A stretch of DNA of 64,000 nt. It comes from Acinetobacter pittii (GTDB lineage Bacteria; Pseudomonadota; Gammaproteobacteria; Pseudomonadales; Moraxellaceae). Where the stretch lies: assembly GCF_034067285.1 (NCBI RefSeq), contig NZ_CP139286.1:992001-1056000 (forward strand), given 5' to 3'. The position numbers and the translations under genes were made by a program. Shown here piece after piece: positions 1 to 64,000 of this stretch. The first letter of the stretch is position 1; every line of letters begins with the position of its first letter. A model generated the notes under the pieces. That model saw only the letters and a list, made by a program, of their open reading frames with translations, was not told the DNA's origin and searched no databases.

Positions 1-86
1 TCAGGGTTTTATTTAAGCATATCGGTTCGTAGGCACTGGGCCACAAGCTCGGTCCTCAACACTCAATCAAACGGAAGGGGCTATAT

Positions 87-2324
87 ATGGCTGGTGAAAA
101 GTCAACTATTATTTACACACTGACTGATGAGGCGCCATTATTGGCGACCTATTCGCTACTGCCGATCATTGAGACCTTTACCAAGCCAGCTGGCATCGAG
201 ATTATTAAAAGTGACATCTCTGTAGCTGCACGCGTGCTCGCAGAATTCGCTGATTACCTAAGTGAAGAGCAAAAGGTATCTGACAACCTTGCAGAGCTAG
301 GTCGTCTTACACAAGATCCAGATACAAACATTATCAAACTCCCGAACATTAGTGCGTCTGTTGCGCAATTAACTGCATGTATTAAAGAGCTTCAATCAAA
401 AGGTTACGCAATTCCTGATTATCCGGAAAATCCGACGACTGAAGAAGAAAAATCAATCAAAGCTCGTTATGGTAAGTGCCTTGGTTCAGCAGTAAACCCT
501 GTCCTTCGTGAAGGTAACTCTGACCGCCGTGCTCCTGCAGCAGTTAAAAATTACGCGAAGAAACACCCTCATTCAATGAGCGAGTGGAAACAGTGGTCAC
601 AAACTCACGTTTCACATATGGAAGAAGGTGACTTCTACCATGGTGAAAAATCAATGACACTTGATCGCGCGCGTAATGTGAAAATGGAACTTATCACTAA
701 CAGTGGTAAGAGCATTGTTCTTAAGCCAAAAGTTGCGCTTCAAGAAGGTGAAATCATTGATTCAATGTTCATGAGCAAGAAAGCACTTTGTGATTTCTAT
801 GAAAAAGAACTTGATGACTGTAAAGAAGCGGGAATTTTATTCTCTTTACATGTAAAAGCGACAATGATGAAAGTTTCACACCCGATCGTTTTCGGTCACT
901 GTGTGAAAATCTATTACAAAGAAGCTTTCGAAAAACACGGTAAGTTATTTGACGAGTTAGGCATTAACGTAAATAACGGTATGGCTGGGTTATACGAGAA
1001 AATCGAAACTCTTCCTACTTCATTACGTGAAGAAATCATTGAAGACTTACATGCTTGTCAAGAACACCGTCCTGCACTTGCAATGGTTGACTCGGCAAAA
1101 GGCATCACTAACTTCCATTCACCAAACGACATCATCGTTGATGCTTCTATGCCAGCAATGATTCGTGCCGGTGGTAAAATGTGGGGTGCTGATGGTAAGC
1201 AATATGATGCTAAAGCTGTTATGCCAGAATCAACATTTGCCCGTATTTACCAAGAAATGATCAATTTCTGTAAATGGCATGGTAACTTCGATCCGAAGAC
1301 TATGGGTACAGTACCAAACGTTGGTTTGATGGCTCAAAAAGCTGAAGAATACGGTTCTCACGACAAGACTTTTGAGATTTCAGAAGCAGGTATTGCAAAC
1401 ATTACCGATCTTGACACTGGTGAAGTGTTATTGACTCAAAATGTGGAAGAAGGCGATATCTGGCGTATGTGTCAGGTTAAAGATGCTCCGATTCGTGACT
1501 GGGTTAAACTTGCAGTAACTCGTGCACGTAATTCAGGCATGCCTGCAATCTTCTGGCTTGACCCGTACCGTCCACATGAAAACGAGTTGATCAAGAAAGT
1601 ACAAAAGTACTTAAAAGATCATGATACAACTGGTCTTGATATCCAAATCATGTCTCAAGTACGTGCAATGCGTTACACACTTGAGCGTGTGGTACGTGGC
1701 CTAGACACGATTTCTGTGACTGGTAACATCTTACGTGACTACTTAACTGACTTGTTCCCAATTATGGAACTTGGTACTTCTGCAAAAATGTTGTCTATCG
1801 TTCCGCTAATGGCGGGTGGTGGTATGTACGAAACTGGTGCAGGTGGTTCAGCGCCAAAACACGTACAACAACTTGTTGAAGAAAACCACTTACGTTGGGA
1901 TTCACTTGGTGAGTTCCTTGCACTTGCAGTATCTTTAGAAGAAATGGGTATTAAAGAAAATAATGCTCGTGCTAAGTTACTTGCGAAGACTCTTGATGAA
2001 GCGACTGGTAAATTGCTTGACAATGACAAGTCTCCATCACGTCGTACTGGTGAAATCGACAACCGTGGCAGCCATTTCTACTTGTCACTTTACTGGGCTG
2101 AAGCGCTTGCTGCTCAGAACGAAGATGCTGAGTTGAAAGCTAAATTTGCTCCTCTTGCTAAAGCTTTAGCTGAAAATGAAGAGAAGATCGTTGCTGAACT
2201 TGCGCAAGTACAAGGTAAACCAGCGGACATCGGTGGTTACTACGCAATTGATCCGACTAAAGTAAATGCTGTAATGCGTCCAAGTGCTACATTCAATGCA
2301 GCTCTTGCAACAGTTGAGGCTTAA
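87..2324 (+). CDS. icd: Monomeric NADP-dependent isocitrate dehydrogenase (IDH-II type)
   Basis: Oxidatively decarboxylates isocitrate to 2-oxoglutarate with NADP+ in the cytoplasmic TCA cycle. The 745-residue length is that of the monomeric class (about 740), which is unrelated in length and motif order to the dimeric enzyme. Visible family motifs are TLTDEAP at residues 11-17 and the substrate loop [15 protein letters not shown] at 134-148. A strong GGAAGGGG ribosome site at 73-80 sits just before the ATG. A hairpin terminator follows. The dimeric isozyme lies 1.1 kb downstream, so the cell has both. Family identification is firm. Which isozyme dominates under which condition cannot be seen here. 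Confidence 0.96.
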
Positions 2325-2354
2325 TTACTAACTCGTTAGTAAATAGTTTAAGAG

Positions 2355-2378
2355 CCGGTGCATATGCACCGGTTTTTT
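2355..2378 (+). terminator. Intrinsic terminator after monomeric icd
   Basis: Perfect stem CCGGTG / CACCGG with a short CATATG centre, followed by six T residues. Confidence 0.85.
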
Positions 2379-2401
2379 ATTGCCTAAAAATAAAAGACAT
2401 T

Positions 2402-2427
2402 AAAAAAGCCCACTGATGTGAGCTTTA
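2402..2427 (-). terminator. Intrinsic terminator of the rluE-type gene
   Basis: Read on the minus strand: AAAGCTCAC, loop ATCA, GTGGGCTTT (one G-T pair), then a T run at 2407-2402. It lies directly downstream of the minus-strand pseudouridine synthase. Confidence 0.8.
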
Positions 2428-2441
2428 AAACTTAAATGTGT

Positions 2442-3233
2442 TTATCGACCATTATTACGCCCACGACCACGTGGTGCTTTGGTATTTGGACGAGTTGTAC
2501 CATTGGTCTTACGACGTGGTTTCTCGCTTTCATCCATTTGCCAAATACGTTTTGTACCAGACTTTTTCGCAGAACCATCTTTATTTTTGCGAACCATTGG
2601 CTTGCCGCCTGTACCGCCTGGTTTTTTAACATATGAACGTGAACGATAAGGCTGTTCAGCTGGCACATCTTTAAAGTCAGGGTAGAGTAATGGTTCAATT
2701 TCTTTAACATCACCTGGTTTTAAGCCAAGTTGAACTAAGTCGATTGAGCCAATTTTAGTACGAATTAAACGTAAAGTTGGAAAACCTACCGCAGAAGTCA
2801 TACGACGAACTTGACGGTTACGGCCTTCGCAAATTGAAATCTCGATCCAAGATGTTGGAATATTTGCACGGTAACGTACTGGCGGATTACGTTCCCACAA
2901 CCATTCAGGTTCACTGACTTTAATGGCTTTAGCTGGCAGCGTTATACCATCGTTCAGTTCTACACCTTTACGAAGTTGTTCAAGCGCTTCTTCGGTTACA
3001 TCGCCATCAACTTGAACTAAATACGTTTTGTATTTTTTATTTGCAGGGTTGGTAATGAACTGATTCAGACCACCATGATCGGTTAAAAAAACTAAACCCT
3101 CAGAGTCCATATCAAGACGGCCTGCTAAGCGTAAAGTCGGGTCATCAACAAAGTCAGAGACGGTCATATGTGCTTCGTCTTTACGAAACTGGGAGAGAAC
3201 GTCATATGGCTTGTTGAGAATCACAATTTTCAT
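2442..3233 (-). CDS. rluE: Pseudouridine synthase, RluE-like (RsuA/RluB/E/F family)
   Basis: Predicted to isomerise uridine to pseudouridine in 23S rRNA. The catalytic motif RLDMDSEGLVFLTDHG near residues 38-53 carries the essential Asp. The protein starts directly with the catalytic domain (MKIVILNKPYDVLSQF) and has no N-terminal S4 domain, which fits RluE rather than RluB, RluF or RsuA. The last ~60 residues form a Lys/Arg/Gly-rich low-complexity tail ending in RGRGRNNGR that E. coli RluE lacks; this probably adds RNA affinity (inference). It sits convergent to the upstream icd and is transcribed away from the dimeric icd. Target U2457 is assumed from the family, not shown. Confidence 0.85.
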   Translation of the reverse strand: MKIVILNKPYDVLSQFRKDEAHMTVSDFVDDPTLRLAGRLDMDSEGLVFLTDHGGLNQFITNPANKKYKTYLVQVDGDVTEEALEQLRKGVELNDGITLPAKAIKVSEPEWLWERNPPVRYRANIPTSWIEISICEGRNRQVRRMTSAVGFPTLRLIRTKIGSIDLVQLGLKPGDVKEIEPLLYPDFKDVPAEQPYRSRSYVKKPGGTGGKPMVRKNKDGSAKKSGTKRIWQMDESEKPRRKTNGTTRPNTKAPRGRGRNNGR

Positions 3234-3429
3234 AAAAAATGGCTTCTTCTTTCAAATAACTAGAGAAAACATTGAGCTATATTTAAGTGTGAAATTTGCT
3301 TATTTCCCACATAAATCTCAAAAAGAATTAAATTCGATTAAGCTATTATGCGTTAATAAAAGTTGAAAGTATTGTTTATCGATAATTATTTTTAGTTAAT
3401 TAAGTATTATAAAAGGGAGAATCTACACA

Positions 3430-4686
3430 ATGGGTTATCAGAAGATCGTGGTTCCTGCCGACGGTGACAAAATCAAAGTAAATGCAGACCTATCACTGAG
3501 CGTACCAAATCATCCAATTATTCCCTTCATTGAAGGCGACGGTATTGGTGTGGATATTACACCAACAATGAAAGCAGTCGTAGATGCTGCGATTTTAAAA
3601 GCTTACGGTGGTAAACGCTCAATCGAATGGATGGAAGTGTATTGCGGCGAAAAAGCCAATAAAATTTATGGCAACTATATGCCCGAAGAAACTTTCGAAG
3701 CACTCCGCGAGTTTGTTGTATCCATCAAAGGTCCTTTAACCACACCAGTTGGTGGAGGCATTCGTTCACTCAACGTTGCTTTGCGCCAAGAATTAGATCT
3801 ATATGTTTGTGTACGACCAGTGCGTTGGTTTGAAGGCGTTCCATCACCCGTTCAACACCCTGAATTAACCGATATGGTGATTTTTCGTGAAAACTCGGAA
3901 GATATCTATGCCGGTATTGAATGGAAAGCTGATTCAGAAGAAGCTAAAAAAGTAATTAAGTTTCTTCAAGAAGAAATGGGTGTTACAAAAATTCGTTTCC
4001 CTGAAGGATGTGGTATTGGAATTAAACCTGTTTCAAAAGAAGGAACACAGCGTTTAGTCCGTAAAGCCATTCAGTTTGCAATCGAAAATGACAAGCCTTC
4101 TGTGACGCTGGTTCACAAGGGTAATATCATGAAATACACCGAAGGCGCATTTAAAGAGTGGGGCTATGAATTGGCTCTAGATCGTTTCGGTGGAGAGCTG
4201 ATTGATGGTGGTCCATGGGTTAAAATTAAAAACCCTAGAACGGGTAAAGACATTATTATTAAAGATGTCATTGCAGATGCGTTTTTACAACAGATCTTGA
4301 TGCGTCCAGCTGATTACTCTGTGATTGCTACCCTAAATTTAAACGGGGACTATATTTCTGATGCTTTGGCAGCAGAAGTAGGCGGTATTGGTATTGCACC
4401 TGGTGCAAATATTGGTGGTGCAATTGCAGTTTATGAAGCAACTCATGGGACTGCGCCTAAATATGCAGGTCAGGATAAAGTAAACCCCGGTTCTATTATT
4501 CTTTCTGCCGAAATGATGCTACGCGATATGGGGTGGATAGAGGCTGCTGACCTGATCATTAAAGGGATTTCTGGAGCGATTGCTGCCAAAACTGTAACTT
4601 ACGATTTTGAGCGCCTAATGCCAGGTGCAACCTTGTTACGTTGTTCTGAGTTTGGTGATGCGATTATCAAACACATGGAAGATTAA
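3430..4686 (+). CDS. icd: Dimeric NADP-dependent isocitrate dehydrogenase (IDH-I type)
   Basis: Same reaction as the monomeric enzyme at 87-2324 but from the homodimeric, E. coli-like class (418 residues against 416). The substrate loop [13 protein letters not shown] places Ser at position 113, the residue phosphorylated by AceK in E. coli. The coenzyme region [13 protein letters not shown] keeps the Lys-Tyr pair diagnostic of NADP+ rather than NAD+ use. AAAGGGAG precedes the ATG with good spacing. A strong terminator follows at 4703. The 196-bp upstream gap is AT-rich and should hold its promoter; I cannot fix a single -10/-35 pair. Confidence 0.97.
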
Positions 4687-4702
4687 ATAAATCTTATATA
4701 GG

Positions 4703-4735
4703 AAAGCCCTCGATTCAATTCGAGGGCTTTTTTTA
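4703..4735 (+). terminator. Intrinsic terminator after dimeric icd
   Basis: Stem AAAGCCCTCGA / TCGAGGGCTTT around TTCAAT, followed by seven T. The stop codon of the small minus-strand gene at 4733-4858 falls within this T run. Confidence 0.88.
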
Positions 4736-4858
4736 TTGCATAAATTCGGGGTGTTTCGGAGTTTTAATAAAACCAGTTTTCTTTTGATAACTCTGGTCTA
4801 GGGCCTGAATAATAAGAACGAAAGCAATTAGAAATAAAGGAAAGAGCAGAGTTTTCAC
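4733..4858 (-). CDS. Small single-span membrane protein coupled to the MFS gene
   Basis: A 41-codon reading frame starts with GTG whose last bases overlap the stop of the upstream MFS gene (GTGA overlap), the classic arrangement for translational coupling. The product begins MKTLLFPLFLIAFVLIIQAL, a hydrophobic stretch of about 18 residues that could be a membrane span or uncleaved signal anchor, followed by a polar, basic tail of about 20 residues rich in Lys and Pro ending in HPEFMQ. I read the frame codon by codon and found no internal stop. I do not recognise the family. Its position suggests a partner or accessory of the transporter (inference). The frame is too short for ordinary gene-finding cut-offs. 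Confidence 0.55.
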   Translation of the reverse strand: MKTLLFPLFLIAFVLIIQALDQSYQKKTGFIKTPKHPEFMQ

Positions 4859-6033
4859 GATTTAGTTTCTCCGAGAGTTGAGGTGAGAGAGGGGCGTATA
4901 GGAAGCAAAAGGCAAATCGCAAAAAAGAGAACGATTCCACCTAAAAGAAAAAGATGTGCATAAGACCAATGCAAATGATGTAAAGTACTAATGACAACAC
5001 CTCCTAAAAGCTGAGTGCTAGCAAACCCAATAGTGGCAAGGCTCCAAAGCTTTTGATAACGTTGCTCATAAATCTGTAACAGACTATAAGAACTAATAAA
5101 TACGGTTGCGGGAGTGAGTAAACCTGTCAGAAGCGAAGATAAGGCCAGTAAAGAAGTCATTTGTGAAAGGCAAGGTAAAACAACAGCTAGGCAGTAAATG
5201 GCATATAACCATTTAATAGTTTGTAGATATCCCATTATTCGGCTTAAGCCATAAGCAACAAGTGCACCAATACAGCTTCCCATTCCATAGAGAACCCAAA
5301 ATAGATTTCTTTGCTGTAGGGGAAAATGCAGAGTTCCAGATAAATAATCCATCCAAAACAAAGAATGGGGAATATAGGCAAAGGCACTACACATATAGGC
5401 AATAATAATAACCAGACCCAAACGTGATTTTTGTGAAGCTTGTAGAGAGGTCGATTGCGATTTAATAATCTGGGCAGTATTACGAGTTAATAATCGATAA
5501 AGAGTTAAGCTTCCTAATAGAGAAAGACCAGCAAAAATATCCCAAACATAATGTACGGGCATATTTTTAAGTAAGGGAATAATAATAGTGGCAGATAAAA
5601 CGCCGACACCAATCCCGCTAAATCCTAAAAAATTAACTTTTAATCTTTGCGTGTTGGGAGTGTATTTCATTGCAAAGCTAGGCGCCAAAATCATAAGTAA
5701 ACCACCGGCAATACCTGAAATCGTACGCCAGACAATGAACCATACCAGAGGCATATCCATGAATGAACAACATAGTAGGCTAAGGCTACCAGCTATAGCC
5801 GAAAGTACGATGAGGGAGGGGATGTACTTTTCTTTAATACTGGGCAGCGCCAATAAGGCACCCATGAGATATCCCAATAAATTTGCACTGCCTAAGTAAC
5901 TGGCAAAATCGTGATTCCAGTGATACTGCTCGATCATGATAGGCATGAGCGCAGTATAGGAAAATCTAAAAACACCAATTCCCAAACAAGTTGCCAAAAA
6001 GACAATTATGCTCATTCGATAAAACGTAGACAT
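4855..6033 (-). CDS. MFS transporter, YbfB/YjiJ family
   Basis: A predicted 12-span inner-membrane carrier of about 392 residues. The first span contains LGIGVFRFSYTALMP, which matches the GIGRFAYTPLLP signature of the YbfB/YjiJ group of the major facilitator superfamily. Substrate is unknown; members are usually assumed to be exporters. An in-frame start exists at 6081, but the extra 16 residues are polar and the family begins close to the first span, so the ATG at 6033 is preferred. It is divergent from the LysR gene at 6130, which probably controls it, and its stop overlaps the start of a 41-residue membrane protein. Confidence 0.82.
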   Translation of the reverse strand: MSTFYRMSIIVFLATCLGIGVFRFSYTALMPIMIEQYHWNHDFASYLGSANLLGYLMGALLALPSIKEKYIPSLIVLSAIAGSLSLLCCSFMDMPLVWFIVWRTISGIAGGLLMILAPSFAMKYTPNTQRLKVNFLGFSGIGVGVLSATIIIPLLKNMPVHYVWDIFAGLSLLGSLTLYRLLTRNTAQIIKSQSTSLQASQKSRLGLVIIIAYMCSAFAYIPHSLFWMDYLSGTLHFPLQQRNLFWVLYGMGSCIGALVAYGLSRIMGYLQTIKWLYAIYCLAVVLPCLSQMTSLLALSSLLTGLLTPATVFISSYSLLQIYEQRYQKLWSLATIGFASTQLLGGVVISTLHHLHWSYAHLFLLGGIVLFFAICLLLPIRPSLTSTLGETKS

Positions 6034-6129
6034 GAGAAGACGCTCAATTTTTTTATTATTAAAAACGAGTTTATCAATCATTAAAAATGATTTAATATGA
6101 TGTTAATTATCTTGTTTTGAGATAGTGGT

Positions 6130-7011
6130 ATGTTACTTAAGTCTCTAGAGTTTTTTTTAGCTGTTGCAGAGAGTGGAAGTTTTTCATTGGCTGCACAAAA
6201 AATGTATACGGTTCAATCGAATATCACGAGCCATATAAAAAAACTTGAAGAAGAGTTGGGGGTTATTTTATTCAATCGCAATAACCCAGTGACCTTAACC
6301 AATGCCGGACAACAGCTACATAGTTATGCTGTTCAAATGATTGCGCTACATAATAAAGCTAAAAAGATCTTTCAAGAAGGTGATATTGACCCGAATGAAA
6401 CCATTCGTTTGGGCAGTATGGAAACGACAGCAGCAATACGTCTTCCTCAATTACTCAATCAATGTATGCAGCAATATCCAAATTTACCGATTGAGTTACA
6501 AACCCACCCAACCCGATATTTGTTGAGTGCGGTGCAGCAAGGAGAGGTGGATTGTGCTTTCGTTGCTTCTAAATATGTGATTCCAGAGTTATATAGTTTT
6601 CCTGTCTGGCACGAAGAGCTGGTTCTGGTTTGTCCAAAGCAACAAGTGAGCTTTCCAGACAAGGCCACCCTTGCAAAGACTAGATTTATAGCATTTCGGC
6701 AAGGTTGCTCATATCGACATGCCATAGAGCTTTTCTTGAATGATTTTAGCGTTCCGCCTTCACAAATCATGGAAATGGGAAGCCTTGACGGAATCGTGAG
6801 TTGTGTGGAATTGGGTGTGGGTTTTGCCTTATTACCGAAGTCATATCTCACAAAAGTTGCAGATAAAGTTTCAGTCAATTGTTTTGGATTAAATACGGAA
6901 TCTGCTTTTTTTACTACCTACTTGGTTGCTCAGTTACCAGAAACCTGGGGAACCAATTTAAAGCAGTTTATTCGTTTTATTGAGCAACAATTTGAATTAA
7001 AGGTTGCTTAA
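6130..7011 (+). CDS. LysR-family transcriptional regulator
   Basis: Full-length (293 residues) LysR regulator. The N-terminal winged helix-turn-helix covers about residues 1-60 (LEFFLAVAESGSFSLAAQKM, then SNITSHIKKLEEELGVILFNR), and a periplasmic-binding-protein-like effector domain follows. It is divergent from the MFS gene with a gap of roughly 100 bp, the usual arrangement in which the regulator controls the neighbour and itself from one intergenic operator. The effector is unknown. No terminator is obvious after it. Confidence 0.9.
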   Translation: MLLKSLEFFLAVAESGSFSLAAQKMYTVQSNITSHIKKLEEELGVILFNRNNPVTLTNAGQQLHSYAVQMIALHNKAKKIFQEGDIDPNETIRLGSMETTAAIRLPQLLNQCMQQYPNLPIELQTHPTRYLLSAVQQGEVDCAFVASKYVIPELYSFPVWHEELVLVCPKQQVSFPDKATLAKTRFIAFRQGCSYRHAIELFLNDFSVPPSQIMEMGSLDGIVSCVELGVGFALLPKSYLTKVADKVSVNCFGLNTESAFFTTYLVAQLPETWGTNLKQFIRFIEQQFELKVA

Positions 7012-7219
7012 GTAGAGGCTGATTTTTATACATAAATATCTTACTTAAGTTATAAATTAAAAGTGATATATATGTATTTAAAAGTCATTTTATATTCTCA
7101 CGCAGGTTTGTAATCATCTTGATGCTATAAAATTGTGGAAAAGGGTAGTTTATATAGGCTGGCTATGGTCAAATATGCCCCCTTGAAAGATGACACAAGC
7201 AATAATTTGGAGTTTGGGA

Positions 7220-8614
7220 ATGAATATACCCTTAATCATCAATATTGTGGTTTTCGTCGGGTTAATATTTTTACTCGCCCAAACACGTAAAACAGATTGG
7301 AGCTTATCAAAAAAAGTTCTGGCTGGCTTAGTTCTAGGTGTGGTGTTTGGTTTAGGACTACATTTGATTTATGGCGGTGGCCATCCGATTCTTGCTGAAT
7401 CTATTAGCTGGTTTAATATCGTTGGAAACGGCTATGTAAAACTTTTACAAATGGTTGTTATGCCTTTGGTATTTGTGTCTATTTTGGGAGCGGTTGCAAA
7501 ATTACACCAAGCCTCATCTTTAGGCAAAATCAGTTTTTATACGATTGGTACCTTACTCTTTACAACACTGATTGCTGCCCTGGTAGGGGTGTTTGTTACA
7601 AACCTGTTTGGCTTAACTGCAAAAGGTTTAGTGCAAGGTGCTGCTGAAACTGCACGTTTAACTGCGATTAATACAGACTATGTAGGTAAAGTTACCGATT
7701 TAAGTGTACCGCAATTTATTCTTTCCTTTATTCCAAGTAATCCATTTGCTGAATTAACTGGCGCCAATCCAACTTCAATTATTAGTGTGGTTATTTTTGC
7801 TGTCTTTTTAGGGATAGCAGCACTCAACCTAATGAAAGATGATGCAGAGAAAGGTCAGCGTATTTTAACTGCAATTCAGACTTTGCAGTCTTGGGTAATG
7901 AAGCTGGTTCGTCTAGTGATGACACTTACACCGTATGGTGTTTTTGCACTTATGACAAAAGTTGTGGCAAGTTCGAATGTCGCAGATATCTTAAACCTTG
8001 GTGGTTTCTTGGTGGCATCTTATTTAGGTCTAGCGATCATGTTTGTTGTGCATGCGATTATCTTGACCCTGACAGGTGTTTCTCCACTTAAATTCTTCAA
8101 AAAAGTTGCTCCTGTTTTGACATTTGCATTTACCAGTCGTTCAAGTGCTGCAAGTATTCCGCTCAGTATCGAAACCCAAACTCGTCGTTTAGGTATTCCT
8201 GAATCTATTGCGAGTTTCTCAGCTTCTTTTGGGGCAACCATTGGTCAAAATGGTTGTGCAGGTTTATATCCAGCAATGCTCGCGGTGATGGTTGCGCCAA
8301 CCATGGGGGTTAACACGCTAGACCCAATGTGGATTGCATCGTTGGTTGGTATTGTAACTTTAAGTTCAATTGGAGTTGCCGGAGTAGGTGGTGGTGCGAC
8401 TTTCGCTGCGCTAATCGTGCTTCCTGCTATGGGCTTGCCAGTGACTTTGGTTGCACTGCTTATTTCAATCGAGCCACTCATTGATATGGGGCGTACTGCC
8501 TTAAACGTAAATGGCTCAATGACCGCTGGTGTTGTGACCAGTCAATTAATGGGTCAGACCGATAAAGAAATATTAGACAGTGAAGATGAAATTGAGCTAA
8601 CTCAACATCATTAA
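7220..8614 (+). CDS. tcyP: L-cystine uptake carrier TcyP (dicarboxylate/cation symporter family)
   Basis: Sodium or proton-coupled importer of L-cystine in the inner membrane. The protein is closely similar throughout to E. coli TcyP (YdjN): [31 protein letters not shown] and [20 protein letters not shown] can all be read. The start at 7220 gives [12 protein letters not shown], which matches the E. coli start and has GGAG at 7209-7212 seven bases upstream. An ATG at 7190 would add ten residues and lacks a ribosome site. A sulfur-responsive promoter would be expected, but I cannot see a convincing operator in the 200 bp upstream. A terminator follows. Confidence 0.93.
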
Positions 8615-8626
8615 TAACTGATACTA

Positions 8627-8660
8627 AACGGCTCATCTACTCTGGATGAGCCGTTTTTTT
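8627..8660 (+). terminator. Intrinsic terminator after tcyP
   Basis: Stem AACGGCTCATC / GATGAGCCGTT around TACTCTG, then a T run of seven. Confidence 0.88.
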
Positions 8661-8763
8661 ATATACGTAAATTGCCACTGTGATGTTAATTTTTAAAAAA
8701 CTGTATCTGTTTTTCCTCTAAATAATTTTCGAAAATGAGTCTATTACAAAAGAGAGTACTATC

Positions 8764-9579
8764 ATGAAAATGTATCAAGTCGACGCTTTTACAAAAGAGC
8801 TATTTCGTGGAAATCCGGCTGCTGTGATTGTTGAAAAAGAATGGCTGGATACAGATTTAATGCAGAAGATAGCACTTGAAAACAACTTGTCGGAAACTGC
8901 CTTTGTAAAAATTATAGATGCTGAAAATTATGAAATCCGTTGGTTTACACCAACGGTTGAAGTTGATTTTTGTGGGCATGCCACGCTTGCTAGCGCTTTT
9001 GTAATCTTTAAAGATTTTACTGATAAAAAGACAATTAATTTCCATGTACGAAATTTGGGGCTTTTTGTGGTACATCAAGATGAAGATGGAAAAATCAGAA
9101 TGGATTTCCCGATTCGTAAAGCTCATCAAGTGGAAGATTATCCAGATATTTTACGCCAAGCTTTAACCAAACCTTTTAAAGCGGTTTATCAAAATGTTCA
9201 AGCCTATATTGTTGAGTATGAATCAGTACAAGATGTATTAGATGAGCAGCCTGATATGAATTTGCTCAAAGCTCTAGGTAAGAGAACTGCAATTACAACT
9301 GCTGGTATGGATGTTGTAATAACATCAAAAGCAGACCAGCAATATGATTGTGTATCGCGTTATTTTGCTCCTGTCGCGGGTATTGATGAAGACCCTGTTA
9401 CAGGTTCAATTCATACCGCAATAGCGCCATTATGGGCAGGAAAACTCGCTAAAAATAATATTACGGCTTATCAGGCTTCTAGCCGCGGTGGGGTTTTATA
9501 TTGCAACGTCCTGTCGGAGGAACGTATTGAAATCGCAGGATATGGAAAACTTTATATGCAAGCTGAAATTTTTCCTTAA
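8764..9579 (+). CDS. PhzF family isomerase-like protein
   Basis: 271 residues, full length for the PhzF/diaminopimelate-epimerase-fold family. The N-terminus MYQVDAFTKELFRGNPAAV and the NLSETAFV motif are diagnostic; the Glu of SETAF is the proposed general acid/base in PhzF. C-terminal GIDEDPVTGSIHTAIAPLWA is also typical. The true substrate of these housekeeping homologues is generally unknown, and no phenazine genes are near, so a role in phenazine synthesis should not be inferred. It is a single-gene unit between two terminators. Confidence 0.88.
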   Translation: MKMYQVDAFTKELFRGNPAAVIVEKEWLDTDLMQKIALENNLSETAFVKIIDAENYEIRWFTPTVEVDFCGHATLASAFVIFKDFTDKKTINFHVRNLGLFVVHQDEDGKIRMDFPIRKAHQVEDYPDILRQALTKPFKAVYQNVQAYIVEYESVQDVLDEQPDMNLLKALGKRTAITTAGMDVVITSKADQQYDCVSRYFAPVAGIDEDPVTGSIHTAIAPLWAGKLAKNNITAYQASSRGGVLYCNVLSEERIEIAGYGKLYMQAEIFP

Positions 9580-9586
9580 AATATAA

Positions 9587-9613
9587 GGCCGTTTAAATAA
9601 ACGGCTTTTTTTT
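9587..9613 (+). terminator. Intrinsic terminator after the phzF-like gene
   Basis: Stem GCCGTTTA / TAAACGGC with a two-base AA loop centre, followed by eight T. Confidence 0.88.
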
Positions 9614-9701
9614 CAAAACTTTACTATGAAAGTCAGCTTAAATTTCCTACTATAGTCCCACAACTATTGATTTTTTATTATTCAAATTAATTGGTATTTA
9701 T

Positions 9702-12464
9702 ATGTTTATGCAGTTTAAACAACTGACTCTCTCCCTGTGTATTCTTGGTTTAAGTGCTGCATCTTGGGCACAAACTACATTAGTAAAAAGTAAGCAAAAT
9801 ATTGAGGAATATAAATTAGATAATGGTTTTCGGATTGTTTTAGCACCGAATGCCAAAGAAAATAAAATCTTTATTAATACCATTTATTTAACTGGTTCAT
9901 TAAATGACCCGCAAGGCAAAAGTGGCTTGGCTCATTTGCTTGAGCACTTGGCTTTTAAAGGGACTAAAAATGTTAAAGGGGAAGAATTCCAGCGCCGTTT
10001 AGATCAATATACATTGATGACAAACGCCAGTACGGATTATTATTCAACAAAATATACCAATATCGTTCGTCCAGAGAAAACTGCGCTTGATCAGGTGCTG
10101 TATCTTGAATCTGAACGTATGGATAAATTAGTTCTTCAAGAAAAATTTGTTCCTTCTGAAATTGAAATCGTAAAGCGCGAACGTGAAGTCCGTATGGATC
10201 AGCCATTTGCTGTGCTGATGGATCAAATGTGGAAGTCAGCTTACGGTAATCAATATCTAGGACGTTTACCGATTGGTGATTTGCCTGAGCTTAAATCTAT
10301 TAAGATGCCTGAATTAAACCAGTTCTATCGTAGCTGGTATGCGCCTAATAATGCAGTCATGGTGATTTCAGGTAAGTTCGATAAAACAGATGTATTAAAA
10401 ACAATTGACCAATATTTTAGTCCAATTGCGGCACGAGAGGTTCCAAAACCTGTACAGATTCCTGTACTTGACTCTACAAAAATAAAAAATCGTCAGTTCA
10501 TGGTGAAAAAGGGAAGTGATCTGGCTAAATTCCATATCTATATGAATGGTAAAAATACCAAAATTCAGCCAACACTCGCTTTAGCCCCTTTGTTATATAC
10601 CATGCAGCCAAGTGGTCATTTATATCAGGACATGGTTGAAACGGGCATTACCACAAATGTAGAGTCTAGCACTTGGTTAGACCAAGATTTTAATGTGGTG
10701 TTTTTAGGCGCGATTTATTCACCAAGTAATGATCCTAAAAAAGTTGAAAGCTCTTTGCTAGCGGGCATTGAAAAAGGGAAGCCTTTTACCGAAGTTGAAT
10801 TAAATCGTGTTAAAAGTTTAATGAAAACTCAAGGTGACCTAATCACGAAAGATGCGGTAGCACTGGGGTCACGTTTAAGTGATTACACCGTTGCTGGCGG
10901 GCAGTGGGATCAATATTTTAAAGATTTAGATTTGGTAGAAAAAGTTAAGCTAGATGAAGTAAATCAAACTTTAAAACAGTTCCTTGTAGCTGAGCATCGT
11001 ATTGATGGTGAAATTCTACCAACGCCTGAAGACCAGAAAAAAGCTCAACAGCAAAATTCAAAAGAGATCCCTAAAACTCTAGATCAGGTAGAAGTAAAGG
11101 CCGAGCCTTTAAAAGATCCAAAGGTATATCAACAAGAAGTTGCAGAGTTTTTAAAAACTTCAAAGCAATATGTTGAAAGTAATGAGAAAAAGATTATCCG
11201 TGGAAAACTGAAAAATGGAATGAAATATGCCTTATTCCCGGTTGAAACACGTGATGATCGTACTTATGCAACGATTACTATGGACTTCGGGACAGAAAAA
11301 TCTTTATTTAATAAAGGTACGGTAGTTGATTTAACCTCATACTTATTGCTTCGTGGTTCTGATAAATATAGTTTGCAAGATATTGCCGATAAGTCGATTG
11401 ATGCCGGCGGCGCTGCTTATGCAAGTGCTGACGGCAATGGCATGACGATTAACATTCAGTCTAAATCAGAAAAATTTGATGAGTTTTTCAAGTTTGTTCT
11501 TGATGTGATGAAAAATCCGAAATTTGAGCAATCTCAATTTGATTTAATTAAATCGCAAAGCTTATCAAGCCTTGATCGTCCTTATACCGAGCCAGATGTA
11601 GTAGCAGGCTTAACACTTTCACGTTTGCTTGAAGAATACCAACCGGGTGATTTGCGTTATCACTTTGAACCTGAACTGGCAAAACAGCAGTTGAAAAATG
11701 CAACTCAAGAGCAAGTGAAAGAGTTGTATGAACGTTTCTTTGCAATGAACCACGCTCAAATTGCCATTACAGGCGAATTTGATGCGAAAAAGATGCAGAA
11801 ATTACTGAATCAGGAATTTGGTCGTTGGAACGGTAAACAGCCATATCAAAAAATCTTGATTGATCACGTTGATTTTCCAGCACAGAAAGTTCATGTTTTA
11901 TCTGAGCAACGTGAATTTGGTAGCTACCAAAGCGTACTGTCACTGCCAGTTGGGAAAAACCATCCAGATGCATCTGCTCTTATTTTAATGAACTATATTT
12001 TAGGCGAATCTCAAATTTCCTCACGTTTGGCTCAAGAGCTTCGTGAGAAAAATGCACTAGTTTATGGTTTTGGAAGTGGGCTGCAACTTGACCGTGATAC
12101 GAATGTAGGGGCTTTGAGTATTAGTGCAAATTATACTTCGGGTCGTTCAGCCCAAGTGTCTGCATCAATACATAAAGTGTTGAATGACTTGGTGAAAAAC
12201 GGTGTAACTGAGCAAGAACTTCAAGCTGCTAAAGCAGATATCATGAAGAAACGAGTTACGGCATTAGAAGATGAACGTAATATTCATGGGATGTTAAATC
12301 TACAGCTTGAAACAGACAAAACATTGCAAGACCGAATTCGTCATGATCAAGAGTTAACTAAATTGACTGTTGCGGACGTCAATAGAGTAATTAAAAAGTA
12401 TATTAAACCTGAGCATTTGGTCGAAGTGATGGCTGATCAATATGGTCAGGCAGCAAAAAAATAA
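9702..12464 (+). CDS. M16 family zinc metallopeptidase, periplasmic, two-lobed
   Basis: A 920-residue pitrilysin-type protease. A signal peptide is visible at the N-terminus (basic QFKQLTLSLCILGLSAAS ending near WAQT), so it should act in the periplasm or envelope. The inverted zinc motif HLLEHLAFKGT near residues 81-91 supplies both His ligands and the catalytic Glu. The second half repeats the fold without an HxxEH motif, as in paired active/inactive M16 lobes. Substrate is unknown; homologues degrade peptides. A second ATG six bases downstream is equally possible as the start, and neither has a clear ribosome site. It ends at a bidirectional terminator. Confidence 0.92.
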   Translation: MFMQFKQLTLSLCILGLSAASWAQTTLVKSKQNIEEYKLDNGFRIVLAPNAKENKIFINTIYLTGSLNDPQGKSGLAHLLEHLAFKGTKNVKGEEFQRRLDQYTLMTNASTDYYSTKYTNIVRPEKTALDQVLYLESERMDKLVLQEKFVPSEIEIVKREREVRMDQPFAVLMDQMWKSAYGNQYLGRLPIGDLPELKSIKMPELNQFYRSWYAPNNAVMVISGKFDKTDVLKTIDQYFSPIAAREVPKPVQIPVLDSTKIKNRQFMVKKGSDLAKFHIYMNGKNTKIQPTLALAPLLYTMQPSGHLYQDMVETGITTNVESSTWLDQDFNVVFLGAIYSPSNDPKKVESSLLAGIEKGKPFTEVELNRVKSLMKTQGDLITKDAVALGSRLSDYTVAGGQWDQYFKDLDLVEKVKLDEVNQTLKQFLVAEHRIDGEILPTPEDQKKAQQQNSKEIPKTLDQVEVKAEPLKDPKVYQQEVAEFLKTSKQYVESNEKKIIRGKLKNGMKYALFPVETRDDRTYATITMDFGTEKSLFNKGTVVDLTSYLLLRGSDKYSLQDIADKSIDAGGAAYASADGNGMTINIQSKSEKFDEFFKFVLDVMKNPKFEQSQFDLIKSQSLSSLDRPYTEPDVVAGLTLSRLLEEYQPGDLRYHFEPELAKQQLKNATQEQVKELYERFFAMNHAQIAITGEFDAKKMQKLLNQEFGRWNGKQPYQKILIDHVDFPAQKVHVLSEQREFGSYQSVLSLPVGKNHPDASALILMNYILGESQISSRLAQELREKNALVYGFGSGLQLDRDTNVGALSISANYTSGRSAQVSASIHKVLNDLVKNGVTEQELQAAKADIMKKRVTALEDERNIHGMLNLQLETDKTLQDRIRHDQELTKLTVADVNRVIKKYIKPEHLVEVMADQYGQAAKK

Positions 12465-12477
12465 AGTCTTCTCGCAA

Positions 12478-12507
12478 ATAAAAAGCCACTGAATCGTGGC
12501 TTTTTAT
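12478..12507. terminator. Bidirectional terminator between convergent genes
   Basis: AAAAAGCCAC / GTGGCTTTTT around TGAATC, with A and T runs on both sides. It can serve both the M16 protease gene (+) and the DUF3144 gene (-). Confidence 0.88.
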
Positions 12508-12525
12508 TTGGATTTTTAAATCATA

Positions 12526-12909
12526 TTAATGATCGTGTTTATGCGCGTGAAAATCTTCATTTTTACGGAAACGTAAATAATTTTCGAATTGCTCACAATA
12601 CTCATCGAAGTTATCTTCAAGCATCATTTGAAATTGTTGAAGAAGGTAAGACATGACCTGATCTTTCGCATCACGCATTTCATTACCATCTTTAAAGTTA
12701 TTTGCTGCCACCCATGTGTTGAAGCGGGCAGTAGCAAACAACATCGCAGCACTCACTTGACCACGTAACTCAGCTGGATCAACTTTTTTATCTTTTGGCG
12801 GGCGGCAAAAATCATTAGCCTGTTTAATAAATTCATCCGCACGCTCAAAGAAAACAGCATTTAACGCTTCTTCTTCAGTAATATCTGTTGCATTAATCTT
12901 TTGAGACAT
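12526..12909 (-). CDS. DUF3144 family protein
   Basis: A small cytoplasmic acidic protein of 127 residues without signal peptide or membrane span. The segment EEALNAVFFERADEFIKQAN followed by STAMLFATARFNTWVA-like sequence (here AAMLFATARFNTWVAA) and a conserved C-terminal helix fit the DUF3144 family of gammaproteobacteria, whose function is unknown. The C-terminus is His-rich (HAHKHDH), which could bind metal, but that is speculation. GGGAATAA precedes the ATG. It is divergent from the unknown gene at 13017. Confidence 0.78.
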   Translation of the reverse strand: MSQKINATDITEEEALNAVFFERADEFIKQANDFCRPPKDKKVDPAELRGQVSAAMLFATARFNTWVAANNFKDGNEMRDAKDQVMSYLLQQFQMMLEDNFDEYCEQFENYLRFRKNEDFHAHKHDH

Positions 12910-13016
12910 GACTTATTCCCGCAAAAATAGAGCTGCTTATTATAGGCAAACGCTTGCAGAAACAAAACCTTTGACTTAGTCTGTAAATAGCCTAAGTATT
13001 GGTAGGAGAGAATAAT

Positions 13017-13649
13017 ATGCAAGATGCAATTGCGATTCAAAGTTTAAAAACAGATACTGCTTTATTACGACAGCATGTTTTTCCACCTCAATATTTAGAA
13101 CATGTTGAAGGGTTGCCAATTTATTATGGCTTGCAAAAAGAAGTCGAAAATTATTACCAACAATGGCAGGGCCTAATTGAAAGGGCACAAGAGCTTTTTC
13201 AGCCATTTATGGAAGATGAATTACCAGATGCTATTCATTTACCAAGTCACTTAAATTTACCGCTATTCTTTTTTCATGTAGACCGAATTCGGATTAATAA
13301 AACACGCGCAAAAGAATCTAAAACTTTCCGCGGTGTAGCGAGTCTTATTGAAAAATGTGGACAGTTTGAAACAGACCAGATATTTACGATGCAAGAATGG
13401 TTGCAAAGTGACGATACCGCGGCTCTAGTTGCTCACCGTGAATTCATTGATTTAAGAACTTATGTGTTTCAACATGGGCAAAGTGAATATACCCGTTCAC
13501 GGTTTTATACCAATGGGATTGTGCTAGGGGTTGAACCGCATTTTAAATTGGTCGATGCTCGTGATAAACCAAGAAAGCAGCGCAGTGATAGCTATAGTGA
13601 TCCGTTAGCAGATAACGGTGTATGGAAAGTATTTGGTAAGTATCGATAA
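13017..13649 (+). CDS. Protein of unknown function, 210 residues
   Basis: I do not recognise this family. The product is soluble, without signal peptide or membrane span, and contains a Trp/Gln-rich helical region (ENYYQQWQGLIERAQELFQP) and a basic C-terminus with a DARDKPRKQRSDSYSD segment and the end GVWKVFGKYR. The ATG at 13017 is chosen because AGGAG lies eight bases upstream; a TTG at 12999 would lengthen it by six residues. The stop codon is embedded in the stem of the terminator that follows. Intact length, good ribosome site and codon use like its neighbours support a real gene. Confidence 0.8.
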   Translation: MQDAIAIQSLKTDTALLRQHVFPPQYLEHVEGLPIYYGLQKEVENYYQQWQGLIERAQELFQPFMEDELPDAIHLPSHLNLPLFFFHVDRIRINKTRAKESKTFRGVASLIEKCGQFETDQIFTMQEWLQSDDTAALVAHREFIDLRTYVFQHGQSEYTRSRFYTNGIVLGVEPHFKLVDARDKPRKQRSDSYSDPLADNGVWKVFGKYR

Positions 13650-13680
13650 AAAGTCGCTGCATGTTTACAGCGACTTTTTA
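13648..13680. terminator. Bidirectional terminator between convergent genes
   Basis: AAAAAGTCGCTG / CAGCGACTTTTT around CATGTTTA. It serves the unknown gene ending at 13649, whose TAA is in the 5' arm, and the CYTH-CHAD gene on the minus strand. Confidence 0.88.
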
Positions 13681-13684
13681 TAAA

Positions 13685-15148
13685 TTACCAGAAAGTTTCA
13701 GTCTGACTAAAGGTTTGTAAAGCTTTTGCTGAACGCTTTTGTAGCTGCGGCTGTTTGGCTTTTACCCAGCCTAGAGCAAACCAGAAAGATGAGTCATTTT
13801 CAATAGCTTTATTGAAAATACCTTCTGCAATAAATAAGTCGTTATAGTGGCCTAAAGTGTTTTGTACAGGTTGTAGCTGTTTTAAATATTGCTGTACTTT
13901 TTTGTTTGAATAAAGACTTGAAATAAATTCAACACAATAACGTAACTGCTTAGCTTGCTTTCTTATTTTGTGCTGTTCAACAACTTCAAGCTCAGAGAAA
14001 TGGTCAGCATGGCTAATCACTTTATGATGTAACTTATCTAAACTCTTTTTAATATGTTTTTTTAACCCACCAGTTTTGTTCTCTGAATCTTCTTCTGAAT
14101 AAGCAAATGCTAATAAATCAAGTAATAGCTTAATCGTGTCCGCAGAGGTAAAGATTGTTGAAAGTTCTTTTGAGGGCTGGGCTGAAACTGGTAGTAAAAG
14201 TTCAGGTGAACCGTGTTGTTGAATAACAGGTAACACTTCGGTGCGAATAGCATCTTCATCACGAGTGTCTCCAAGTTTACGGAAAAGCTCAGCAATTTGT
14301 TCTTCCCAAAGTGGATTTAGCTCGCCTGACCAACCAGCGAAATGCTTAAGCGCACTACGTAAACGACGTAAGCTTACACGTGCCTGATGAATATGCTCAG
14401 CTTCAGCAACGCCATCGGCAATGACAGCCATATTTGGCAAGAACTGTTCCAAACAGTTTTCAACAATCTTTTTTAAAGCCTGTTCAGCAGTAATATCTTT
14501 ATTTAGTGTCAGAGCTTTGGCATGAACAGCAGGTGAGGTAGCTTGCCCTAGTGCTAATAAGTTGCCACGCTCAGCTTTACTTCTTACATCAAGCCAAAGT
14601 GAGTAACGATTAATCCATTGCTGTGCAAATTGAATAAGCGTTTTCACTGGACCTTGCTTGAGTTCAAATTCGACTTCGCAAATTACACTTTGTGCATCCG
14701 CCGTTTTTACCACACCATCATCTAAACAAACTTCAATCGCTGTATTATCTGCTTCAAATACGTGGTAGGTACGCTGTACATCGGTCTCAAACTGCAAACT
14801 CAATTTTTCAGCGTGTGCTCCTAAAGCTGTATTAATTAAATCCATGACTACTTTATTATCTTGATATAACTCAAGGTTTAAGTCAGGTTCTTGCTCACAC
14901 TTACCTAAATGAATTTCTTCTTCAACACGGTGAAGATGGCTTTGACCTGCAGCTTTAAATGTTTGTACCCATTGATCATCTTCTTTACGTAGACGTAGAG
15001 CCATACCATTTTTTGCAAGCAGTCGATCAGGAGTATCGTAATACTTTGCTTGTAAGTGAATATTTTTTGCTTTATGTTTTTTTAAGTATTGCTGGACAGT
15101 TTTTTTCTTCGATTCAGGTAACTGAAACTTTAGCTCGACTTCGACCAT
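13685..15148 (-). CDS. CYTH-CHAD domain inorganic triphosphatase (YgiF-like)
   Basis: Predicted to hydrolyse inorganic triphosphate. The N-terminal CYTH tunnel domain (about residues 1-200) starts with VEVELKF, the ExExK metal/triphosphate motif, and has further acidic/basic strands such as LRLRKEDDQWVQTFK. The C-terminal CHAD domain (about 210-487) is alpha-helical with conserved His/Arg pairs, including IHQARVSLRRLRSAL and HKIRKQAKQLRYCVEF; CHAD domains bind polyphosphate. At 487 residues it is somewhat longer than E. coli YgiF (433). AGGGAGA lies seven bases before the ATG. It is a single gene, divergent from the DUF962 gene. Confidence 0.9.
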   Translation of the reverse strand: MVEVELKFQLPESKKKTVQQYLKKHKAKNIHLQAKYYDTPDRLLAKNGMALRLRKEDDQWVQTFKAAGQSHLHRVEEEIHLGKCEQEPDLNLELYQDNKVVMDLINTALGAHAEKLSLQFETDVQRTYHVFEADNTAIEVCLDDGVVKTADAQSVICEVEFELKQGPVKTLIQFAQQWINRYSLWLDVRSKAERGNLLALGQATSPAVHAKALTLNKDITAEQALKKIVENCLEQFLPNMAVIADGVAEAEHIHQARVSLRRLRSALKHFAGWSGELNPLWEEQIAELFRKLGDTRDEDAIRTEVLPVIQQHGSPELLLPVSAQPSKELSTIFTSADTIKLLLDLLAFAYSEEDSENKTGGLKKHIKKSLDKLHHKVISHADHFSELEVVEQHKIRKQAKQLRYCVEFISSLYSNKKVQQYLKQLQPVQNTLGHYNDLFIAEGIFNKAIENDSSFWFALGWVKAKQPQLQKRSAKALQTFSQTETFW

Positions 15149-15319
15149 AATATATCTCCCTGAATCAGGTATTTAGACTATCTTGAATAAGTATAATAGC
15201 TTAGCGTTAAAAATAATGATTTTGATAGAGAAAGTTACAATCAAACATATGACGCTACACTTTTATTTAGGTGTACAATCAGGTGACGTTTTGATCAAAT
15301 AAAAATCAGGAAGATGATC

Positions 15320-15697
15320 GTGAATGCACCAATAAACTTTAGCCATGAAGCTCAGCCAGAGTTTGAATTACCGATTAAAAACTATCAGGACTTTTATCGT
15401 TTTTATTTAACTGAACACCGTAACATCATGAGCAGACGCTTACATGTGGTGGGTAGCAGTATTGGCATATACTTTTTTTCAAAAGCAATTCGTAAGAAAC
15501 AGGCCAAATATGTGCTCTATGGTTTGGTAGCTGGTTATGCAAATGCCTGGGTTGGACATTTTGTGTTTGAAAAAAATAAACCTGCCAGTTTTAAACAGCC
15601 TTTTTATAGTTTTATTTCTGATTGGCGAATGTTGTCGGATGTTGCACGTGGCCGTTTGAGTTTGGTTGATCGTAAGTTTGATAAAATTCCGAGTTAA
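15320..15697 (+). CDS. DUF962/Mpo1-like membrane protein
   Basis: A small protein matching the DUF962 (Mpo1/YGL010w-like) family. The motifs SRRLHVVGSS, followed by a short hydrophobic span, and GYANAWVGHFVFEKNKPASF are characteristic. The conserved His residues resemble those of yeast Mpo1, an Fe(II) dioxygenase of 2-hydroxy fatty acids; a similar reaction in bacteria is only an inference. The GTG at 15320 is preferred because AGGAAG ends six bases upstream; the ATG at 15314 overlaps that site too closely. There may be two short membrane hairpins. Confidence 0.82.
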   Translation: MNAPINFSHEAQPEFELPIKNYQDFYRFYLTEHRNIMSRRLHVVGSSIGIYFFSKAIRKKQAKYVLYGLVAGYANAWVGHFVFEKNKPASFKQPFYSFISDWRMLSDVARGRLSLVDRKFDKIPS

Positions 15698-15718
15698 TTT
15701 TTACTTTTATTCTCATTA

Positions 15719-15754
15719 TACCGATTGGTACTGGTAGACCTAGATCAATCGGTA
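15719..15754. repeat. Inverted repeat between the DUF962 gene and thiE
   Basis: TACCGATTG and CAATCGGTA form perfect nine-base arms separated by 18 bases. No T run follows on either strand, so it is not a standard terminator. It lies just upstream of a TATACT sequence at 15777 that could be the thiE -10 element. Confidence 0.5.
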
Positions 15755-15812
15755 CTTATGATGTCCTATAAATCCGTTATACTAGCCAAGTTTTTTAAAG
15801 CGAGAGTAGAGT

Positions 15813-16424
15813 ATGCGCGGTTTATATCTCATTACCAATGATGACCCAATCCAATTATTATTAGAAAAATTAGACGCCGCGCTCGCAACTCGTCAGGTCG
15901 CAATTTTACAGTATCGTCGCAAAAAAGTAGACAAAGCAGATCAACCTGCTGAAGTTGAACACATCAAATTATTATGTGAAAAATATCAGGTTCCTTTTGT
16001 GATTAATGACGATCTGAAACTGGCTGCTCAGTTTGGATTAGGTGTGCATTTAGGTCAAAGTGACGGTGAAATTACCGATGCAACAGCGCAATTACCAGAA
16101 GGCGTCATTATTGGTCGTACTTGCCTGAACTCTTTAGAGCTTGCACAAAAAGCAATTGCCGATGGGGCGACTTATATTGCATTTGGTGCGGTTTACGCGA
16201 CTTCTACAAAACCTGAAGCAGGTAATGTCGGTATTGAAGTGATTAAGCAAGCAGCAGCTCAATATGATGTACCAATTTGTGCGATTGGTGGTTTAACTGT
16301 TGAAAACTCACAATCTGTGATTGAGGCCGGGGCTGACCTCTGTGCAGTCATTAGTGATATATTAGGCCGATCAACTGCTGAAATTCCTGCCCGTGTACAG
16401 GCCTGGGCACAATTATTTTCTTAA
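15813..16424 (+). CDS. thiE: Thiamine-phosphate synthase
   Basis: Couples HMP pyrophosphate and HET phosphate to thiamine monophosphate. The 203-residue TIM barrel shows the family signatures: FVINDDLKLAAQFGLGVHLGQSD, IGRTCLNS, FGAVYATSTKPEAG (pyrophosphate loop) and a C-terminal CAIGGLTVENSQSVIEAGADLCAVIS. It is followed 42 bp later by hemL with no terminator between, so the two are probably co-transcribed. No TPP riboswitch-like structure is visible upstream. Confidence 0.95.
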   Translation: MRGLYLITNDDPIQLLLEKLDAALATRQVAILQYRRKKVDKADQPAEVEHIKLLCEKYQVPFVINDDLKLAAQFGLGVHLGQSDGEITDATAQLPEGVIIGRTCLNSLELAQKAIADGATYIAFGAVYATSTKPEAGNVGIEVIKQAAAQYDVPICAIGGLTVENSQSVIEAGADLCAVISDILGRSTAEIPARVQAWAQLFS

Positions 16425-16466
16425 GCTTTCAAAATTATTTTTTAGATATTTAAGACGAGCATTTCC

Positions 16467-17765
16467 ATGAGTTTATCTCCAAAGCAAGAACAGTTATTTA
16501 AACAAGCCAGTAAACACATTCCAGGTGGTGTGAACTCTCCAGTACGTGCCTTTAATGGCGTTGGAGGAACACCGGTTTTCATCGAGAAAGCTAAAGGTGC
16601 TTATTTGTGGGATGTCGATGGTAAGCGTTATGTTGACTATGTTGGTTCTTGGGGACCAATGATTTTGGGTCATGCTCATCCAGAAATTATTAAAGCAGTA
16701 CAAACAGCCGCAGAAGATGGTTTAAGTTTTGGTGCGCCGACTGTTCACGAAACAACGTTGGCAGATATTATCTGTGAAATCATGCCATCAATTGAATTGG
16801 TGCGTATGACGAACTCTGGTACAGAAGCGACCATGACGGCTATTCGTTTAGCACGTGGTTATACTGGCCGTGACAAGATTGTGAAGTTTGAAGGTTGCTA
16901 CCATGGTCACTCAGACTCACTCTTAGTAAAAGCAGGTTCGGGCTTACTCACTTTAGGTGAGGGTGAGCCGACTTCGAAAGGTGTACCTGTTGATTTTGCT
17001 AAACACACCTTAACGCTGCCTTACAATGATATTGCTGCATTAAAAGAATGTTTTGCTAAGTTCGGCCATGAAATTGCGGGTGTTATTATTGAGCCTGTCG
17101 CAGGTAACATGAATATGGTGAAACCAATTGACGGTTTCTTACAAGCCATTCGTGATATTTGTGATGAATATAAATCTGTATTCATTATCGATGAAGTGAT
17201 GACAGGCTTTCGCGTTGCACTCGGCGGTGCACAATCGGTATATAACGTTAAACCTGATTTAACCACTTTAGGTAAAATTATTGGTGCAGGTCTACCAGTT
17301 GGTGCGTTTGGTGGTAAACGTGAAATCATGGAATGTATCGCACCTTTAGGTGGGGTATATCAAGCAGGTACATTATCTGGTAACCCACTTGCTATGCGTG
17401 CTGGTATTGAGATGTTCACGCATCTTCGCCAACCAGACTTTTATAGCAACTTATCTGCTCAACTTGAAAAGTTACTTGCAGGCCTACAAGCTGCAGCTGA
17501 TGAAGCGGGTATTCCATTTAAGACTCAGCAAGCTGGCGCAATGTTTGGTCTGTATTTTACCGACCAAGAAGATATTACAAGCTTTGACTCTATGTTGGCC
17601 TGTGACATTGAAGCTTTCAAAAAGTTCTTCCATGGTATGTTAAAACGTGGAGTCAACTTAGCACCGTCTGCGTTTGAAGCTGGCTTCATTTCATCTGCTC
17701 ATTCAGACGAAGATATCGAGTTTACGATTCAGGCTGCGAAAGAAACATTCGCTGAAATGAAGTAA
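16467..17765 (+). CDS. hemL: Glutamate-1-semialdehyde 2,1-aminomutase
   Basis: PLP enzyme that makes 5-aminolevulinate from glutamate-1-semialdehyde in the C5 route to haem. At 432 residues it is full length. It opens with the typical [18 protein letters not shown], has [17 protein letters not shown] and GCYHGHSDS in the PLP region, [11 protein letters not shown] with the Asp that holds the PLP ring, and [18 protein letters not shown] with the Schiff-base Lys. It follows thiE closely and ends in a strong terminator. Confidence 0.97.
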
Positions 17766-17767
17766 GC

Positions 17768-17794
17768 AAAAAGCCCGTGTTAAACGGGCTTTTT
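17768..17794 (+). terminator. Intrinsic terminator after hemL
   Basis: AAAAAGCCCGT / ACGGGCTTTTT with a five-base GTTAA loop and terminal T run. Confidence 0.88.
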
Positions 17795-17826
17795 AATTTG
17801 AGCTATTTTTATATTTGTAGAGAATA

Positions 17827-18531
17827 ATGTTTTACCCCTTACCTCGAAAAATCCAATTAGCAACAAGTACTTCAAATTGGTCAATTGAGTCTACGCAAAG
17901 TATATTGCTATTGGTTGGGCTCAATGAGCTTAGAGTACGACCAGATTGGTCTGAGCAACCATTGGCACACCATTTAGAACTGTTGAGTAAACGAGCGCAA
18001 TCACTCGAAATTCCAGTTATTTTTATAGATACAGCTCAGCTTCAACAAACCATGTTGGAGCTTGGTCAGCGTTTGTCATCAAATACTCAGGCTCAAGTTA
18101 TGATGGCAGGTGATTTGTCTCCTCTATTTAAGCAAGTCATGCAGCTTGTTTTATCGATTACAGATCAAGTCAGTGTGGTAAACGATGCAATCTTGGCGAG
18201 TAGCTTAGAGCAGCATATCCAATGGGTTGAAAAGATCAGTTTTGACTCCATTCAACATGTAAACACAAAGACTTTAATACGCTTATGGTCTTTAAGTGCG
18301 CCATCTTCCTATATCTTGTCAGATAAAGGAATTTTATTGGCAATTGCTGAACAGGTGGGGCGACATCCTATGGAGATCCATCCGGAAATTGATTTAAGAA
18401 ACTACGGACTAGATCAGTCTGCTGTTAATTATCTGGCCGATCTATGGCGTGCAAATGGTGCGAGATTGAGCGCAGAAGAGTTAATGCAAGCACCGACATT
18501 GCAACATATTATGCAGTTATTGAAGCAATGA
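17827..18531 (+). CDS. Degenerate EntB-like protein (pseudo-isochorismatase plus pseudo-aryl carrier domain)
   Basis: A 234-residue protein that aligns along its length with EntB, the bifunctional isochorismatase/aryl carrier protein (about 285 residues). ILLLVGLNE (26-34) matches the first catalytic strand ALLIHDMQD, but the catalytic Asp is Gly31. IPVIFIDTAQ (62-71) and VMMAGDLSPLFK (91-102) follow the same order; about 50 residues around the EntB catalytic Lys are missing, and the region of the family's Cys lacks it. The C-terminal 50 residues (NYGLDQSAVNYLADLWR) match the carrier motif NYGLDSxxxxxLAxxWR, but the phosphopantetheine Ser is Gln197, with a Ser next to it. No siderophore genes are nearby. 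Most likely a conserved pseudoenzyme or unrecognised protein-binding module; function unknown. The alignment is from memory of EntB. Confidence 0.68.
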   Translation: MFYPLPRKIQLATSTSNWSIESTQSILLLVGLNELRVRPDWSEQPLAHHLELLSKRAQSLEIPVIFIDTAQLQQTMLELGQRLSSNTQAQVMMAGDLSPLFKQVMQLVLSITDQVSVVNDAILASSLEQHIQWVEKISFDSIQHVNTKTLIRLWSLSAPSSYILSDKGILLAIAEQVGRHPMEIHPEIDLRNYGLDQSAVNYLADLWRANGARLSAEELMQAPTLQHIMQLLKQ

Positions 18532-18663
18532 CTGCCGATAGGGGCGAAGTGATCCATATTATTTGCAAATTCTGCTGTTAATTTACCCGAACGGCATTGT
18601 AATTCGGACGTAAGCTTTTTATTATTGCCCGCTTGTTTTTCATCTTACCTTGGGAATACAACT

Positions 18664-19302
18664 TTGAGTGATTTTCTAAGTGAACATCTGATCTATCGTG
18701 ATGATGATTTTATGGTGATTCATAAACCTTCGGACATTTTGAGTGTTCCTGGTAAGGGTGATTTACATGATAGCGTTTTGACAAGGTTGATTGCGATTGA
18801 ACCTAGAACCTTGCTCATTCATCGTCTAGACCGAGATACTTCAGGTATTTTAGTATTTGGTTTATCGAAGCGCGGTCAAAGTGCAATTGCACGTCAATTT
18901 CAAGATCGTCAGACTTCAAAAATATACGAAGCGCTTGTCGCAGGTCATTTAGAAGGTGAAGGGACTGTAGATATTCCTGTCATCTATGACCCAAGTCGAC
19001 CGCCTTTACATATTGTCGACGCTTCTCACAACAAACCTGCTTTAACACATTGGCAGGCCATAGAACATTTTCAAATTCAGGGACAACCTGTAACTCGTGT
19101 GAAATTAACACCAATTACGGGACGATCTCATCAACTCCGTGTACACATGCAATATTTGGGACATCCAATTGTAGGTGACACGCTGTATGCGACACCGGAG
19201 CAGCAACTTGTTCCGCGTTTATGTTTGCATGCCAAACAGTTAAGTTTTAATCATCCTGTCACAGCAGAAACATTAACTTTTGACTGTCCTGTACCGTTTT
19301 AA
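18664..19302 (+). CDS. rluA: Dual-specificity pseudouridine synthase RluA-like
   Basis: Predicted to make pseudouridine at 23S rRNA U746 and tRNA U32. At about 212 residues it has the compact RluA layout without an S4 domain: VIHKPSDILSVPGKG, catalytic HRLDRDTSGILVFG, VDIPVIYDP, KPALTHW, and PITGRSHQLRVHMQYLGHPIVGD. No ATG is available. TTG at 18664 has GGGA eight bases upstream and places the start as in RluA; TTG at 18625 would add 13 residues but has no ribosome site. It follows the EntB-like gene by 132 bp, possibly in one transcript. Confidence 0.87.
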   Translation: MSDFLSEHLIYRDDDFMVIHKPSDILSVPGKGDLHDSVLTRLIAIEPRTLLIHRLDRDTSGILVFGLSKRGQSAIARQFQDRQTSKIYEALVAGHLEGEGTVDIPVIYDPSRPPLHIVDASHNKPALTHWQAIEHFQIQGQPVTRVKLTPITGRSHQLRVHMQYLGHPIVGDTLYATPEQQLVPRLCLHAKQLSFNHPVTAETLTFDCPVPF

Positions 19303-19378
19303 TGTAAAAACTTTTGATGAGTAATTTTTTGTAGCAAAGCGATTTAATTGGTTTTTGCTTCAAAATTTTGCTTTAAAG

Positions 19379-19430
19379 ACTACATAAAAAGATGCAAAAA
19401 TAAGCTAATTTGCATCGTACAATATGTAGT
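19379..19430 (+). promoter_or_regulatory. Nested inverted repeat upstream of rapA
   Basis: Outer arms ACTACAT (19379-19385) and ATGTAGT (19424-19430) enclose inner arms GATGCAAA (19391-19398) and TTTGCATC (19409-19416). The arms are perfect, giving an extended imperfect stem-loop that ends 17 bases before the rapA GTG. It lacks a following T run. It could be an operator pair or a leader hairpin. Confidence 0.5.
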
Positions 19431-19447
19431 GCGAACTTGAGAGAAAG

Positions 19448-22285
19448 GTGGAAAAATTGCAGCAGTATGCTATTGGTCAACGTTGGCTATCAGACACAGA
19501 AACTGAACTCGGTTTAGGTGTGCTTATTGATGTAGATGAAAGATCTGTCAGCATTTTATTCCCCAAAAGTGATGAGACACGTGTCTATGCACGTAACAAT
19601 GCTCCACTATCTCGTATCATCTTCAATACCAATGATGAAGTTCAAGATCAAGAAGGTCAGAAGTGGATTGTTGAGTCTGTTGAAGACCGCCATGGTGTTT
19701 TGCGTTATAACGTTGTTCGTACTTTAGAAAATGGCGAACAAGAGCGTAAAGCACTCAATGAAACGCGTATTGGTGCGCAAATTCAATTATCTAAACCTTT
19801 AGATCGTTTGCTTGCAAGTCAGGTCGACTATAAAGAGTGGTATGACTTGCGTATTGAAGCGATGCTCATGCAAGCGCAAATGCAGACTAGCCCTTTACGT
19901 GGTATGGTTGGTGCACGTGTTGGCCTGATTCCTCATCAGCTTTATATCGCACATGAAGTTGGTAAACGTTTTGCTCCTCGTGTTTTACTTGCCGATGAAG
20001 TAGGTTTAGGTAAAACAATTGAAGCTGGTCTAATTATTCACCAGCAGCTTAAAACAGGACGTTCAGAACGAATTCTTATTTTAGTCCCTGATTCTCTACA
20101 GTATCAGTGGATGATTGAAATGCGTCGCCGTTTTAACTTGCAATTCTCTCTGTTTGATTTAACGCGTACTGCATCTATTAAAGAACATGATCCAGAGCTT
20201 AACCCGTTCTTGACCGAGCAATGCATTATTGCCAGCGTTGACTTAATGGTTGACCATGATGATTTGCGTGAGCAAGCCATAGAAGCTGGTTTTGATTTGC
20301 TTGTGGTTGATGAAGCACATCATTTGATGTGGAGCGAAGAAGAAGGCGGTAATGATCGCTACGATTTAATTGAAGAGTTAGCTGAAAATACAGCAGGGGT
20401 GTTATTACTCACTGCAACACCTGAACAATTAGGCGTAGAAAGCCATTTCGCTCGCTTACGTTTACTTGATCCACAGCGTTTTAGTAGTTTAGAGCGCTTT
20501 CTAGATGAAGAGACTCAATATCAGCAAACTGCAAAAATTGCTGAAGTACTCATGTCTGATCAAGCTTTAACGCCAGAGCATTTATCTGCTTTAGAAGGTT
20601 TGTTAGGTCACACTATTGAAGACCAGCCTGATCAACGCTTTAGAGCTATTCACGAGTTATTAGACCGTCACGGTACTGGACGTATTTTATTCCGTAATAC
20701 ACGTGAAGCGATTCAGGGTTTCCCAGGCCGTGATTGTCAGCCAGCACCATTACCAGCACCAGAAGATTGGTCAAAAGACGGCAAACTGCGTGAGCAGATG
20801 TGGCCTGAAGAAGCGCAGATTGATGGTTCATGGATGCAAAATGATCCGCGTGTGCCATGGTTAATGGAAATTTTACGCAAAGATCTTAAGCATAAAAAAG
20901 TGCTTTTAATCGCGCGTAGCGGACCAGTGGTTGAGTCTTTAGAAAATGTGTTGCGTTTGCATGCAGGTATTCGTACCGCAATGTTCCATGAGGGCATGAG
21001 CTTACTTGAACGTGACCAAGCGGCTGCTTATTTCGCTGAAGAAAGCTATGGCGCACAGATTCTATTGTGTTCGGAAATTGGTTCGGAAGGCCGTAATTTC
21101 CAATTCGCCAGTGATCTAATTTTATTTGATTTACCAGCTAACCCAGATGTTTTAGAGCAGCGTATTGGGCGTCTAGACCGTATTGGTCAAGAAAACCGTA
21201 TTCAGATTCATGTGCCATATCTTGTGGGAACAGCTCAAGAACGTATGTTCCGTTGGTATAACGAAGCACTTAATATTTTCAGCAATATTTCTCCAACAGC
21301 ACAAACGCTGCAAGAGAACTTTATTGTTGAATTAAAAGACTGCTTACTTGCAGACCAAGGTCAAACATTTGAAGATTTACTTGAAGAAGTGAATGCTCAA
21401 CGTCAAGCCTTAGAAGCTGAACTTCAAGCTGGCCGAGACCGTTTACTTGAATATAATTCATGTCGTCCTATTGTGGCACAAGAAATTGTTCAGGCCCTTG
21501 AAGACTATGATGACAATACTACGCTGCCAATGTTTGTGAAGCGTTTCATGTCATCAACCAATATCGACTTTGATGAGCAAAGTAATGGTACGGTGATTAT
21601 TAAACCGACCGACCAAATGCAAGTGCAAGGTTTAGCTTTAGACGAAGAAGGTATGACCGCAACGTTCTATCGCGATCAAGCTCAGCTTCGTGAAGATGCT
21701 CAATATTTAACTTTAGAGCATCCATTCATTGAAAGTGTTATGGAAATGATCCGTACACAATCATTTGGTAGTACCAATGTTGCTGTGCTCAAATCGAATG
21801 CGTTAAAGCAGGGTTCAGTCTTAATTGAAGTCTGGTTTAAAGTGGATGTTGTTGCGCCGAAATCGCTGAATTTACCATCGAGCTTACCTAAGCAGCTTAT
21901 TCGCGTATTATTAAGTGAAAATGGTCAAGATTTGTCTGAAAAAATTGATCCGACAATTTTAAAACCTTATTTACATCACTTAGATGGTAATAGCTGTCGT
22001 CAGGTGGTTAAAGCTCGTCGTGATATCATTGAGCAGCGCTATAAACAAGCGTTAGAGATTGCGAAAGTTGATTTGCCGCAACTTCAACAGCAAGCAAAAG
22101 AACATTATGGTAATAAATGGCAATATGAAATTGACCGTTTAACTTATCTAAAACAATTCAACCCAAGTATTCGTCAAGACGAAATTGAACGTTTACAGAA
22201 GTTGCAAAAAGAAGGTTTAAGCTTACTTGATGGCTTAACGGTTACACCAGAAGCGATTCAAGTGTTAGTTGTAGTTAAACCTTAA
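19448..22285 (+). CDS. rapA: RNA polymerase-associated Swi2/Snf2 ATPase RapA (HepA)
   Basis: ATP-dependent remodeller that recycles RNA polymerase after termination. The 945-residue product (E. coli 968) opens with IGQRWLSDTETELGLG, the RapA N-terminal Tudor-like domain. The helicase core carries Walker A LADEVGLGKTIEAGLI near residue 180, DEAH box VVDEAHHL near 289, and motif VI QRIGRLDRIGQ near 574. The start is GTG at 19448; a TTG at 19457 with AGGTGG six bases upstream is a strong alternative and would give a start more like E. coli. It ends at a bidirectional terminator. Confidence 0.95.
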   Translation: MEKLQQYAIGQRWLSDTETELGLGVLIDVDERSVSILFPKSDETRVYARNNAPLSRIIFNTNDEVQDQEGQKWIVESVEDRHGVLRYNVVRTLENGEQERKALNETRIGAQIQLSKPLDRLLASQVDYKEWYDLRIEAMLMQAQMQTSPLRGMVGARVGLIPHQLYIAHEVGKRFAPRVLLADEVGLGKTIEAGLIIHQQLKTGRSERILILVPDSLQYQWMIEMRRRFNLQFSLFDLTRTASIKEHDPELNPFLTEQCIIASVDLMVDHDDLREQAIEAGFDLLVVDEAHHLMWSEEEGGNDRYDLIEELAENTAGVLLLTATPEQLGVESHFARLRLLDPQRFSSLERFLDEETQYQQTAKIAEVLMSDQALTPEHLSALEGLLGHTIEDQPDQRFRAIHELLDRHGTGRILFRNTREAIQGFPGRDCQPAPLPAPEDWSKDGKLREQMWPEEAQIDGSWMQNDPRVPWLMEILRKDLKHKKVLLIARSGPVVESLENVLRLHAGIRTAMFHEGMSLLERDQAAAYFAEESYGAQILLCSEIGSEGRNFQFASDLILFDLPANPDVLEQRIGRLDRIGQENRIQIHVPYLVGTAQERMFRWYNEALNIFSNISPTAQTLQENFIVELKDCLLADQGQTFEDLLEEVNAQRQALEAELQAGRDRLLEYNSCRPIVAQEIVQALEDYDDNTTLPMFVKRFMSSTNIDFDEQSNGTVIIKPTDQMQVQGLALDEEGMTATFYRDQAQLREDAQYLTLEHPFIESVMEMIRTQSFGSTNVAVLKSNALKQGSVLIEVWFKVDVVAPKSLNLPSSLPKQLIRVLLSENGQDLSEKIDPTILKPYLHHLDGNSCRQVVKARRDIIEQRYKQALEIAKVDLPQLQQQAKEHYGNKWQYEIDRLTYLKQFNPSIRQDEIERLQKLQKEGLSLLDGLTVTPEAIQVLVVVKP

Positions 22286-22296
22286 CTTACTCAAAA

Positions 22297-22327
22297 TAAA
22301 AAAAGCGCCTAGAGGGCGCTTTTTTTA
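22297..22327. terminator. Bidirectional terminator between rapA and the perM-like gene
   Basis: AAAAAAAGCGCC / GGGCGCTTTTTTT around TAGA; A and T runs on both sides of a GC stem. Confidence 0.9.
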
Positions 22328-22342
22328 TACATCGATTTTGAA

Positions 22343-23359
22343 TTAGATGAGACCAGCATCTTTTAATTCTAATTTTAAATATGCATAGAAAATTGGAGCC
22401 GCGATTAAACCGCCTAAACCAAAAATGGACTCAAACACTAACATTGCCAATAAAATTTCCCATGCACTGGCATTGATTTTATGCCCAATAATTTTAGCAT
22501 TAATAAAATATTCAAGCTTATGAACCAGAACCAGATAAAGTAATGCTGCACCTGCTAGTCCTAAGGAAACGGTAAGAGCAGCAATGAACGTCAATGTATT
22601 GGAAATAAGATTACCTAAAATTGGAATCAGTCCAAACATGAAGGTCAAAATGGTTAAGGTTTTGGCAAAAGGGAGGTGAATTCCCCAAAGTGGTAATAAA
22701 ATAAATGCAAATAAAATAAAGAGCAGTGTGTTAATAGCTGAAATTTTTATTTGTGCAAAAACAACATTTTTAAATGAAATCGATAGTTTTTGGATACGTT
22801 GAATCAGAAGAGACTTAAAAACAGGCTGAGGGGTACGGCGGTGAAAACCATGTATTGCCACCAAAATACCGATAATTAATCCCATCACCATAGTTACGAA
22901 GTTATGCAAAATATCGGAACTGGTATTTTTTAATGTAGTCACGTTATCTTTCATAAAAGCAAAGATTTCGTCTTTTAGATCTGTCACGCTATCGGGAATA
23001 TAGCCTGGAAGATATTTTCCGATCTCTGCCTGCAAATGAAGTAGGGTTTGGTCAACTTTGCCATTAATACTATGTAAACCTATACCTTTTAGATCGTGTA
23101 CAACAAAACTAATCAGACTCGTAATGAAAAAACCAATAAGCGAAATGGTAACAATACTAAGTAAAATACTAATAAAAATACGGGCTCTTTGGCCGTCAAT
23201 ATAACGTTCTACAACTGAACTTAAGCTAATAATAATTTCATAAATGAGAAAGCCTGCAAAAAAACTTGCTAATAAATGTAAGGGGATAACCGAAAGCAAA
23301 AAGATGCCCATAAGAATGTAGCTTGCAATCAGACTTTGACGATTATTCAAATTTTGCAT
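22343..23359 (-). CDS. AI-2E family transporter (PerM-like)
   Basis: A polytopic inner-membrane protein of 338 residues with about seven or eight predicted spans. The C-terminal part (FMFGLIPILGNLISNTLTFI, then KIIGHKINASAWEILLAMLV and FGLGGLIAAPIFYAYLKLEL) is typical of the PerM/TqsA family. Despite the family name, most members have no demonstrated autoinducer transport; sodium/proton antiport or other roles are known for some. The soluble loop near residues 75-150 is usual for the family. AGGGAT precedes the ATG. Confidence 0.85.
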   Translation of the reverse strand: MQNLNNRQSLIASYILMGIFLLSVIPLHLLASFFAGFLIYEIIISLSSVVERYIDGQRARIFISILLSIVTISLIGFFITSLISFVVHDLKGIGLHSINGKVDQTLLHLQAEIGKYLPGYIPDSVTDLKDEIFAFMKDNVTTLKNTSSDILHNFVTMVMGLIIGILVAIHGFHRRTPQPVFKSLLIQRIQKLSISFKNVVFAQIKISAINTLLFILFAFILLPLWGIHLPFAKTLTILTFMFGLIPILGNLISNTLTFIAALTVSLGLAGAALLYLVLVHKLEYFINAKIIGHKINASAWEILLAMLVFESIFGLGGLIAAPIFYAYLKLELKDAGLI

Positions 23360-23485
23360 GTGGATCCCTGAGATCGTTGGGAATATAGGAGAAAGAGCAA
23401 ACGGAATGATTATTTATACTCTGGCAAGCTATTAGCTTCAATTAGTGAATTATATTTTTATTGGAAAATAGAGGAGTTAGATTTA

Positions 23486-23514
23486 AAAATGGCCTGTTAA
23501 TTAACAAGCCATTC
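23486..23514 (-). terminator. Terminator of the TetR/DesT-like gene
   Basis: On the minus strand AATGGC-TTGTTAAT pairs with ATTAACA-GGCCATT (one mismatch), followed by TTTTT. It lies 12-40 bases after the regulator's stop. Confidence 0.7.
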
Positions 23515-23525
23515 ATAAAACAATT

Positions 23526-24221
23526 TTAGCGAATTTTTGCTTCATCTAAATGACGTGCGCCTTCTAAAATCATCCGAATCATAATCATGGTTTGTTCAGC
23601 CACTTCTGCACGTTGATTCATTGGTAAATCAATAACTTTTGCACCCATGTGAAACACAAGTTGAGTAATTGCTTTTGCAACAAGGTCTGGATGGTAGAGG
23701 TGATTGTTATTCAAGCGCTCAAGACGGATTAAATCTTCTTGTAGCTCTTGCTGAAAAAAGTTGAGTTGACGGTCTACTGCAGCTTTATAAGAAGCTGAAC
23801 CTGTAAAACTTTCACGGAGTAGTAAACTTAAATTGCCTTCATCAGCATCAAGCTGTTGAAGAAAAATATCGACAGAACTACGAATAATACTCTCTTGTAA
23901 AGAAGCACGTAGGCGAGCCTGACGGATGATTTTACGTAAAACAATACCTGCACGGTCAATTAAAGAAATTGCTAACTCATCAATATCTTTAAAGTGTCGA
24001 TAGAAACTATTTGGTGCAATTCCTGCTTCTCGAGCTACTTCACGTAAACTCAGTGAAGCAATACTTTTTTGTGGACCAATGAGATTCAAAGCTGCCTGAA
24101 AAAGTTCTTCTTTAGTAATTGTCGCTTTTCTTCCCACAGAACGCGTAGCTGTTTTAATTTCAATGACATCTTGTTGAAGAGGTGTGTCATTCAGGTTCTG
24201 AGAAAGTGAAGATTGGGTCAT
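23526..24221 (-). CDS. desT: TetR-family regulator of unsaturated fatty acid synthesis (DesT/FabR-like)
   Basis: 231 residues. The N-terminal helix-turn-helix covers about residues 30-80 (TKEELFQAALNLIGPQK, then SLREVAREAGIAPNSFYRHFKDIDELAISLID), and the FYRHFKD segment with its spacing is typical of FabR/DesT. The ligand domain follows. The ATG at 24221 is taken; the TTG at 24230 adds only three residues. It is divergent from the desC-desB type operon, the same arrangement as in Pseudomonas aeruginosa, where DesT represses desCB and senses the acyl-CoA saturation state. That function is inferred from context plus family. The AT-rich palindromes at 24300-24328 are the likely operator. Confidence 0.85.
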   Translation of the reverse strand: MTQSSLSQNLNDTPLQQDVIEIKTATRSVGRKATITKEELFQAALNLIGPQKSIASLSLREVAREAGIAPNSFYRHFKDIDELAISLIDRAGIVLRKIIRQARLRASLQESIIRSSVDIFLQQLDADEGNLSLLLRESFTGSASYKAAVDRQLNFFQQELQEDLIRLERLNNNHLYHPDLVAKAITQLVFHMGAKVIDLPMNQRAEVAEQTMIMIRMILEGARHLDEAKIR

Positions 24222-24299
24222 GCTGTTCAATATATTTGTAAACTCTCAGGATTATAGCCTTAGAAGCTGAACTTGTGAAATTGTAATTAAAAGTACGGG

Positions 24300-24328
24300 T
24301 GTATATACAAATATATATACATGTGTAT
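24300..24328. promoter_or_regulatory. Candidate DesT operator / desCB control region
   Basis: The palindrome TGTATATACA (24300-24309) is followed by AAATATATATACATGTGTAT, which contains a second, near-palindromic ATACATGTGTAT. The cluster lies between the divergent regulator and the reductase gene, 33-61 bases before the latter's ATG. Assignment to DesT is by position only. Confidence 0.45.
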
Positions 24329-24360
24329 AATAATTAAAAAAGAGCGACAGAGCCTCAGTT

Positions 24361-25431
24361 ATGCAAGCAATCGAAAAGAGAAATCCTCTATTCAATTCAT
24401 TGACACAAGCCATCTTTGATAAAGAAATGGCTAATTTCTGGCTACAAAAAGTTAATCCTTTATGGTCTGTAAAACATGGCCTTGTTCAAATTGTAAAAAA
24501 AGAATTTGTCGCTCACGACATGGTGAGCTTGACGCTAAAATGTAACCGCTTAGTGAAAATGGGCGTTGCAGGCCAGCATCATCCTGTAATTGTAGAAATT
24601 GCTGGTCGTCGCTATGAACGTACTTATAGTTTGACGCAAATTGATGCGCAGCACTTACGTTTAACCGTAAAAAAAGTTGCGGATGGTATTGTCAGTAACT
24701 GGTTTATTTCTGAAAGCCAAATCGGTGATGTTTTTGAGCTTGGTCAACCCTATGGTGATATGCAACAAAACATCAAAACACCGAATTTAATTATGTTGGC
24801 AGCGGGTAGTGGTATTACCCCAATGTTGAGCTTGATTACTGCGATTAAACAAAGTCAGCAATTAGATAAAGTTCAAGTACAACTTTTATATTGGGTGAAA
24901 CAACGTTCGGATGCCGCTTTTGTTGAATACTTTGAAAAAGTTGCACAGCAATACCCAAATTTTAGTTATCAGGTTTTCTATACCCAAGAAACCCCAAATG
25001 ATGAACGTTTAAATGCAGAGCATTTAGCATTAGTTAATGATGTAGAAAACAGCACAGTTTATGCGTGTGGACCTTCTGGTTTTGTGGCGACTGTTGAGCA
25101 GTTGTTTGAAAAAGCTCCAGCCCTTTTAACAGAAGCATTTAGCTTAACAAATGAAAGTTCTGCTGATGATATTGGTTATGTGAATGTCACATTAACCCAG
25201 TCTAATAAGGTGATTGCAATTCCTAAAGGCCAATCAATTTTGGTTAGCCTTGAACATGAAGGCGTTAAACCAACTCATGGTTGCCGTATGGGAATTTGCA
25301 ATAAATGTGTGTGTAGTAAAACACAAGGTTCAACACGTAATTTACTCAACGGTAGTGAAAATACTGAACCAAGCCAATTACTCAAAATTTGTGTGAACTC
25401 AGCACAATCCGATCTAGTTATTGATCTTTAA
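24361..25431 (+). CDS. desC: Ferredoxin reductase partner of acyl desaturase (DesC-like)
   Basis: Electron-transfer flavoprotein of 356 residues that passes NAD(P)H electrons to the downstream desaturase. Domain order is an FAD-binding barrel (RRYERTYSLTQ, about 80-90), an NAD-binding domain (LAAGSGITPMLSLI near 143, YACGPSGFV near 237) and a C-terminal plant-type 2Fe-2S domain. The iron-sulfur ligands are visible in CRMGICNKC (CX4CX2C) with a fourth Cys near the C-terminus (LKICVN). It lies 12 bp before the desaturase gene in an obvious operon and is divergent from the TetR-family regulator. Confidence 0.92.
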   Translation: MQAIEKRNPLFNSLTQAIFDKEMANFWLQKVNPLWSVKHGLVQIVKKEFVAHDMVSLTLKCNRLVKMGVAGQHHPVIVEIAGRRYERTYSLTQIDAQHLRLTVKKVADGIVSNWFISESQIGDVFELGQPYGDMQQNIKTPNLIMLAAGSGITPMLSLITAIKQSQQLDKVQVQLLYWVKQRSDAAFVEYFEKVAQQYPNFSYQVFYTQETPNDERLNAEHLALVNDVENSTVYACGPSGFVATVEQLFEKAPALLTEAFSLTNESSADDIGYVNVTLTQSNKVIAIPKGQSILVSLEHEGVKPTHGCRMGICNKCVCSKTQGSTRNLLNGSENTEPSQLLKICVNSAQSDLVIDL

Positions 25432-25443
25432 GAGAGAACTCTT

Positions 25444-26538
<1,095 letters not shown>

Positions 26539-26557
26539 GATATTACTTTAACCCCGA

Positions 26558-26592
26558 AACGCACTACTGATTATTCAGGAGTGCGTTTTTTT
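26558..26592 (+). terminator. Intrinsic terminator after desB
   Basis: ACGCACT and AGTGCGT arms, extended inward by CTGA/TCAG with one bulge, followed by seven T. Confidence 0.85.
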
Positions 26593-26602
26593 ATGGTTGG
26601 CA

Positions 26603-27178
26603 CTAGCATGAAGAAGTAAGAGGAGCCTTATTGAATATGCCCCATTGTTCAAACTGCTTTAAAGATAATGAAATTTCTTTTTCTATATCATTTTCATCTA
26701 ATTGATTTGCATTAAAAATAACATGAGGTGTGTGCCAATTTAATCCGCATCGACGTGCAGTAGCTTTTAAAGGTGCCATGAGCTCATCTAGGGTGAAGCC
26801 ATTTTGTCCTTGTTTTTGATATGCCGAATTCAAATTGCCAACTGTGACATGTAGGTAAAGTGATTTACCTTCGATATTCTGACCTTCCTGTTCATAAAAA
26901 AGATAAAACATCCGTGTTAAAACCGCATCCATCCAAGTTTTGAAAATCGGAGGAACTGAATACCAATAGATCGGGAACTGGAAAATGATGTGTGAAGCAG
27001 AGATTAGACGTTGGGCTTCAATTGCGCCGTCTTTCATTATATCCAGAGATCCGTTATATAACTCCTGAATATCAACAATGTCGATTTGGTTTCGAAGCTG
27101 TAATGCTTCAACCAAAGCACGATTAACCTTAGACTGATTTAAATCGGGATGAAAGACCAGTAAAAGTGGCTTATTCAT
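26603..27178 (-). CDS. Flavodoxin-fold NAD(P)H oxidoreductase (KefF/MdaB-like)
   Basis: A 191-residue soluble flavoprotein of the quinone reductase type. FHPDLNQSKVNRALVEAL near the N-terminus is the FMN phosphate loop, and ISASHIIFQFPIYWYSVPPIFKTWMD (in two visible pieces near residues 65-90) is the family signature. It likely reduces quinones or electrophiles with NAD(P)H. AAGGAG lies eight bases before the ATG. It is divergent from a LysR regulator at 27297, which probably controls it. No kefC-type partner is adjacent. Confidence 0.88.
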   Translation of the reverse strand: MNKPLLLVFHPDLNQSKVNRALVEALQLRNQIDIVDIQELYNGSLDIMKDGAIEAQRLISASHIIFQFPIYWYSVPPIFKTWMDAVLTRMFYLFYEQEGQNIEGKSLYLHVTVGNLNSAYQKQGQNGFTLDELMAPLKATARRCGLNWHTPHVIFNANQLDENDIEKEISLSLKQFEQWGIFNKAPLTSSC

Positions 27179-27296
27179 AGTATGTCTCCTTAATTTCTAT
27201 GATGAGTAATCACATGCATAAACAATATTCACATCATAGAAAAAGCAGACCTATAATAAAATTGACTAAATTAATTGAGCAGATGAAAGAATTTTG

Positions 27297-28193
27297 ATGA
27301 ACAAACAGACTTCTTGGGATGATCAGAAATTCTTTTTAGTGGTTTTAGAAGAGGGGAGTTTCTCGGCAGCCGCTCGTAAATTAGGCGTTACTCAACCCAC
27401 TGTACGAACACGTATAGAACAGCTTGAAAATCAGTTGGGGACTGTTTTGTTTAGTCGTTCTGTTCATGGCTTGAAACCGACAGAACATGCTCTAGCTCTT
27501 GAACTGCCAGTTCGGGCTATGCAACGTGCTTCTGATCATTTTATGCGTACAGCAAGTGCCCCTCTAAATCTAATTGCAGGCAGTGTACGGGTAAGTGTAT
27601 CGGAGTTCCTGGGCACGCTTGTTCTGCCTCAAATGCTCACAAAATTCCGTTCACTTTACCCAGAAGTTAATATCGAAATATCTTTAAACAATGCTTCTGC
27701 CAACTTATTAGAGCAAGAGGTTGATCTGGCAATCAGGATGTATCCTCCTGTTCAGGAAGCGCTTGTAGCCAAAAAGGTTGGTGAGGTGCCATTGGGGCTA
27801 TATGCACATCGAGATTATATACAGCGTAAAGGTTCCCCCATCTGTCTAGCAGATTTAAGCCAGCATGATCTGATAGGACCCGACCGTAATCTTCTTGAAA
27901 GAGAAATGATGAGGATTTTTCTACCTGAAATAAAAAATGAACAATTCAAAATACGCACCGATAGTCATCCTGCTCAGTTCTCAGCAGTTAAAGCTGCTTT
28001 AGGAGTAGGTTTTATTCAGTGCCCTATAGCAAATCAATGCCCAGAGCTTGTTCAACTGCTTCCAGACCTAGAGATTCATCGATATGATCTATGGCTGGTT
28101 ATTCATGAAGACTTTAGACAAATTCCAAAAATCAGAGCGCTTTTTGATTATTTGGCTCAAGCTTTTGCAGAGTATTTAGATGGGGAAAGTTAG
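27297..28193 (+). CDS. LysR-family transcriptional regulator
   Basis: 298 residues. The N-terminal helix-turn-helix includes KFFLVVLEEGSFSAAARKLG and QPTVRTRIEQLENQLGTVLF; the effector domain follows from about residue 90. The ATG at 27297 is chosen over the overlapping TTG at 27294. It is separated by 118 bp from the divergent oxidoreductase gene, its probable target. The inducer is unknown; quinones or electrophiles are possible (inference). Confidence 0.9.
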   Translation: MNKQTSWDDQKFFLVVLEEGSFSAAARKLGVTQPTVRTRIEQLENQLGTVLFSRSVHGLKPTEHALALELPVRAMQRASDHFMRTASAPLNLIAGSVRVSVSEFLGTLVLPQMLTKFRSLYPEVNIEISLNNASANLLEQEVDLAIRMYPPVQEALVAKKVGEVPLGLYAHRDYIQRKGSPICLADLSQHDLIGPDRNLLEREMMRIFLPEIKNEQFKIRTDSHPAQFSAVKAALGVGFIQCPIANQCPELVQLLPDLEIHRYDLWLVIHEDFRQIPKIRALFDYLAQAFAEYLDGES

Positions 28194-28198
28194 CTAAT

Positions 28199-28227
28199 AA
28201 AAAGCCCAAGCAGTCAAGTGCTTGGGC
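28199..28227 (-). terminator. Terminator of the SIMPL-domain gene
   Basis: GCCCAAGCA / TGCTTGGGC around GTCAAG. The T run is on the minus strand (five A at 28199-28203 on plus), so it mainly serves the minus-strand gene. On the plus strand the hairpin lacks a T run. Confidence 0.82.
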
Positions 28228-28240
28228 CGGAAAAGGTAAT

Positions 28241-28942
28241 TTATTTAAACTGAATTGAACCGTTCGCATTTACAGTAATTTTAGACTCACCAGCTGCCAT
28301 GTCTTGAGCTGGTGCAGCTTCGGCCATAGCGAACTTAGCCATGCTGGCACGCATTACAGGTTGTGGGAAATAGTTGTTGGTATTCAAGTTCAGATTAACC
28401 AATGTATATTGGTTTTTATTCCATGCTTGAGTCAACATTTGAGCGCGTTGTTGAAAGTTTTTAGATGCTTCTACCATTAACTCATTTTCAACTTTTTTAC
28501 GTTGTTCATCAGAAACTGTAAAATTAATCGATTGAGTCTGGAAGTTTTGCTGTAATTCATTCACTAGCTGGCTAGCAGCTTTAAAGTCTTTACTTTCTAA
28601 ACGGATTTCAGCGCGACCACGCCATTCTTTTAACTTATTGCTATCGTTATCGTAAATTGGATAAGTGCTTTGAGCACCTGTTTCCACTTTGACTTGAGGA
28701 TATTTACGAGAAACGGTAAGCGCCTGATTCATTAATTGGTTAATTTGATTTGAAAGTTCGGCTGGTTGTTTGTTACTTTTTTCAATATATAAAGTTGCAT
28801 GCATTTCATCGTTTGAAACTTGACGAGAAGCCTCAGCTTGTACATTTACAATATTGTAGTTCAAAGCATTATCATCCTGAGCAAAAACGAAAGGGCTAAG
28901 GAGGGAACCTAAAAGAAGGGTAGAGACGGCTAAAGTACGCAT
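28241..28942 (-). CDS. SIMPL (DUF541) domain periplasmic protein
   Basis: 233 residues. The N-terminus is a clear signal peptide (MRTLAVSTLLLGSLLSPFVFAQ), predicting export. The rest fits the SIMPL/DUF541 family seen in YggE and in BP26/OMP28: VQAEASRQVSNDEMHATLYIEK, ARAEIRLESKDF-like strand and a final KITVNANGSIQF beta strand. E. coli YggE is linked to oxidative stress protection; the function here is not shown. AAAGGA lies seven bases before the ATG. Confidence 0.87.
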   Translation of the reverse strand: MRTLAVSTLLLGSLLSPFVFAQDDNALNYNIVNVQAEASRQVSNDEMHATLYIEKSNKQPAELSNQINQLMNQALTVSRKYPQVKVETGAQSTYPIYDNDSNKLKEWRGRAEIRLESKDFKAASQLVNELQQNFQTQSINFTVSDEQRKKVENELMVEASKNFQQRAQMLTQAWNKNQYTLVNLNLNTNNYFPQPVMRASMAKFAMAEAAPAQDMAAGESKITVNANGSIQFK

Positions 28943-29409
28943 AAATTTTTCCTTTAAAAATTAATATAAATTTAATTTTTTTCATTAAGAAATGTTAAAC
29001 ATAACTTATGCATAACTTTTGCAGATTTTGTGGCGTATTTGTAATATTAAAATCAGGTTTTTTTAAATTTTGGTAAATATAAAGTTTTTAAAAAATAATA
29101 ACTTAAAATTAAAGTGTTTCAATGTAACTTAAAAAATCAAACTAATATAAAAAAAGAATATTTTCTTTAGGTTGTCACATAGTATGATGATAATTCATCA
29201 TAACTATTGGGATGATACATTTTTTCAATAAGATTAGATGAGTAAAGTACATAAAAGACGTTTTTTTTCTTGCAAAATTAGGTATCATCGCGCTCCTAGT
29301 TACAAGATATAAAATAAGTGTCTTTGCTAGTTCTATAAAGCACCGAGTCAAAGGACCAATCGTCACCAGACTTATTTCTTTCTACCCCTATCAGAGATGG
29401 TAATCCGAT
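28943..29409. other. 467-bp AT-rich intergenic region before dat
   Basis: No coding frame or RNA gene is visible. It holds the divergent promoters of the SIMPL gene and dat. The only clear element is the 20-bp inverted repeat at 29183-29202. A sequence TATCAT at 29282, about 128 bases before the dat ATG, is a weak -10 candidate, which would give dat a long leader. Confidence 0.5.
29183..29202. promoter_or_regulatory. Palindromic candidate operator upstream of dat-ddc
   Basis: TATGATGA, spacer TAAT, TCATCATA: perfect eight-base arms, about 210 bases before dat. The size and symmetry fit a dimeric regulator site. The regulator is unknown. Confidence 0.4.
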
Positions 29410-30783
29410 ATGAGCGTTACTTCCGTTAACCCTGCCACTAATGCTACTAACGAATATTATTTGACTCGCCAAAGTCAAATGGAATCAAATGTTCGTAGCT
29501 ATCCACGTAAATTACCGTTAGCGATAGCGAAAGCACAAGGATGCTGGGTTACTGATGTTGAAGGTACACAGTACCTTGATTGTTTAGCTGGGGCAGGTAC
29601 ATTGGCTTTAGGTCATAATCATCCTGCGGTGATTCAAAGTATTCAAGATACATTGGCAAGTGGTTTGCCATTGCATACTTTAGACTTAACCACACCTTTA
29701 AAAGATGCATTCACTGAAGCATTGTTAGCATATTTACCTGGTGGTAAAGAAGAATATTGCTTGCAGTTCTGTGGTCCTGCTGGTGCAGACGCAACTGAAG
29801 CAGCAATCAAACTTGCTAAGACTTACACTGGCCGTAGTTCAGTGATCAGTTTCTCTGGCGGTTACCATGGTATGACCCATGGTGCACTTGCTATGACTGG
29901 TAACTTAAGTGCAAAAAATGCAGTTAATGGTTTAATGCCAGGCGTACAATTCATGCCGTATCCGCATGAATACCGTTGCCCACTTGGTTTAGGTGGTGAA
30001 GCAGGTGTTGACGCTTTAACTTACTACTTTGAAAACTTTATTGAAGATGTTGAAAGCGGTGTAACAAAACCGGCTGCTGTTATTCTTGAAGCGATTCAAG
30101 GGGAAGGCGGCGTAGTTACAGCTCCAGTAAAATGGTTGCAAAAAATCCGTGAAGTGACTGAAAAGCACAACATCGTTTTAATTTTAGACGAAGTTCAAGC
30201 TGGCTTTGCACGTTCAGGCAAAATGTTTGCATTTGAACATGCAGGTATTGAACCTGATGTTGTTGTAATGTCTAAAGCAGTAGGTGGTGGTTTACCACTT
30301 GCAGTATTAGGTATTAAACGTAAATTTGATGCTTGGCAACCTGCTGGTCACACGGGTACTTTCCGTGGTAACCAACTTGCTATGGGTACTGGTCTTGTTG
30401 TATTAAAAACGATTAATGAACAAAATCTTGCTCAAAATGCGCAAGAACGTGGTGACTTCTTACAAGCTGAATTTAAAAAATTAGCTCAAGAATTCCCATG
30501 TATCGGTAACGTACGTGGTCGCGGTTTAATGATCGGTATTGAGATTGTTGACGAGCGTAAACCAGCTGACCGTATTGGTTCGCATCCTGCTGACTCACAA
30601 TTAGCTGCTGCAATTCAAACTGCTTGTTTCAACAATAAATTATTGCTTGAAAAAGGTGGTCGTAACGGTACAGTAATTCGTTTACTTTGCCCGCTTATCA
30701 TCACTCAAGACGAGTGTGTTGAAGTAGTTGCTCGCTTTAAGAAAGCAATTGCAGAAGCATTGGTTGCAGTACGAGGCGCATAA
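29410..30783 (+). CDS. dat: L-2,4-diaminobutyrate:2-oxoglutarate 4-aminotransferase
   Basis: Class III PLP aminotransferase of 457 residues that makes L-2,4-diaminobutyrate from aspartate semialdehyde, first step to 1,3-diaminopropane. Visible motifs: [50 protein letters not shown] with the PLP-binding Asp, and [18 protein letters not shown] with the Schiff-base Lys. It is followed two bases after its stop by ddc, the decarboxylase of the same pathway. The dat-ddc pair was characterised in A. baumannii, and the product sequence fits that description. Confidence 0.95.
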
Positions 30784-30785
30784 GT

Positions 30786-32318
30786 ATGGTGGATTTTGCA
30801 GAACATCGTAAAGCGTTACTCTGCAATGATGCACAATCCATTGCTGACTATGAGTCAGCAATGGGCGAAGCGGTAAAAGCCGTTTCAGCATGGTTGCAAA
30901 ATGAAAAGATGTACACTGGCGGTAGCATTAAAGAATTGCGTTCAGCAATTTCTTTCCAACCTTCAAAAGAAGGGATGGGTGTACAAGAATCTCTTCAACG
31001 TATGATTGAGCTTTTCTTGAATAAAAGCTTGAAAGTACATCACCCACATTCATTAGCACATTTACACTGCCCAACCATGGTGATGAGCCAGATCGCGGAA
31101 GTGTTAATCAATGCAACTAACCAGTCTATGGACTCATGGGATCAAAGCCCTGCAGGTTCATTAATGGAAGTTCAGCTCATTGATTGGTTGCGTCAAAAAG
31201 TAGGTTATGGTTCTGGTCAGGCTGGTGTTTTCACTTCTGGCGGTACTCAATCTAACTTGATGGGTGTGTTGCTTGCTCGTGACTGGTGTATCTCGAAAAA
31301 CTGGAAAGACGAAAATGGTAATCCATGGTCTGTACAGCGTGATGGTATTCCTGCCGATGCAATGAAAAACGTCAAAGTCATTTGTTCTGAAAATGCGCAT
31401 TTCTCTGTGCAAAAGAACATGGCAATGATGGGGATGGGCTTCCAGTCAGTTGTAACTGTTCCTGTGAATGAAAATGCACAGATGGATGTAGATGCTCTCG
31501 AAAAAACGATGGCGCATCTTCAGTCTGAAGGCAAAGTTGTTGCTTGTGTCGTTGCGACAGCAGGTACAACCGATGCTGGTGCAATTGACCCATTGAAGAA
31601 AATCCGTGAAATTACCAATAAATATGGTTCATGGATGCACATCGATGCGGCATGGGGCGGTGCATTAATTCTCTCAAATGACCACCGTGCAATGCTTGAT
31701 GGTATTGAGTTATCTGACTCGATCACCCTTGACTTCCATAAGCATTATTTCCAAAGCATTAGCTGTGGTGCGTTCTTGTTGAAAGATGAAGCGAACTATC
31801 GCTTTATGCACTACGAAGCTGAATACTTGAACTCTGCTTATGATGAAGAGCATGGTGTACCAAACCTTGTTTCTAAATCATTACAAACGACTCGTCGTTT
31901 TGATGCATTGAAATTGTGGATGACAATTGAATCACTTGGTGAAGACCTTTACGGTTCAATGATCGACCATGGTGTAAAACTTACTCGTGAAGTTGCAGAT
32001 TACATCAAGGCAACTGACGGTTTAGAGCTTTTAGTTGAGCCTCAGTTTGCTTCGGTATTGTTCCGTGTTGTGCCACAAGGCTACCCAGTTGAGTTTATCG
32101 ATAGCTTGAATCAAAACGTAGCGGACGAGTTGTTTGCACGTGGTGAAGCAAATATCGGTGTAACAAAAGTTGGTAATGTACAGTCATTGAAAATGACCAC
32201 ATTAAGCCCAGTTGTGACATTCGAAAATGTTAAAAACCTTTTAGGTCAAGTATTGGCTGAAGCTGACCGCATTAAAGATGCGATTGCTTCTGGTAATTAT
32301 GTACCACCAATCGACTAA
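30786..32318 (+). CDS. ddc: L-2,4-diaminobutyrate decarboxylase
   Basis: PLP group II decarboxylase of 510 residues that converts L-2,4-diaminobutyrate to 1,3-diaminopropane. It shows [36 protein letters not shown], the His-containing [30 protein letters not shown] and the PLP Lys in [18 protein letters not shown]. It starts two bases after the dat stop, with a GAGG ribosome site inside the dat end, so the two are tightly coupled. The diamine supports normal growth and surface motility in A. baumannii (literature knowledge). A strong terminator ends the operon. Confidence 0.95.
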
Positions 32319-32331
32319 TTGAGTTGATACC

Positions 32332-32364
32332 AAAAAAAGCCCGGTTTATTGCCGGGCTTTTTTA
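32332..32364 (+). terminator. Intrinsic terminator after ddc
   Basis: AAAAAAAGCCCGG / CCGGGCTTTTTTT around TTTATTG. Confidence 0.9.
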
Positions 32365-32407
32365 TTACATATTATTTTTATTTAAAATGTGCATCGAAAT
32401 AGACTGA

Positions 32408-32426
32408 TATGCACAAACCATGCATA
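32408..32426. promoter_or_regulatory. Candidate operator of the Lrp-type regulator, upstream of the aldehyde dehydrogenase gene
   Basis: TATGCA and TGCATA arms flank CAAACCA. Fourteen of 19 positions match the inverted repeat in front of the Lrp-type gene at 34611-34629. A further TATGCAT at 32448-32454 may be an extra half site. It lies about 180 bases before the dehydrogenase ATG. Confidence 0.5.
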
Positions 32427-32605
32427 TTTTCAAAAAACAAAAATAATTATGCATGATTTATGGGAAGCAAATTTCTTATTGTATTGGTATGTCCCCAATG
32501 TTTGGTCACATCGATATATCAATACTGCACTTACTCTTTAAAAGACGCTGCTCAAATGGTCATAAGGTAAGAGGCTGTAATTACAATTAAGACAAGGAAG
32601 AAGAA

Positions 32606-34036
32606 ATGCAACAAGTTAATGTGCTTAATGAATTTAAATTAATTATTAACGGTCAATCTTGTTCAGGTGAACAGGGTGAACTAGAAATTATTAACCCAGC
32701 TACAGGTTTAACTGCCGCACGCTGTGCAAAAGCATCGGTTGAGCAAGTAAATCAGGCGGTTAGCGCTGCTAAACAAGCATCTAAAGCTTGGCAACAAGTT
32801 TCACACGAAGAGCGTAAGTCAATCTTAAATAAGATTGCAGATGGTATTGAAAAGCACGCTGAAATGCTTGCAGAGTTGGTTGTACTTGAGCAAGGTAAGC
32901 CACTCGCACTTGCACAAATGGAGGTGCAGGGCGCAATTGGTTGGACGCGTTACGCGGCTGCTATGGATTTACCTATTGAAGTGATCGAAGACAGTGAAAC
33001 CAAGCGCATTGAACGCCATCGCCAACCATTAGGAGTGGTAGCTTCAATTACTCCTTGGAACTGGCCATTAATGATTGCGGTTTGGCATATCATGCCTGCA
33101 TTGCGTGCAGGTAACGTGGTCATTAGCAAACCTTCTGAATACACGCCACTCTCAACTTTGCGTTTATGTGAAATTATTCAACAAGAAGTTCCAGCAGGCG
33201 TGATCTCAATTGTGGTCGGTGCTGGTGAGATTGGTGAAGCATTATCTTCTCATCCAGATGTACAAAAAGTTGTGTTTACGGGGTCAACTCGAACAGGTCA
33301 GCACATCATGGCTGGTGCAGCTCAACAGTTAAAACACCTAACTTTAGAGCTTGGTGGTAATGACGCTGGTATTGTATTACCAGATGCAAATATAGATGAA
33401 ATTGCAGCTAAGATTTTTAATATGGCGTTCTTAAATGCAGGCCAAACATGCGCGGCGTTAAAACGTTTATATGTCCATGAAAGCCAATATGAAGCTTTAT
33501 CTCAAAAGTTAGCTGATATTGCCAACGCTCAAGTTGTGGGTGACGGAATGGAATCTTCTACAACATTTGGCCCAGTACAAAACCAAATGCAATATAACAA
33601 GGTGAAAACCCTTATTGCTGAAGCCATTGGACAAGGTGCAAAAGCACTTTCTGGTCAACAGCAATTACCAGAGCAAGGCTACTTTATTGCTCCTACTATT
33701 TTGACTGAAGTTTCTGACTCTTGCCGCGTGGTGCAAGAAGAACAGTTTGGTCCTGTGTTACCTGTTTTAAAATATACAGATATTAACGATGCAATTGCCC
33801 GCGCTAATGACAGTGAATTTGGTTTAGGCGGTTCAATCTGGTCGTCTGATATTAAAGCTGCTCAAACTTATGCTAGTCAGCTTCAATGCGGTACTGTTTG
33901 GATTAATACCCATGCAGAAGTCCTGCCTCATGCACCTTTTGGTGGCTGGAAAATGTCAGGCTTAGGTGCTGAGTTTGGTTTAGAAGGTTTACTTGAAAAT
34001 ACGATCGGGCAAACAGTTCATATTAGTAAAGTCTAA
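32606..34036 (+). CDS. NAD(P)-dependent aldehyde dehydrogenase, probable Ehrlich-pathway enzyme
   Basis: 476 residues, full length for the aldehyde dehydrogenase superfamily. PWNWPLMIAVWHIMPALRAGNVVISKPSE forms the cofactor-binding part, ELGGND holds the general-base Glu near residue 250, and NAGQTCAALKRLYVHE has the catalytic Cys near 285. The preceding AAGGAAGAAGAA is a strong ribosome site. The neighbouring Lrp regulator, 2-keto acid decarboxylase and aromatic permease suggest that it oxidises the aldehyde from the decarboxylase, such as phenylacetaldehyde or indoleacetaldehyde, to the acid. That substrate is an inference from context. It ends at its own terminator and is thus a separate transcript from the decarboxylase. 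Confidence 0.85.
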   Translation: MQQVNVLNEFKLIINGQSCSGEQGELEIINPATGLTAARCAKASVEQVNQAVSAAKQASKAWQQVSHEERKSILNKIADGIEKHAEMLAELVVLEQGKPLALAQMEVQGAIGWTRYAAAMDLPIEVIEDSETKRIERHRQPLGVVASITPWNWPLMIAVWHIMPALRAGNVVISKPSEYTPLSTLRLCEIIQQEVPAGVISIVVGAGEIGEALSSHPDVQKVVFTGSTRTGQHIMAGAAQQLKHLTLELGGNDAGIVLPDANIDEIAAKIFNMAFLNAGQTCAALKRLYVHESQYEALSQKLADIANAQVVGDGMESSTTFGPVQNQMQYNKVKTLIAEAIGQGAKALSGQQQLPEQGYFIAPTILTEVSDSCRVVQEEQFGPVLPVLKYTDINDAIARANDSEFGLGGSIWSSDIKAAQTYASQLQCGTVWINTHAEVLPHAPFGGWKMSGLGAEFGLEGLLENTIGQTVHISKV

Positions 34037-34047
34037 ATATTAACTTT

Positions 34048-34075
34048 AAGGCGGATCTAGTATCCGCCTTTTTAT
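34048..34075 (+). terminator. Intrinsic terminator after the aldehyde dehydrogenase gene
   Basis: AAGGCGGAT / ATCCGCCTT around CTAGT, then TTT and an AT-rich tail. Confidence 0.85.
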
Positions 34076-34106
34076 TTTCACTTTTATGAGTGAAAAGCTG
34101 AGCTGT

Positions 34107-34592
34107 TTATTGGGAGTGATGATAGCTCATGCTTTTAGGTTTGATTAAAAAATGATTCTGTTCTTTGATTTTTTTCAGAACAATGTAAGACTTTATATGA
34201 CCAATAAAATTATAAGAAAGTAATCTTTCAGTCACAAATTGAGAGAGCTGTTCTAAGTTTTCAGCAACGACTTTTAAAATAAAATCTGCATCACCACTAA
34301 TTGAAAATGCATCTTGAATGTTATCTTCAGCTTCGATCAGTTCCTGAAAAGCCTGCTGAGATTTTGCTTCGTGTGTCCTTAAATTAATATGAATCATCGC
34401 TGTAACTTCCAGCCCTAATGCCTGCTGCTGGATACGTGCGGAGTAACCTAAAATTATGCCTTTTTGCTCAAGTAACTGTCGTCGTCTTGAACATTGGGAA
34501 GCTGATAATCCGATTAAATCTCCAATTTCCTGATTGGTGAGCCGTCCATTCTTTTGTAGTGCCTGAATGATTTGCCAGTCGAACTTATCCAT
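34107..34592 (-). CDS. Lrp/AsnC-family transcriptional regulator
   Basis: 161 residues in the preferred reading. The N-terminal helix-turn-helix has FDWQIIQALQKNGRLTNQEI and GLSASQCSRRRQLLEQKGII; the C-terminal RAM ligand domain runs from about 65 to 150 with FSISGDADFILKVVAENLEQL. The ATG at 34592 follows an AAAGGA site nine bases upstream and fits the family start (MDKFD). An ATG at 34619 would add nine residues without support. It lies between the aldehyde dehydrogenase gene and the divergent 2-keto acid decarboxylase, so it is probably a local regulator answering to an amino acid. Candidate operators are at 32408 and 34611. Confidence 0.9.
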   Translation of the reverse strand: MDKFDWQIIQALQKNGRLTNQEIGDLIGLSASQCSRRRQLLEQKGIILGYSARIQQQALGLEVTAMIHINLRTHEAKSQQAFQELIEAEDNIQDAFSISGDADFILKVVAENLEQLSQFVTERLLSYNFIGHIKSYIVLKKIKEQNHFLIKPKSMSYHHSQ

Positions 34593-34610
34593 TGCATAAA
34601 ATCCTTTTAT

Positions 34611-34629
34611 GATACACAAATCATGTATT
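34611..34629. promoter_or_regulatory. Candidate autoregulatory operator of the Lrp-type gene
   Basis: ATACA and TGTAT arms flank CAAATCA. It matches the site at 32408-32426 in 14 of 19 positions. A further TATGCACGAAATC at 34651-34663 matches the left half. The position between the divergent regulator and decarboxylase genes fits control of both. Confidence 0.5.
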
Positions 34630-34726
34630 TTTATTAAAATGCGTTTTCATTATGCACGAAATCTAAAAGATAGATGAAATATTATTTTTCTATGGAATAA
34701 AAATTGGTCTCAAAGGATATAGAGCA

Positions 34727-36448
34727 ATGTTCATAGAAATCGGTGAATTTTTAAATCTTCGTTTAAAACAATTGGGTATCCAACATCTTTTTGGAGTACC
34801 TGGTGATTTTAACCTTTCATATCTAGAACAAGTTGAAGCAGACCCACAACTCGAATTTATTGGAAATTGTAATGAATTAAATGCTGCCTATGCAGCAGAC
34901 GGCTATGCACGAATTAACGGTTTTTCTGCCTTGGCAACCACTTATGGTGTAGGTGACTTAAGTGCGATTAATGGCATCGCAGGTGCCTATGCAGAAAATG
35001 TACCTCTTATTCATATTTCTGGTATTCCACCATTACATGCAGTTCAAAAGGGCACTTTAATACATCATACGCTTGTCGATGGTAACTATAACAATATTAT
35101 GAACTGTATGAAAGAGTTCACAGTTGCCCAAACACGTTTAACTCCTGCAAATGCAGCTTTTGAAATTGACCGTGTATTACGTCAATGTTTCCTTGAACGC
35201 CGTCCTGTACACATTCAACTACCAGGCGATATTACTCACGTTAAGATTGAAGTATCTGAGCGTCCACTCGACCTAAGCTATCCAGCTGTTGAACCTGAAT
35301 TATTGCAAAGTGTGGTAAGCAAACTCTGTAACATTATTGAGAATGCTCAAAGTCCAGCGCTTCTTATTGATAATGAAGCTTCGGTTTTTGGTGTGACATC
35401 ACTTTTAAATGATTTATCTCAAAAATGCTCAATTCCATTTGCAGGGATGAATACTGCAAAAAATATTATGGATGAAGGCTCACCTCGTTACATCGGAACT
35501 TATGTGGGTGGTGCAAGTCAACCACATGTGAAAAATATCATTGAACAATCTGACTGCTTAATTGGTGTTGGTGCACGCTTTACCGATGTTGGTTCGGCTG
35601 TATTTACTCATCATATTGAAACCAAGAACTACATCGAAATTAAATCTTATGGCCTAAATATTTTTGGGCAGGATTTTCCGGGTATTGAGATTGGTCAGTT
35701 ACTCGTTGAGCTAAATAAAAAAGTTGCACCACGTAAATCAACAACACCTCTTCTTGAAAAACAACCGCCGAAAGTAATAGAAGCTCCAGCTCAACAAAAG
35801 CTTAGCCAAGATGTGCTTTGGAATTACATTTCAGGTTTCTTAAAAGAAGATGATGTAATTATTGGTGAAGTCGGAACATCAAACTCAGCTTTGTCAGGAA
35901 TAAAGCTTCCAGCTACAGCTAAATATATTGCTCAGCCACTTTGGGGTTCTATTGGTTACACCTTACCGGCTTTACTTGGTAGTTTGCTGGCCGCGCCTGA
36001 ACGTCGTCAAATTTTATTTATTGGTGATGGTTCATTCCAACTTACGGTACAAGAACTCTCTACGATTATCCGTCACGGTTTAAAGCCAATTATTTTCTTG
36101 CTGAACAATGGCGGCTATACCATTGAGCGCTTAATTATGGGTGAAAATGCAGCCTATAACGACGTGCAAAACTGGAAATACACTGAAATCCCGGCTGTGT
36201 TTAACGGTAAAAAAGGCCATACAACTTATGTGGTTGAAACCGCTGGGCAACTGAAGAGTGTTTTAGATAACGTTCAGCAAAATGATCAGTTAACTTTCAT
36301 TGAATTAAAACTACCAGCAATGGATGCACCAGTAAGTTTGAAAAAATTTGCTTCTGTGATTGCGCGTTTTGATTACGGCGATCGTGGCTACGAAATTTTA
36401 AAGGAGCGTTCCCAACCGATTAAATGTAAGGATGCAATCTCTTTTTAA
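34727..36448 (+). CDS. ThDP-dependent 2-keto acid decarboxylase (indolepyruvate/phenylpyruvate decarboxylase-like)
   Basis: 573 residues, full length for the pyruvate/indolepyruvate decarboxylase family. The catalytic Glu is in GNCNELNAAYAADGYAR near residue 51, the His-His pair in LIHHTLVDG near 112, and the ThDP/Mg motif starts with GDGSFQLTVQELS and ends with FLLNNGGYTIE. Predicted reaction is decarboxylation of an aromatic or branched 2-keto acid to the aldehyde. With the nearby aldehyde dehydrogenase this would give phenylacetate, indole-3-acetate or similar. Which acid is used cannot be read from the sequence. The AAAGGA-containing site lies upstream, and the permease gene follows 140 bp later without a standard terminator. 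Confidence 0.9.
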   Translation: MFIEIGEFLNLRLKQLGIQHLFGVPGDFNLSYLEQVEADPQLEFIGNCNELNAAYAADGYARINGFSALATTYGVGDLSAINGIAGAYAENVPLIHISGIPPLHAVQKGTLIHHTLVDGNYNNIMNCMKEFTVAQTRLTPANAAFEIDRVLRQCFLERRPVHIQLPGDITHVKIEVSERPLDLSYPAVEPELLQSVVSKLCNIIENAQSPALLIDNEASVFGVTSLLNDLSQKCSIPFAGMNTAKNIMDEGSPRYIGTYVGGASQPHVKNIIEQSDCLIGVGARFTDVGSAVFTHHIETKNYIEIKSYGLNIFGQDFPGIEIGQLLVELNKKVAPRKSTTPLLEKQPPKVIEAPAQQKLSQDVLWNYISGFLKEDDVIIGEVGTSNSALSGIKLPATAKYIAQPLWGSIGYTLPALLGSLLAAPERRQILFIGDGSFQLTVQELSTIIRHGLKPIIFLLNNGGYTIERLIMGENAAYNDVQNWKYTEIPAVFNGKKGHTTYVVETAGQLKSVLDNVQQNDQLTFIELKLPAMDAPVSLKKFASVIARFDYGDRGYEILKERSQPIKCKDAISF

Positions 36449-36588
36449 ATAGAGGACAGGACACGTCTTCTCAAAAATTAAATGGACTCATATTAAAGCT
36501 ATTTATGTCCGAAGGTCGGTTTCTGATCTTCGGATATGGTGCTGAATAAAGGTGTACAGGAAGTGACACCAACATTGGAGATAATGTT

Positions 36589-37968
36589 ATGGATGCAAAC
36601 AATAAGCACGAGTTAAAACAAGGCTTATCCAATCGGCATATTCAACTCATCGCACTCGGAGGGGCGATTGGAACAGGTTTATTCTTAGGTCTTTCTCAAA
36701 CAATTAAACTGGCTGGTCCTTCAATTTTATTAGGATATGCAATTGCAGGCGTGATTGCCTTTTTGATTATGCGTCATTTAGGTGAAATGGTTGTTGAAGA
36801 ACCGGTAAGCGGCTCTTTTAGCTATTTTGCGAATAAATACTGGGGCAAAATGGCTGGCTTTATGTCTGGCTGGAACTACTGGGTTTTGTATGTGCTGGTG
36901 AGCATGGCTGAACTGAGCGCAATTGGGACTTTTATACAGTTTTGGTGGCCTGAAATTCCGACATGGCTGACTGCTTTATTTTTCTTTATTTTAATTAACG
37001 GCATTAACTTGGTAAATGTCCGCTTTTTTGGGGAATCCGAGTTCTTATTTTCCTGCATTAAAATTGTTGCGATTTTAAGCATGATTGGCTTTGGTGCTTA
37101 TCTATTATTTTCAGGTTCAGCAGGTCCGCAAGCAGGTATTGCAAATTTATGGCAACACGGTGGTTTCTTCCCGCATGGGATTCACGGTTTTGTCATGGCT
37201 CTGGCTGTCATTATGTTTGCATTTGGTGGTTTGGAGTTAATTGGTATTGCTGCAGCGGAAACGAAAAAACCTGAAACCACTATTCCAAAAGCAGTAAATC
37301 AGATCGTTTACCGCATCCTGATTTTTTATATCGGTGCGATCGGTATTCTTTTATGTCTTTATCCATGGAATATGGTGGCAGAAGGCGGTAGTCCATTTGT
37401 CATGATTTTCCAGTCACTCAATAGTAATGGTGTTGCGAACGTTCTAAACTTTGTGGTCTTGATTGCTGCTATTTCGGTTTATAACAGTTGTATCTATTGT
37501 AATAGTCGTATGTTGCATGGTTTGGCAGAGCAGGGTAATGCTCCGGCAATTTTGAAAAAAGTAAACAGCCGTGGTATTCCAGTGCCGGCAGCAGTTGTTT
37601 CTGCATCTATTACAGCAATATGTGTCGTTGTGAATTATCTGATTCCTGGTCAAGCTTTTCAGCTCTTTATGATGTTGGTTGTGGCAGCACTTGTTATTAA
37701 CTGGCTTATGATTTCAGTCACACATTTGAAATTTACTAAAGCGATGAAATTGCAAAAACGTCAAACTAAATTTCAAAGTATTCTTAGCCCATGGAGTAAC
37801 TATTTAACCATTAGCTTTGTATGCTTTATTCTTATTATTATGGCGTTTACACCAGATATGAGGTTGGCTGTTATTTTAGGGCCAATCTGGCTTGCTGTTT
37901 TAGCTGTGATGTATTTCTTAAAATATCGCAAAAAAATGGTAGCGATGCCAGAAGTACAATCGAATTGA
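36589..37968 (+). CDS. Amino acid permease, AroP-like (APC superfamily)
   Basis: A 12-span inner-membrane proton symporter of 459 residues. The N-terminus LKQGLSNRHIQLIALGGAIGTGLFLG and the ELIGIAAAETKKPETTIPKA segment are the classical signature of the AroP/ProY/CycA group. Closest recognised type is aromatic amino acid transport, which agrees with the upstream 2-keto acid decarboxylase, but Phe, Trp, Tyr or even branched substrates cannot be distinguished. TTGGAG precedes the ATG with good spacing. The hairpin GGTTACC/GGTAACC follows its stop. Confidence 0.86.
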   Translation: MDANNKHELKQGLSNRHIQLIALGGAIGTGLFLGLSQTIKLAGPSILLGYAIAGVIAFLIMRHLGEMVVEEPVSGSFSYFANKYWGKMAGFMSGWNYWVLYVLVSMAELSAIGTFIQFWWPEIPTWLTALFFFILINGINLVNVRFFGESEFLFSCIKIVAILSMIGFGAYLLFSGSAGPQAGIANLWQHGGFFPHGIHGFVMALAVIMFAFGGLELIGIAAAETKKPETTIPKAVNQIVYRILIFYIGAIGILLCLYPWNMVAEGGSPFVMIFQSLNSNGVANVLNFVVLIAAISVYNSCIYCNSRMLHGLAEQGNAPAILKKVNSRGIPVPAAVVSASITAICVVVNYLIPGQAFQLFMMLVVAALVINWLMISVTHLKFTKAMKLQKRQTKFQSILSPWSNYLTISFVCFILIIMAFTPDMRLAVILGPIWLAVLAVMYFLKYRKKMVAMPEVQSN

Positions 37969-37993
37969 TCGTCTAAATTGACAATGATATTGC

Positions 37994-38030
37994 GGTTACC
38001 TGATTTAAAGTCGGTAACCCTTTATCTTTT
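37994..38030 (+). terminator. Weak terminator after the permease gene
   Basis: GGTTACC and GGTAACC arms around a 12-base loop, followed by CTTTATCTTTT. Confidence 0.55.
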
Positions 38031-38334
38031 GTCATATTATTTTAATGTTACAAAGAAAATAATTATTTTTAGAAATTTTTAATCATATTTTAAAAATAGG
38101 AAATATTTAAATCATAAAATTAATAACATCGTAAATTAGTGGATTTTAATATATTTATAATAAATTTTATTTTTATAATTTATAAATAACTATATTTTGG
38201 ATTTTTAATCATTGTCATAATAAACATGATGACCTTCTGTAAAATAGGTGAGAAGTTTGAATTAAATAACTGATAATAAATAAAAAGAATAATATGACAA
38301 TCGACATTATAAAAATCATTAAAGCGTCATCATA

Positions 38335-38352
38335 CTGTAACTTATTTGTCAT
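38335..38352 (+). promoter_or_regulatory. Pho box (PhoB site) of the pst operon
   Basis: CTGTAACTTATTTGTCAT matches the E. coli Pho-box consensus in about 14 of 18 positions, counting allowed alternatives, with two 11-base-spaced direct half sites CTGTAAC and TTGTCAT. It lies 90 bases before the pstS start, and TCTATT about 7-12 bases downstream could be the -10 hexamer. Phosphate-starvation control is thus expected. Confidence 0.7.
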
Positions 38353-38442
38353 ATTTTCTATTCACAATGCAGCTATCGAAGAGCGTACAAGCACTCAACA
38401 AAAAGTGACGTACAACCTATTGCATTAATGAGAGAGAACAGA

Positions 38443-39474
38443 ATGCGCTTAAATCCACGTCAAATCGCAATTGCGTTAGCAGTAACTGGGGCAGCTGTAA
38501 CAACGACTGCAAATGCAGCTCGTGATACGATTCAAATTGCTGGTTCTTCAACTGTATTACCGTTTGCCAGCGTTGTAGCTGAAGAGTTTGGTAATACATT
38601 CCCTCAATTTAAAACTCCTGTAGTGGGTTCTGGCGGTTCTTCTGCTGGTTTGAAACAATTCTGTCAAGGTGTTGGCGATAATACAATCGACGTTGCAAAC
38701 GCTTCTCGTAAAATTAAAAGCACTGAAATTGAAGCTTGTAATAAAGCTGGTGTAAAACAAATCCAAGAAATTAAAATTGGTTACGACGGTATCGTATTTG
38801 CGTCTAACTCAAACAAAGCAGCTTATAAATTAAAACCTTACCATGTGTTCGCTGCTTTAGCTGCACAGTTACCTTCAAAAGGTAAATTGGTTCCAAACCC
38901 ATATACAAACTGGAACCAAATTGATAAAACACTTCCAAATGAGCCGATTACTCTTGTAATCCCTGCATCTAACCATGGTACTCGTGAAGTTTTCCAAGAG
39001 AAAATGGTTGAAGCTGGTTGTGAAGCATATGAATACTTCAAGAGCTTAGACAAAGATGCTCAGAAGAAAGCATGTTCTACTTTCCGTAAAGATGGCCGTG
39101 TAATTGAAATCGCTGGCGACTATACAGAAACATTGGCTCGCTTAAAAACTTCTCCAAGTGCAGTAGGTGTGTTTGGTTTAAGTTTCTATGACATGAACCG
39201 TGACAAGTTACGTGTGGCAACAGTAAACAACGTTATTCCATCTGAGAAGACAGTATTGAATGGTACATACCCTGTATCTCGTCCATTGTACTTCTACGTG
39301 AAAGGTGAGCACTTAAAATCAGTTAAAGGCTTACCACAATATGTAGAATATTTCGTAAGCAAAAAAGCGACTGGTAAAGGTTCTAAAGCTGAGCGTGATG
39401 GTTTAATCGCGATGTCTGATGCTGAACGTGCAAAAGTTTTGGCTGACTTTAAAGCAGGTAAAACTGTTAAATAA
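38443..39474 (+). CDS. pstS: Phosphate ABC transporter, periplasmic binding protein PstS
   Basis: Binds inorganic phosphate in the periplasm for the PstCAB importer. An N-terminal signal peptide (LNPRQIAIALAVTGAAVTTT, cleaved near ANAARD) is followed by IQIAGSSTVLPFASVVAEEF and VVGSGGSSAGLKQF, the phosphate-binding loops of the PstS family. The ATG at 38443 is preferred because GAGAGA lies five bases upstream; the ATG at 38428 would only add five residues. It is led by a Pho box and followed by an attenuator-like hairpin before pstC, consistent with higher expression of the binding protein than of the membrane parts. Confidence 0.95.
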   Translation: MRLNPRQIAIALAVTGAAVTTTANAARDTIQIAGSSTVLPFASVVAEEFGNTFPQFKTPVVGSGGSSAGLKQFCQGVGDNTIDVANASRKIKSTEIEACNKAGVKQIQEIKIGYDGIVFASNSNKAAYKLKPYHVFAALAAQLPSKGKLVPNPYTNWNQIDKTLPNEPITLVIPASNHGTREVFQEKMVEAGCEAYEYFKSLDKDAQKKACSTFRKDGRVIEIAGDYTETLARLKTSPSAVGVFGLSFYDMNRDKLRVATVNNVIPSEKTVLNGTYPVSRPLYFYVKGEHLKSVKGLPQYVEYFVSKKATGKGSKAERDGLIAMSDAERAKVLADFKAGKTVK

Positions 39475-39487
39475 GTTAGTTTGAATG

Positions 39488-39523
39488 AAGGCTGGTGATC
39501 TTAAGGGTTCATCAGCCTTTTTG
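39488..39523 (+). terminator. Intercistronic attenuating terminator between pstS and pstC
   Basis: AAGGCTGGTGA pairs with TCATCAGCCTTTTT with one mismatch around an A/G-rich loop. It lies inside the operon, so it probably ends only part of the transcripts. Confidence 0.7.
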
Positions 39524-39573
39524 TCTAACTTGTTTTTCCAAATTATGACAATTGAGAAAACAGTGGAGAGTAC

Positions 39574-40953
39574 ATGAATCTGCTACTTATCGGTGTGTTG
39601 TTAGCCCTTGTGGCCATCGCATATCAACTTGGGCTGAGAAAGAGCCGTAACATAGCAGGTAAGGGAAGCAACTCGGCGACATTACATTCTCGTCCTGGTT
39701 ATTATGGCGCACTGGTTGGTCTTTGGTGCGGTATCCCTGCTTTTTTAATTTTGATCATTTGGAACTTGGTTGAACCAAGTATTTTAAATCATATTATTTT
39801 TAATAATATTCCGGCGTCTGTAAGTGCTTCGCTTGATGAAGCAGGCAGAAGTGTACTGATTGATCGTGTTCAATCAATCGCTTCAGGTTTTGGTGTAAGT
39901 GATAAACCAGCTGCTTATGAATTAGCTGCTGCTCAACAGTTTGCAAAATTTCAAACCATTGGCTCTTTTGCCAAATTTGCTGTTGTCGTTTGTGCAGCTT
40001 TACTCGGTTTAGTGTGGGCAAAGAAAAAAATCAATCAACAATACCGTGCTCGTAACCAAGTTGAACGTGCCATTAACGTTGCTTTGATTTTATGTTCGGG
40101 TGTAGCGATTTTAACCACCATCGGTATCGTAATGTCGATGTTTGGCGAAGCAATGCACTTCTTCCGTTTTGTTAGCCCAGTAGACTTTTTCTTTGGTACA
40201 GAGTGGAATCCGGGCTTTAGTACTTCCGGTAATGCTGAAGGTAGTTATGGTTTATTACCATTGCTATGGGGTACGCTCATGGTCAGTGGTATAGCGCTAC
40301 TCGTTGCTGTACCAGTTGGATTAATGATTGCAATTTATTTAGCTGAATATGCTTCACCATGGTTCCGTTCATGGGCGAAACCAACAATTGAAGTATTAGC
40401 TGGTATTCCAACAATTGTTTATGGTGTATTTGCCATGATGATTATTGGACCCTTCTTTAAAGCAGCAGGCGCTTCTATTGGTTTAGAGATTAATGCGACG
40501 AGTGCTTTAACTGCTGGTTTTGTCATGGGGATTATGATTATCCCATTCGTTTCATCTTTGTCTGATGACATTATTACTCAAGTCCCGCGTGCACTGCGTG
40601 ATGGCTCTTTGGGACTTGGTGCGACTAAGTCTGAAACAATTCGTCAAGTCGTATTACCAGCAGCTTTACCGGGTATTACAGGTGCTTTCTTATTGGCAGT
40701 TTCTCGTGCTGTTGGGGAAACCATGATTGTGGTTTTAGCAGCAGGGAACAGTCCACTTTTACACGCAAATCCATTTGAAGCTGTTTCGACTGTGACCGTA
40801 ACTATTGTAAAGCAGTTGACCGGAGATACAGACTTCTCAAGTCCACAAGCATTGGTTGCATTTGCGCTAGGTCTAACACTATTTGTGATTACCTTGGGAT
40901 TAAACATTGTAGCACTGTACATTGTGCGTAAATACCGTGAGCAATACGAATGA
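39574..40953 (+). CDS. pstC: Phosphate ABC transporter permease PstC
   Basis: Inner-membrane subunit of the phosphate importer. At 459 residues it is about 140 longer than E. coli PstC (319), with an N-terminal extension of two or three additional spans and a soluble loop before the conserved core. The extended form occurs in other proteobacteria. The core has the ABC permease EAA-like loop GSLGLGATKSETIRQVVLPAALPG, which contacts PstB. Its stop overlaps the pstA start by four bases (ATGA). Confidence 0.93.
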   Translation: MNLLLIGVLLALVAIAYQLGLRKSRNIAGKGSNSATLHSRPGYYGALVGLWCGIPAFLILIIWNLVEPSILNHIIFNNIPASVSASLDEAGRSVLIDRVQSIASGFGVSDKPAAYELAAAQQFAKFQTIGSFAKFAVVVCAALLGLVWAKKKINQQYRARNQVERAINVALILCSGVAILTTIGIVMSMFGEAMHFFRFVSPVDFFFGTEWNPGFSTSGNAEGSYGLLPLLWGTLMVSGIALLVAVPVGLMIAIYLAEYASPWFRSWAKPTIEVLAGIPTIVYGVFAMMIIGPFFKAAGASIGLEINATSALTAGFVMGIMIIPFVSSLSDDIITQVPRALRDGSLGLGATKSETIRQVVLPAALPGITGAFLLAVSRAVGETMIVVLAAGNSPLLHANPFEAVSTVTVTIVKQLTGDTDFSSPQALVAFALGLTLFVITLGLNIVALYIVRKYREQYE

Positions 40954-42347
40954 GTACATCAAATACATCGTCTCCTATGGATCAGAACGTATTTGATCCG
41001 AAAGCTGCTGCTGAAACACGTGAACGACGTAAACAGGTGATTGAAAAATCTTTGGCTAAACGCCATCGCAAAGAAAAAGCTTTCCGTTTTGCGGGTTTCT
41101 CGGCAGTTATTATTGGTCTTGCATTTGTTGCTCTCTTGTTCGGTAGCATTTTGGCAAAAGGTTTACCAGCTTTTTGGCAGACCAGTATGAATGTTCCAAT
41201 TTACTTTGATCCTAAAGTCATTGATGCAGGGCCAGTACCTGTACGTACTCAAGGTGAAACACCAGCTCATTACCAAGAACGTTATGTGGATTGGCAAACT
41301 AAAATGGGTATGGTGGATTGGGGTGGCATCATTGTAAATGGAATGATTGCTAAAGATCCTACACTTGCAACACAACGCGATTACTTAAGTAGCTTATATG
41401 CAAGCTCAGAAGCTTATCGCTTACGTGATATGGTTTTTGCAGATCCATCACTTATTGGTAAAAAAGAAAATATTACTTTCTTGGGCGATGCGAATGTCGA
41501 TGTTTGGTTAAAAGGTAATATTGATCGTTCATTGCCAGATGATCAGCAACAACTTGATCCAGAAGTGCGTAAGCTTGCAGATGATCTAAAAGCAAAAGGC
41601 GTTCTTGAAAGTACATTTAACTTGAACTTATTTAAGAACCCTGACTCACGTAGTTCACCAGCAATCAGTGGTCTGGCAGGTGCATTCATGGGTTCATTGT
41701 TCATGATGCTGATTGTAATCATCATTGCGATTCCAATCGGTGTTGCTAGCGCAATCTATCTTGAAGAGTTTGCTCCAAAAAATGTTCTGACCGACATTAT
41801 TGAAGTCAACATTAATAACCTTGCTGCTGTTCCTTCTATCGTATTTGGTTTACTCGGTGCTGCAATCTTCATTGGCTGGATGCACTTACCTCTATCAGCT
41901 CCGCTGGTAGGTGGATTGGTTTTAAGCTTAATGACATTACCGACAGTCATTATTACAACCCGTGCCTCATTAAAAGCAGTGCCACCTTCTATTCGACAAG
42001 CTGCACTTGGTTTAGGAGCTTCTAAGTTCCAAACTATTTTCCATCATGTTTTACCGTTGGCATTACCAGGCATTATGACAGGGGCAATTATTGGGGTTGC
42101 CCATGCACTTGGTGAAACCGCACCTTTACTTTTAATCGGGATGAGTGCATTCGTTGCAAGTATTCCAACAACACCATTTGATCAAGCAACTGCTTTACCT
42201 GTCCAAGTTTACTTATGGCAAGGTAATGAGTTGCGTAACTTCTTCGAAGGCCGTACTGCCGCTGCGATTATCGTACTACTTGCATTAATGATTGGTTTAA
42301 ACAGTCTTGCAATTTGGTTACGTAAAAAGTTCGAAGTGCGTTGGTAA
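40950..42347 (+). CDS. pstA: Phosphate ABC transporter permease PstA
   Basis: Second inner-membrane subunit, 465 residues against 296 in E. coli, because of an N-terminal DUF3333-type domain of about 200 residues with one early span and a large soluble region. The conserved permease core starts near residue 240; the EAA-like loop AALGLGASKFQTIFHHVLPLALPG near residue 350 is the PstB contact. It is translationally coupled to pstC and followed 13 bp later by pstB. Confidence 0.93.
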   Translation: MSTSNTSSPMDQNVFDPKAAAETRERRKQVIEKSLAKRHRKEKAFRFAGFSAVIIGLAFVALLFGSILAKGLPAFWQTSMNVPIYFDPKVIDAGPVPVRTQGETPAHYQERYVDWQTKMGMVDWGGIIVNGMIAKDPTLATQRDYLSSLYASSEAYRLRDMVFADPSLIGKKENITFLGDANVDVWLKGNIDRSLPDDQQQLDPEVRKLADDLKAKGVLESTFNLNLFKNPDSRSSPAISGLAGAFMGSLFMMLIVIIIAIPIGVASAIYLEEFAPKNVLTDIIEVNINNLAAVPSIVFGLLGAAIFIGWMHLPLSAPLVGGLVLSLMTLPTVIITTRASLKAVPPSIRQAALGLGASKFQTIFHHVLPLALPGIMTGAIIGVAHALGETAPLLLIGMSAFVASIPTTPFDQATALPVQVYLWQGNELRNFFEGRTAAAIIVLLALMIGLNSLAIWLRKKFEVRW

Positions 42348-42360
42348 TAGAGGATAAATC

Positions 42361-43263
42361 ATGAATACTATTGATATTACGAATTCCTTAGAAAAGGATA
42401 AGTTAGTGAATACTGAACAATCGCAATTTACAGACAAACCGCTGAATCATGGCACTTCGTATGTTTCGCATTTTGAACCACAAACTTCAAAAAAGCAGAA
42501 CTCAACCGAAATCAAGATTAGTGCACAAGATGCCCATGTTTATTATGGTGATTTTGAAGCCATTAAAGGTATTGATCTAGACATTTACCAAAACGAAGTA
42601 ATCGCGTTTATTGGTCCGTCAGGTTGTGGTAAATCAACGTTTCTTCGTACTTTAAACCGTATGAATGACACCATTGATGGTTGCCGTGTAACAGGTAAAA
42701 TTACCCTCGATAATCACAATATTTATGACCCAAATCTAGACGTAGTGCTATTGCGTGCTCAGGTGGGTATGGTATTCCAAAAGCCAAATCCATTCCCTAA
42801 ATCTATTTTTGACAACGTGGCTTATGGCCCAAAACTTCATGGTTTAGCACGTGATAAGTACGATCTAGAAGAAATCGTTGAAAATAGCTTACGTAAAGCT
42901 GGTTTGTGGGATGAAGTTAAAGACCGTTTGAACCAACCAGGCACAGGTTTATCAGGTGGTCAGCAACAGCGTTTATGTATTGCACGTACCATTGCTGTTA
43001 GTCCTGAAGTGATTTTAATGGATGAACCGTGTTCTGCACTCGATCCAATTGCGACAGCAAAAGTAGAAGAATTGATTTCTGAATTGTCGAATCAATATAC
43101 GATCGTAATTGTGACTCACTCAATGCAGCAAGCTGCACGTGTTTCTGATCGTACTGCTTATTTCCATTTAGGTGATTTGATTGAAGTCAACTCAACTGAA
43201 AAAGTCTTTACTCAACCCGATCATCAGTTAACGGAAGCATATATTACTGGACGCTTCGGTTGA
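42361..43263 (+). CDS. pstB: Phosphate ABC transporter ATPase PstB
   Basis: ATP-hydrolysing subunit of the Pst importer. Walker [20 protein letters not shown], signature [16 protein letters not shown] and Walker [16 protein letters not shown] are all present. The 300-residue product carries about 45 extra polar residues at the N-terminus compared with E. coli PstB (257), ending at [16 protein letters not shown] where the fold starts. GAGGA precedes the ATG. It is the last gene of the operon; a terminator follows and there is no phoU. Confidence 0.96.
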
Positions 43264-43280
43264 TTAATCATCAATAAAAG

Positions 43281-43307
43281 AAAAAGAGCCAAGTGCTCTT
43301 TTTTTAT
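43281..43307 (+). terminator. Intrinsic terminator of the pst operon
   Basis: AAAAAGAGC / GCTCTTTTTTT around CAAGT. Confidence 0.85.
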
Positions 43308-43410
43308 TTTATAAATGAAAATGACTCTATTTTGCAAAATCGCTATTGAATTTTAATCAAAAGGACCACATCTTAAGGCTATAAAGATAAACTTATGAGC
43401 TTAGAATTTT

Positions 43411-44373
43411 ATGTTATTCCATTTGCCTAAACTCCCTGCGGAAATACGTGTTAGTCATTTAAATGCGCGTGTCAATGAACAGAGAAAAAAAATTGCACAA
43501 ACTACGGCAAGCCGTTTAGAACTTTTACAATTAGCTCAACAACTTGCTAAAGAAGCTAAAATTCGCCGTAAAAATAATCAGAAAATTTTTGTTTTAGATT
43601 TCAAGGGCGATATTCAAGCTTCTGCAGTTGAAAACTTACGTGAAGAAATTACTCTTATTTTAGCGACTGCTAAAGCAGGGCGTGACCGTGTTGTCGTTCG
43701 TCTCGAAAGCCCAGGTGGTATGGTCCATGGTTATGGTCTGGCAGCAGCTCAACTGGTTCGTTTACGTGATGCGGGCTTCCATTTAACTATCTGTGTAGAC
43801 AAGGTCGCTGCGAGCGGCGGCTATATGATGGCATGTATTGCAAATGAAATTATTACTGCACCATTTGCAATTGTGGGTTCGATTGGAGTGGTAGCTCAAG
43901 TTCCAAACTTTAATCGTCTTTTGAAAGAGCATAATGTGGATTTTGAGCTTTACACAGCAGGGCAGTATAAGCGCACAGTCACCATGTTTGGCGAAAATAC
44001 CCCAGAAGGTAAAGCGAAGTTCGAAGAAGAACTCCAACAAACCCATGTTTTATTTAAACACTTTGTAGAAAAGTATCGCCCGCAGCTGAATGTCGATAAG
44101 GTGGCTACAGGTGAACATTGGTATGGTGAAGATGCGCTAGATCTAAACCTTGTTGATAAATTACAAACATCTGATGAATATCTACTGGGTCTATTGCCTC
44201 AACATGATGTATACGTCATTAATACACGTAAGAAAGCGACCTTGGGTGAGAAGCTAGGTTTGCAAGCGGCACAAATGGCAGATGGTTTGATTCCTGCTGT
44301 AATGAGTAAAGTAGTGGAGAGCCTTGCAAAAGCGAACACGACGCTTGTGCAAGTACGTGATCCAAAACTATAA
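43411..44373 (+). CDS. sohB: S49 family peptidase, SohB-like, apparently without membrane anchor
   Basis: A serine peptidase of the SppA/SohB group, 320 residues against 349 in E. coli. The catalytic Ser is in VDKVAASGGYMMACIAN near residue 145 and the catalytic Lys in TAGQYKRTVTMFGENT near 195; the latter region and GEHWYGEDAL are nearly those of E. coli SohB. The usual N-terminal membrane span is absent, and the frame upstream is closed by a TAG nine bases before the ATG. The ribosome site is poor (GAG at 43397). It has its own terminator downstream. Role in envelope proteolysis is inferred from the family. Confidence 0.87.
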   Translation: MLFHLPKLPAEIRVSHLNARVNEQRKKIAQTTASRLELLQLAQQLAKEAKIRRKNNQKIFVLDFKGDIQASAVENLREEITLILATAKAGRDRVVVRLESPGGMVHGYGLAAAQLVRLRDAGFHLTICVDKVAASGGYMMACIANEIITAPFAIVGSIGVVAQVPNFNRLLKEHNVDFELYTAGQYKRTVTMFGENTPEGKAKFEEELQQTHVLFKHFVEKYRPQLNVDKVATGEHWYGEDALDLNLVDKLQTSDEYLLGLLPQHDVYVINTRKKATLGEKLGLQAAQMADGLIPAVMSKVVESLAKANTTLVQVRDPKL

Positions 44374-44401
44374 GTTTATCTAGTTCTAATTTTATAAAAG
44401 G

Positions 44402-44425
44402 CCAGCTTAAATGCTGGTTTTTTTT
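44402..44425 (+). terminator. Intrinsic terminator after sohB
   Basis: CCAGC / GCTGG around TTAAAT, followed by eight T. Confidence 0.85.
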
Positions 44426-44627
44426 ATAAAGTTAATATTCAAAGTTGTCTGGTTAAATATATTTGGATTTTTAATAGAAAGTAAAAAATAAATATTGATA
44501 AATATACTTTTTGAATTGTGATAAACACATGGTTTTGATATTTTAAGCAGCAATAAAATAGCTTTTAGATGAAACATTTAAAAAGTTAGACATTTAAAAA
44601 TATAACTGAAATTTAGGACAGGAAATA

Positions 44628-46829
44628 ATGACAAGAATAATTGTGGCATCCAAAGAGGGTTTGGACGTTCTGCAAGATGGTCAGCTCAGTAAAGTGGTTT
44701 TAAACCAACCTGCAATTATCCAGATTGGTGTGAGCCAACAAGATATTGCATCAATGGTTAAACAAGGTGGAAACTTAGTGATCCATTTGAAAAATGGTGA
44801 AACGCTTGTTTTAGAAAACTTCTTTAATGAAGCAAATAATACGACAGATCATTCACTTGTTTTTCCGACTGAACATGGAAAATTTGTCGAAGCACAATTT
44901 GATGCTCAAGGTAAGGTGATTGACTATACAGGTCTAAACCATGTCACAGATTTAGCCTATACCAGTACGAGTCAACCAGCTGCATCAATGGCAGTCGATG
45001 AGTCCCCAACTTTTTCGATGGGCAATGTCCTAAAAGCAGGCTTAGCAGTTTTAGCCGTTGAAGGTTTATACCTTTGGGCCTTTGATAAAGATGACAAAGA
45101 CGACTCTTCAGGACCTGTAGATATCCTACCGCCTGCTGCACCGACGGCTACCGTTGCCGATGATACTGTTACGGTTAATGGTAAAGCAGAAGCTAATGCA
45201 AAAATTTATCTTAAAGATGCTGCTGGAAATACAGTCGCAACAGGTGTCGCAGATGCAAGCGGTAATTTTACAATTAAACTCGATAAACCTTTAGCAAATG
45301 GAAATAAATTAAATGTTTTTGCTGAGGATGCTGCTGGTAATATGTCTAAAGCAGGTACTGTGACTGGTAGTAAAGACACAATTGCTCCCGATGCCCCACA
45401 AGCCCAGTTAAGTGAAGATGGTTCATTGTTAACTGGTAAAGCTGAAGCAAATGCAAAAATTACTGTTTATGACGCTAGCGGTAAGATATTGGGTACTGTA
45501 ACTGCGAATAAAGAGGGTATTTTTTCTTTAAAACTTAATTCTCCATTGACGAGTGAAGCAGGTGGAAAAGTTATTGCAGAAGACGCAGCCGGCAATAAAT
45601 CTGAGCCAACTAAAATCATTGCAGGAAAGGATACTTTTGCTCCAGATGCTCCTTTAGTTGAAGTAAATAAAGAAGGCACCAAGGTTGAAGGACAAACTGA
45701 GCCTAATGCAAAAGTTCAAATAAAAGATGCTGATGGTAAAGTGATTGGAACCGGTACGGCAAACGCTCAAGGCGAGTTTCAAATTACGCTTTCTTCTGCT
45801 TTAAAAGAATCACAAAAGGTAACGGTTATTGTTGAAGATACAGCGGGTAATACATCTAAACCTTTAGAAATTTCCTCTGGCTATGACACTATAGCGCCAG
45901 ATAAGCCTACCGCTCAAGTGAATGCGGATGGCACCTCTGTTACTGGTACAGCTGAACCCAATGCAAAAATCGAGATCAAAAACTCAGCTGATAAGGTTAT
46001 CGGTACTGGTACAGCAGATGCAAATGGTAAATTTACAATTACGATTTCACCTGCTTTAACCGATAGCTCGAAAGGTTCTGTAATAGCAATCGACAGTTCA
46101 GGGAATAAGTCTACTGCGCTGGAAATTGTTGGCAGTGATAAAGATACGATTCCACCAGCTAAGCCTGTTTTAAAAAGTTTAGATGATGATGTGGGGGCTT
46201 TAAAGGGGGCAATCCTAGCTGGTTCTGAAACTGATGATGCCAAACCAAAATTTACTGTTCAAGTTGAATCCAATGCGACTTTGACTATTTACGATAATGG
46301 GGTAGCCATCTCAATTATTAAAGTAGGTGATTTAGGTACTAGTAAGACTTGGTCATTCACACTAGATAAAGATTTAGCCTTAGGGAAACATACCATTACT
46401 TTAATGCAAACAGATGCTGCAGGGCTTACAAGTGAAGTGAGTTCGCCATTTACGTTTTATGTGGTTGCTCCAAAGACTGCGAGCTTAAGTGATGCAGCAG
46501 TTGATACTGCTCATGCAGAAACTGTATCTGTTGCTGATAGCGTTGGCCTAAATACATTAAAGTTAGTCCAAAACACAACGAATGAAGCGGACAGTCAGCA
46601 GCATAAATCTGTCCCAATAGATGATTTGTTAAAAAGTTCTGTCTCTAGTGAACCAGACCCAATTGAAACTCTTTTATCATCAACAGCACTAAAGCCTACG
46701 CAAGTAAATGATCAAAGTGATATAGCTACCAACGCTAGCAATACGACAGCTAATCTTGAGCATGTTTTACCTGATACAACTTCTTCAGTTTTACAAAACC
46801 TTTTAGAACAGACGAATCCTGTCGTTTAA
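44628..46829 (+). CDS. Bap-like surface protein with BapA-type N-terminus (BLP2 type)
   Basis: 733 residues. The N-terminal ~130 residues form a BapA prefix-like domain (IIVASKEGLDVLQDG and NLVIHLKNGETLVLENFF), followed by a hydrophobic segment LKAGLAVLAVEGLYLWAF and an acidic DKDDKDD stretch. Four Ig-like repeats of about 85 residues (roughly 172-513) each end in DTIAPDxP- or DTIPPxKP-like linkers and share TAEPNAKIEIKD- and DAAGN-type motifs; a fifth divergent one follows to about 613. The last 120 residues are Ser/Thr/Asp-rich. There is no signal peptide; secretion by type I machinery is expected for the family. Size fits the short BLP2 adhesin of Acinetobacter, implicated in biofilm. No secretion genes are adjacent. 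Name from memory. Confidence 0.82.
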   Translation: MTRIIVASKEGLDVLQDGQLSKVVLNQPAIIQIGVSQQDIASMVKQGGNLVIHLKNGETLVLENFFNEANNTTDHSLVFPTEHGKFVEAQFDAQGKVIDYTGLNHVTDLAYTSTSQPAASMAVDESPTFSMGNVLKAGLAVLAVEGLYLWAFDKDDKDDSSGPVDILPPAAPTATVADDTVTVNGKAEANAKIYLKDAAGNTVATGVADASGNFTIKLDKPLANGNKLNVFAEDAAGNMSKAGTVTGSKDTIAPDAPQAQLSEDGSLLTGKAEANAKITVYDASGKILGTVTANKEGIFSLKLNSPLTSEAGGKVIAEDAAGNKSEPTKIIAGKDTFAPDAPLVEVNKEGTKVEGQTEPNAKVQIKDADGKVIGTGTANAQGEFQITLSSALKESQKVTVIVEDTAGNTSKPLEISSGYDTIAPDKPTAQVNADGTSVTGTAEPNAKIEIKNSADKVIGTGTADANGKFTITISPALTDSSKGSVIAIDSSGNKSTALEIVGSDKDTIPPAKPVLKSLDDDVGALKGAILAGSETDDAKPKFTVQVESNATLTIYDNGVAISIIKVGDLGTSKTWSFTLDKDLALGKHTITLMQTDAAGLTSEVSSPFTFYVVAPKTASLSDAAVDTAHAETVSVADSVGLNTLKLVQNTTNEADSQQHKSVPIDDLLKSSVSSEPDPIETLLSSTALKPTQVNDQSDIATNASNTTANLEHVLPDTTSSVLQNLLEQTNPVV
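45141..46166 (+). repeat. Four tandem ~255-bp coding repeats (Ig-like domains)
   Basis: Each unit encodes about 85 residues with a GKAEANAK/GTAEPNAK motif early and a DAAGN/DTAGN/DSSGN motif late. Conservation is stronger at the protein level than in the DNA, so the copies are old rather than freshly duplicated. Confidence 0.75.
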
Positions 46830-46837
46830 ATTGGTCT

Positions 46838-46866
46838 TAAAAAAGCGCTCATTGAGCGCTTTTTTA
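46838..46866. terminator. Bidirectional terminator between the Bap-like gene and the DUF2238 gene
   Basis: AAAAAAGCGCTC / GAGCGCTTTTTT with a three-base ATT loop. Confidence 0.9.
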
Positions 46867-46867
46867 T

Positions 46868-47506
46868 TTATGAGTTATTTGTTTTAGAGGGAAGCACTAG
46901 TGCTGGAAGTCCATAGATAATTGCTCCAATCGTTGCTAATAGCATATCTTTATGTGCATCCCACATGTCACCTTGTTGCCCATTATAATTTTCGGCTTCT
47001 TCAGGTGATAATCCAATTGCAATTGCCCATTCAATAAGTTCATATAAAACACTTGAAGCCATTACGAATTGAACCACTAGTAAAAATAGACTAAATGGTT
47101 TTGCTGAGGGTAACCATACTTGAAAAACACGATAAATAAGAGGGTAGAGCAAAACGCCATAAACGAGGTGAACTAAACGATCATACATATTACGGGACCA
47201 ACCCATATATTGATCTAAGTTGAAATGGAATACCTGCTGTATCCAATCATTGTACGGAACGTATGAATACAAATAGTGCGCACCGATAATATGGATGAGC
47301 AAAAACAGCAAATATAAAGTAAAACTTAAAAAGTCGAGCCCAATCTTTTTAAAAATAACAAAGAGCAAAATCAACATGAAAACAGTGCCAGCTTGATGAA
47401 GTAAATAAGCTTCAAATTCAAGAGGCTGAATACCTGAGATGACAATTGCAATCAAAAGCAGGCCAAGTGCAATATAGTGTTTTAGTTTGAATTGTTTTTC
47501 GATCAT
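46868..47506 (-). CDS. DUF2238 membrane protein (YjdF-like)
   Basis: 212 residues with about six predicted spans. The segments MYDRLVHLVYGVLLYPLIYR, SSVLYELIEW and NGQQGDMWDAHKDMLLATIG are the conserved marks of the DUF2238/YjdF family. No biochemical function is known. The acidic QGDMWDAHKDM loop is the most conserved part and could be functional (inference). It is a single gene, convergent with the Bap-like gene and downstream of the purB terminator. Confidence 0.85.
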   Translation of the reverse strand: MIEKQFKLKHYIALGLLLIAIVISGIQPLEFEAYLLHQAGTVFMLILLFVIFKKIGLDFLSFTLYLLFLLIHIIGAHYLYSYVPYNDWIQQVFHFNLDQYMGWSRNMYDRLVHLVYGVLLYPLIYRVFQVWLPSAKPFSLFLLVVQFVMASSVLYELIEWAIAIGLSPEEAENYNGQQGDMWDAHKDMLLATIGAIIYGLPALVLPSKTNNS

Positions 47507-47543
47507 TTTATGAAGACTTTATTGTGATTTATATCAGTGTAAT

Positions 47544-47573
47544 AAAAAAGCGAAGCCTAAGCTCCGCTTTTTG
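47544..47573 (-). terminator. Intrinsic terminator of purB
   Basis: AAAAAGCGGAGC / GCTTCGCTTTTTT on the minus strand with one mismatch. It lies directly after the purB stop. Confidence 0.8.
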
Positions 47574-47585
47574 TAAACTTTTTAA

Positions 47586-48983
<1,398 letters not shown>

Positions 48984-49029
48984 TTAATGTTGGAATAAAC
49001 ATAAAACTAAAAAAATCTCGTTTATAGTC

Positions 49030-49761
49030 TTAAATGACTTGGTACTGTAAACGAGCAAGTGCTTGAATATCCTGTAGCAATTTACGTTTGCTAAAAATCA
49101 TGTTCCATGAACTACCGCCAAGTTGTCGCCATAAATGGGCCATTTGCAAGCCAGTAAACAGACAAGCACGGATGCGGTTAGTATGGTTGGTATCTTTAAA
49201 TGCTTCTGCATTACCACGAACTAAAATGCGTGGATTAATCTGCCCGGCAGTATCAACATAAGTTTGTGCCAAATTGGCTAAAATGCTTGGGTGTAAATAG
49301 TTATTATCAAAAAAAGAAAGCTGTTTTAAAATTTTCTGCTGAGCTTTCTCAATGATTGCGACATATTCAGGATTGCTATAAACCTTTTTCTCTAGCTGTA
49401 AAAGCGACATCGCGTAGGACATTGGAAGTTTGGCTGTGCCCATTTTTGGAAGTCGAGATTTAGGCATGTTTGAAAAAGGTTGAGTAATACAATTTTCGAG
49501 GGTTTTAAGCCCTAAAGAAATATCAGCCAACTGATTAAAAAAATCTAAGGTTTGAACACCATTATTGGCTGTAGGTCGAATATTTAAACTTGCTTTAATT
49601 AACAGCTCAAAATAGAAGTTACCACTTTCACCAATACTTTGTTGACCCGTCATCGCTGTCATATGAGTAAGCTGGGTGGCCTGAAATACCCCAGCCAAGG
49701 CAAGGGCACGGTTTTGTCGAACATTCAAGGCTTGTGATTGTTGAAATGGTAACTCCACCAT
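49030..49761 (-). CDS. hflD: HflD homologue
   Basis: Alpha-helical, membrane-associated protein whose E. coli homologue affects lambda lysogeny by binding CII. About 243 residues; [23 protein letters not shown] matches the conserved N-terminal helix LALAGICQSARLVQQLA. The start at 49761 (MVELPF) is chosen because AAGGGA lies nine bases upstream. Two upstream ATGs would overlap mnmA (49818) or sit right on the ribosome site (49770). The gene order with mnmA and purB supports the assignment. A cellular role beyond phage is unknown. Confidence 0.86.
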
Positions 49762-49774
49762 GCCATTCATTCCC

Positions 49775-51401
<1,627 letters not shown>

Positions 51402-51468
51402 AAAAAAGCACCATGATTTAAAAGACGTATAATACGAAATTTAGGGGTTTTTGGCTACGGTGATCTGC

Positions 51469-51506
51469 TAAACGATATGAGCAATACTACAAAACCATAT
51501 CGTTTA
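51469..51506. repeat. 11-bp inverted repeat upstream of nudJ
   Basis: TAAACGATATG and CATATCGTTTA are perfect arms separated by 16 bases. There is no T run after it on the minus strand. It lies 68-105 bases before the nudJ ATG. It could be an operator or a hairpin in a read-through transcript. A second inverted repeat AATCAAGAT / ATCTTGATT (51531-51557) spans the stop of the next gene. Confidence 0.5.
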
Positions 51507-51545
51507 AAAAACAGAACTTTTACTACTTACAATCAAGATGGATAA

Positions 51546-52097
51546 TTAATCTTGATTTGCCTGTGCAGCTTTATGATTATTTTGCACTTTTACATAATGT
51601 CTTGCTGAATAAGGAAGAAATGCGAGTTCTTTTTCAGTCAGTGGGCGCACTTGTTGTACAGGGCTTCCTACATAGAGATAACCACTTTTTAAGACTTTGC
51701 GTGGTGGCACTAAACTGCCTGCCCCAATCATTACATCATCTTCAATAATCACGTCATCTAGAATAACAGTGTTAATTCCGACTAAAACACGGTTACCGAT
51801 AGTACAGCCATGTAAAGTTACGTGGTGGCCAACGGTTACATCTTCACCAATAATTAGAGGTGAACCATTCGGTTTTGCATCATTTTTATGGCTAACGTGC
51901 AACATACAATGGTCTTGTACGTTGCTGTTTTTACCAATTTGAATACTATTTACGTCACCACGGATGACTGCAAAAGGCCAGACAGAAACATTTTCAGCTA
52001 AGCTAACGTCACCAACCACAACAGCCATGTCATCGATATAACAGGTTGCATCTACTTGAGGGTGGTGTTCAAGATAAGGACGAATGTTCTTTGCCAT
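51546..52097 (-). CDS. Gamma-class carbonic anhydrase-like hexapeptide protein (YrdA-like)
   Basis: A left-handed beta-helix protein of 183 residues. Hexapeptide strands run from about residue 15 (VVVGDVSLAENVSVWPFAVI) to 150. The three metal-ligand His of the gamma carbonic anhydrase family are in LHVSHK and VGHHVTLHG. Whether it hydrates CO2 is not certain, since many YrdA homologues show no activity. The ATG at 52097 (MAKNIRPYL) is preferred; an upstream ATG at 52145 adds a hydrophobic, Ile/Phe-rich stretch that runs into the downstream terminator hairpin and is unlikely. Confidence 0.88.
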   Translation of the reverse strand: MAKNIRPYLEHHPQVDATCYIDDMAVVVGDVSLAENVSVWPFAVIRGDVNSIQIGKNSNVQDHCMLHVSHKNDAKPNGSPLIIGEDVTVGHHVTLHGCTIGNRVLVGINTVILDDVIIEDDVMIGAGSLVPPRKVLKSGYLYVGSPVQQVRPLTEKELAFLPYSARHYVKVQNNHKAAQANQD

Positions 52098-52133
52098 GAT
52101 GAGTATCAAAATAAAATTTAGTCGAATTATAAA

Positions 52134-52169
52134 ATAAAAAAGCACTCAGGCTAAATAGCATGAGTGCTT
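52134..52169 (-). terminator. Intrinsic terminator of dacC
   Basis: Minus strand: AAGCACTCA, 12-base loop, TGAGTGCTT, followed by a T run at 52139-52134. Confidence 0.85.
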
Positions 52170-52187
52170 AATTCACCTATTCAAAAA

Positions 52188-53336
52188 TTAGAATAAGTTG
52201 CTAAAGAATTGTTTGATATGGTCGATTAAACGAGCAAAGAAGCTTGCTTCTTCAACTGGCTTTAATGCAACTAAAGGCTTTTCAGCAATTACTTTGCCAT
52301 CTAGGCTAGCAACAAGTTTGCCCACAACCTGACCTTTTTGAAGTGGTGCATTTAAGTTAGGTTGAACCACTAACTGAGTTTTAATGCCATCAGCTTTACC
52401 TTTAGGCATAGTCACACTAAAGTTTTCAGCCAAACCAACTTGAACTTCATCTTCTTTACCAAACCAAACTTTTGCTTTTGCAAGAACTTGATTCGCTGGT
52501 TGAACATTTGCAGTTTCAAAGTTAGCAAAACCCCAAGCCAGTAAGGTACGAGTTTGGTCTGCACGTTCAGACATGCTTGGCGTACCAAAAATCACTGAAA
52601 TTAAACGCATTGGACCACGTTTACTTGACGTTGTTAAGCAGTAGCCCGCTTCATCTGTATGGCCTGTTTTTAAACCATCTACACTTGGGTCTGTGTAAAG
52701 CAAGGCATTACGGTTACCTTGTTTAATACCATTAAAAGTAAATTCTTTTTCAGAGTAAATTGGATAGTATTTTGAACTGTCTTTAATAATATGTTGCGCT
52801 AAGACAGCCATATCTTTTGCAGTTGAATAGTGACCTTCAGCAGGCATACCGGTTGAGTTAATAAACTGAGTGTTTACCATGCCGATACGTTTTGCTTCCT
52901 GATTCATCATATGAGCAAACGTGCCTTCATTTCCGGCAATATGTTCAGCCATTGCTTTCGATGCATCATTACCTGACTGAATAATAATACCGCGGAGCAT
53001 TTCTAGAACAGTCGCTGTACCGTTTAAAGGGACATACATACATGATTCAGAACTACTTCCTTTACACCACGCAGACTCGTTCATACGAACCTGCTCATTT
53101 TCAGTCAGTTCACCTTTTAATAATTTTTGTTCAATGATGTAACTGGTCATCATTTTTGTCATAGAAGCAGGTGCAAGCTTTTCGTTTTCATTTTTAGAAG
53201 CGAGAATTTGTCCTGTCTCATAATCCATTAATACATAAGACTTATTATTTAATTCTGGCGGAGCTGATAAGACAGTTGCTGCATAAGAAAAACTTGGTAA
53301 GAGGAGTAGTGCAGCAATAGCGCTTTTTCGAGTCAT
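52188..53336 (-). CDS. dacC: D-alanyl-D-alanine carboxypeptidase (PBP5/6 type)
   Basis: Trims the terminal D-Ala from peptidoglycan pentapeptides in the periplasm. 382 residues from the chosen ATG, giving the signal peptide MTRKSAIAALLLLPSFSYAA. Active-site motifs are SxxK in PASMTKMMTSY, SxN in QSGNDASKAM and KTG in DGLKTGHTDEAGY. The C-terminal domain ends with an amphipathic helix FFARLIDHIKQFFSNLF that anchors it to the inner membrane. A frame start at 53396 would add 20 residues before the signal peptide and is not favoured. Confidence 0.94.
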   Translation of the reverse strand: MTRKSAIAALLLLPSFSYAATVLSAPPELNNKSYVLMDYETGQILASKNENEKLAPASMTKMMTSYIIEQKLLKGELTENEQVRMNESAWCKGSSSESCMYVPLNGTATVLEMLRGIIIQSGNDASKAMAEHIAGNEGTFAHMMNQEAKRIGMVNTQFINSTGMPAEGHYSTAKDMAVLAQHIIKDSSKYYPIYSEKEFTFNGIKQGNRNALLYTDPSVDGLKTGHTDEAGYCLTTSSKRGPMRLISVIFGTPSMSERADQTRTLLAWGFANFETANVQPANQVLAKAKVWFGKEDEVQVGLAENFSVTMPKGKADGIKTQLVVQPNLNAPLQKGQVVGKLVASLDGKVIAEKPLVALKPVEEASFFARLIDHIKQFFSNLF

Positions 53337-53394
53337 TCTAGGTAATTCCAATATCTTGTATGAAGCAGAAGAGCCTAGCATTTTAGGATAAAGC

Positions 53395-53426
53395 AAAGCC
53401 GACTTCTATGGGGGAAGTCGGCTTTT
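53395..53426 (-). terminator. Hairpin after the 53463-53885 gene
   Basis: AAAGCCGACTTC / GAAGTCGGCTTT with a seven-base loop. The T run is better on the plus strand (five T), while the minus strand reads GGCTTTGCTTT. It should still end the minus-strand gene. Confidence 0.65.
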
Positions 53427-53462
53427 TCAAACAGTATTGTAACTCAAGAGTTTTTTACTAAT

Positions 53463-53885
53463 TTAGTTTTGCGATTGATATGCTTTCACGTCTTGGCAAA
53501 CTAAAGTGTTTTGCTCATCACCCGCAGCTTTTGCATCTTTACGCGCTTCTTTTAAGTATTTTTTGAAACCTTTGTCTTTGCTACGTTTTTCTAATGCAGA
53601 AACGGCATCCGCTTCATTTGGTAGATAGTCTTTCACTAAGCGTTCATAGCCTTGAGCAAAATCGGTATCTTTTTTACCAATCAAACTTGGGCAAATTTCA
53701 GAAAGTACTTGAATTGCAGCTAATTCTTCAGGAGTTGTGCCTTGTTGTGGAGTCACTTCAACAACATTTTCATTTTCGGTTTTCTTCTCAGTTGTTTTCT
53801 TCTTATCAGCAGCGAAACCAACTGTTGCCATGCTCATAAGTAAAACCAAAGAGAGCGATTGAACTAAGCTTTTCTTCATAAACAT
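53463..53885 (-). CDS. Small secreted protein, paralogue of the 54039-54410 gene
   Basis: 140 residues with a signal peptide (KKSLVQSLSLVLLMSMATVGFAA). After it comes a Lys/Glu/Thr-rich linker, then an alpha-helical domain with QVLSEICPSLIGKK and a C-terminal LVCQDVKAY. Its two Cys (64 residues between them) align with those of the next gene, which suggests a disulfide in the periplasm. I recognise it only as a Moraxellaceae-type hypothetical (possibly the group called MCR_0457; from memory). Function unknown. The start could be Met1 or Met3. Confidence 0.75.
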   Translation of the reverse strand: MFMKKSLVQSLSLVLLMSMATVGFAADKKKTTEKKTENENVVEVTPQQGTTPEELAAIQVLSEICPSLIGKKDTDFAQGYERLVKDYLPNEADAVSALEKRSKDKGFKKYLKEARKDAKAAGDEQNTLVCQDVKAYQSQN

Positions 53886-53969
53886 CGATAACTCAAAATA
53901 AAATTTTTAAATATGCGGTTAGCTTAACCAATTTAGATTTTAAAAAAATGGAAAAAATGTATTGTTATG

Positions 53970-54003
53970 TTGGTTTTCTGCTTAATACCAAGCAGAAAAC
54001 CAA
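53970..54003 (-). terminator. Strong hairpin between the two secreted-protein genes
   Basis: TTGGTTTTCTGCTT / AAGCAGAAAACCAA with a six-base loop, 14 paired bases. No T run follows on the minus strand, so efficiency is uncertain. It lies after the stop of the gene at 54039. Confidence 0.6.
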
Positions 54004-54038
54004 AAATGAATAAATCTCTATATCTAAAAATAGCAAGA

Positions 54039-54410
54039 TCATTCTTTATAATTGACGATCTCTTCGCAGAGCTCATGTTGTTCATGATGGTCCATTTGTT
54101 TTGCCGCAAGACGTGCTTCATTTAATAGAGTTTTAAACTCAGCATCGTTTTGTAGAGTATTTAAGGTCATTGATTTATTTGAATAACCACTTAGATACAT
54201 TGCAATAATTTTTTGAGCATTTGATTCAAGCTTTTTATTTTTTGCGACGAAAGCTGGGCAGATTTCCTGTAAAACTTGCGTTGCGGCAATGTCATCTTTA
54301 ATTAAGCTATCAGCCTCTTGTGTTGAGATATCCTCATCTGCAAAAACCGCTTGCGTACACAATGTGATACTGATCCCCAATACTTGAAAAAAAGGAGCGA
54401 AAGTTTTCAT
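54039..54410 (-). CDS. Small secreted protein, tandem paralogue
   Basis: 123 residues with a signal peptide (FAPFFQVLGISITLCTQAVF, cleaved near ADED). The mature part aligns with the downstream gene: DIAATQVLQEICPAFVAKNK, LNEARLAAKQMD and HELCEEIVNY correspond to LAAIQVLSEICPSLIGKK, LKEARKDAKAAG and TLVCQDVKAY. The two Cys are 63 residues apart here. The copies are clearly divergent, so the duplication is old. Function unknown. It is divergent from surE. Confidence 0.72.
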   Translation of the reverse strand: MKTFAPFFQVLGISITLCTQAVFADEDISTQEADSLIKDDIAATQVLQEICPAFVAKNKKLESNAQKIIAMYLSGYSNKSMTLNTLQNDAEFKTLLNEARLAAKQMDHHEQHELCEEIVNYKE

Positions 54411-54511
54411 TTTTTCACAATTTTATAATGCTATGGAGGCATAAATATATATAATTCAACAAATAATTCAATTGTGAAAACCTTTAGGTTTATTTGTAGA
54501 GAAAGATTTTA

Positions 54512-55282
54512 GTGAATATTTTAATTGCGAATGATGATGGTGTTTTTGCGCCAGGTATACAGGCTTTAGCTGAAGCATTAAGACCGCTTGGACGCGTGGT
54601 TGTGGTTGCACCGGAAAGTGAAAGAAGTGGTTTCTCTAGTGCATTAACATTGGATCGACCATTACGCCCAATTCAAATTGCCGAAGATGTCTGGGCAGTA
54701 AACGGTACACCAGCAGATTGTGTTTATTTATCCATGAATGGTTTGTTTGATTTTGAGTTCGATTTGGTCGTAAGCGGAATCAATAGTGGCGCAAACTTGG
54801 GTGATGACGTTTTATATTCAGGAACGGTAGGGGCTGCATTTGAAGGCCGTTTAATGAAACAACCCGCAATTGCCGTGTCTTTAGCAGGTCCTGATGTGCG
54901 TGCCTATAACAATAAAGAAGATTATGCTCAGGCAGCGCAGTGGGTACATGATTTTATCGCAAGTGGTTTACCAGCTTTGCCGCCAAGACATATCTTTAAT
55001 GTCAATATTCCTGATGTGCCACAGTTAAAAGGAGCACAGATTACGTATCAAGGACGTCGTGCTCAATCTAAACCAATTACTAGTCACGTCGATCCACGAG
55101 GTCGTCAAGTTTACTGGATTGGTTTAGCAGGTGAGGCGGTTACAGATCCGCAGCGTGTTTCAAGTCAGATTCAATCTGATTTCTTTGCGGTTGCAAATGG
55201 TTATGTAAGTGTTACACCGATTCAAATGGATGCAACAAATTACGCCGTTTTAGAAGATTTACAGCTCAGTTTGAGTCAATAA
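54512..55282 (+). CDS. surE: 5'-nucleotidase/stationary-phase protein SurE
   Basis: Metal-dependent nucleoside monophosphate and short polyphosphate phosphatase. 256 residues. The N-terminal metal motif [11 protein letters not shown] is at residues 6-16; [13 protein letters not shown] and [25 protein letters not shown] complete the site. The start codon is GTG ([10 protein letters not shown]), which fits the family exactly. The gene is followed by a terminator and then the nlpD-like gene, the same order as surE-pcm-nlpD in other gammaproteobacteria but without pcm. Confidence 0.96.
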
Positions 55283-55315
55283 TCTGCTTCAAATGTTATA
55301 ACTTTGTGAATAAAG

Positions 55316-55346
55316 AAAAAGAGGAACGTGTTTCCTCTTACTTTTT
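55316..55346 (+). terminator. Intrinsic terminator after surE
   Basis: AAGAGGAA / TTCCTCTT around a five-base loop, then ACTTTTTT. Confidence 0.78.
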
Positions 55347-55393
55347 TGGTACTCTTAGCCGAAATGATTTGTAGCATTTAGTGAGGGAGATCA

Positions 55394-56221
55394 ATGCATT
55401 TAATTGGGCAACAAAGCAGAGTGCATATCCAAAAAGACAAAATAATGAAAATTATGATGTTGTCTATAGCAGTAGGCTTTACTGCGGTTATGGCGGGATG
55501 TGCTTCTAAACCACAAATTAATAATAGTTCTCGCTATGCAATGGCCCCTAACTATTACACAGTTCGTTCAGGTGATACTTTAAGTGGTATCGCAATGCGT
55601 TATGGTCTGGACTATATCAGTATTGCCGAAATGAATGATATTCCTGCACCATATCGTATTTATGTTAATCAGTCTTTGCGTTTGAAGAAAGGTTCTTCAC
55701 CAAGAACGGTATCTACACAAGTTATGGCGCAGCCTGAGCAAATCAAGCGTCAAACGATTGCTTTACCAACTACACAACCTGTTACCCCAGTAACTCCGCC
55801 TGCAACGACTGCACCGTCAACAAATACGACAGTGACTTCGGTTGCACCAAATTCTAGCTTACGCTGGATAAAACCGACCAATGGACCCGTGATTCAAGGC
55901 TTTAATTTGGCAAATAATGTCAAAGGAATCCGTTATGGTGGAAATCAGGGCGATCCTATTTATGCCGCAGCGGATGGTCAAGTTGTCTACGCAGCCGATG
56001 GCTTAAAAGAATACGGTAATCTGGTTTTAATTAAGCATATTGATGGTTATATCAGTGCCTATGCTCACAATAGCAAGATGTTGGTGAAAAGCGGTGACAA
56101 TGTAACTGCTGGACAAAAAATTGCCGAAATGGGTTCTACTGGGGCATCTCAGGTCATGCTTGAGTTCCAGATCCGTCTGGATGGAAAACCAATTAATCCT
56201 ATAAATCTTTTACCAAAATAG
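55394..56221 (+). CDS. nlpD: NlpD-like lipoprotein with LysM and degenerate LytM (M23) domains
   Basis: 275 residues. A lipoprotein signal ends in AVMAGC, so Cys36 is the lipidation site. A LysM domain (YTVRSGDTLSGIAMRYGLDY) binds peptidoglycan, a Pro/Thr linker follows, and a LytM fold spans about 155-275. Catalytic metal ligands are degenerate (RYGGNQGDPI and MLEFQIR instead of the usual His-containing motifs), as in E. coli NlpD, which activates the amidase AmiC. AGGGAG lies four bases before the 55394 ATG; an ATG at 55445 would shorten the unusually long signal n-region but has no clear ribosome site. Confidence 0.87.
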   Translation: MHLIGQQSRVHIQKDKIMKIMMLSIAVGFTAVMAGCASKPQINNSSRYAMAPNYYTVRSGDTLSGIAMRYGLDYISIAEMNDIPAPYRIYVNQSLRLKKGSSPRTVSTQVMAQPEQIKRQTIALPTTQPVTPVTPPATTAPSTNTTVTSVAPNSSLRWIKPTNGPVIQGFNLANNVKGIRYGGNQGDPIYAAADGQVVYAADGLKEYGNLVLIKHIDGYISAYAHNSKMLVKSGDNVTAGQKIAEMGSTGASQVMLEFQIRLDGKPINPINLLPK

Positions 56222-56237
56222 CTAATGCATAAAACTT

Positions 56238-56323
56238 AGGTTTCCTCGTATAATATAATTGGTTGCTTTCATTACAACAATAAGCATTTTTTTATAAATT
56301 TAGAATTAGATTTGAGGAAACCT
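56238..56323 (+). promoter_or_regulatory. Inverted repeat that includes the ribosome site of the LysR gene
   Basis: AGGTTTCCTC (56238-56247) and GAGGAAACCT (56314-56323) are perfect ten-base complementary arms. The 3' arm contains the ribosome site GAGGAA of the gene starting at 56324. A TATAAT at 56249-56254 lies just inside the left arm, so transcripts from that promoter would lack it, while read-through transcripts from nlpD would carry both. Confidence 0.55.
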
Positions 56324-57253
56324 ATGTTAGATCAGCTTCGTGCGATGGGTGTTTTTGCTTGTGTGGTTGAAAAAAGTTCATTCAGTGGTGCGGCACGTGA
56401 ATTAGGAATTACAACAAGTGCGGTGAGCCAGCAGATTCGCTCCCTTGAGCATGAAATGGACGTAATTCTATTACACCGTTCCACTCGTAAACTTAGTTTG
56501 ACAGAAGCCGGACAGGCTTTTTTTTCAAGCTGTCAAGAAATGTTGGCAGCTGCTGAAAGGGGAAAAATCAGAATTAATGAATTGAGGGATGACTTAATTG
56601 GGGATTTGCGTATTGCAACAACTCCTGATTTAGCAGTTCAACACCTCATTCCTGCATTATCTCACTGGATGTCAGCTCATCGCGGTTTATCTGTGCATTT
56701 TGAAGTTGGGCATCGTTATATCGACTTAATTGAAGAACGAATTGATATTGCAGTACGCATGAGTTCTACTCCGGTAGAAGAAAGTAGCTCTGTCATTCCA
56801 ATGGCTTTTGTCGATCAAATTTTAGTAGCTTCTCCAAGTTATCTAAATCAATCGAGTCCAATTGTGCATCCTCATGATTTAAGAGATCACGAGCTGTTGT
56901 CGATTAATGTAATGAATGAATCACACAATTTCCATTTTCAGCATGTAAAAACGGGTGAAACGCTTAATGTTGAAATGCAAAGCCGTTTGCAGAGCAATAA
57001 TTTACAAGTTGCAAAAGCGTTATGTCAGCAAGGCCATGGAATTGCCCGAATTTTATATTTAGATGCTCAAAAAGAGTTAAAAAATGGCTCTTTGATTGAA
57101 CTCATGCCTGATTGGAAATTGCCAACTTTTACGTTGTATGCAGAAGTTGCCAAGCATGATCAACAACCCATGAAAATTCAGCGCTGTGTTGAAGCACTTA
57201 AACAATATTTTAGTCAGTTAGCAGGAGGGCGAGCGATCCAAATCGTCCGCTAA
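56324..57253 (+). CDS. LysR-family transcriptional regulator
   Basis: 309 residues. Helix-turn-helix: LRAMGVFACVVEKSSFSGAARELG, then TSAVSQQIRSLEHEMDVILLHR (both shown in part). The effector domain has DLRIATTPDLAVQHLIPALS and IAVRMSSTPVEESS, typical of the subgroup near DmlR/AaeR-like regulators. The ATG at 56324 is preferred with GAGGAA five bases upstream; a TTG at 56312 would add four residues. No divergent target is adjacent: it lies in the same direction after nlpD, occupying the place where rpoS stands in many gammaproteobacteria. It ends in a bidirectional terminator. Confidence 0.9.
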   Translation: MLDQLRAMGVFACVVEKSSFSGAARELGITTSAVSQQIRSLEHEMDVILLHRSTRKLSLTEAGQAFFSSCQEMLAAAERGKIRINELRDDLIGDLRIATTPDLAVQHLIPALSHWMSAHRGLSVHFEVGHRYIDLIEERIDIAVRMSSTPVEESSSVIPMAFVDQILVASPSYLNQSSPIVHPHDLRDHELLSINVMNESHNFHFQHVKTGETLNVEMQSRLQSNNLQVAKALCQQGHGIARILYLDAQKELKNGSLIELMPDWKLPTFTLYAEVAKHDQQPMKIQRCVEALKQYFSQLAGGRAIQIVR

Positions 57254-57265
57254 TTTTCTAAGACT

Positions 57266-57297
57266 AAAAAGGGCCTGTTTATTACAGGCCCTTTTTT
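57266..57297. terminator. Bidirectional terminator between the LysR and Lon-related genes
   Basis: AAAAAGGGCCTGT / ACAGGCCCTTTTTT around TTATT. Confidence 0.9.
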
Positions 57298-57298
57298 A

Positions 57299-59917
57299 TT
57301 ACTTTTGTTTTAAGGTTGCAACTTCCTCTACACTTTCTTGCGGTAGATCTTCTGCAGTAAGTTCTTCATGCTTCTTAATTTTTTTCTTATTTTTCTTTTT
57401 CTTTTTTGGTTCCTCTTCAACTTCAGCACCATCTTCAATCGCTTGCCAGTACTCAAGTTGTTCCATTACGGCCGCATAAATTGAATGTTTGCTGTATTTA
57501 CCTTTTTTATCAAGTGTACCTACTGGGCGAGCCATTAAGATTTCAAGTGCCTGATCAATCGTGTCAATCGCATGAATATGGAATTGGCCGCTTCGAACAG
57601 CATCGATTACATCTTGGCGTAACATTAAATGCTGCATGTTTTGACGAGGAATAATGACACCTTGCTTACCCGTTAGCCCTTGTAATTTACAAGCATCATA
57701 GAAGCCTTCAATCTTTGCATTTACACCCCCAATTGGCTGAACTTGTCCTAACTGGTTCATTGATCCAGTAATTGCCCAAGATTGATCAATTGGTAACTGG
57801 CTAATTGCAGAAATCAATGCTGAAAGCTCAGCTACAGTTGCGCTATCACCATCGACTTGGCCGTAGCTTTGTTCAAATGCAAGCGCAGCAGAGAAGTGCA
57901 AAATTTGTTCACGACCAAAGTGAGCTTTTAAGAAGCTAGACATCAGCAACACGCCTTTGGCATGCAGTGAGCCCCCGAGCTCTACACTACGCTCAATATC
58001 AAGAATATCACCGCCACCTTGATAAACAGATGCCGTCAAACGTGAAGGTAAACCAAATTCAACATCTGCATAATGAATAACGGAGAGGGCATTGATCTGA
58101 CCTAGACGGTAACCTGAAGTCTCAATTAATTGAGTACCACGAGAAAGATCTTGCCAGTAAAGCTCTCTTAAATAGCCTAAGCGATATTGTCGGTGTTGTA
58201 GCGCTAGGTTGATATGTTGTTCAGTAACGATCTTATCATCAGCTTTAAACGCATGGTGATGTGCTTCTCGAATGAGATCACCCAAAGTAGAAGCATGCAA
58301 TGATAATGAGCTTTGATCTTCTGCTTGTCGGCTAGAATCAGTTAATAGAGCAGCCAAAGCACTACGGTCAAACGGTAATAATTTATCGGCTTGTACGTAG
58401 TCAGCAATCAACTGCATATAAGCTTGTTCATTGGTTTCGTTACGTTGCAGGGTATCGGTAAAATCTGCACGAATTTTAAAGACACTGCCAAGCTCTGGTT
58501 CTAACTCCAAAATTTCATAATAAATTTCAGGCTCAGCCATTAAAATCACTTTAATGTCGAGTGGGATTGCCGCCGGTTCAATCGAAATGCTGCCTGTTAA
58601 GGTGAGCATGTGTTCGAGTGAAGACAATCTAAGCTGTCCAGATTTAAGAGCGCGTTTTAAACCTTGCCACGCATAAGGTTGTTCTAATAACTGCTCCGCC
58701 TCCAGCATTAAAAAACCACCATTGGCTTGATGCAAAGAACCAGGACGAATTAAGGTGAAATCTGTGGTAATTGTGCCGTTATGAGTGAGCTGTTCAACAT
58801 GACCTAGCAAATTATAATGCGTTGGAAAATCTTCAAAGATAACAGGAGCGCCACTGTTTGGCTTGTTCGCTACAATTACATTGGCTTGATAACGTGCGGG
58901 TACACGATTGAACATTGAAGGAGCAAAGTCGTCTTCATCTTGTTCTAAAATTAGTTCAACATTCTCAATAATATCTTGAGCATATTGTTTTAAATAATCT
59001 TCAAGCCCTTTAACCTGACCATATTTATTTAAAATAAGGTCCATTCTTGGCATAACGACTTGTGTTGCAATATCGCGATTTAAAACAGATACTTTGTCGC
59101 GAGCATCATCTTCTAAATCACCTAAATGTAAGCCAAGACGTTCCAGCTTTTTATCCATGTAGCGGATATTGGCTGCAATTTCGGCACGTTGCTTACTATT
59201 AAGTGCATCAATTTCTGTTTGGGTGAGCTCTTGAACCTGATCATCTTTTAACTGCACAGGTACAAAGCCATGCTTTTCATTGCGAGAGATGAGTTTTAAG
59301 TCGAGCTCTTCGCCTTCTTTGGTTAACTCGACAAGCGCTTCTTGCTGCTCATCTCCAGTTTCCTGACGAATTCTTTCAATACGATTATGGTAAGTCTCGG
59401 CGCTAAAACGACGTTCGAGCTGTTTTAAAATAATTTGCCAAGCTTGATGAAGTGCTTGTTGAAACTTTGTTCCTTGACCCGCTGGAAAACGCAGCGCAAT
59501 CGGTTGACGTGCTTGTTTAAAATTATAGACATACACCCAGTCATCAGGTGTTGGCATCGTTTTGGCGTGTTGCTGTAGCAAACGTTTAATCATAGTACGT
59601 TTGCCTAAACCGGCAGTTCCTACAGCAAATATGTTATAGCCTGAATAGGGCAAAGAAATTCCTGCCTCTACAGATGCTTTAGCACGATCTTGACCTAAAA
59701 AGTTATTAAGCGGTTTGATGCGTTTGGTTGAAGCTGGAATTTTTTCAAAATCTGGAATATGTGTTAGTTGTTCGGGTTTTAAGGCTGTCTTATCTAAGGT
59801 CATTTTTATATCAGGTTGCTCAAAAGCTGAAGGAAATGCATTTACTGTGACGTTTGTGGTGTTTGTTTTAGCGAGTGATAAAGTTGAGATAGTCACTTGA
59901 TCAAGTTTTTGTGTCAC
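57299..59917 (-). CDS. Lon-related ATP-dependent protease (LonB/YcbZ-like)
   Basis: 872 residues. After an N-terminal linker, Walker A GTAGLGKRTMIKRLLQQH lies near residue 107, within an AAA module carrying VYVYNFKQARQPIALRFPAG. The central coiled part is as in other members of this Lon-like family. The C-terminal Lon protease domain has the catalytic Ser in QVDGDSATVAELSALIS and Lys in VNAKIEGFYDAC, with the expected 40-odd spacing. A Lys-rich tail (PKKKKKNKKKIKKHEE) follows, then an acidic end. The start codon is GTG with GGAT upstream. Substrates are unknown. The family lacks the canonical Lon N-domain. Confidence 0.93.
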   Translation of the reverse strand: MTQKLDQVTISTLSLAKTNTTNVTVNAFPSAFEQPDIKMTLDKTALKPEQLTHIPDFEKIPASTKRIKPLNNFLGQDRAKASVEAGISLPYSGYNIFAVGTAGLGKRTMIKRLLQQHAKTMPTPDDWVYVYNFKQARQPIALRFPAGQGTKFQQALHQAWQIILKQLERRFSAETYHNRIERIRQETGDEQQEALVELTKEGEELDLKLISRNEKHGFVPVQLKDDQVQELTQTEIDALNSKQRAEIAANIRYMDKKLERLGLHLGDLEDDARDKVSVLNRDIATQVVMPRMDLILNKYGQVKGLEDYLKQYAQDIIENVELILEQDEDDFAPSMFNRVPARYQANVIVANKPNSGAPVIFEDFPTHYNLLGHVEQLTHNGTITTDFTLIRPGSLHQANGGFLMLEAEQLLEQPYAWQGLKRALKSGQLRLSSLEHMLTLTGSISIEPAAIPLDIKVILMAEPEIYYEILELEPELGSVFKIRADFTDTLQRNETNEQAYMQLIADYVQADKLLPFDRSALAALLTDSSRQAEDQSSLSLHASTLGDLIREAHHHAFKADDKIVTEQHINLALQHRQYRLGYLRELYWQDLSRGTQLIETSGYRLGQINALSVIHYADVEFGLPSRLTASVYQGGGDILDIERSVELGGSLHAKGVLLMSSFLKAHFGREQILHFSAALAFEQSYGQVDGDSATVAELSALISAISQLPIDQSWAITGSMNQLGQVQPIGGVNAKIEGFYDACKLQGLTGKQGVIIPRQNMQHLMLRQDVIDAVRSGQFHIHAIDTIDQALEILMARPVGTLDKKGKYSKHSIYAAVMEQLEYWQAIEDGAEVEEEPKKKKKNKKKIKKHEELTAEDLPQESVEEVATLKQK

Positions 59918-60082
59918 TGTTGATATCCAGCAAAAGAAAACGAAGGTTGAAGCTTAAAGGTATACAGGTTTAGCATAAAATATCAAGCAAACTTGCCGTT
60001 TTTATCGCCAAAACAAAATTGATTGCATAAAGAATCTTGAAAGCAATTGTAAGAAGAGTTTGAATAGGCACATTTATAATTT

Positions 60083-62269
60083 ATGGAAAATAAAAAACGA
60101 ATGACCACACAAGCTTCGGGTTGGGTCTCGGCTTTTAAAGCATTTTTAGATCGCCGTGCATTAATTATGCTGTTTCTGGGTTTTTCTGCCGGAATTCCAA
60201 TTTTATTAATTTTCTCAAGCCTTTCTTTATGGCTTGGTGAGGCGGGCATTGATAAAAGTGCAGTCACTTTTTTTAGCTGGGCGGCTCTTGGTTACTCTTT
60301 TAAATTCGTATGGGCTCCTCTTATTGATGAGCTACCTGTGCCAGTCTTAACCAAGATGTTAGGCCGAAGACGAGCTTGGTTATTGATTGCACAGTGTTTG
60401 ATCGTTTTGGCTATTTGTATTATGGCTTTCTCTGATCCTGCTTTAGGTCAAAGTTATCTTGTTCAAATGGCGGTAGGTGCGGTATTACTTGGTTTCTCGG
60501 CAGCGACCCAAGATATTGTAATTGATGCTTACCGTATTGAATTAGCAGAAACAGAAATGCAAACGGTATTGGCATCTACCTATAATGCGGGTTACCGAAT
60601 TGGGATGATTGTGGCTGGAGCGGGAGCATTATTTTTAGCTGCCCACTTGGGAACGGCTAAAGGTAATTACATTTACGAAGCTTGGAAAACGACTTACCTA
60701 ACTATGGCCGCCGTGATGTTGGTGGGTATTGTAACGACTCTGCTTGTTCGTGAACCTCAGGTAAATCGTGTTTATAAAAACTATAAGAGTAGTGATTACT
60801 ACCGTTTGGTTATCGTATTTTTTATTGCCGTTATTTCATTCGTAGTGACTTATATTTATTCGGGGCAAGTTACCGAAGCAATTTCACAAGCTGGCAATAT
60901 TAAAGACAGTGCTGCATTATTTGGCTTAGAAGCACTAAGATTTTTAACAGCAACTGGGGCAGCTATTTTTGTGGGCTACCTACTCGTTAAAATCGGTGTG
61001 GTTAACCAGCAAATGGCTAAAGAGACGTGGATTGCACCAATTCTTGATTTCTTTAAACGTTATGGTGTCAAGCTTGCATTAGTGTTGTTGCTACTTATTG
61101 GTTTCTTCCGTATTTCAGATATTATTGCTGGCGTCATCTCTAATGTGTTTTACCAAGACCTAAACTTTAGTAAAGAACAAATTGCAGAAGCAGTAAAAAT
61201 CTATGGTGTGTTATTTAGTTTAGTCGGCGGTTTCTTAGGCGGACTTCTAGCACAGCGCATCAACATTATGAAGCTCATGTTTGTTGGTGCTGTTTTGGCA
61301 AGCTCTACCAATTTAATTTTTATTGGACTGGTAAAATCTGGTCAGCCTTTAGATATGGTAGACGTAAAAGTTGGTGGACATAGCTATCAAGTCAAGCCAG
61401 ATGAAGTCGGGTTATGGAAATTAGAAGTCCCAAGCTCTGCTTTTAGCGGAACAAAACAAATCGAAGTAAAAGCTGCTTATGCTGCACAAACTGATGTAGC
61501 ACCTGTCATCCGTACTCAGCCATTACTTACGGCTGAGTCAGCTAAATTACCTCTACAAATTTTACCTGTCATGGGGAATGATCAGGTTTCACTTAAAGAG
61601 GGAGAGGGAAGTGTTGTCGTCCGTGGACAATATTTTGGTCAAGCTTTAACTCCTACCCAAAAAATTATTATTAGTCTTGATGGGCAAAATTTTGATGCAA
61701 AAATGACTGATCAAAAAGGTGTTTTTAGTGCAGCCATTGATGCGAAAAAATTAGTCGCATCGACTAGTAAAGAGCTTCATGTAGCTGTAATAGAGGGTGA
61801 ACAAAAAATACTTTCTGCATCTCATCCATATGCTGTTAACCCAAATCTAAAAGCACCAAGTGAACTTGATGTGAATATTGAGCCGATATCGTATATTGAT
61901 CCGCTTTCTGGTCAAACAGTTGAAATTAGCGGTAAGGTCATTAAACCATATAGTTCTTTATGGCTTTATTTTGCCATTATTGTCGATAATTTGGCTTCTG
62001 GTTTGGCTGGTGCAGCATTTATTGCATTCCTTTCAAGTTTAACCAGTGTTTCGTTCACAGCTGTTCAATATGCAATCTTTAGTTCACTCATGACACTTAC
62101 ACCAAAACTTTTGGGTGGATATTCAGGTACCATAGTGAGTAATATTGGTTACCCAAAATTCTTTTTGATGACAACTCTTATTGGTATTCCAATCTTGATC
62201 TTAGTGGTTTGGGTTGGAAAACTGCTAAAAGATCATCAAGCACATGAATCAGAAAAGGCAGGTGAATAG
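60083..62269 (+). CDS. ampG: AmpG-like muropeptide permease with large Ig-like periplasmic insertion
   Basis: 728 residues against 491 in E. coli AmpG. The N-terminal half reads as Amp[50 protein letters not shown] and [17 protein letters not shown] are visible in pieces. Two extra spans lie near 225-245 and 280-305. Between a span near residue 405 and the span near 630 sits a hydrophilic insertion of about 200 residues with repeated [22 protein letters not shown] and [22 protein letters not shown] strands, resembling bacterial Ig-like domains. Topology places it in the periplasm (inference). Function is recycling of GlcNAc-anhydro-muropeptides. gloA starts two bases after the stop. Confidence 0.85.
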
Positions 62270-62271
62270 AC

Positions 62272-62673
62272 ATGCGAATGCTTCATACAATGTTGCGAGT
62301 AGGCAATCTAGAACAATCTTTAAAGTTCTATACCGAAGTATTAGGGATGAAGTTACTTCGTAAGCGTGATTATGAAGAAGGGCGCTTTACACTGGCATTT
62401 GTTGGCTATGGCCATGAAGAAACCAATACCGTGCTTGAGCTTACTCATAACTGGGATACATCAAGTTATGATTTAGGCAATGCTTATGGTCATATTGCCA
62501 TTGGTGTTGATGATGCTTACAAAGCGTGTGAAGAAATTAAAGCACGTGGTGGCAAAGTTGTGCGTGAAGCGGGTCCAATGAAAGGTGGTGTTACCGTGAT
62601 CGCATTTGTTGAAGATCCGGACGGCTATAAAGTCGAATTGATTCAACAAGATGCTAATGCAACAAATAACTAA
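62272..62673 (+). CDS. gloA: Lactoylglutathione lyase (glyoxalase I)
   Basis: Isomerises the hemithioacetal of methylglyoxal and glutathione. 133 residues, close to E. coli GloA (135). Metal ligands are visible as His5 (MLHTMLRVG), Glu in TVLELTHNW near 56, His in [10 protein letters not shown] near 74 and Glu in [10 protein letters not shown] near 122. It starts two bases after the ampG-like stop with AGGTGA inside that gene's end, so the two form a coupled operon. A terminator follows. Confidence 0.96.
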
Positions 62674-62730
62674 AAATTGACTGTGATGCTTTAAGATTTA
62701 GTTCTTAAAAGTCTAGCTTTATTTTTTTAG

Positions 62731-62785
62731 CCCAGTATGATGAAGGCTTGACCAAATGGTCAATTTATCAACTGGGTTTTTTATT
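62731..62785 (+). terminator. Terminator after gloA
   Basis: Outer arms CCCAGT / ACTGGG enclose an inner hairpin TTGACC-AAAT-GGTCAA; six T follow the outer stem. Confidence 0.78.
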
Positions 62786-62812
62786 TATCTAAAATAATCA
62801 TAGGATATGGCT

Positions 62813-63778
62813 ATGCTGAAGTTATTGGCGCTTGATCGATTTACAATTTTATTGGTTGGAATGGTACTACTCGCAACATTCTTTCCAGTCAGTGGTCAAG
62901 CTGCACAATATTTCAATACACTGACCACAGTCGCGATTGCAATTTTATTCTTTTTACATGGTGCGAAACTATCAAGAGAGGCGGTGATTGAAGGCATTTT
63001 GCATTGGAAAATGCATGTACTTGTCTTTGCATTTACTTTCTTTATTTTTCCAGTAATTGGTTTATTGGCTAAGCCAATTCTGTTACCTCTATTAGGTCAA
63101 CAGTTGTACTGGGGTTTTTTGTTTATGTGCTTTTTGCCCTCTACAGTTCAATCTTCTATTGCATTTACATCAGTGGCAAAAGGGAATGTGGCTGGAGCGG
63201 TGTGTAGTGCATCTTTTTCCAATTTGATTGGTATGTTTATTACACCAGTATTGGTGAGCTTTTTTATTTTAGGTCAAAGCCAACATGGGTTCGATCCAAC
63301 AGCTTCAATTATACAAATTACATTATTACTGTTAGTACCATTTATTTTAGGTCAATTATTACGCCCTTATATTTTCCCTTATATGGCAAAAGTTCCAAGT
63401 ATTGTTAAAGCATTCGATCAAGGTTCAATTTTGATGGTGGTGTATGGTGCATTTAGTGGGGCTGTGGTTGCAGGGCTTTGGCATCAAGTGAGCTGGAAAA
63501 CTTTACTCATTCTCACAATTGCATGTTCAGTGCTTTTAACGGTCATTATGCTATTAGCACTTTACCTACCGCGTGCTTTAGGTTTTAACCGAGCAGATCA
63601 AGTCACGGTTTTCTTTTGTAGTTCAAAAAAGACTTTGGCAAGTGGTGTTCCAATGGCGCAAATCTTATTTATTGGTCAGCCTTTAGGTATGATTGTGTTA
63701 CCTATTATGATCTTTCACCAAATCCAATTAATGGTGTGTGGGGTGATCGCAAATTACTGGGCTAAATCGAAAGATTAA
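62813..63778 (+). CDS. Bile acid:sodium symporter-like protein (YfeH type)
   Basis: A polytopic inner-membrane protein of about 321 residues with ten predicted spans. LDRFTILLVGMVLLATFFPVSG near the N-terminus and FLHGAKLSREAVIEG and CFLPSTVQSSIAFTSVAKGN are the marks of the SBF-like (YfeH) subgroup. The substrate is unknown; bile acid transport is not implied. The ATG at 62813 has AGGA seven bases upstream; the ATG at 62807 sits right on that site. Confidence 0.85.
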   Translation: MLKLLALDRFTILLVGMVLLATFFPVSGQAAQYFNTLTTVAIAILFFLHGAKLSREAVIEGILHWKMHVLVFAFTFFIFPVIGLLAKPILLPLLGQQLYWGFLFMCFLPSTVQSSIAFTSVAKGNVAGAVCSASFSNLIGMFITPVLVSFFILGQSQHGFDPTASIIQITLLLLVPFILGQLLRPYIFPYMAKVPSIVKAFDQGSILMVVYGAFSGAVVAGLWHQVSWKTLLILTIACSVLLTVIMLLALYLPRALGFNRADQVTVFFCSSKKTLASGVPMAQILFIGQPLGMIVLPIMIFHQIQLMVCGVIANYWAKSKD

Positions 63779-63802
63779 TTCGCAAAAAGAAATTATTTGA
63801 TG

Positions 63803-63808
63803 TATAAT
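63803..63808 (+). promoter_or_regulatory. Candidate -10 element of rpmE
   Basis: Perfect TATAAT preceded directly by TG. The -35 region (around 63780) is weak. Transcription from here would give a leader of about 160 bases. Confidence 0.55.
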
Positions 63809-63879
63809 GTTGCCCACTTGTTGTGCTTAGCTCTAACCCTAGAGGTTTCGGTGGGCCAAAAGAATGGTCTGTTGTGGTG

Positions 63880-63929
63880 TTGATCTGCTCATTTTGAGCC
63901 TGTCCTCAACTGAAGTTGAGAGTGATCAA
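63880..63929 (+). ncRNA. Structured leader of rpmE, predicted three-way junction
   Basis: Closing stem TTGATC (63880-63885) with GATCAA (63924-63929); first inner hairpin GCTCA-TTT-TGAGC (63887-63899); second inner hairpin CTCAACT-GA-AGTTGAG (63905-63920). All pairings are perfect. Its place in a long leader before an L31 gene fits the idea of an autoregulatory ribosomal-protein leader. L31 leaders have been described in gammaproteobacteria (from memory); I cannot confirm that this is the same motif. Confidence 0.5.
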
Positions 63930-63975
63930 TTGCGATGACAGCTTAAGCCTTTCTTCCAATTAGGAGTAATCGACG

Positions 63976-64000
63976 ATGCGCGCCGATATTCACCCAAAAT
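63976..64000 (+). CDS. rpmE: Ribosomal protein L31 (start only)
   Basis: Only eight codons are inside the window: MRADIHPK. This fits the Acinetobacter L31 start (compare MKKGIHPKY in E. coli). TAGGAG lies nine bases upstream. The rest of the gene is beyond the window's end. Confidence 0.75.

Follow-up and report, generated by a model that had tools for sequence, protein, structure and literature searches.

The window, a 64,000-nucleotide stretch of the Acinetobacter pittii genome (NZ_CP139286.1, positions 992,001 to 1,056,000), holds a solitary gene whose product follows EntB from end to end and lacks the active-site residues of both its halves. The isochorismatase half appears to be inactive throughout the family, and the carrier half has lost its phosphopantetheine serine in the clade of the window genome, which we take to be the calcoaceticus-baumannii (ACB) clade, a name that also occurs in a record title. 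Our leading interpretation, held at about even confidence, is that the ACB protein is an EntB-derived pseudo-isochorismatase/carrier whose carrier chemistry was given up in this one clade, and which has been kept as a cofactor-free protein-binding module.

The gene and its surroundings

The features of the locus, in window coordinates, are as follows.

16467-17765: class-III aminotransferase ORF (presumably hemL), 432 aa, upstream of ORF 17827-18531
17773..17794, + strand: hairpin after hemL with a T-run (GCCCG..CGGGC TTTTT), a terminator as judged by eye
17827..18531, + strand: the whole gene, a probable EntB-derived pseudo-isochorismatase/pseudo-carrier of 234 aa (stop codon 18529-18531)
17827..18306, + strand: N-terminal pseudo-isochorismatase half, residues 1-160, limit approximate (profile alignment with 12 EntB/BasF proteins; no PF00857 match)
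17917..17919, + strand: Gly31 codon, aligned with the catalytic Asp37 of EntB (Gly in 73/75 full-length orthologues and in 239/240 listed database proteins; EntB residue roles from excerpts of PMC12553813)
18037..18090, + strand: junction lacking the EntB Lys123 segment, residues ~71-88, approximate (37 columns in the profile-profile alignment, longer in the MAFFT alignment)
18307..18528, + strand: aryl-carrier-like C-terminal domain, residues 161-234 (PF00550 match to residues 170-231)
18415..18417, + strand: Gln197 codon at the place of the phosphopantetheine Ser (ortholog and profile alignments)
18595..18629, + strand: promoter-like element upstream of rluA, TTGTAA-17-TATTAT (alignment and pattern scan)
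18625-19302: pseudouridine-synthase ORF (presumably rluA-like), downstream of ORF 17827-18531

The first-pass annotation had described an intact frame standing alone between hemL and rluA, far from siderophore genes, and on both counts the wider comparison agrees. The ORF of 17827-18531 (+) runs through its 234 codons undisrupted, and the gene is full-length in 17/17 genomes of the clade. Its neighbours are two housekeeping genes, which we take to be hemL and rluA, and not a siderophore cluster; the genuine EntB-like gene of the window genome (G000, one contig of 3.69 Mb) lies 0.77 Mb away, next to a gene with a product that scores 687 bits in the DHB-AMP ligase model, below that model's cut-off of 724.

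The stem of the hairpin after hemL is kept in 17/17 aligned clade loci, and the hairpin was not among the listed matches of a pattern scan. Before rluA, the blocks ATTGTA and TAT(T/C)ATTGC of the promoter-like element are invariant in 21/21 aligned loci, hand-picked across the genus, and the pattern scan found 3 promoter-like sites where 2.7 were expected by chance. The conserved element suggests that rluA has its own promoter, in which case co-transcription with the EntB-like gene would not be needed and the true rluA start would probably lie downstream of the TTG at 18625.

Homology to EntB and the probably inactive isochorismatase half

Profile-profile comparison (hhalign) of 25 orthologues with 12 EntB/BasF-type proteins gave a probability of 99.65% (E 5.2e-25) over 225 columns, a match that spans both domains and confirms the order first read from the sequence, i.e., an isochorismatase half followed by an aryl carrier. 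The sole Pfam family in the window protein is PP-binding (PF00550), with 22.6 bits over residues 170-231 (cut-off 20.8); it matched 57/57 aligned family members at E up to 1. For Isochorismatase (PF00857), the same E limit brought up nothing in the window protein, and 2/57 of the aligned family members matched, the better at E 0.07, short of the curated cut-off. When the single sequence was compared with solved structures, the best match to the carrier half was the yersiniabactin HMWP2 ArCP (2n6z; E 0.0036), which has the GLDS serine where the window protein reads GLDQ, and the N-terminal half aligned weakly with residues 9-76 of VibB (E 0.16).

The active-site constellation of EntB, as given in excerpts of PMC12553813, consists of Asp37-Lys123-Gly156 plus Gln39 and Gln79, and Asp37 is termed catalytic in an excerpt of PMC12210187. 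Each of the 12 EntB-like proteins used for comparison has all five, and 0/5 are kept in the window protein, where the MAFFT and profile alignments put Gly31, a deletion, Ser98, Asn33 and Thr69 at the places of Asp37, Lys123, Gly156, Gln39 and Gln79, respectively. Two of these changes had been called from the sequence at the outset, namely the replacement of the strand-1 catalytic Asp by Gly31 and the deletion of the catalytic Lys segment, and both hold, the Lys123 stretch falling in an alignment gap. The two orthologues without Gly at position 31 have one Asn and one Ala, never Asp; at position 33, where the window protein has Asn, Gln is found in 39/75. With these positions replaced or missing, no isochorismatase activity is to be expected of the window protein, and throughout the family the aligned full-length members lack active-site residues.

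Loss of the carrier serine in the ACB clade

In the carrier half, the GLDS serine of EntB aligns with Gln197 of the window protein in a gapless register, as the first-pass annotation had proposed. The register remains gapless in 75 full-length orthologues (17 from the clade and 58 others, four disrupted copies being left out), and the carrier stretch L190-A212 is of equal length in all of them, so that Gln197 is a substitution and not an insertion. With Gln197, the window protein lacks the GLDS serine by which a functional 4'-phosphopantetheine carrier is recognised.

While Gly31 is nearly fixed among the orthologues, Gln197 is not. The serine position holds Ser in 57 of the 75, Gln in 12, Ala in 3, Thr in 2 and Leu in 1, and these states divide along the clade boundary: Ser is found in 0/17 copies of the window's clade (L001, L003-L018) and in 57/58 full-length copies outside it. 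The exception, L047 (G133), is full-length with Leu at this position, apparently an independent loss. Database proteins gave the same picture, in lists of best-ranked matches rather than random samples: Ser197 was present in 0/120 of the best 120 of 254 matches from the window search (Gln 108, Thr 7, Ala 3, Pro 1, His 1) and in 120/120 of the best 120 of 533 from a second search.

Could the cofactor instead have moved by one residue, to Ser198? This had been offered as an alternative at first pass, and Ser198 is indeed present in the window protein, in 14/17 ACB genomes and in 94 of the listed clade proteins (best 120 of 254). The position is not fixed, however, since the other 26/120 carry Pro (16), Ala (7), Val (2) or Phe (1), and the helix keeps its register without gaps. 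That the cofactor site has shifted is thus unlikely; we rejected Ser198 on these grounds and consider the idea very improbable indeed.

In a 76-row tree, the 17 ACB rows made up a single clade (100% SH-aLRT) lying within the Ser-bearing ones; the serine state changed twice in total, the second change being the lone Leu of L047. Because the 17 Ser-less rows occupy a single nested branch, the tree shows what is best read as one loss of the carrier serine, on the way to the ACB clade. The EntB outgroup branch is very long, which leaves the root of this tree unsure; the Ser-bearing ancestor does not depend on the root alone, as the EntB relatives also have Ser. By this reading the two losses differ in age: that of the isochorismatase site is the older and appears common to all full-length orthologues. 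The first-pass annotation had presented a double pseudo-domain protein, possibly a non-enzymatic scaffold or the bearer of a new function. Both active sites are missing from the window protein, as it stated, but not through one event, the loss of Ser being confined to the clade and L047.

Distribution in Acinetobacter and beyond

The gene is present in 79/175 Acinetobacter genomes, 17 in the window's clade and 62 others. A single-sequence search at 1e-10 had matched 81/175, from which G022 and G172 were removed for matching via EntB-like proteins alone. A profile search brought the matching genomes up to 95/175; the extra 14 are read as EntB-like proteins, short free-standing carriers and carriers in longer frames, together with one gene remnant (G010). 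Record names in the window's clade include A. pittii, A. lactucae, A. nosocomialis, A. seifertii and A. calcoaceticus, among others, and one listed database relative is named A. baumannii (P0293). In a family scan of 199 genomes from 16 genera (Acinetobacter included), 2 genera matched, and the lone match outside Acinetobacter (G207) encodes a protein that shares 61% identity with EntB of the window genome. When 84,980 species, each represented by one genome, were scanned with a pattern, 50 loci came up, 49 in Acinetobacter and one in a Moraxellaceae MAG, which corresponds to the genus genome G146. Beyond the genus, these scans gave EntB-like relatives and no copy of this gene.

At 78/79 loci, all except L022, an rluA match lies in the fetched flank, close downstream; in L024 and L075 the gap to rluA is about 1 kb with another ORF inside. 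The gene is absent from 96/175 genomes of the genus and is therefore dispensable. Among 40 hand-picked rluA loci of these gene-less genomes, hemL was within the stretch in 28 and an HbpS-like gene in 15, and remnants of the carrier (C-terminal) half lay just upstream of rluA in three: a clear one in L161 (G010; 63% over 43 aa) and weaker ones, at 39%, in L168 (G165) and L169 (G125). Weak matches in L178 and L179 were located elsewhere and were treated as chance. Given the rluA loci without the gene, some with remnants, the gene looks old in the genus and repeatedly lost, and it would have been passed down in Acinetobacter at a single site ahead of rluA.

A separate observation concerns the gene after hemL. 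Many Acinetobacter have an HbpS-like gene there (PF03928 in 3/3 scanned; e.g., L074:1501-1917 and L109:3278-3700), for which a thioesterase identity, guessed from its length, was refuted by the Pfam match. Outside ACB, other genes often lie between the HbpS-like and the EntB-like gene. In the window's clade the HbpS-like gene is absent after hemL; the window genome's copies are elsewhere, away from the EntB-like gene, and include one that is 61% identical (G000:C1:1499556-1499960).

Selection on the ACB protein

The dN/dS comparison proposed at first pass indicated purifying selection: over 136 ACB pairs (Nei-Gojobori), the gene has a median dN of 0.087, dS of 0.706 and dN/dS of 0.129. By the same method the neighbours have ACB medians of 0.016 (hemL) and 0.030 (rluA), placing this gene at four times the rluA value. 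Outside ACB, dN/dS is 0.098 for this gene (127 pairs, dS 0.05-1.2) and 0.087 for rluA (304 pairs). The protein is constrained, though in ACB less so than its neighbours. Median synonymous divergence in ACB also differs among the three genes, at 0.71 here, 0.43 in hemL and 0.33 in rluA.

Branch sums from the 72- and 76-row trees pointed the same way: the ACB stem/rest ratio is 0.074 here against 0.038 in rluA, and the inside/rest ratio 0.073 against 0.025. Measured by rluA, the ACB rate of this gene is thus about 2-3 times higher than expected. Compared with the clade interior the stem is not lengthened (stem/inside 1.02, against 1.49 in rluA), and no burst of change is seen where Ser was lost. 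Partial relaxation would account for the faster ACB evolution, and so would a new role.

We also compared columns between the groups, in counts that are not independent events, as the rows include many near-identical sequences and the database and genome sets overlap. Of 120 columns in which at least 90% of 178 non-ACB sequences agree, 72 have the same residue in at least 90% of 137 ACB sequences, and 45 have a changed ACB majority: 35/84 in the N half (including two gap columns, opened by two additional residues in ACB) and 10/36 in the carrier half (177, 182, 185, 197, 198, 201, 205, 216, 218 and 228, several near the lost Ser).

These patterns bear on the view that the protein acts through its N-terminal half in all species, the ACB carrier domain being a structural appendage, for folding or solubility, with a dispensable cofactor role. 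In its favour, many N-half columns are fixed in both groups (e.g., Y3, P6, K8, I9, W18, G95, D120, H130, W133, H144 and R152), and this half is older as a non-enzyme than the carrier half's Ser loss. The carrier half, however, is constrained at least as much in ACB (dN/dS 0.105, against 0.144 in the N half, over 136 pairs with wide and overlapping ranges), and keeps its majority residue in 26/36 columns, compared with 49/84 in the N half. We regard the appendage view as rather unlikely, though it is the strongest of the competing accounts.

Slow decay in ACB after loss of the job, with the intact frames a mere snapshot, fares somewhat worse and is disfavoured. Decay is not foreign to the gene. 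It is missing from 96/175 genomes, leaves the G010 remnant and the weaker ones in G165 and G125, and is disrupted in 4/62 non-ACB carriers, i.e., L051 (G161), L078 (G023), L079 (G162) and L080 (G078); moreover, relaxed selection had been named in the first-pass annotation as a sign of a decaying gene, and the faster evolution relative to its neighbours in ACB agrees with that part. No disrupted copy was seen among the 17 ACB genomes, though, and all of these, as well as 120/120 listed clade proteins (from a protein search biased to similar length), are full-length. In addition, dN/dS is well below 1 in both halves, and the Ser loss is common to the whole clade, implying that the gene was kept through the clade's diversification. 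An intact frame under purifying selection, alongside partial relaxation relative to rluA, is the pattern of a maintained pseudoenzyme; a full-length ACB protein so constrained without its active sites makes a maintained non-enzymatic role plausible, and to that extent the scaffold or new function first proposed stands.

Candidate partners

Searches by neighbourhood and by genome co-occurrence across the 175 genus genomes found no partner. The neighbourhood candidates were rejected because hemL and rluA are housekeeping genes and rluA seems to have its own promoter-like element. For co-occurrence, a DHB-AMP-ligase-like gene was defined as a TIGR02275 match over 500 bits, a line of our own drawn at a gap in the scores (the next match is 306); it is found in 50/175 genomes, 9 of which pass the model's own cut-off. 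All carriers considered, 28/79 have it (p 0.09 versus non-carriers); outside ACB it does not track the gene, being present in 11/62 carriers and 22/96 non-carriers (Fisher p 0.55), and the ligase was set aside as a partner on this ground.

One might suppose that Ser was removed to stop a siderophore DHB-AMP ligase or a PPTase from loading the wrong carrier, as the ligase-like gene is present in 17/17 ACB genomes against 11/62 non-ACB carriers. All 11 of the latter keep Ser, however, and G133, the sole full-length Ser-less genome outside ACB, has no ligase match over 500 bits. Non-ACB carriers that keep Ser beside the ligase, and the many that lack it, argue against an obligate siderophore link and a simple story of avoided misloading, which we find improbable.

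A second tier of ligase matches (267-306 bits) occurs in 28/62 non-ACB carriers, 8/96 non-carriers and 1/17 ACB genomes, counts uncorrected for relatedness. Eight of its loci were fetched and the ORFs of four listed (L212, L213, L216 and L217); their CoA-ligase operon is, judged by similarity, presumably one of cyclohexanecarboxylate degradation, and on this reading we rejected the second-tier ligase as a carrier-loading partner. A PPTase-family gene is present in 174/175 genus genomes, the listed best matches mostly in open frames of ~200-300 codons. It may be a broad Sfp-type enzyme, and its presence makes modification of the Ser-bearing versions possible.

Relation to known systems

The protein resembles EntB, BasF and VibB in its full-length homology, domain order and GLD(x) carrier motif context, but it lacks the five EntB active-site residues and siderophore neighbours and, in the ACB clade, the carrier Ser. 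A 2016 FASEB J paper reportedly linked an isochorismatase to A. baumannii autophagy; since an excerpted review assigns the role to BasF, a different gene is probably meant.

Other non-standard EntB variants are on record, in which the two functions are separated: excerpts of PMC3343012 describe a stand-alone EntB of 213 aa without ArCP in A. baumannii ATCC 19606, and those of PMC12210187 a split EntB/EntB' in Stenotrophomonas maltophilia. These keep isochorismatase function, whereas the window protein keeps both domains and neither active site. In open-licence full-text literature we found no study of this gene, and the excerpts of PMC12210187, PMC12553813, PMC3343012, PMC3055841, PMC10483418, PMC3758355, PMC11734730, PMC7943614 and PMC12845397 do not deal with it.

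A proposed carrier without its cofactor

Pseudoenzymes are well known. The course of events that we propose begins with a gene descended, in all likelihood, from an EntB/BasF-type isochorismatase-aryl carrier protein. Outside ACB, its product would be a carrier that bears a cofactor and sits on an EntB-like platform without catalytic function, and an enzyme from another locus would load it. The ACB lineage would have given up the step that needs the cofactor and kept the protein for its contacts with other proteins; as a pseudo-carrier without cofactor, it would now serve a putative partner as scaffold or regulator. More tentatively, and at well below even confidence, this adaptor might be a decoy or regulator that binds a siderophore-pathway enzyme, an adenylating enzyme or a PPTase.

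In the databases, proteins of the clade, which includes clinically important species, are named 'isochorismatase', 'acyl carrier protein' or 'phosphopantetheine-binding protein', and by sequence neither activity is expected of them. If the proposed course is right, the Ser-bearing and Ser-less orthologues of sister clades would form a natural before-and-after experiment: a carrier domain that selection has maintained beyond the loss of its attachment Ser, while sister species retain the intact ancestral form, would make the role of an empty carrier directly testable.
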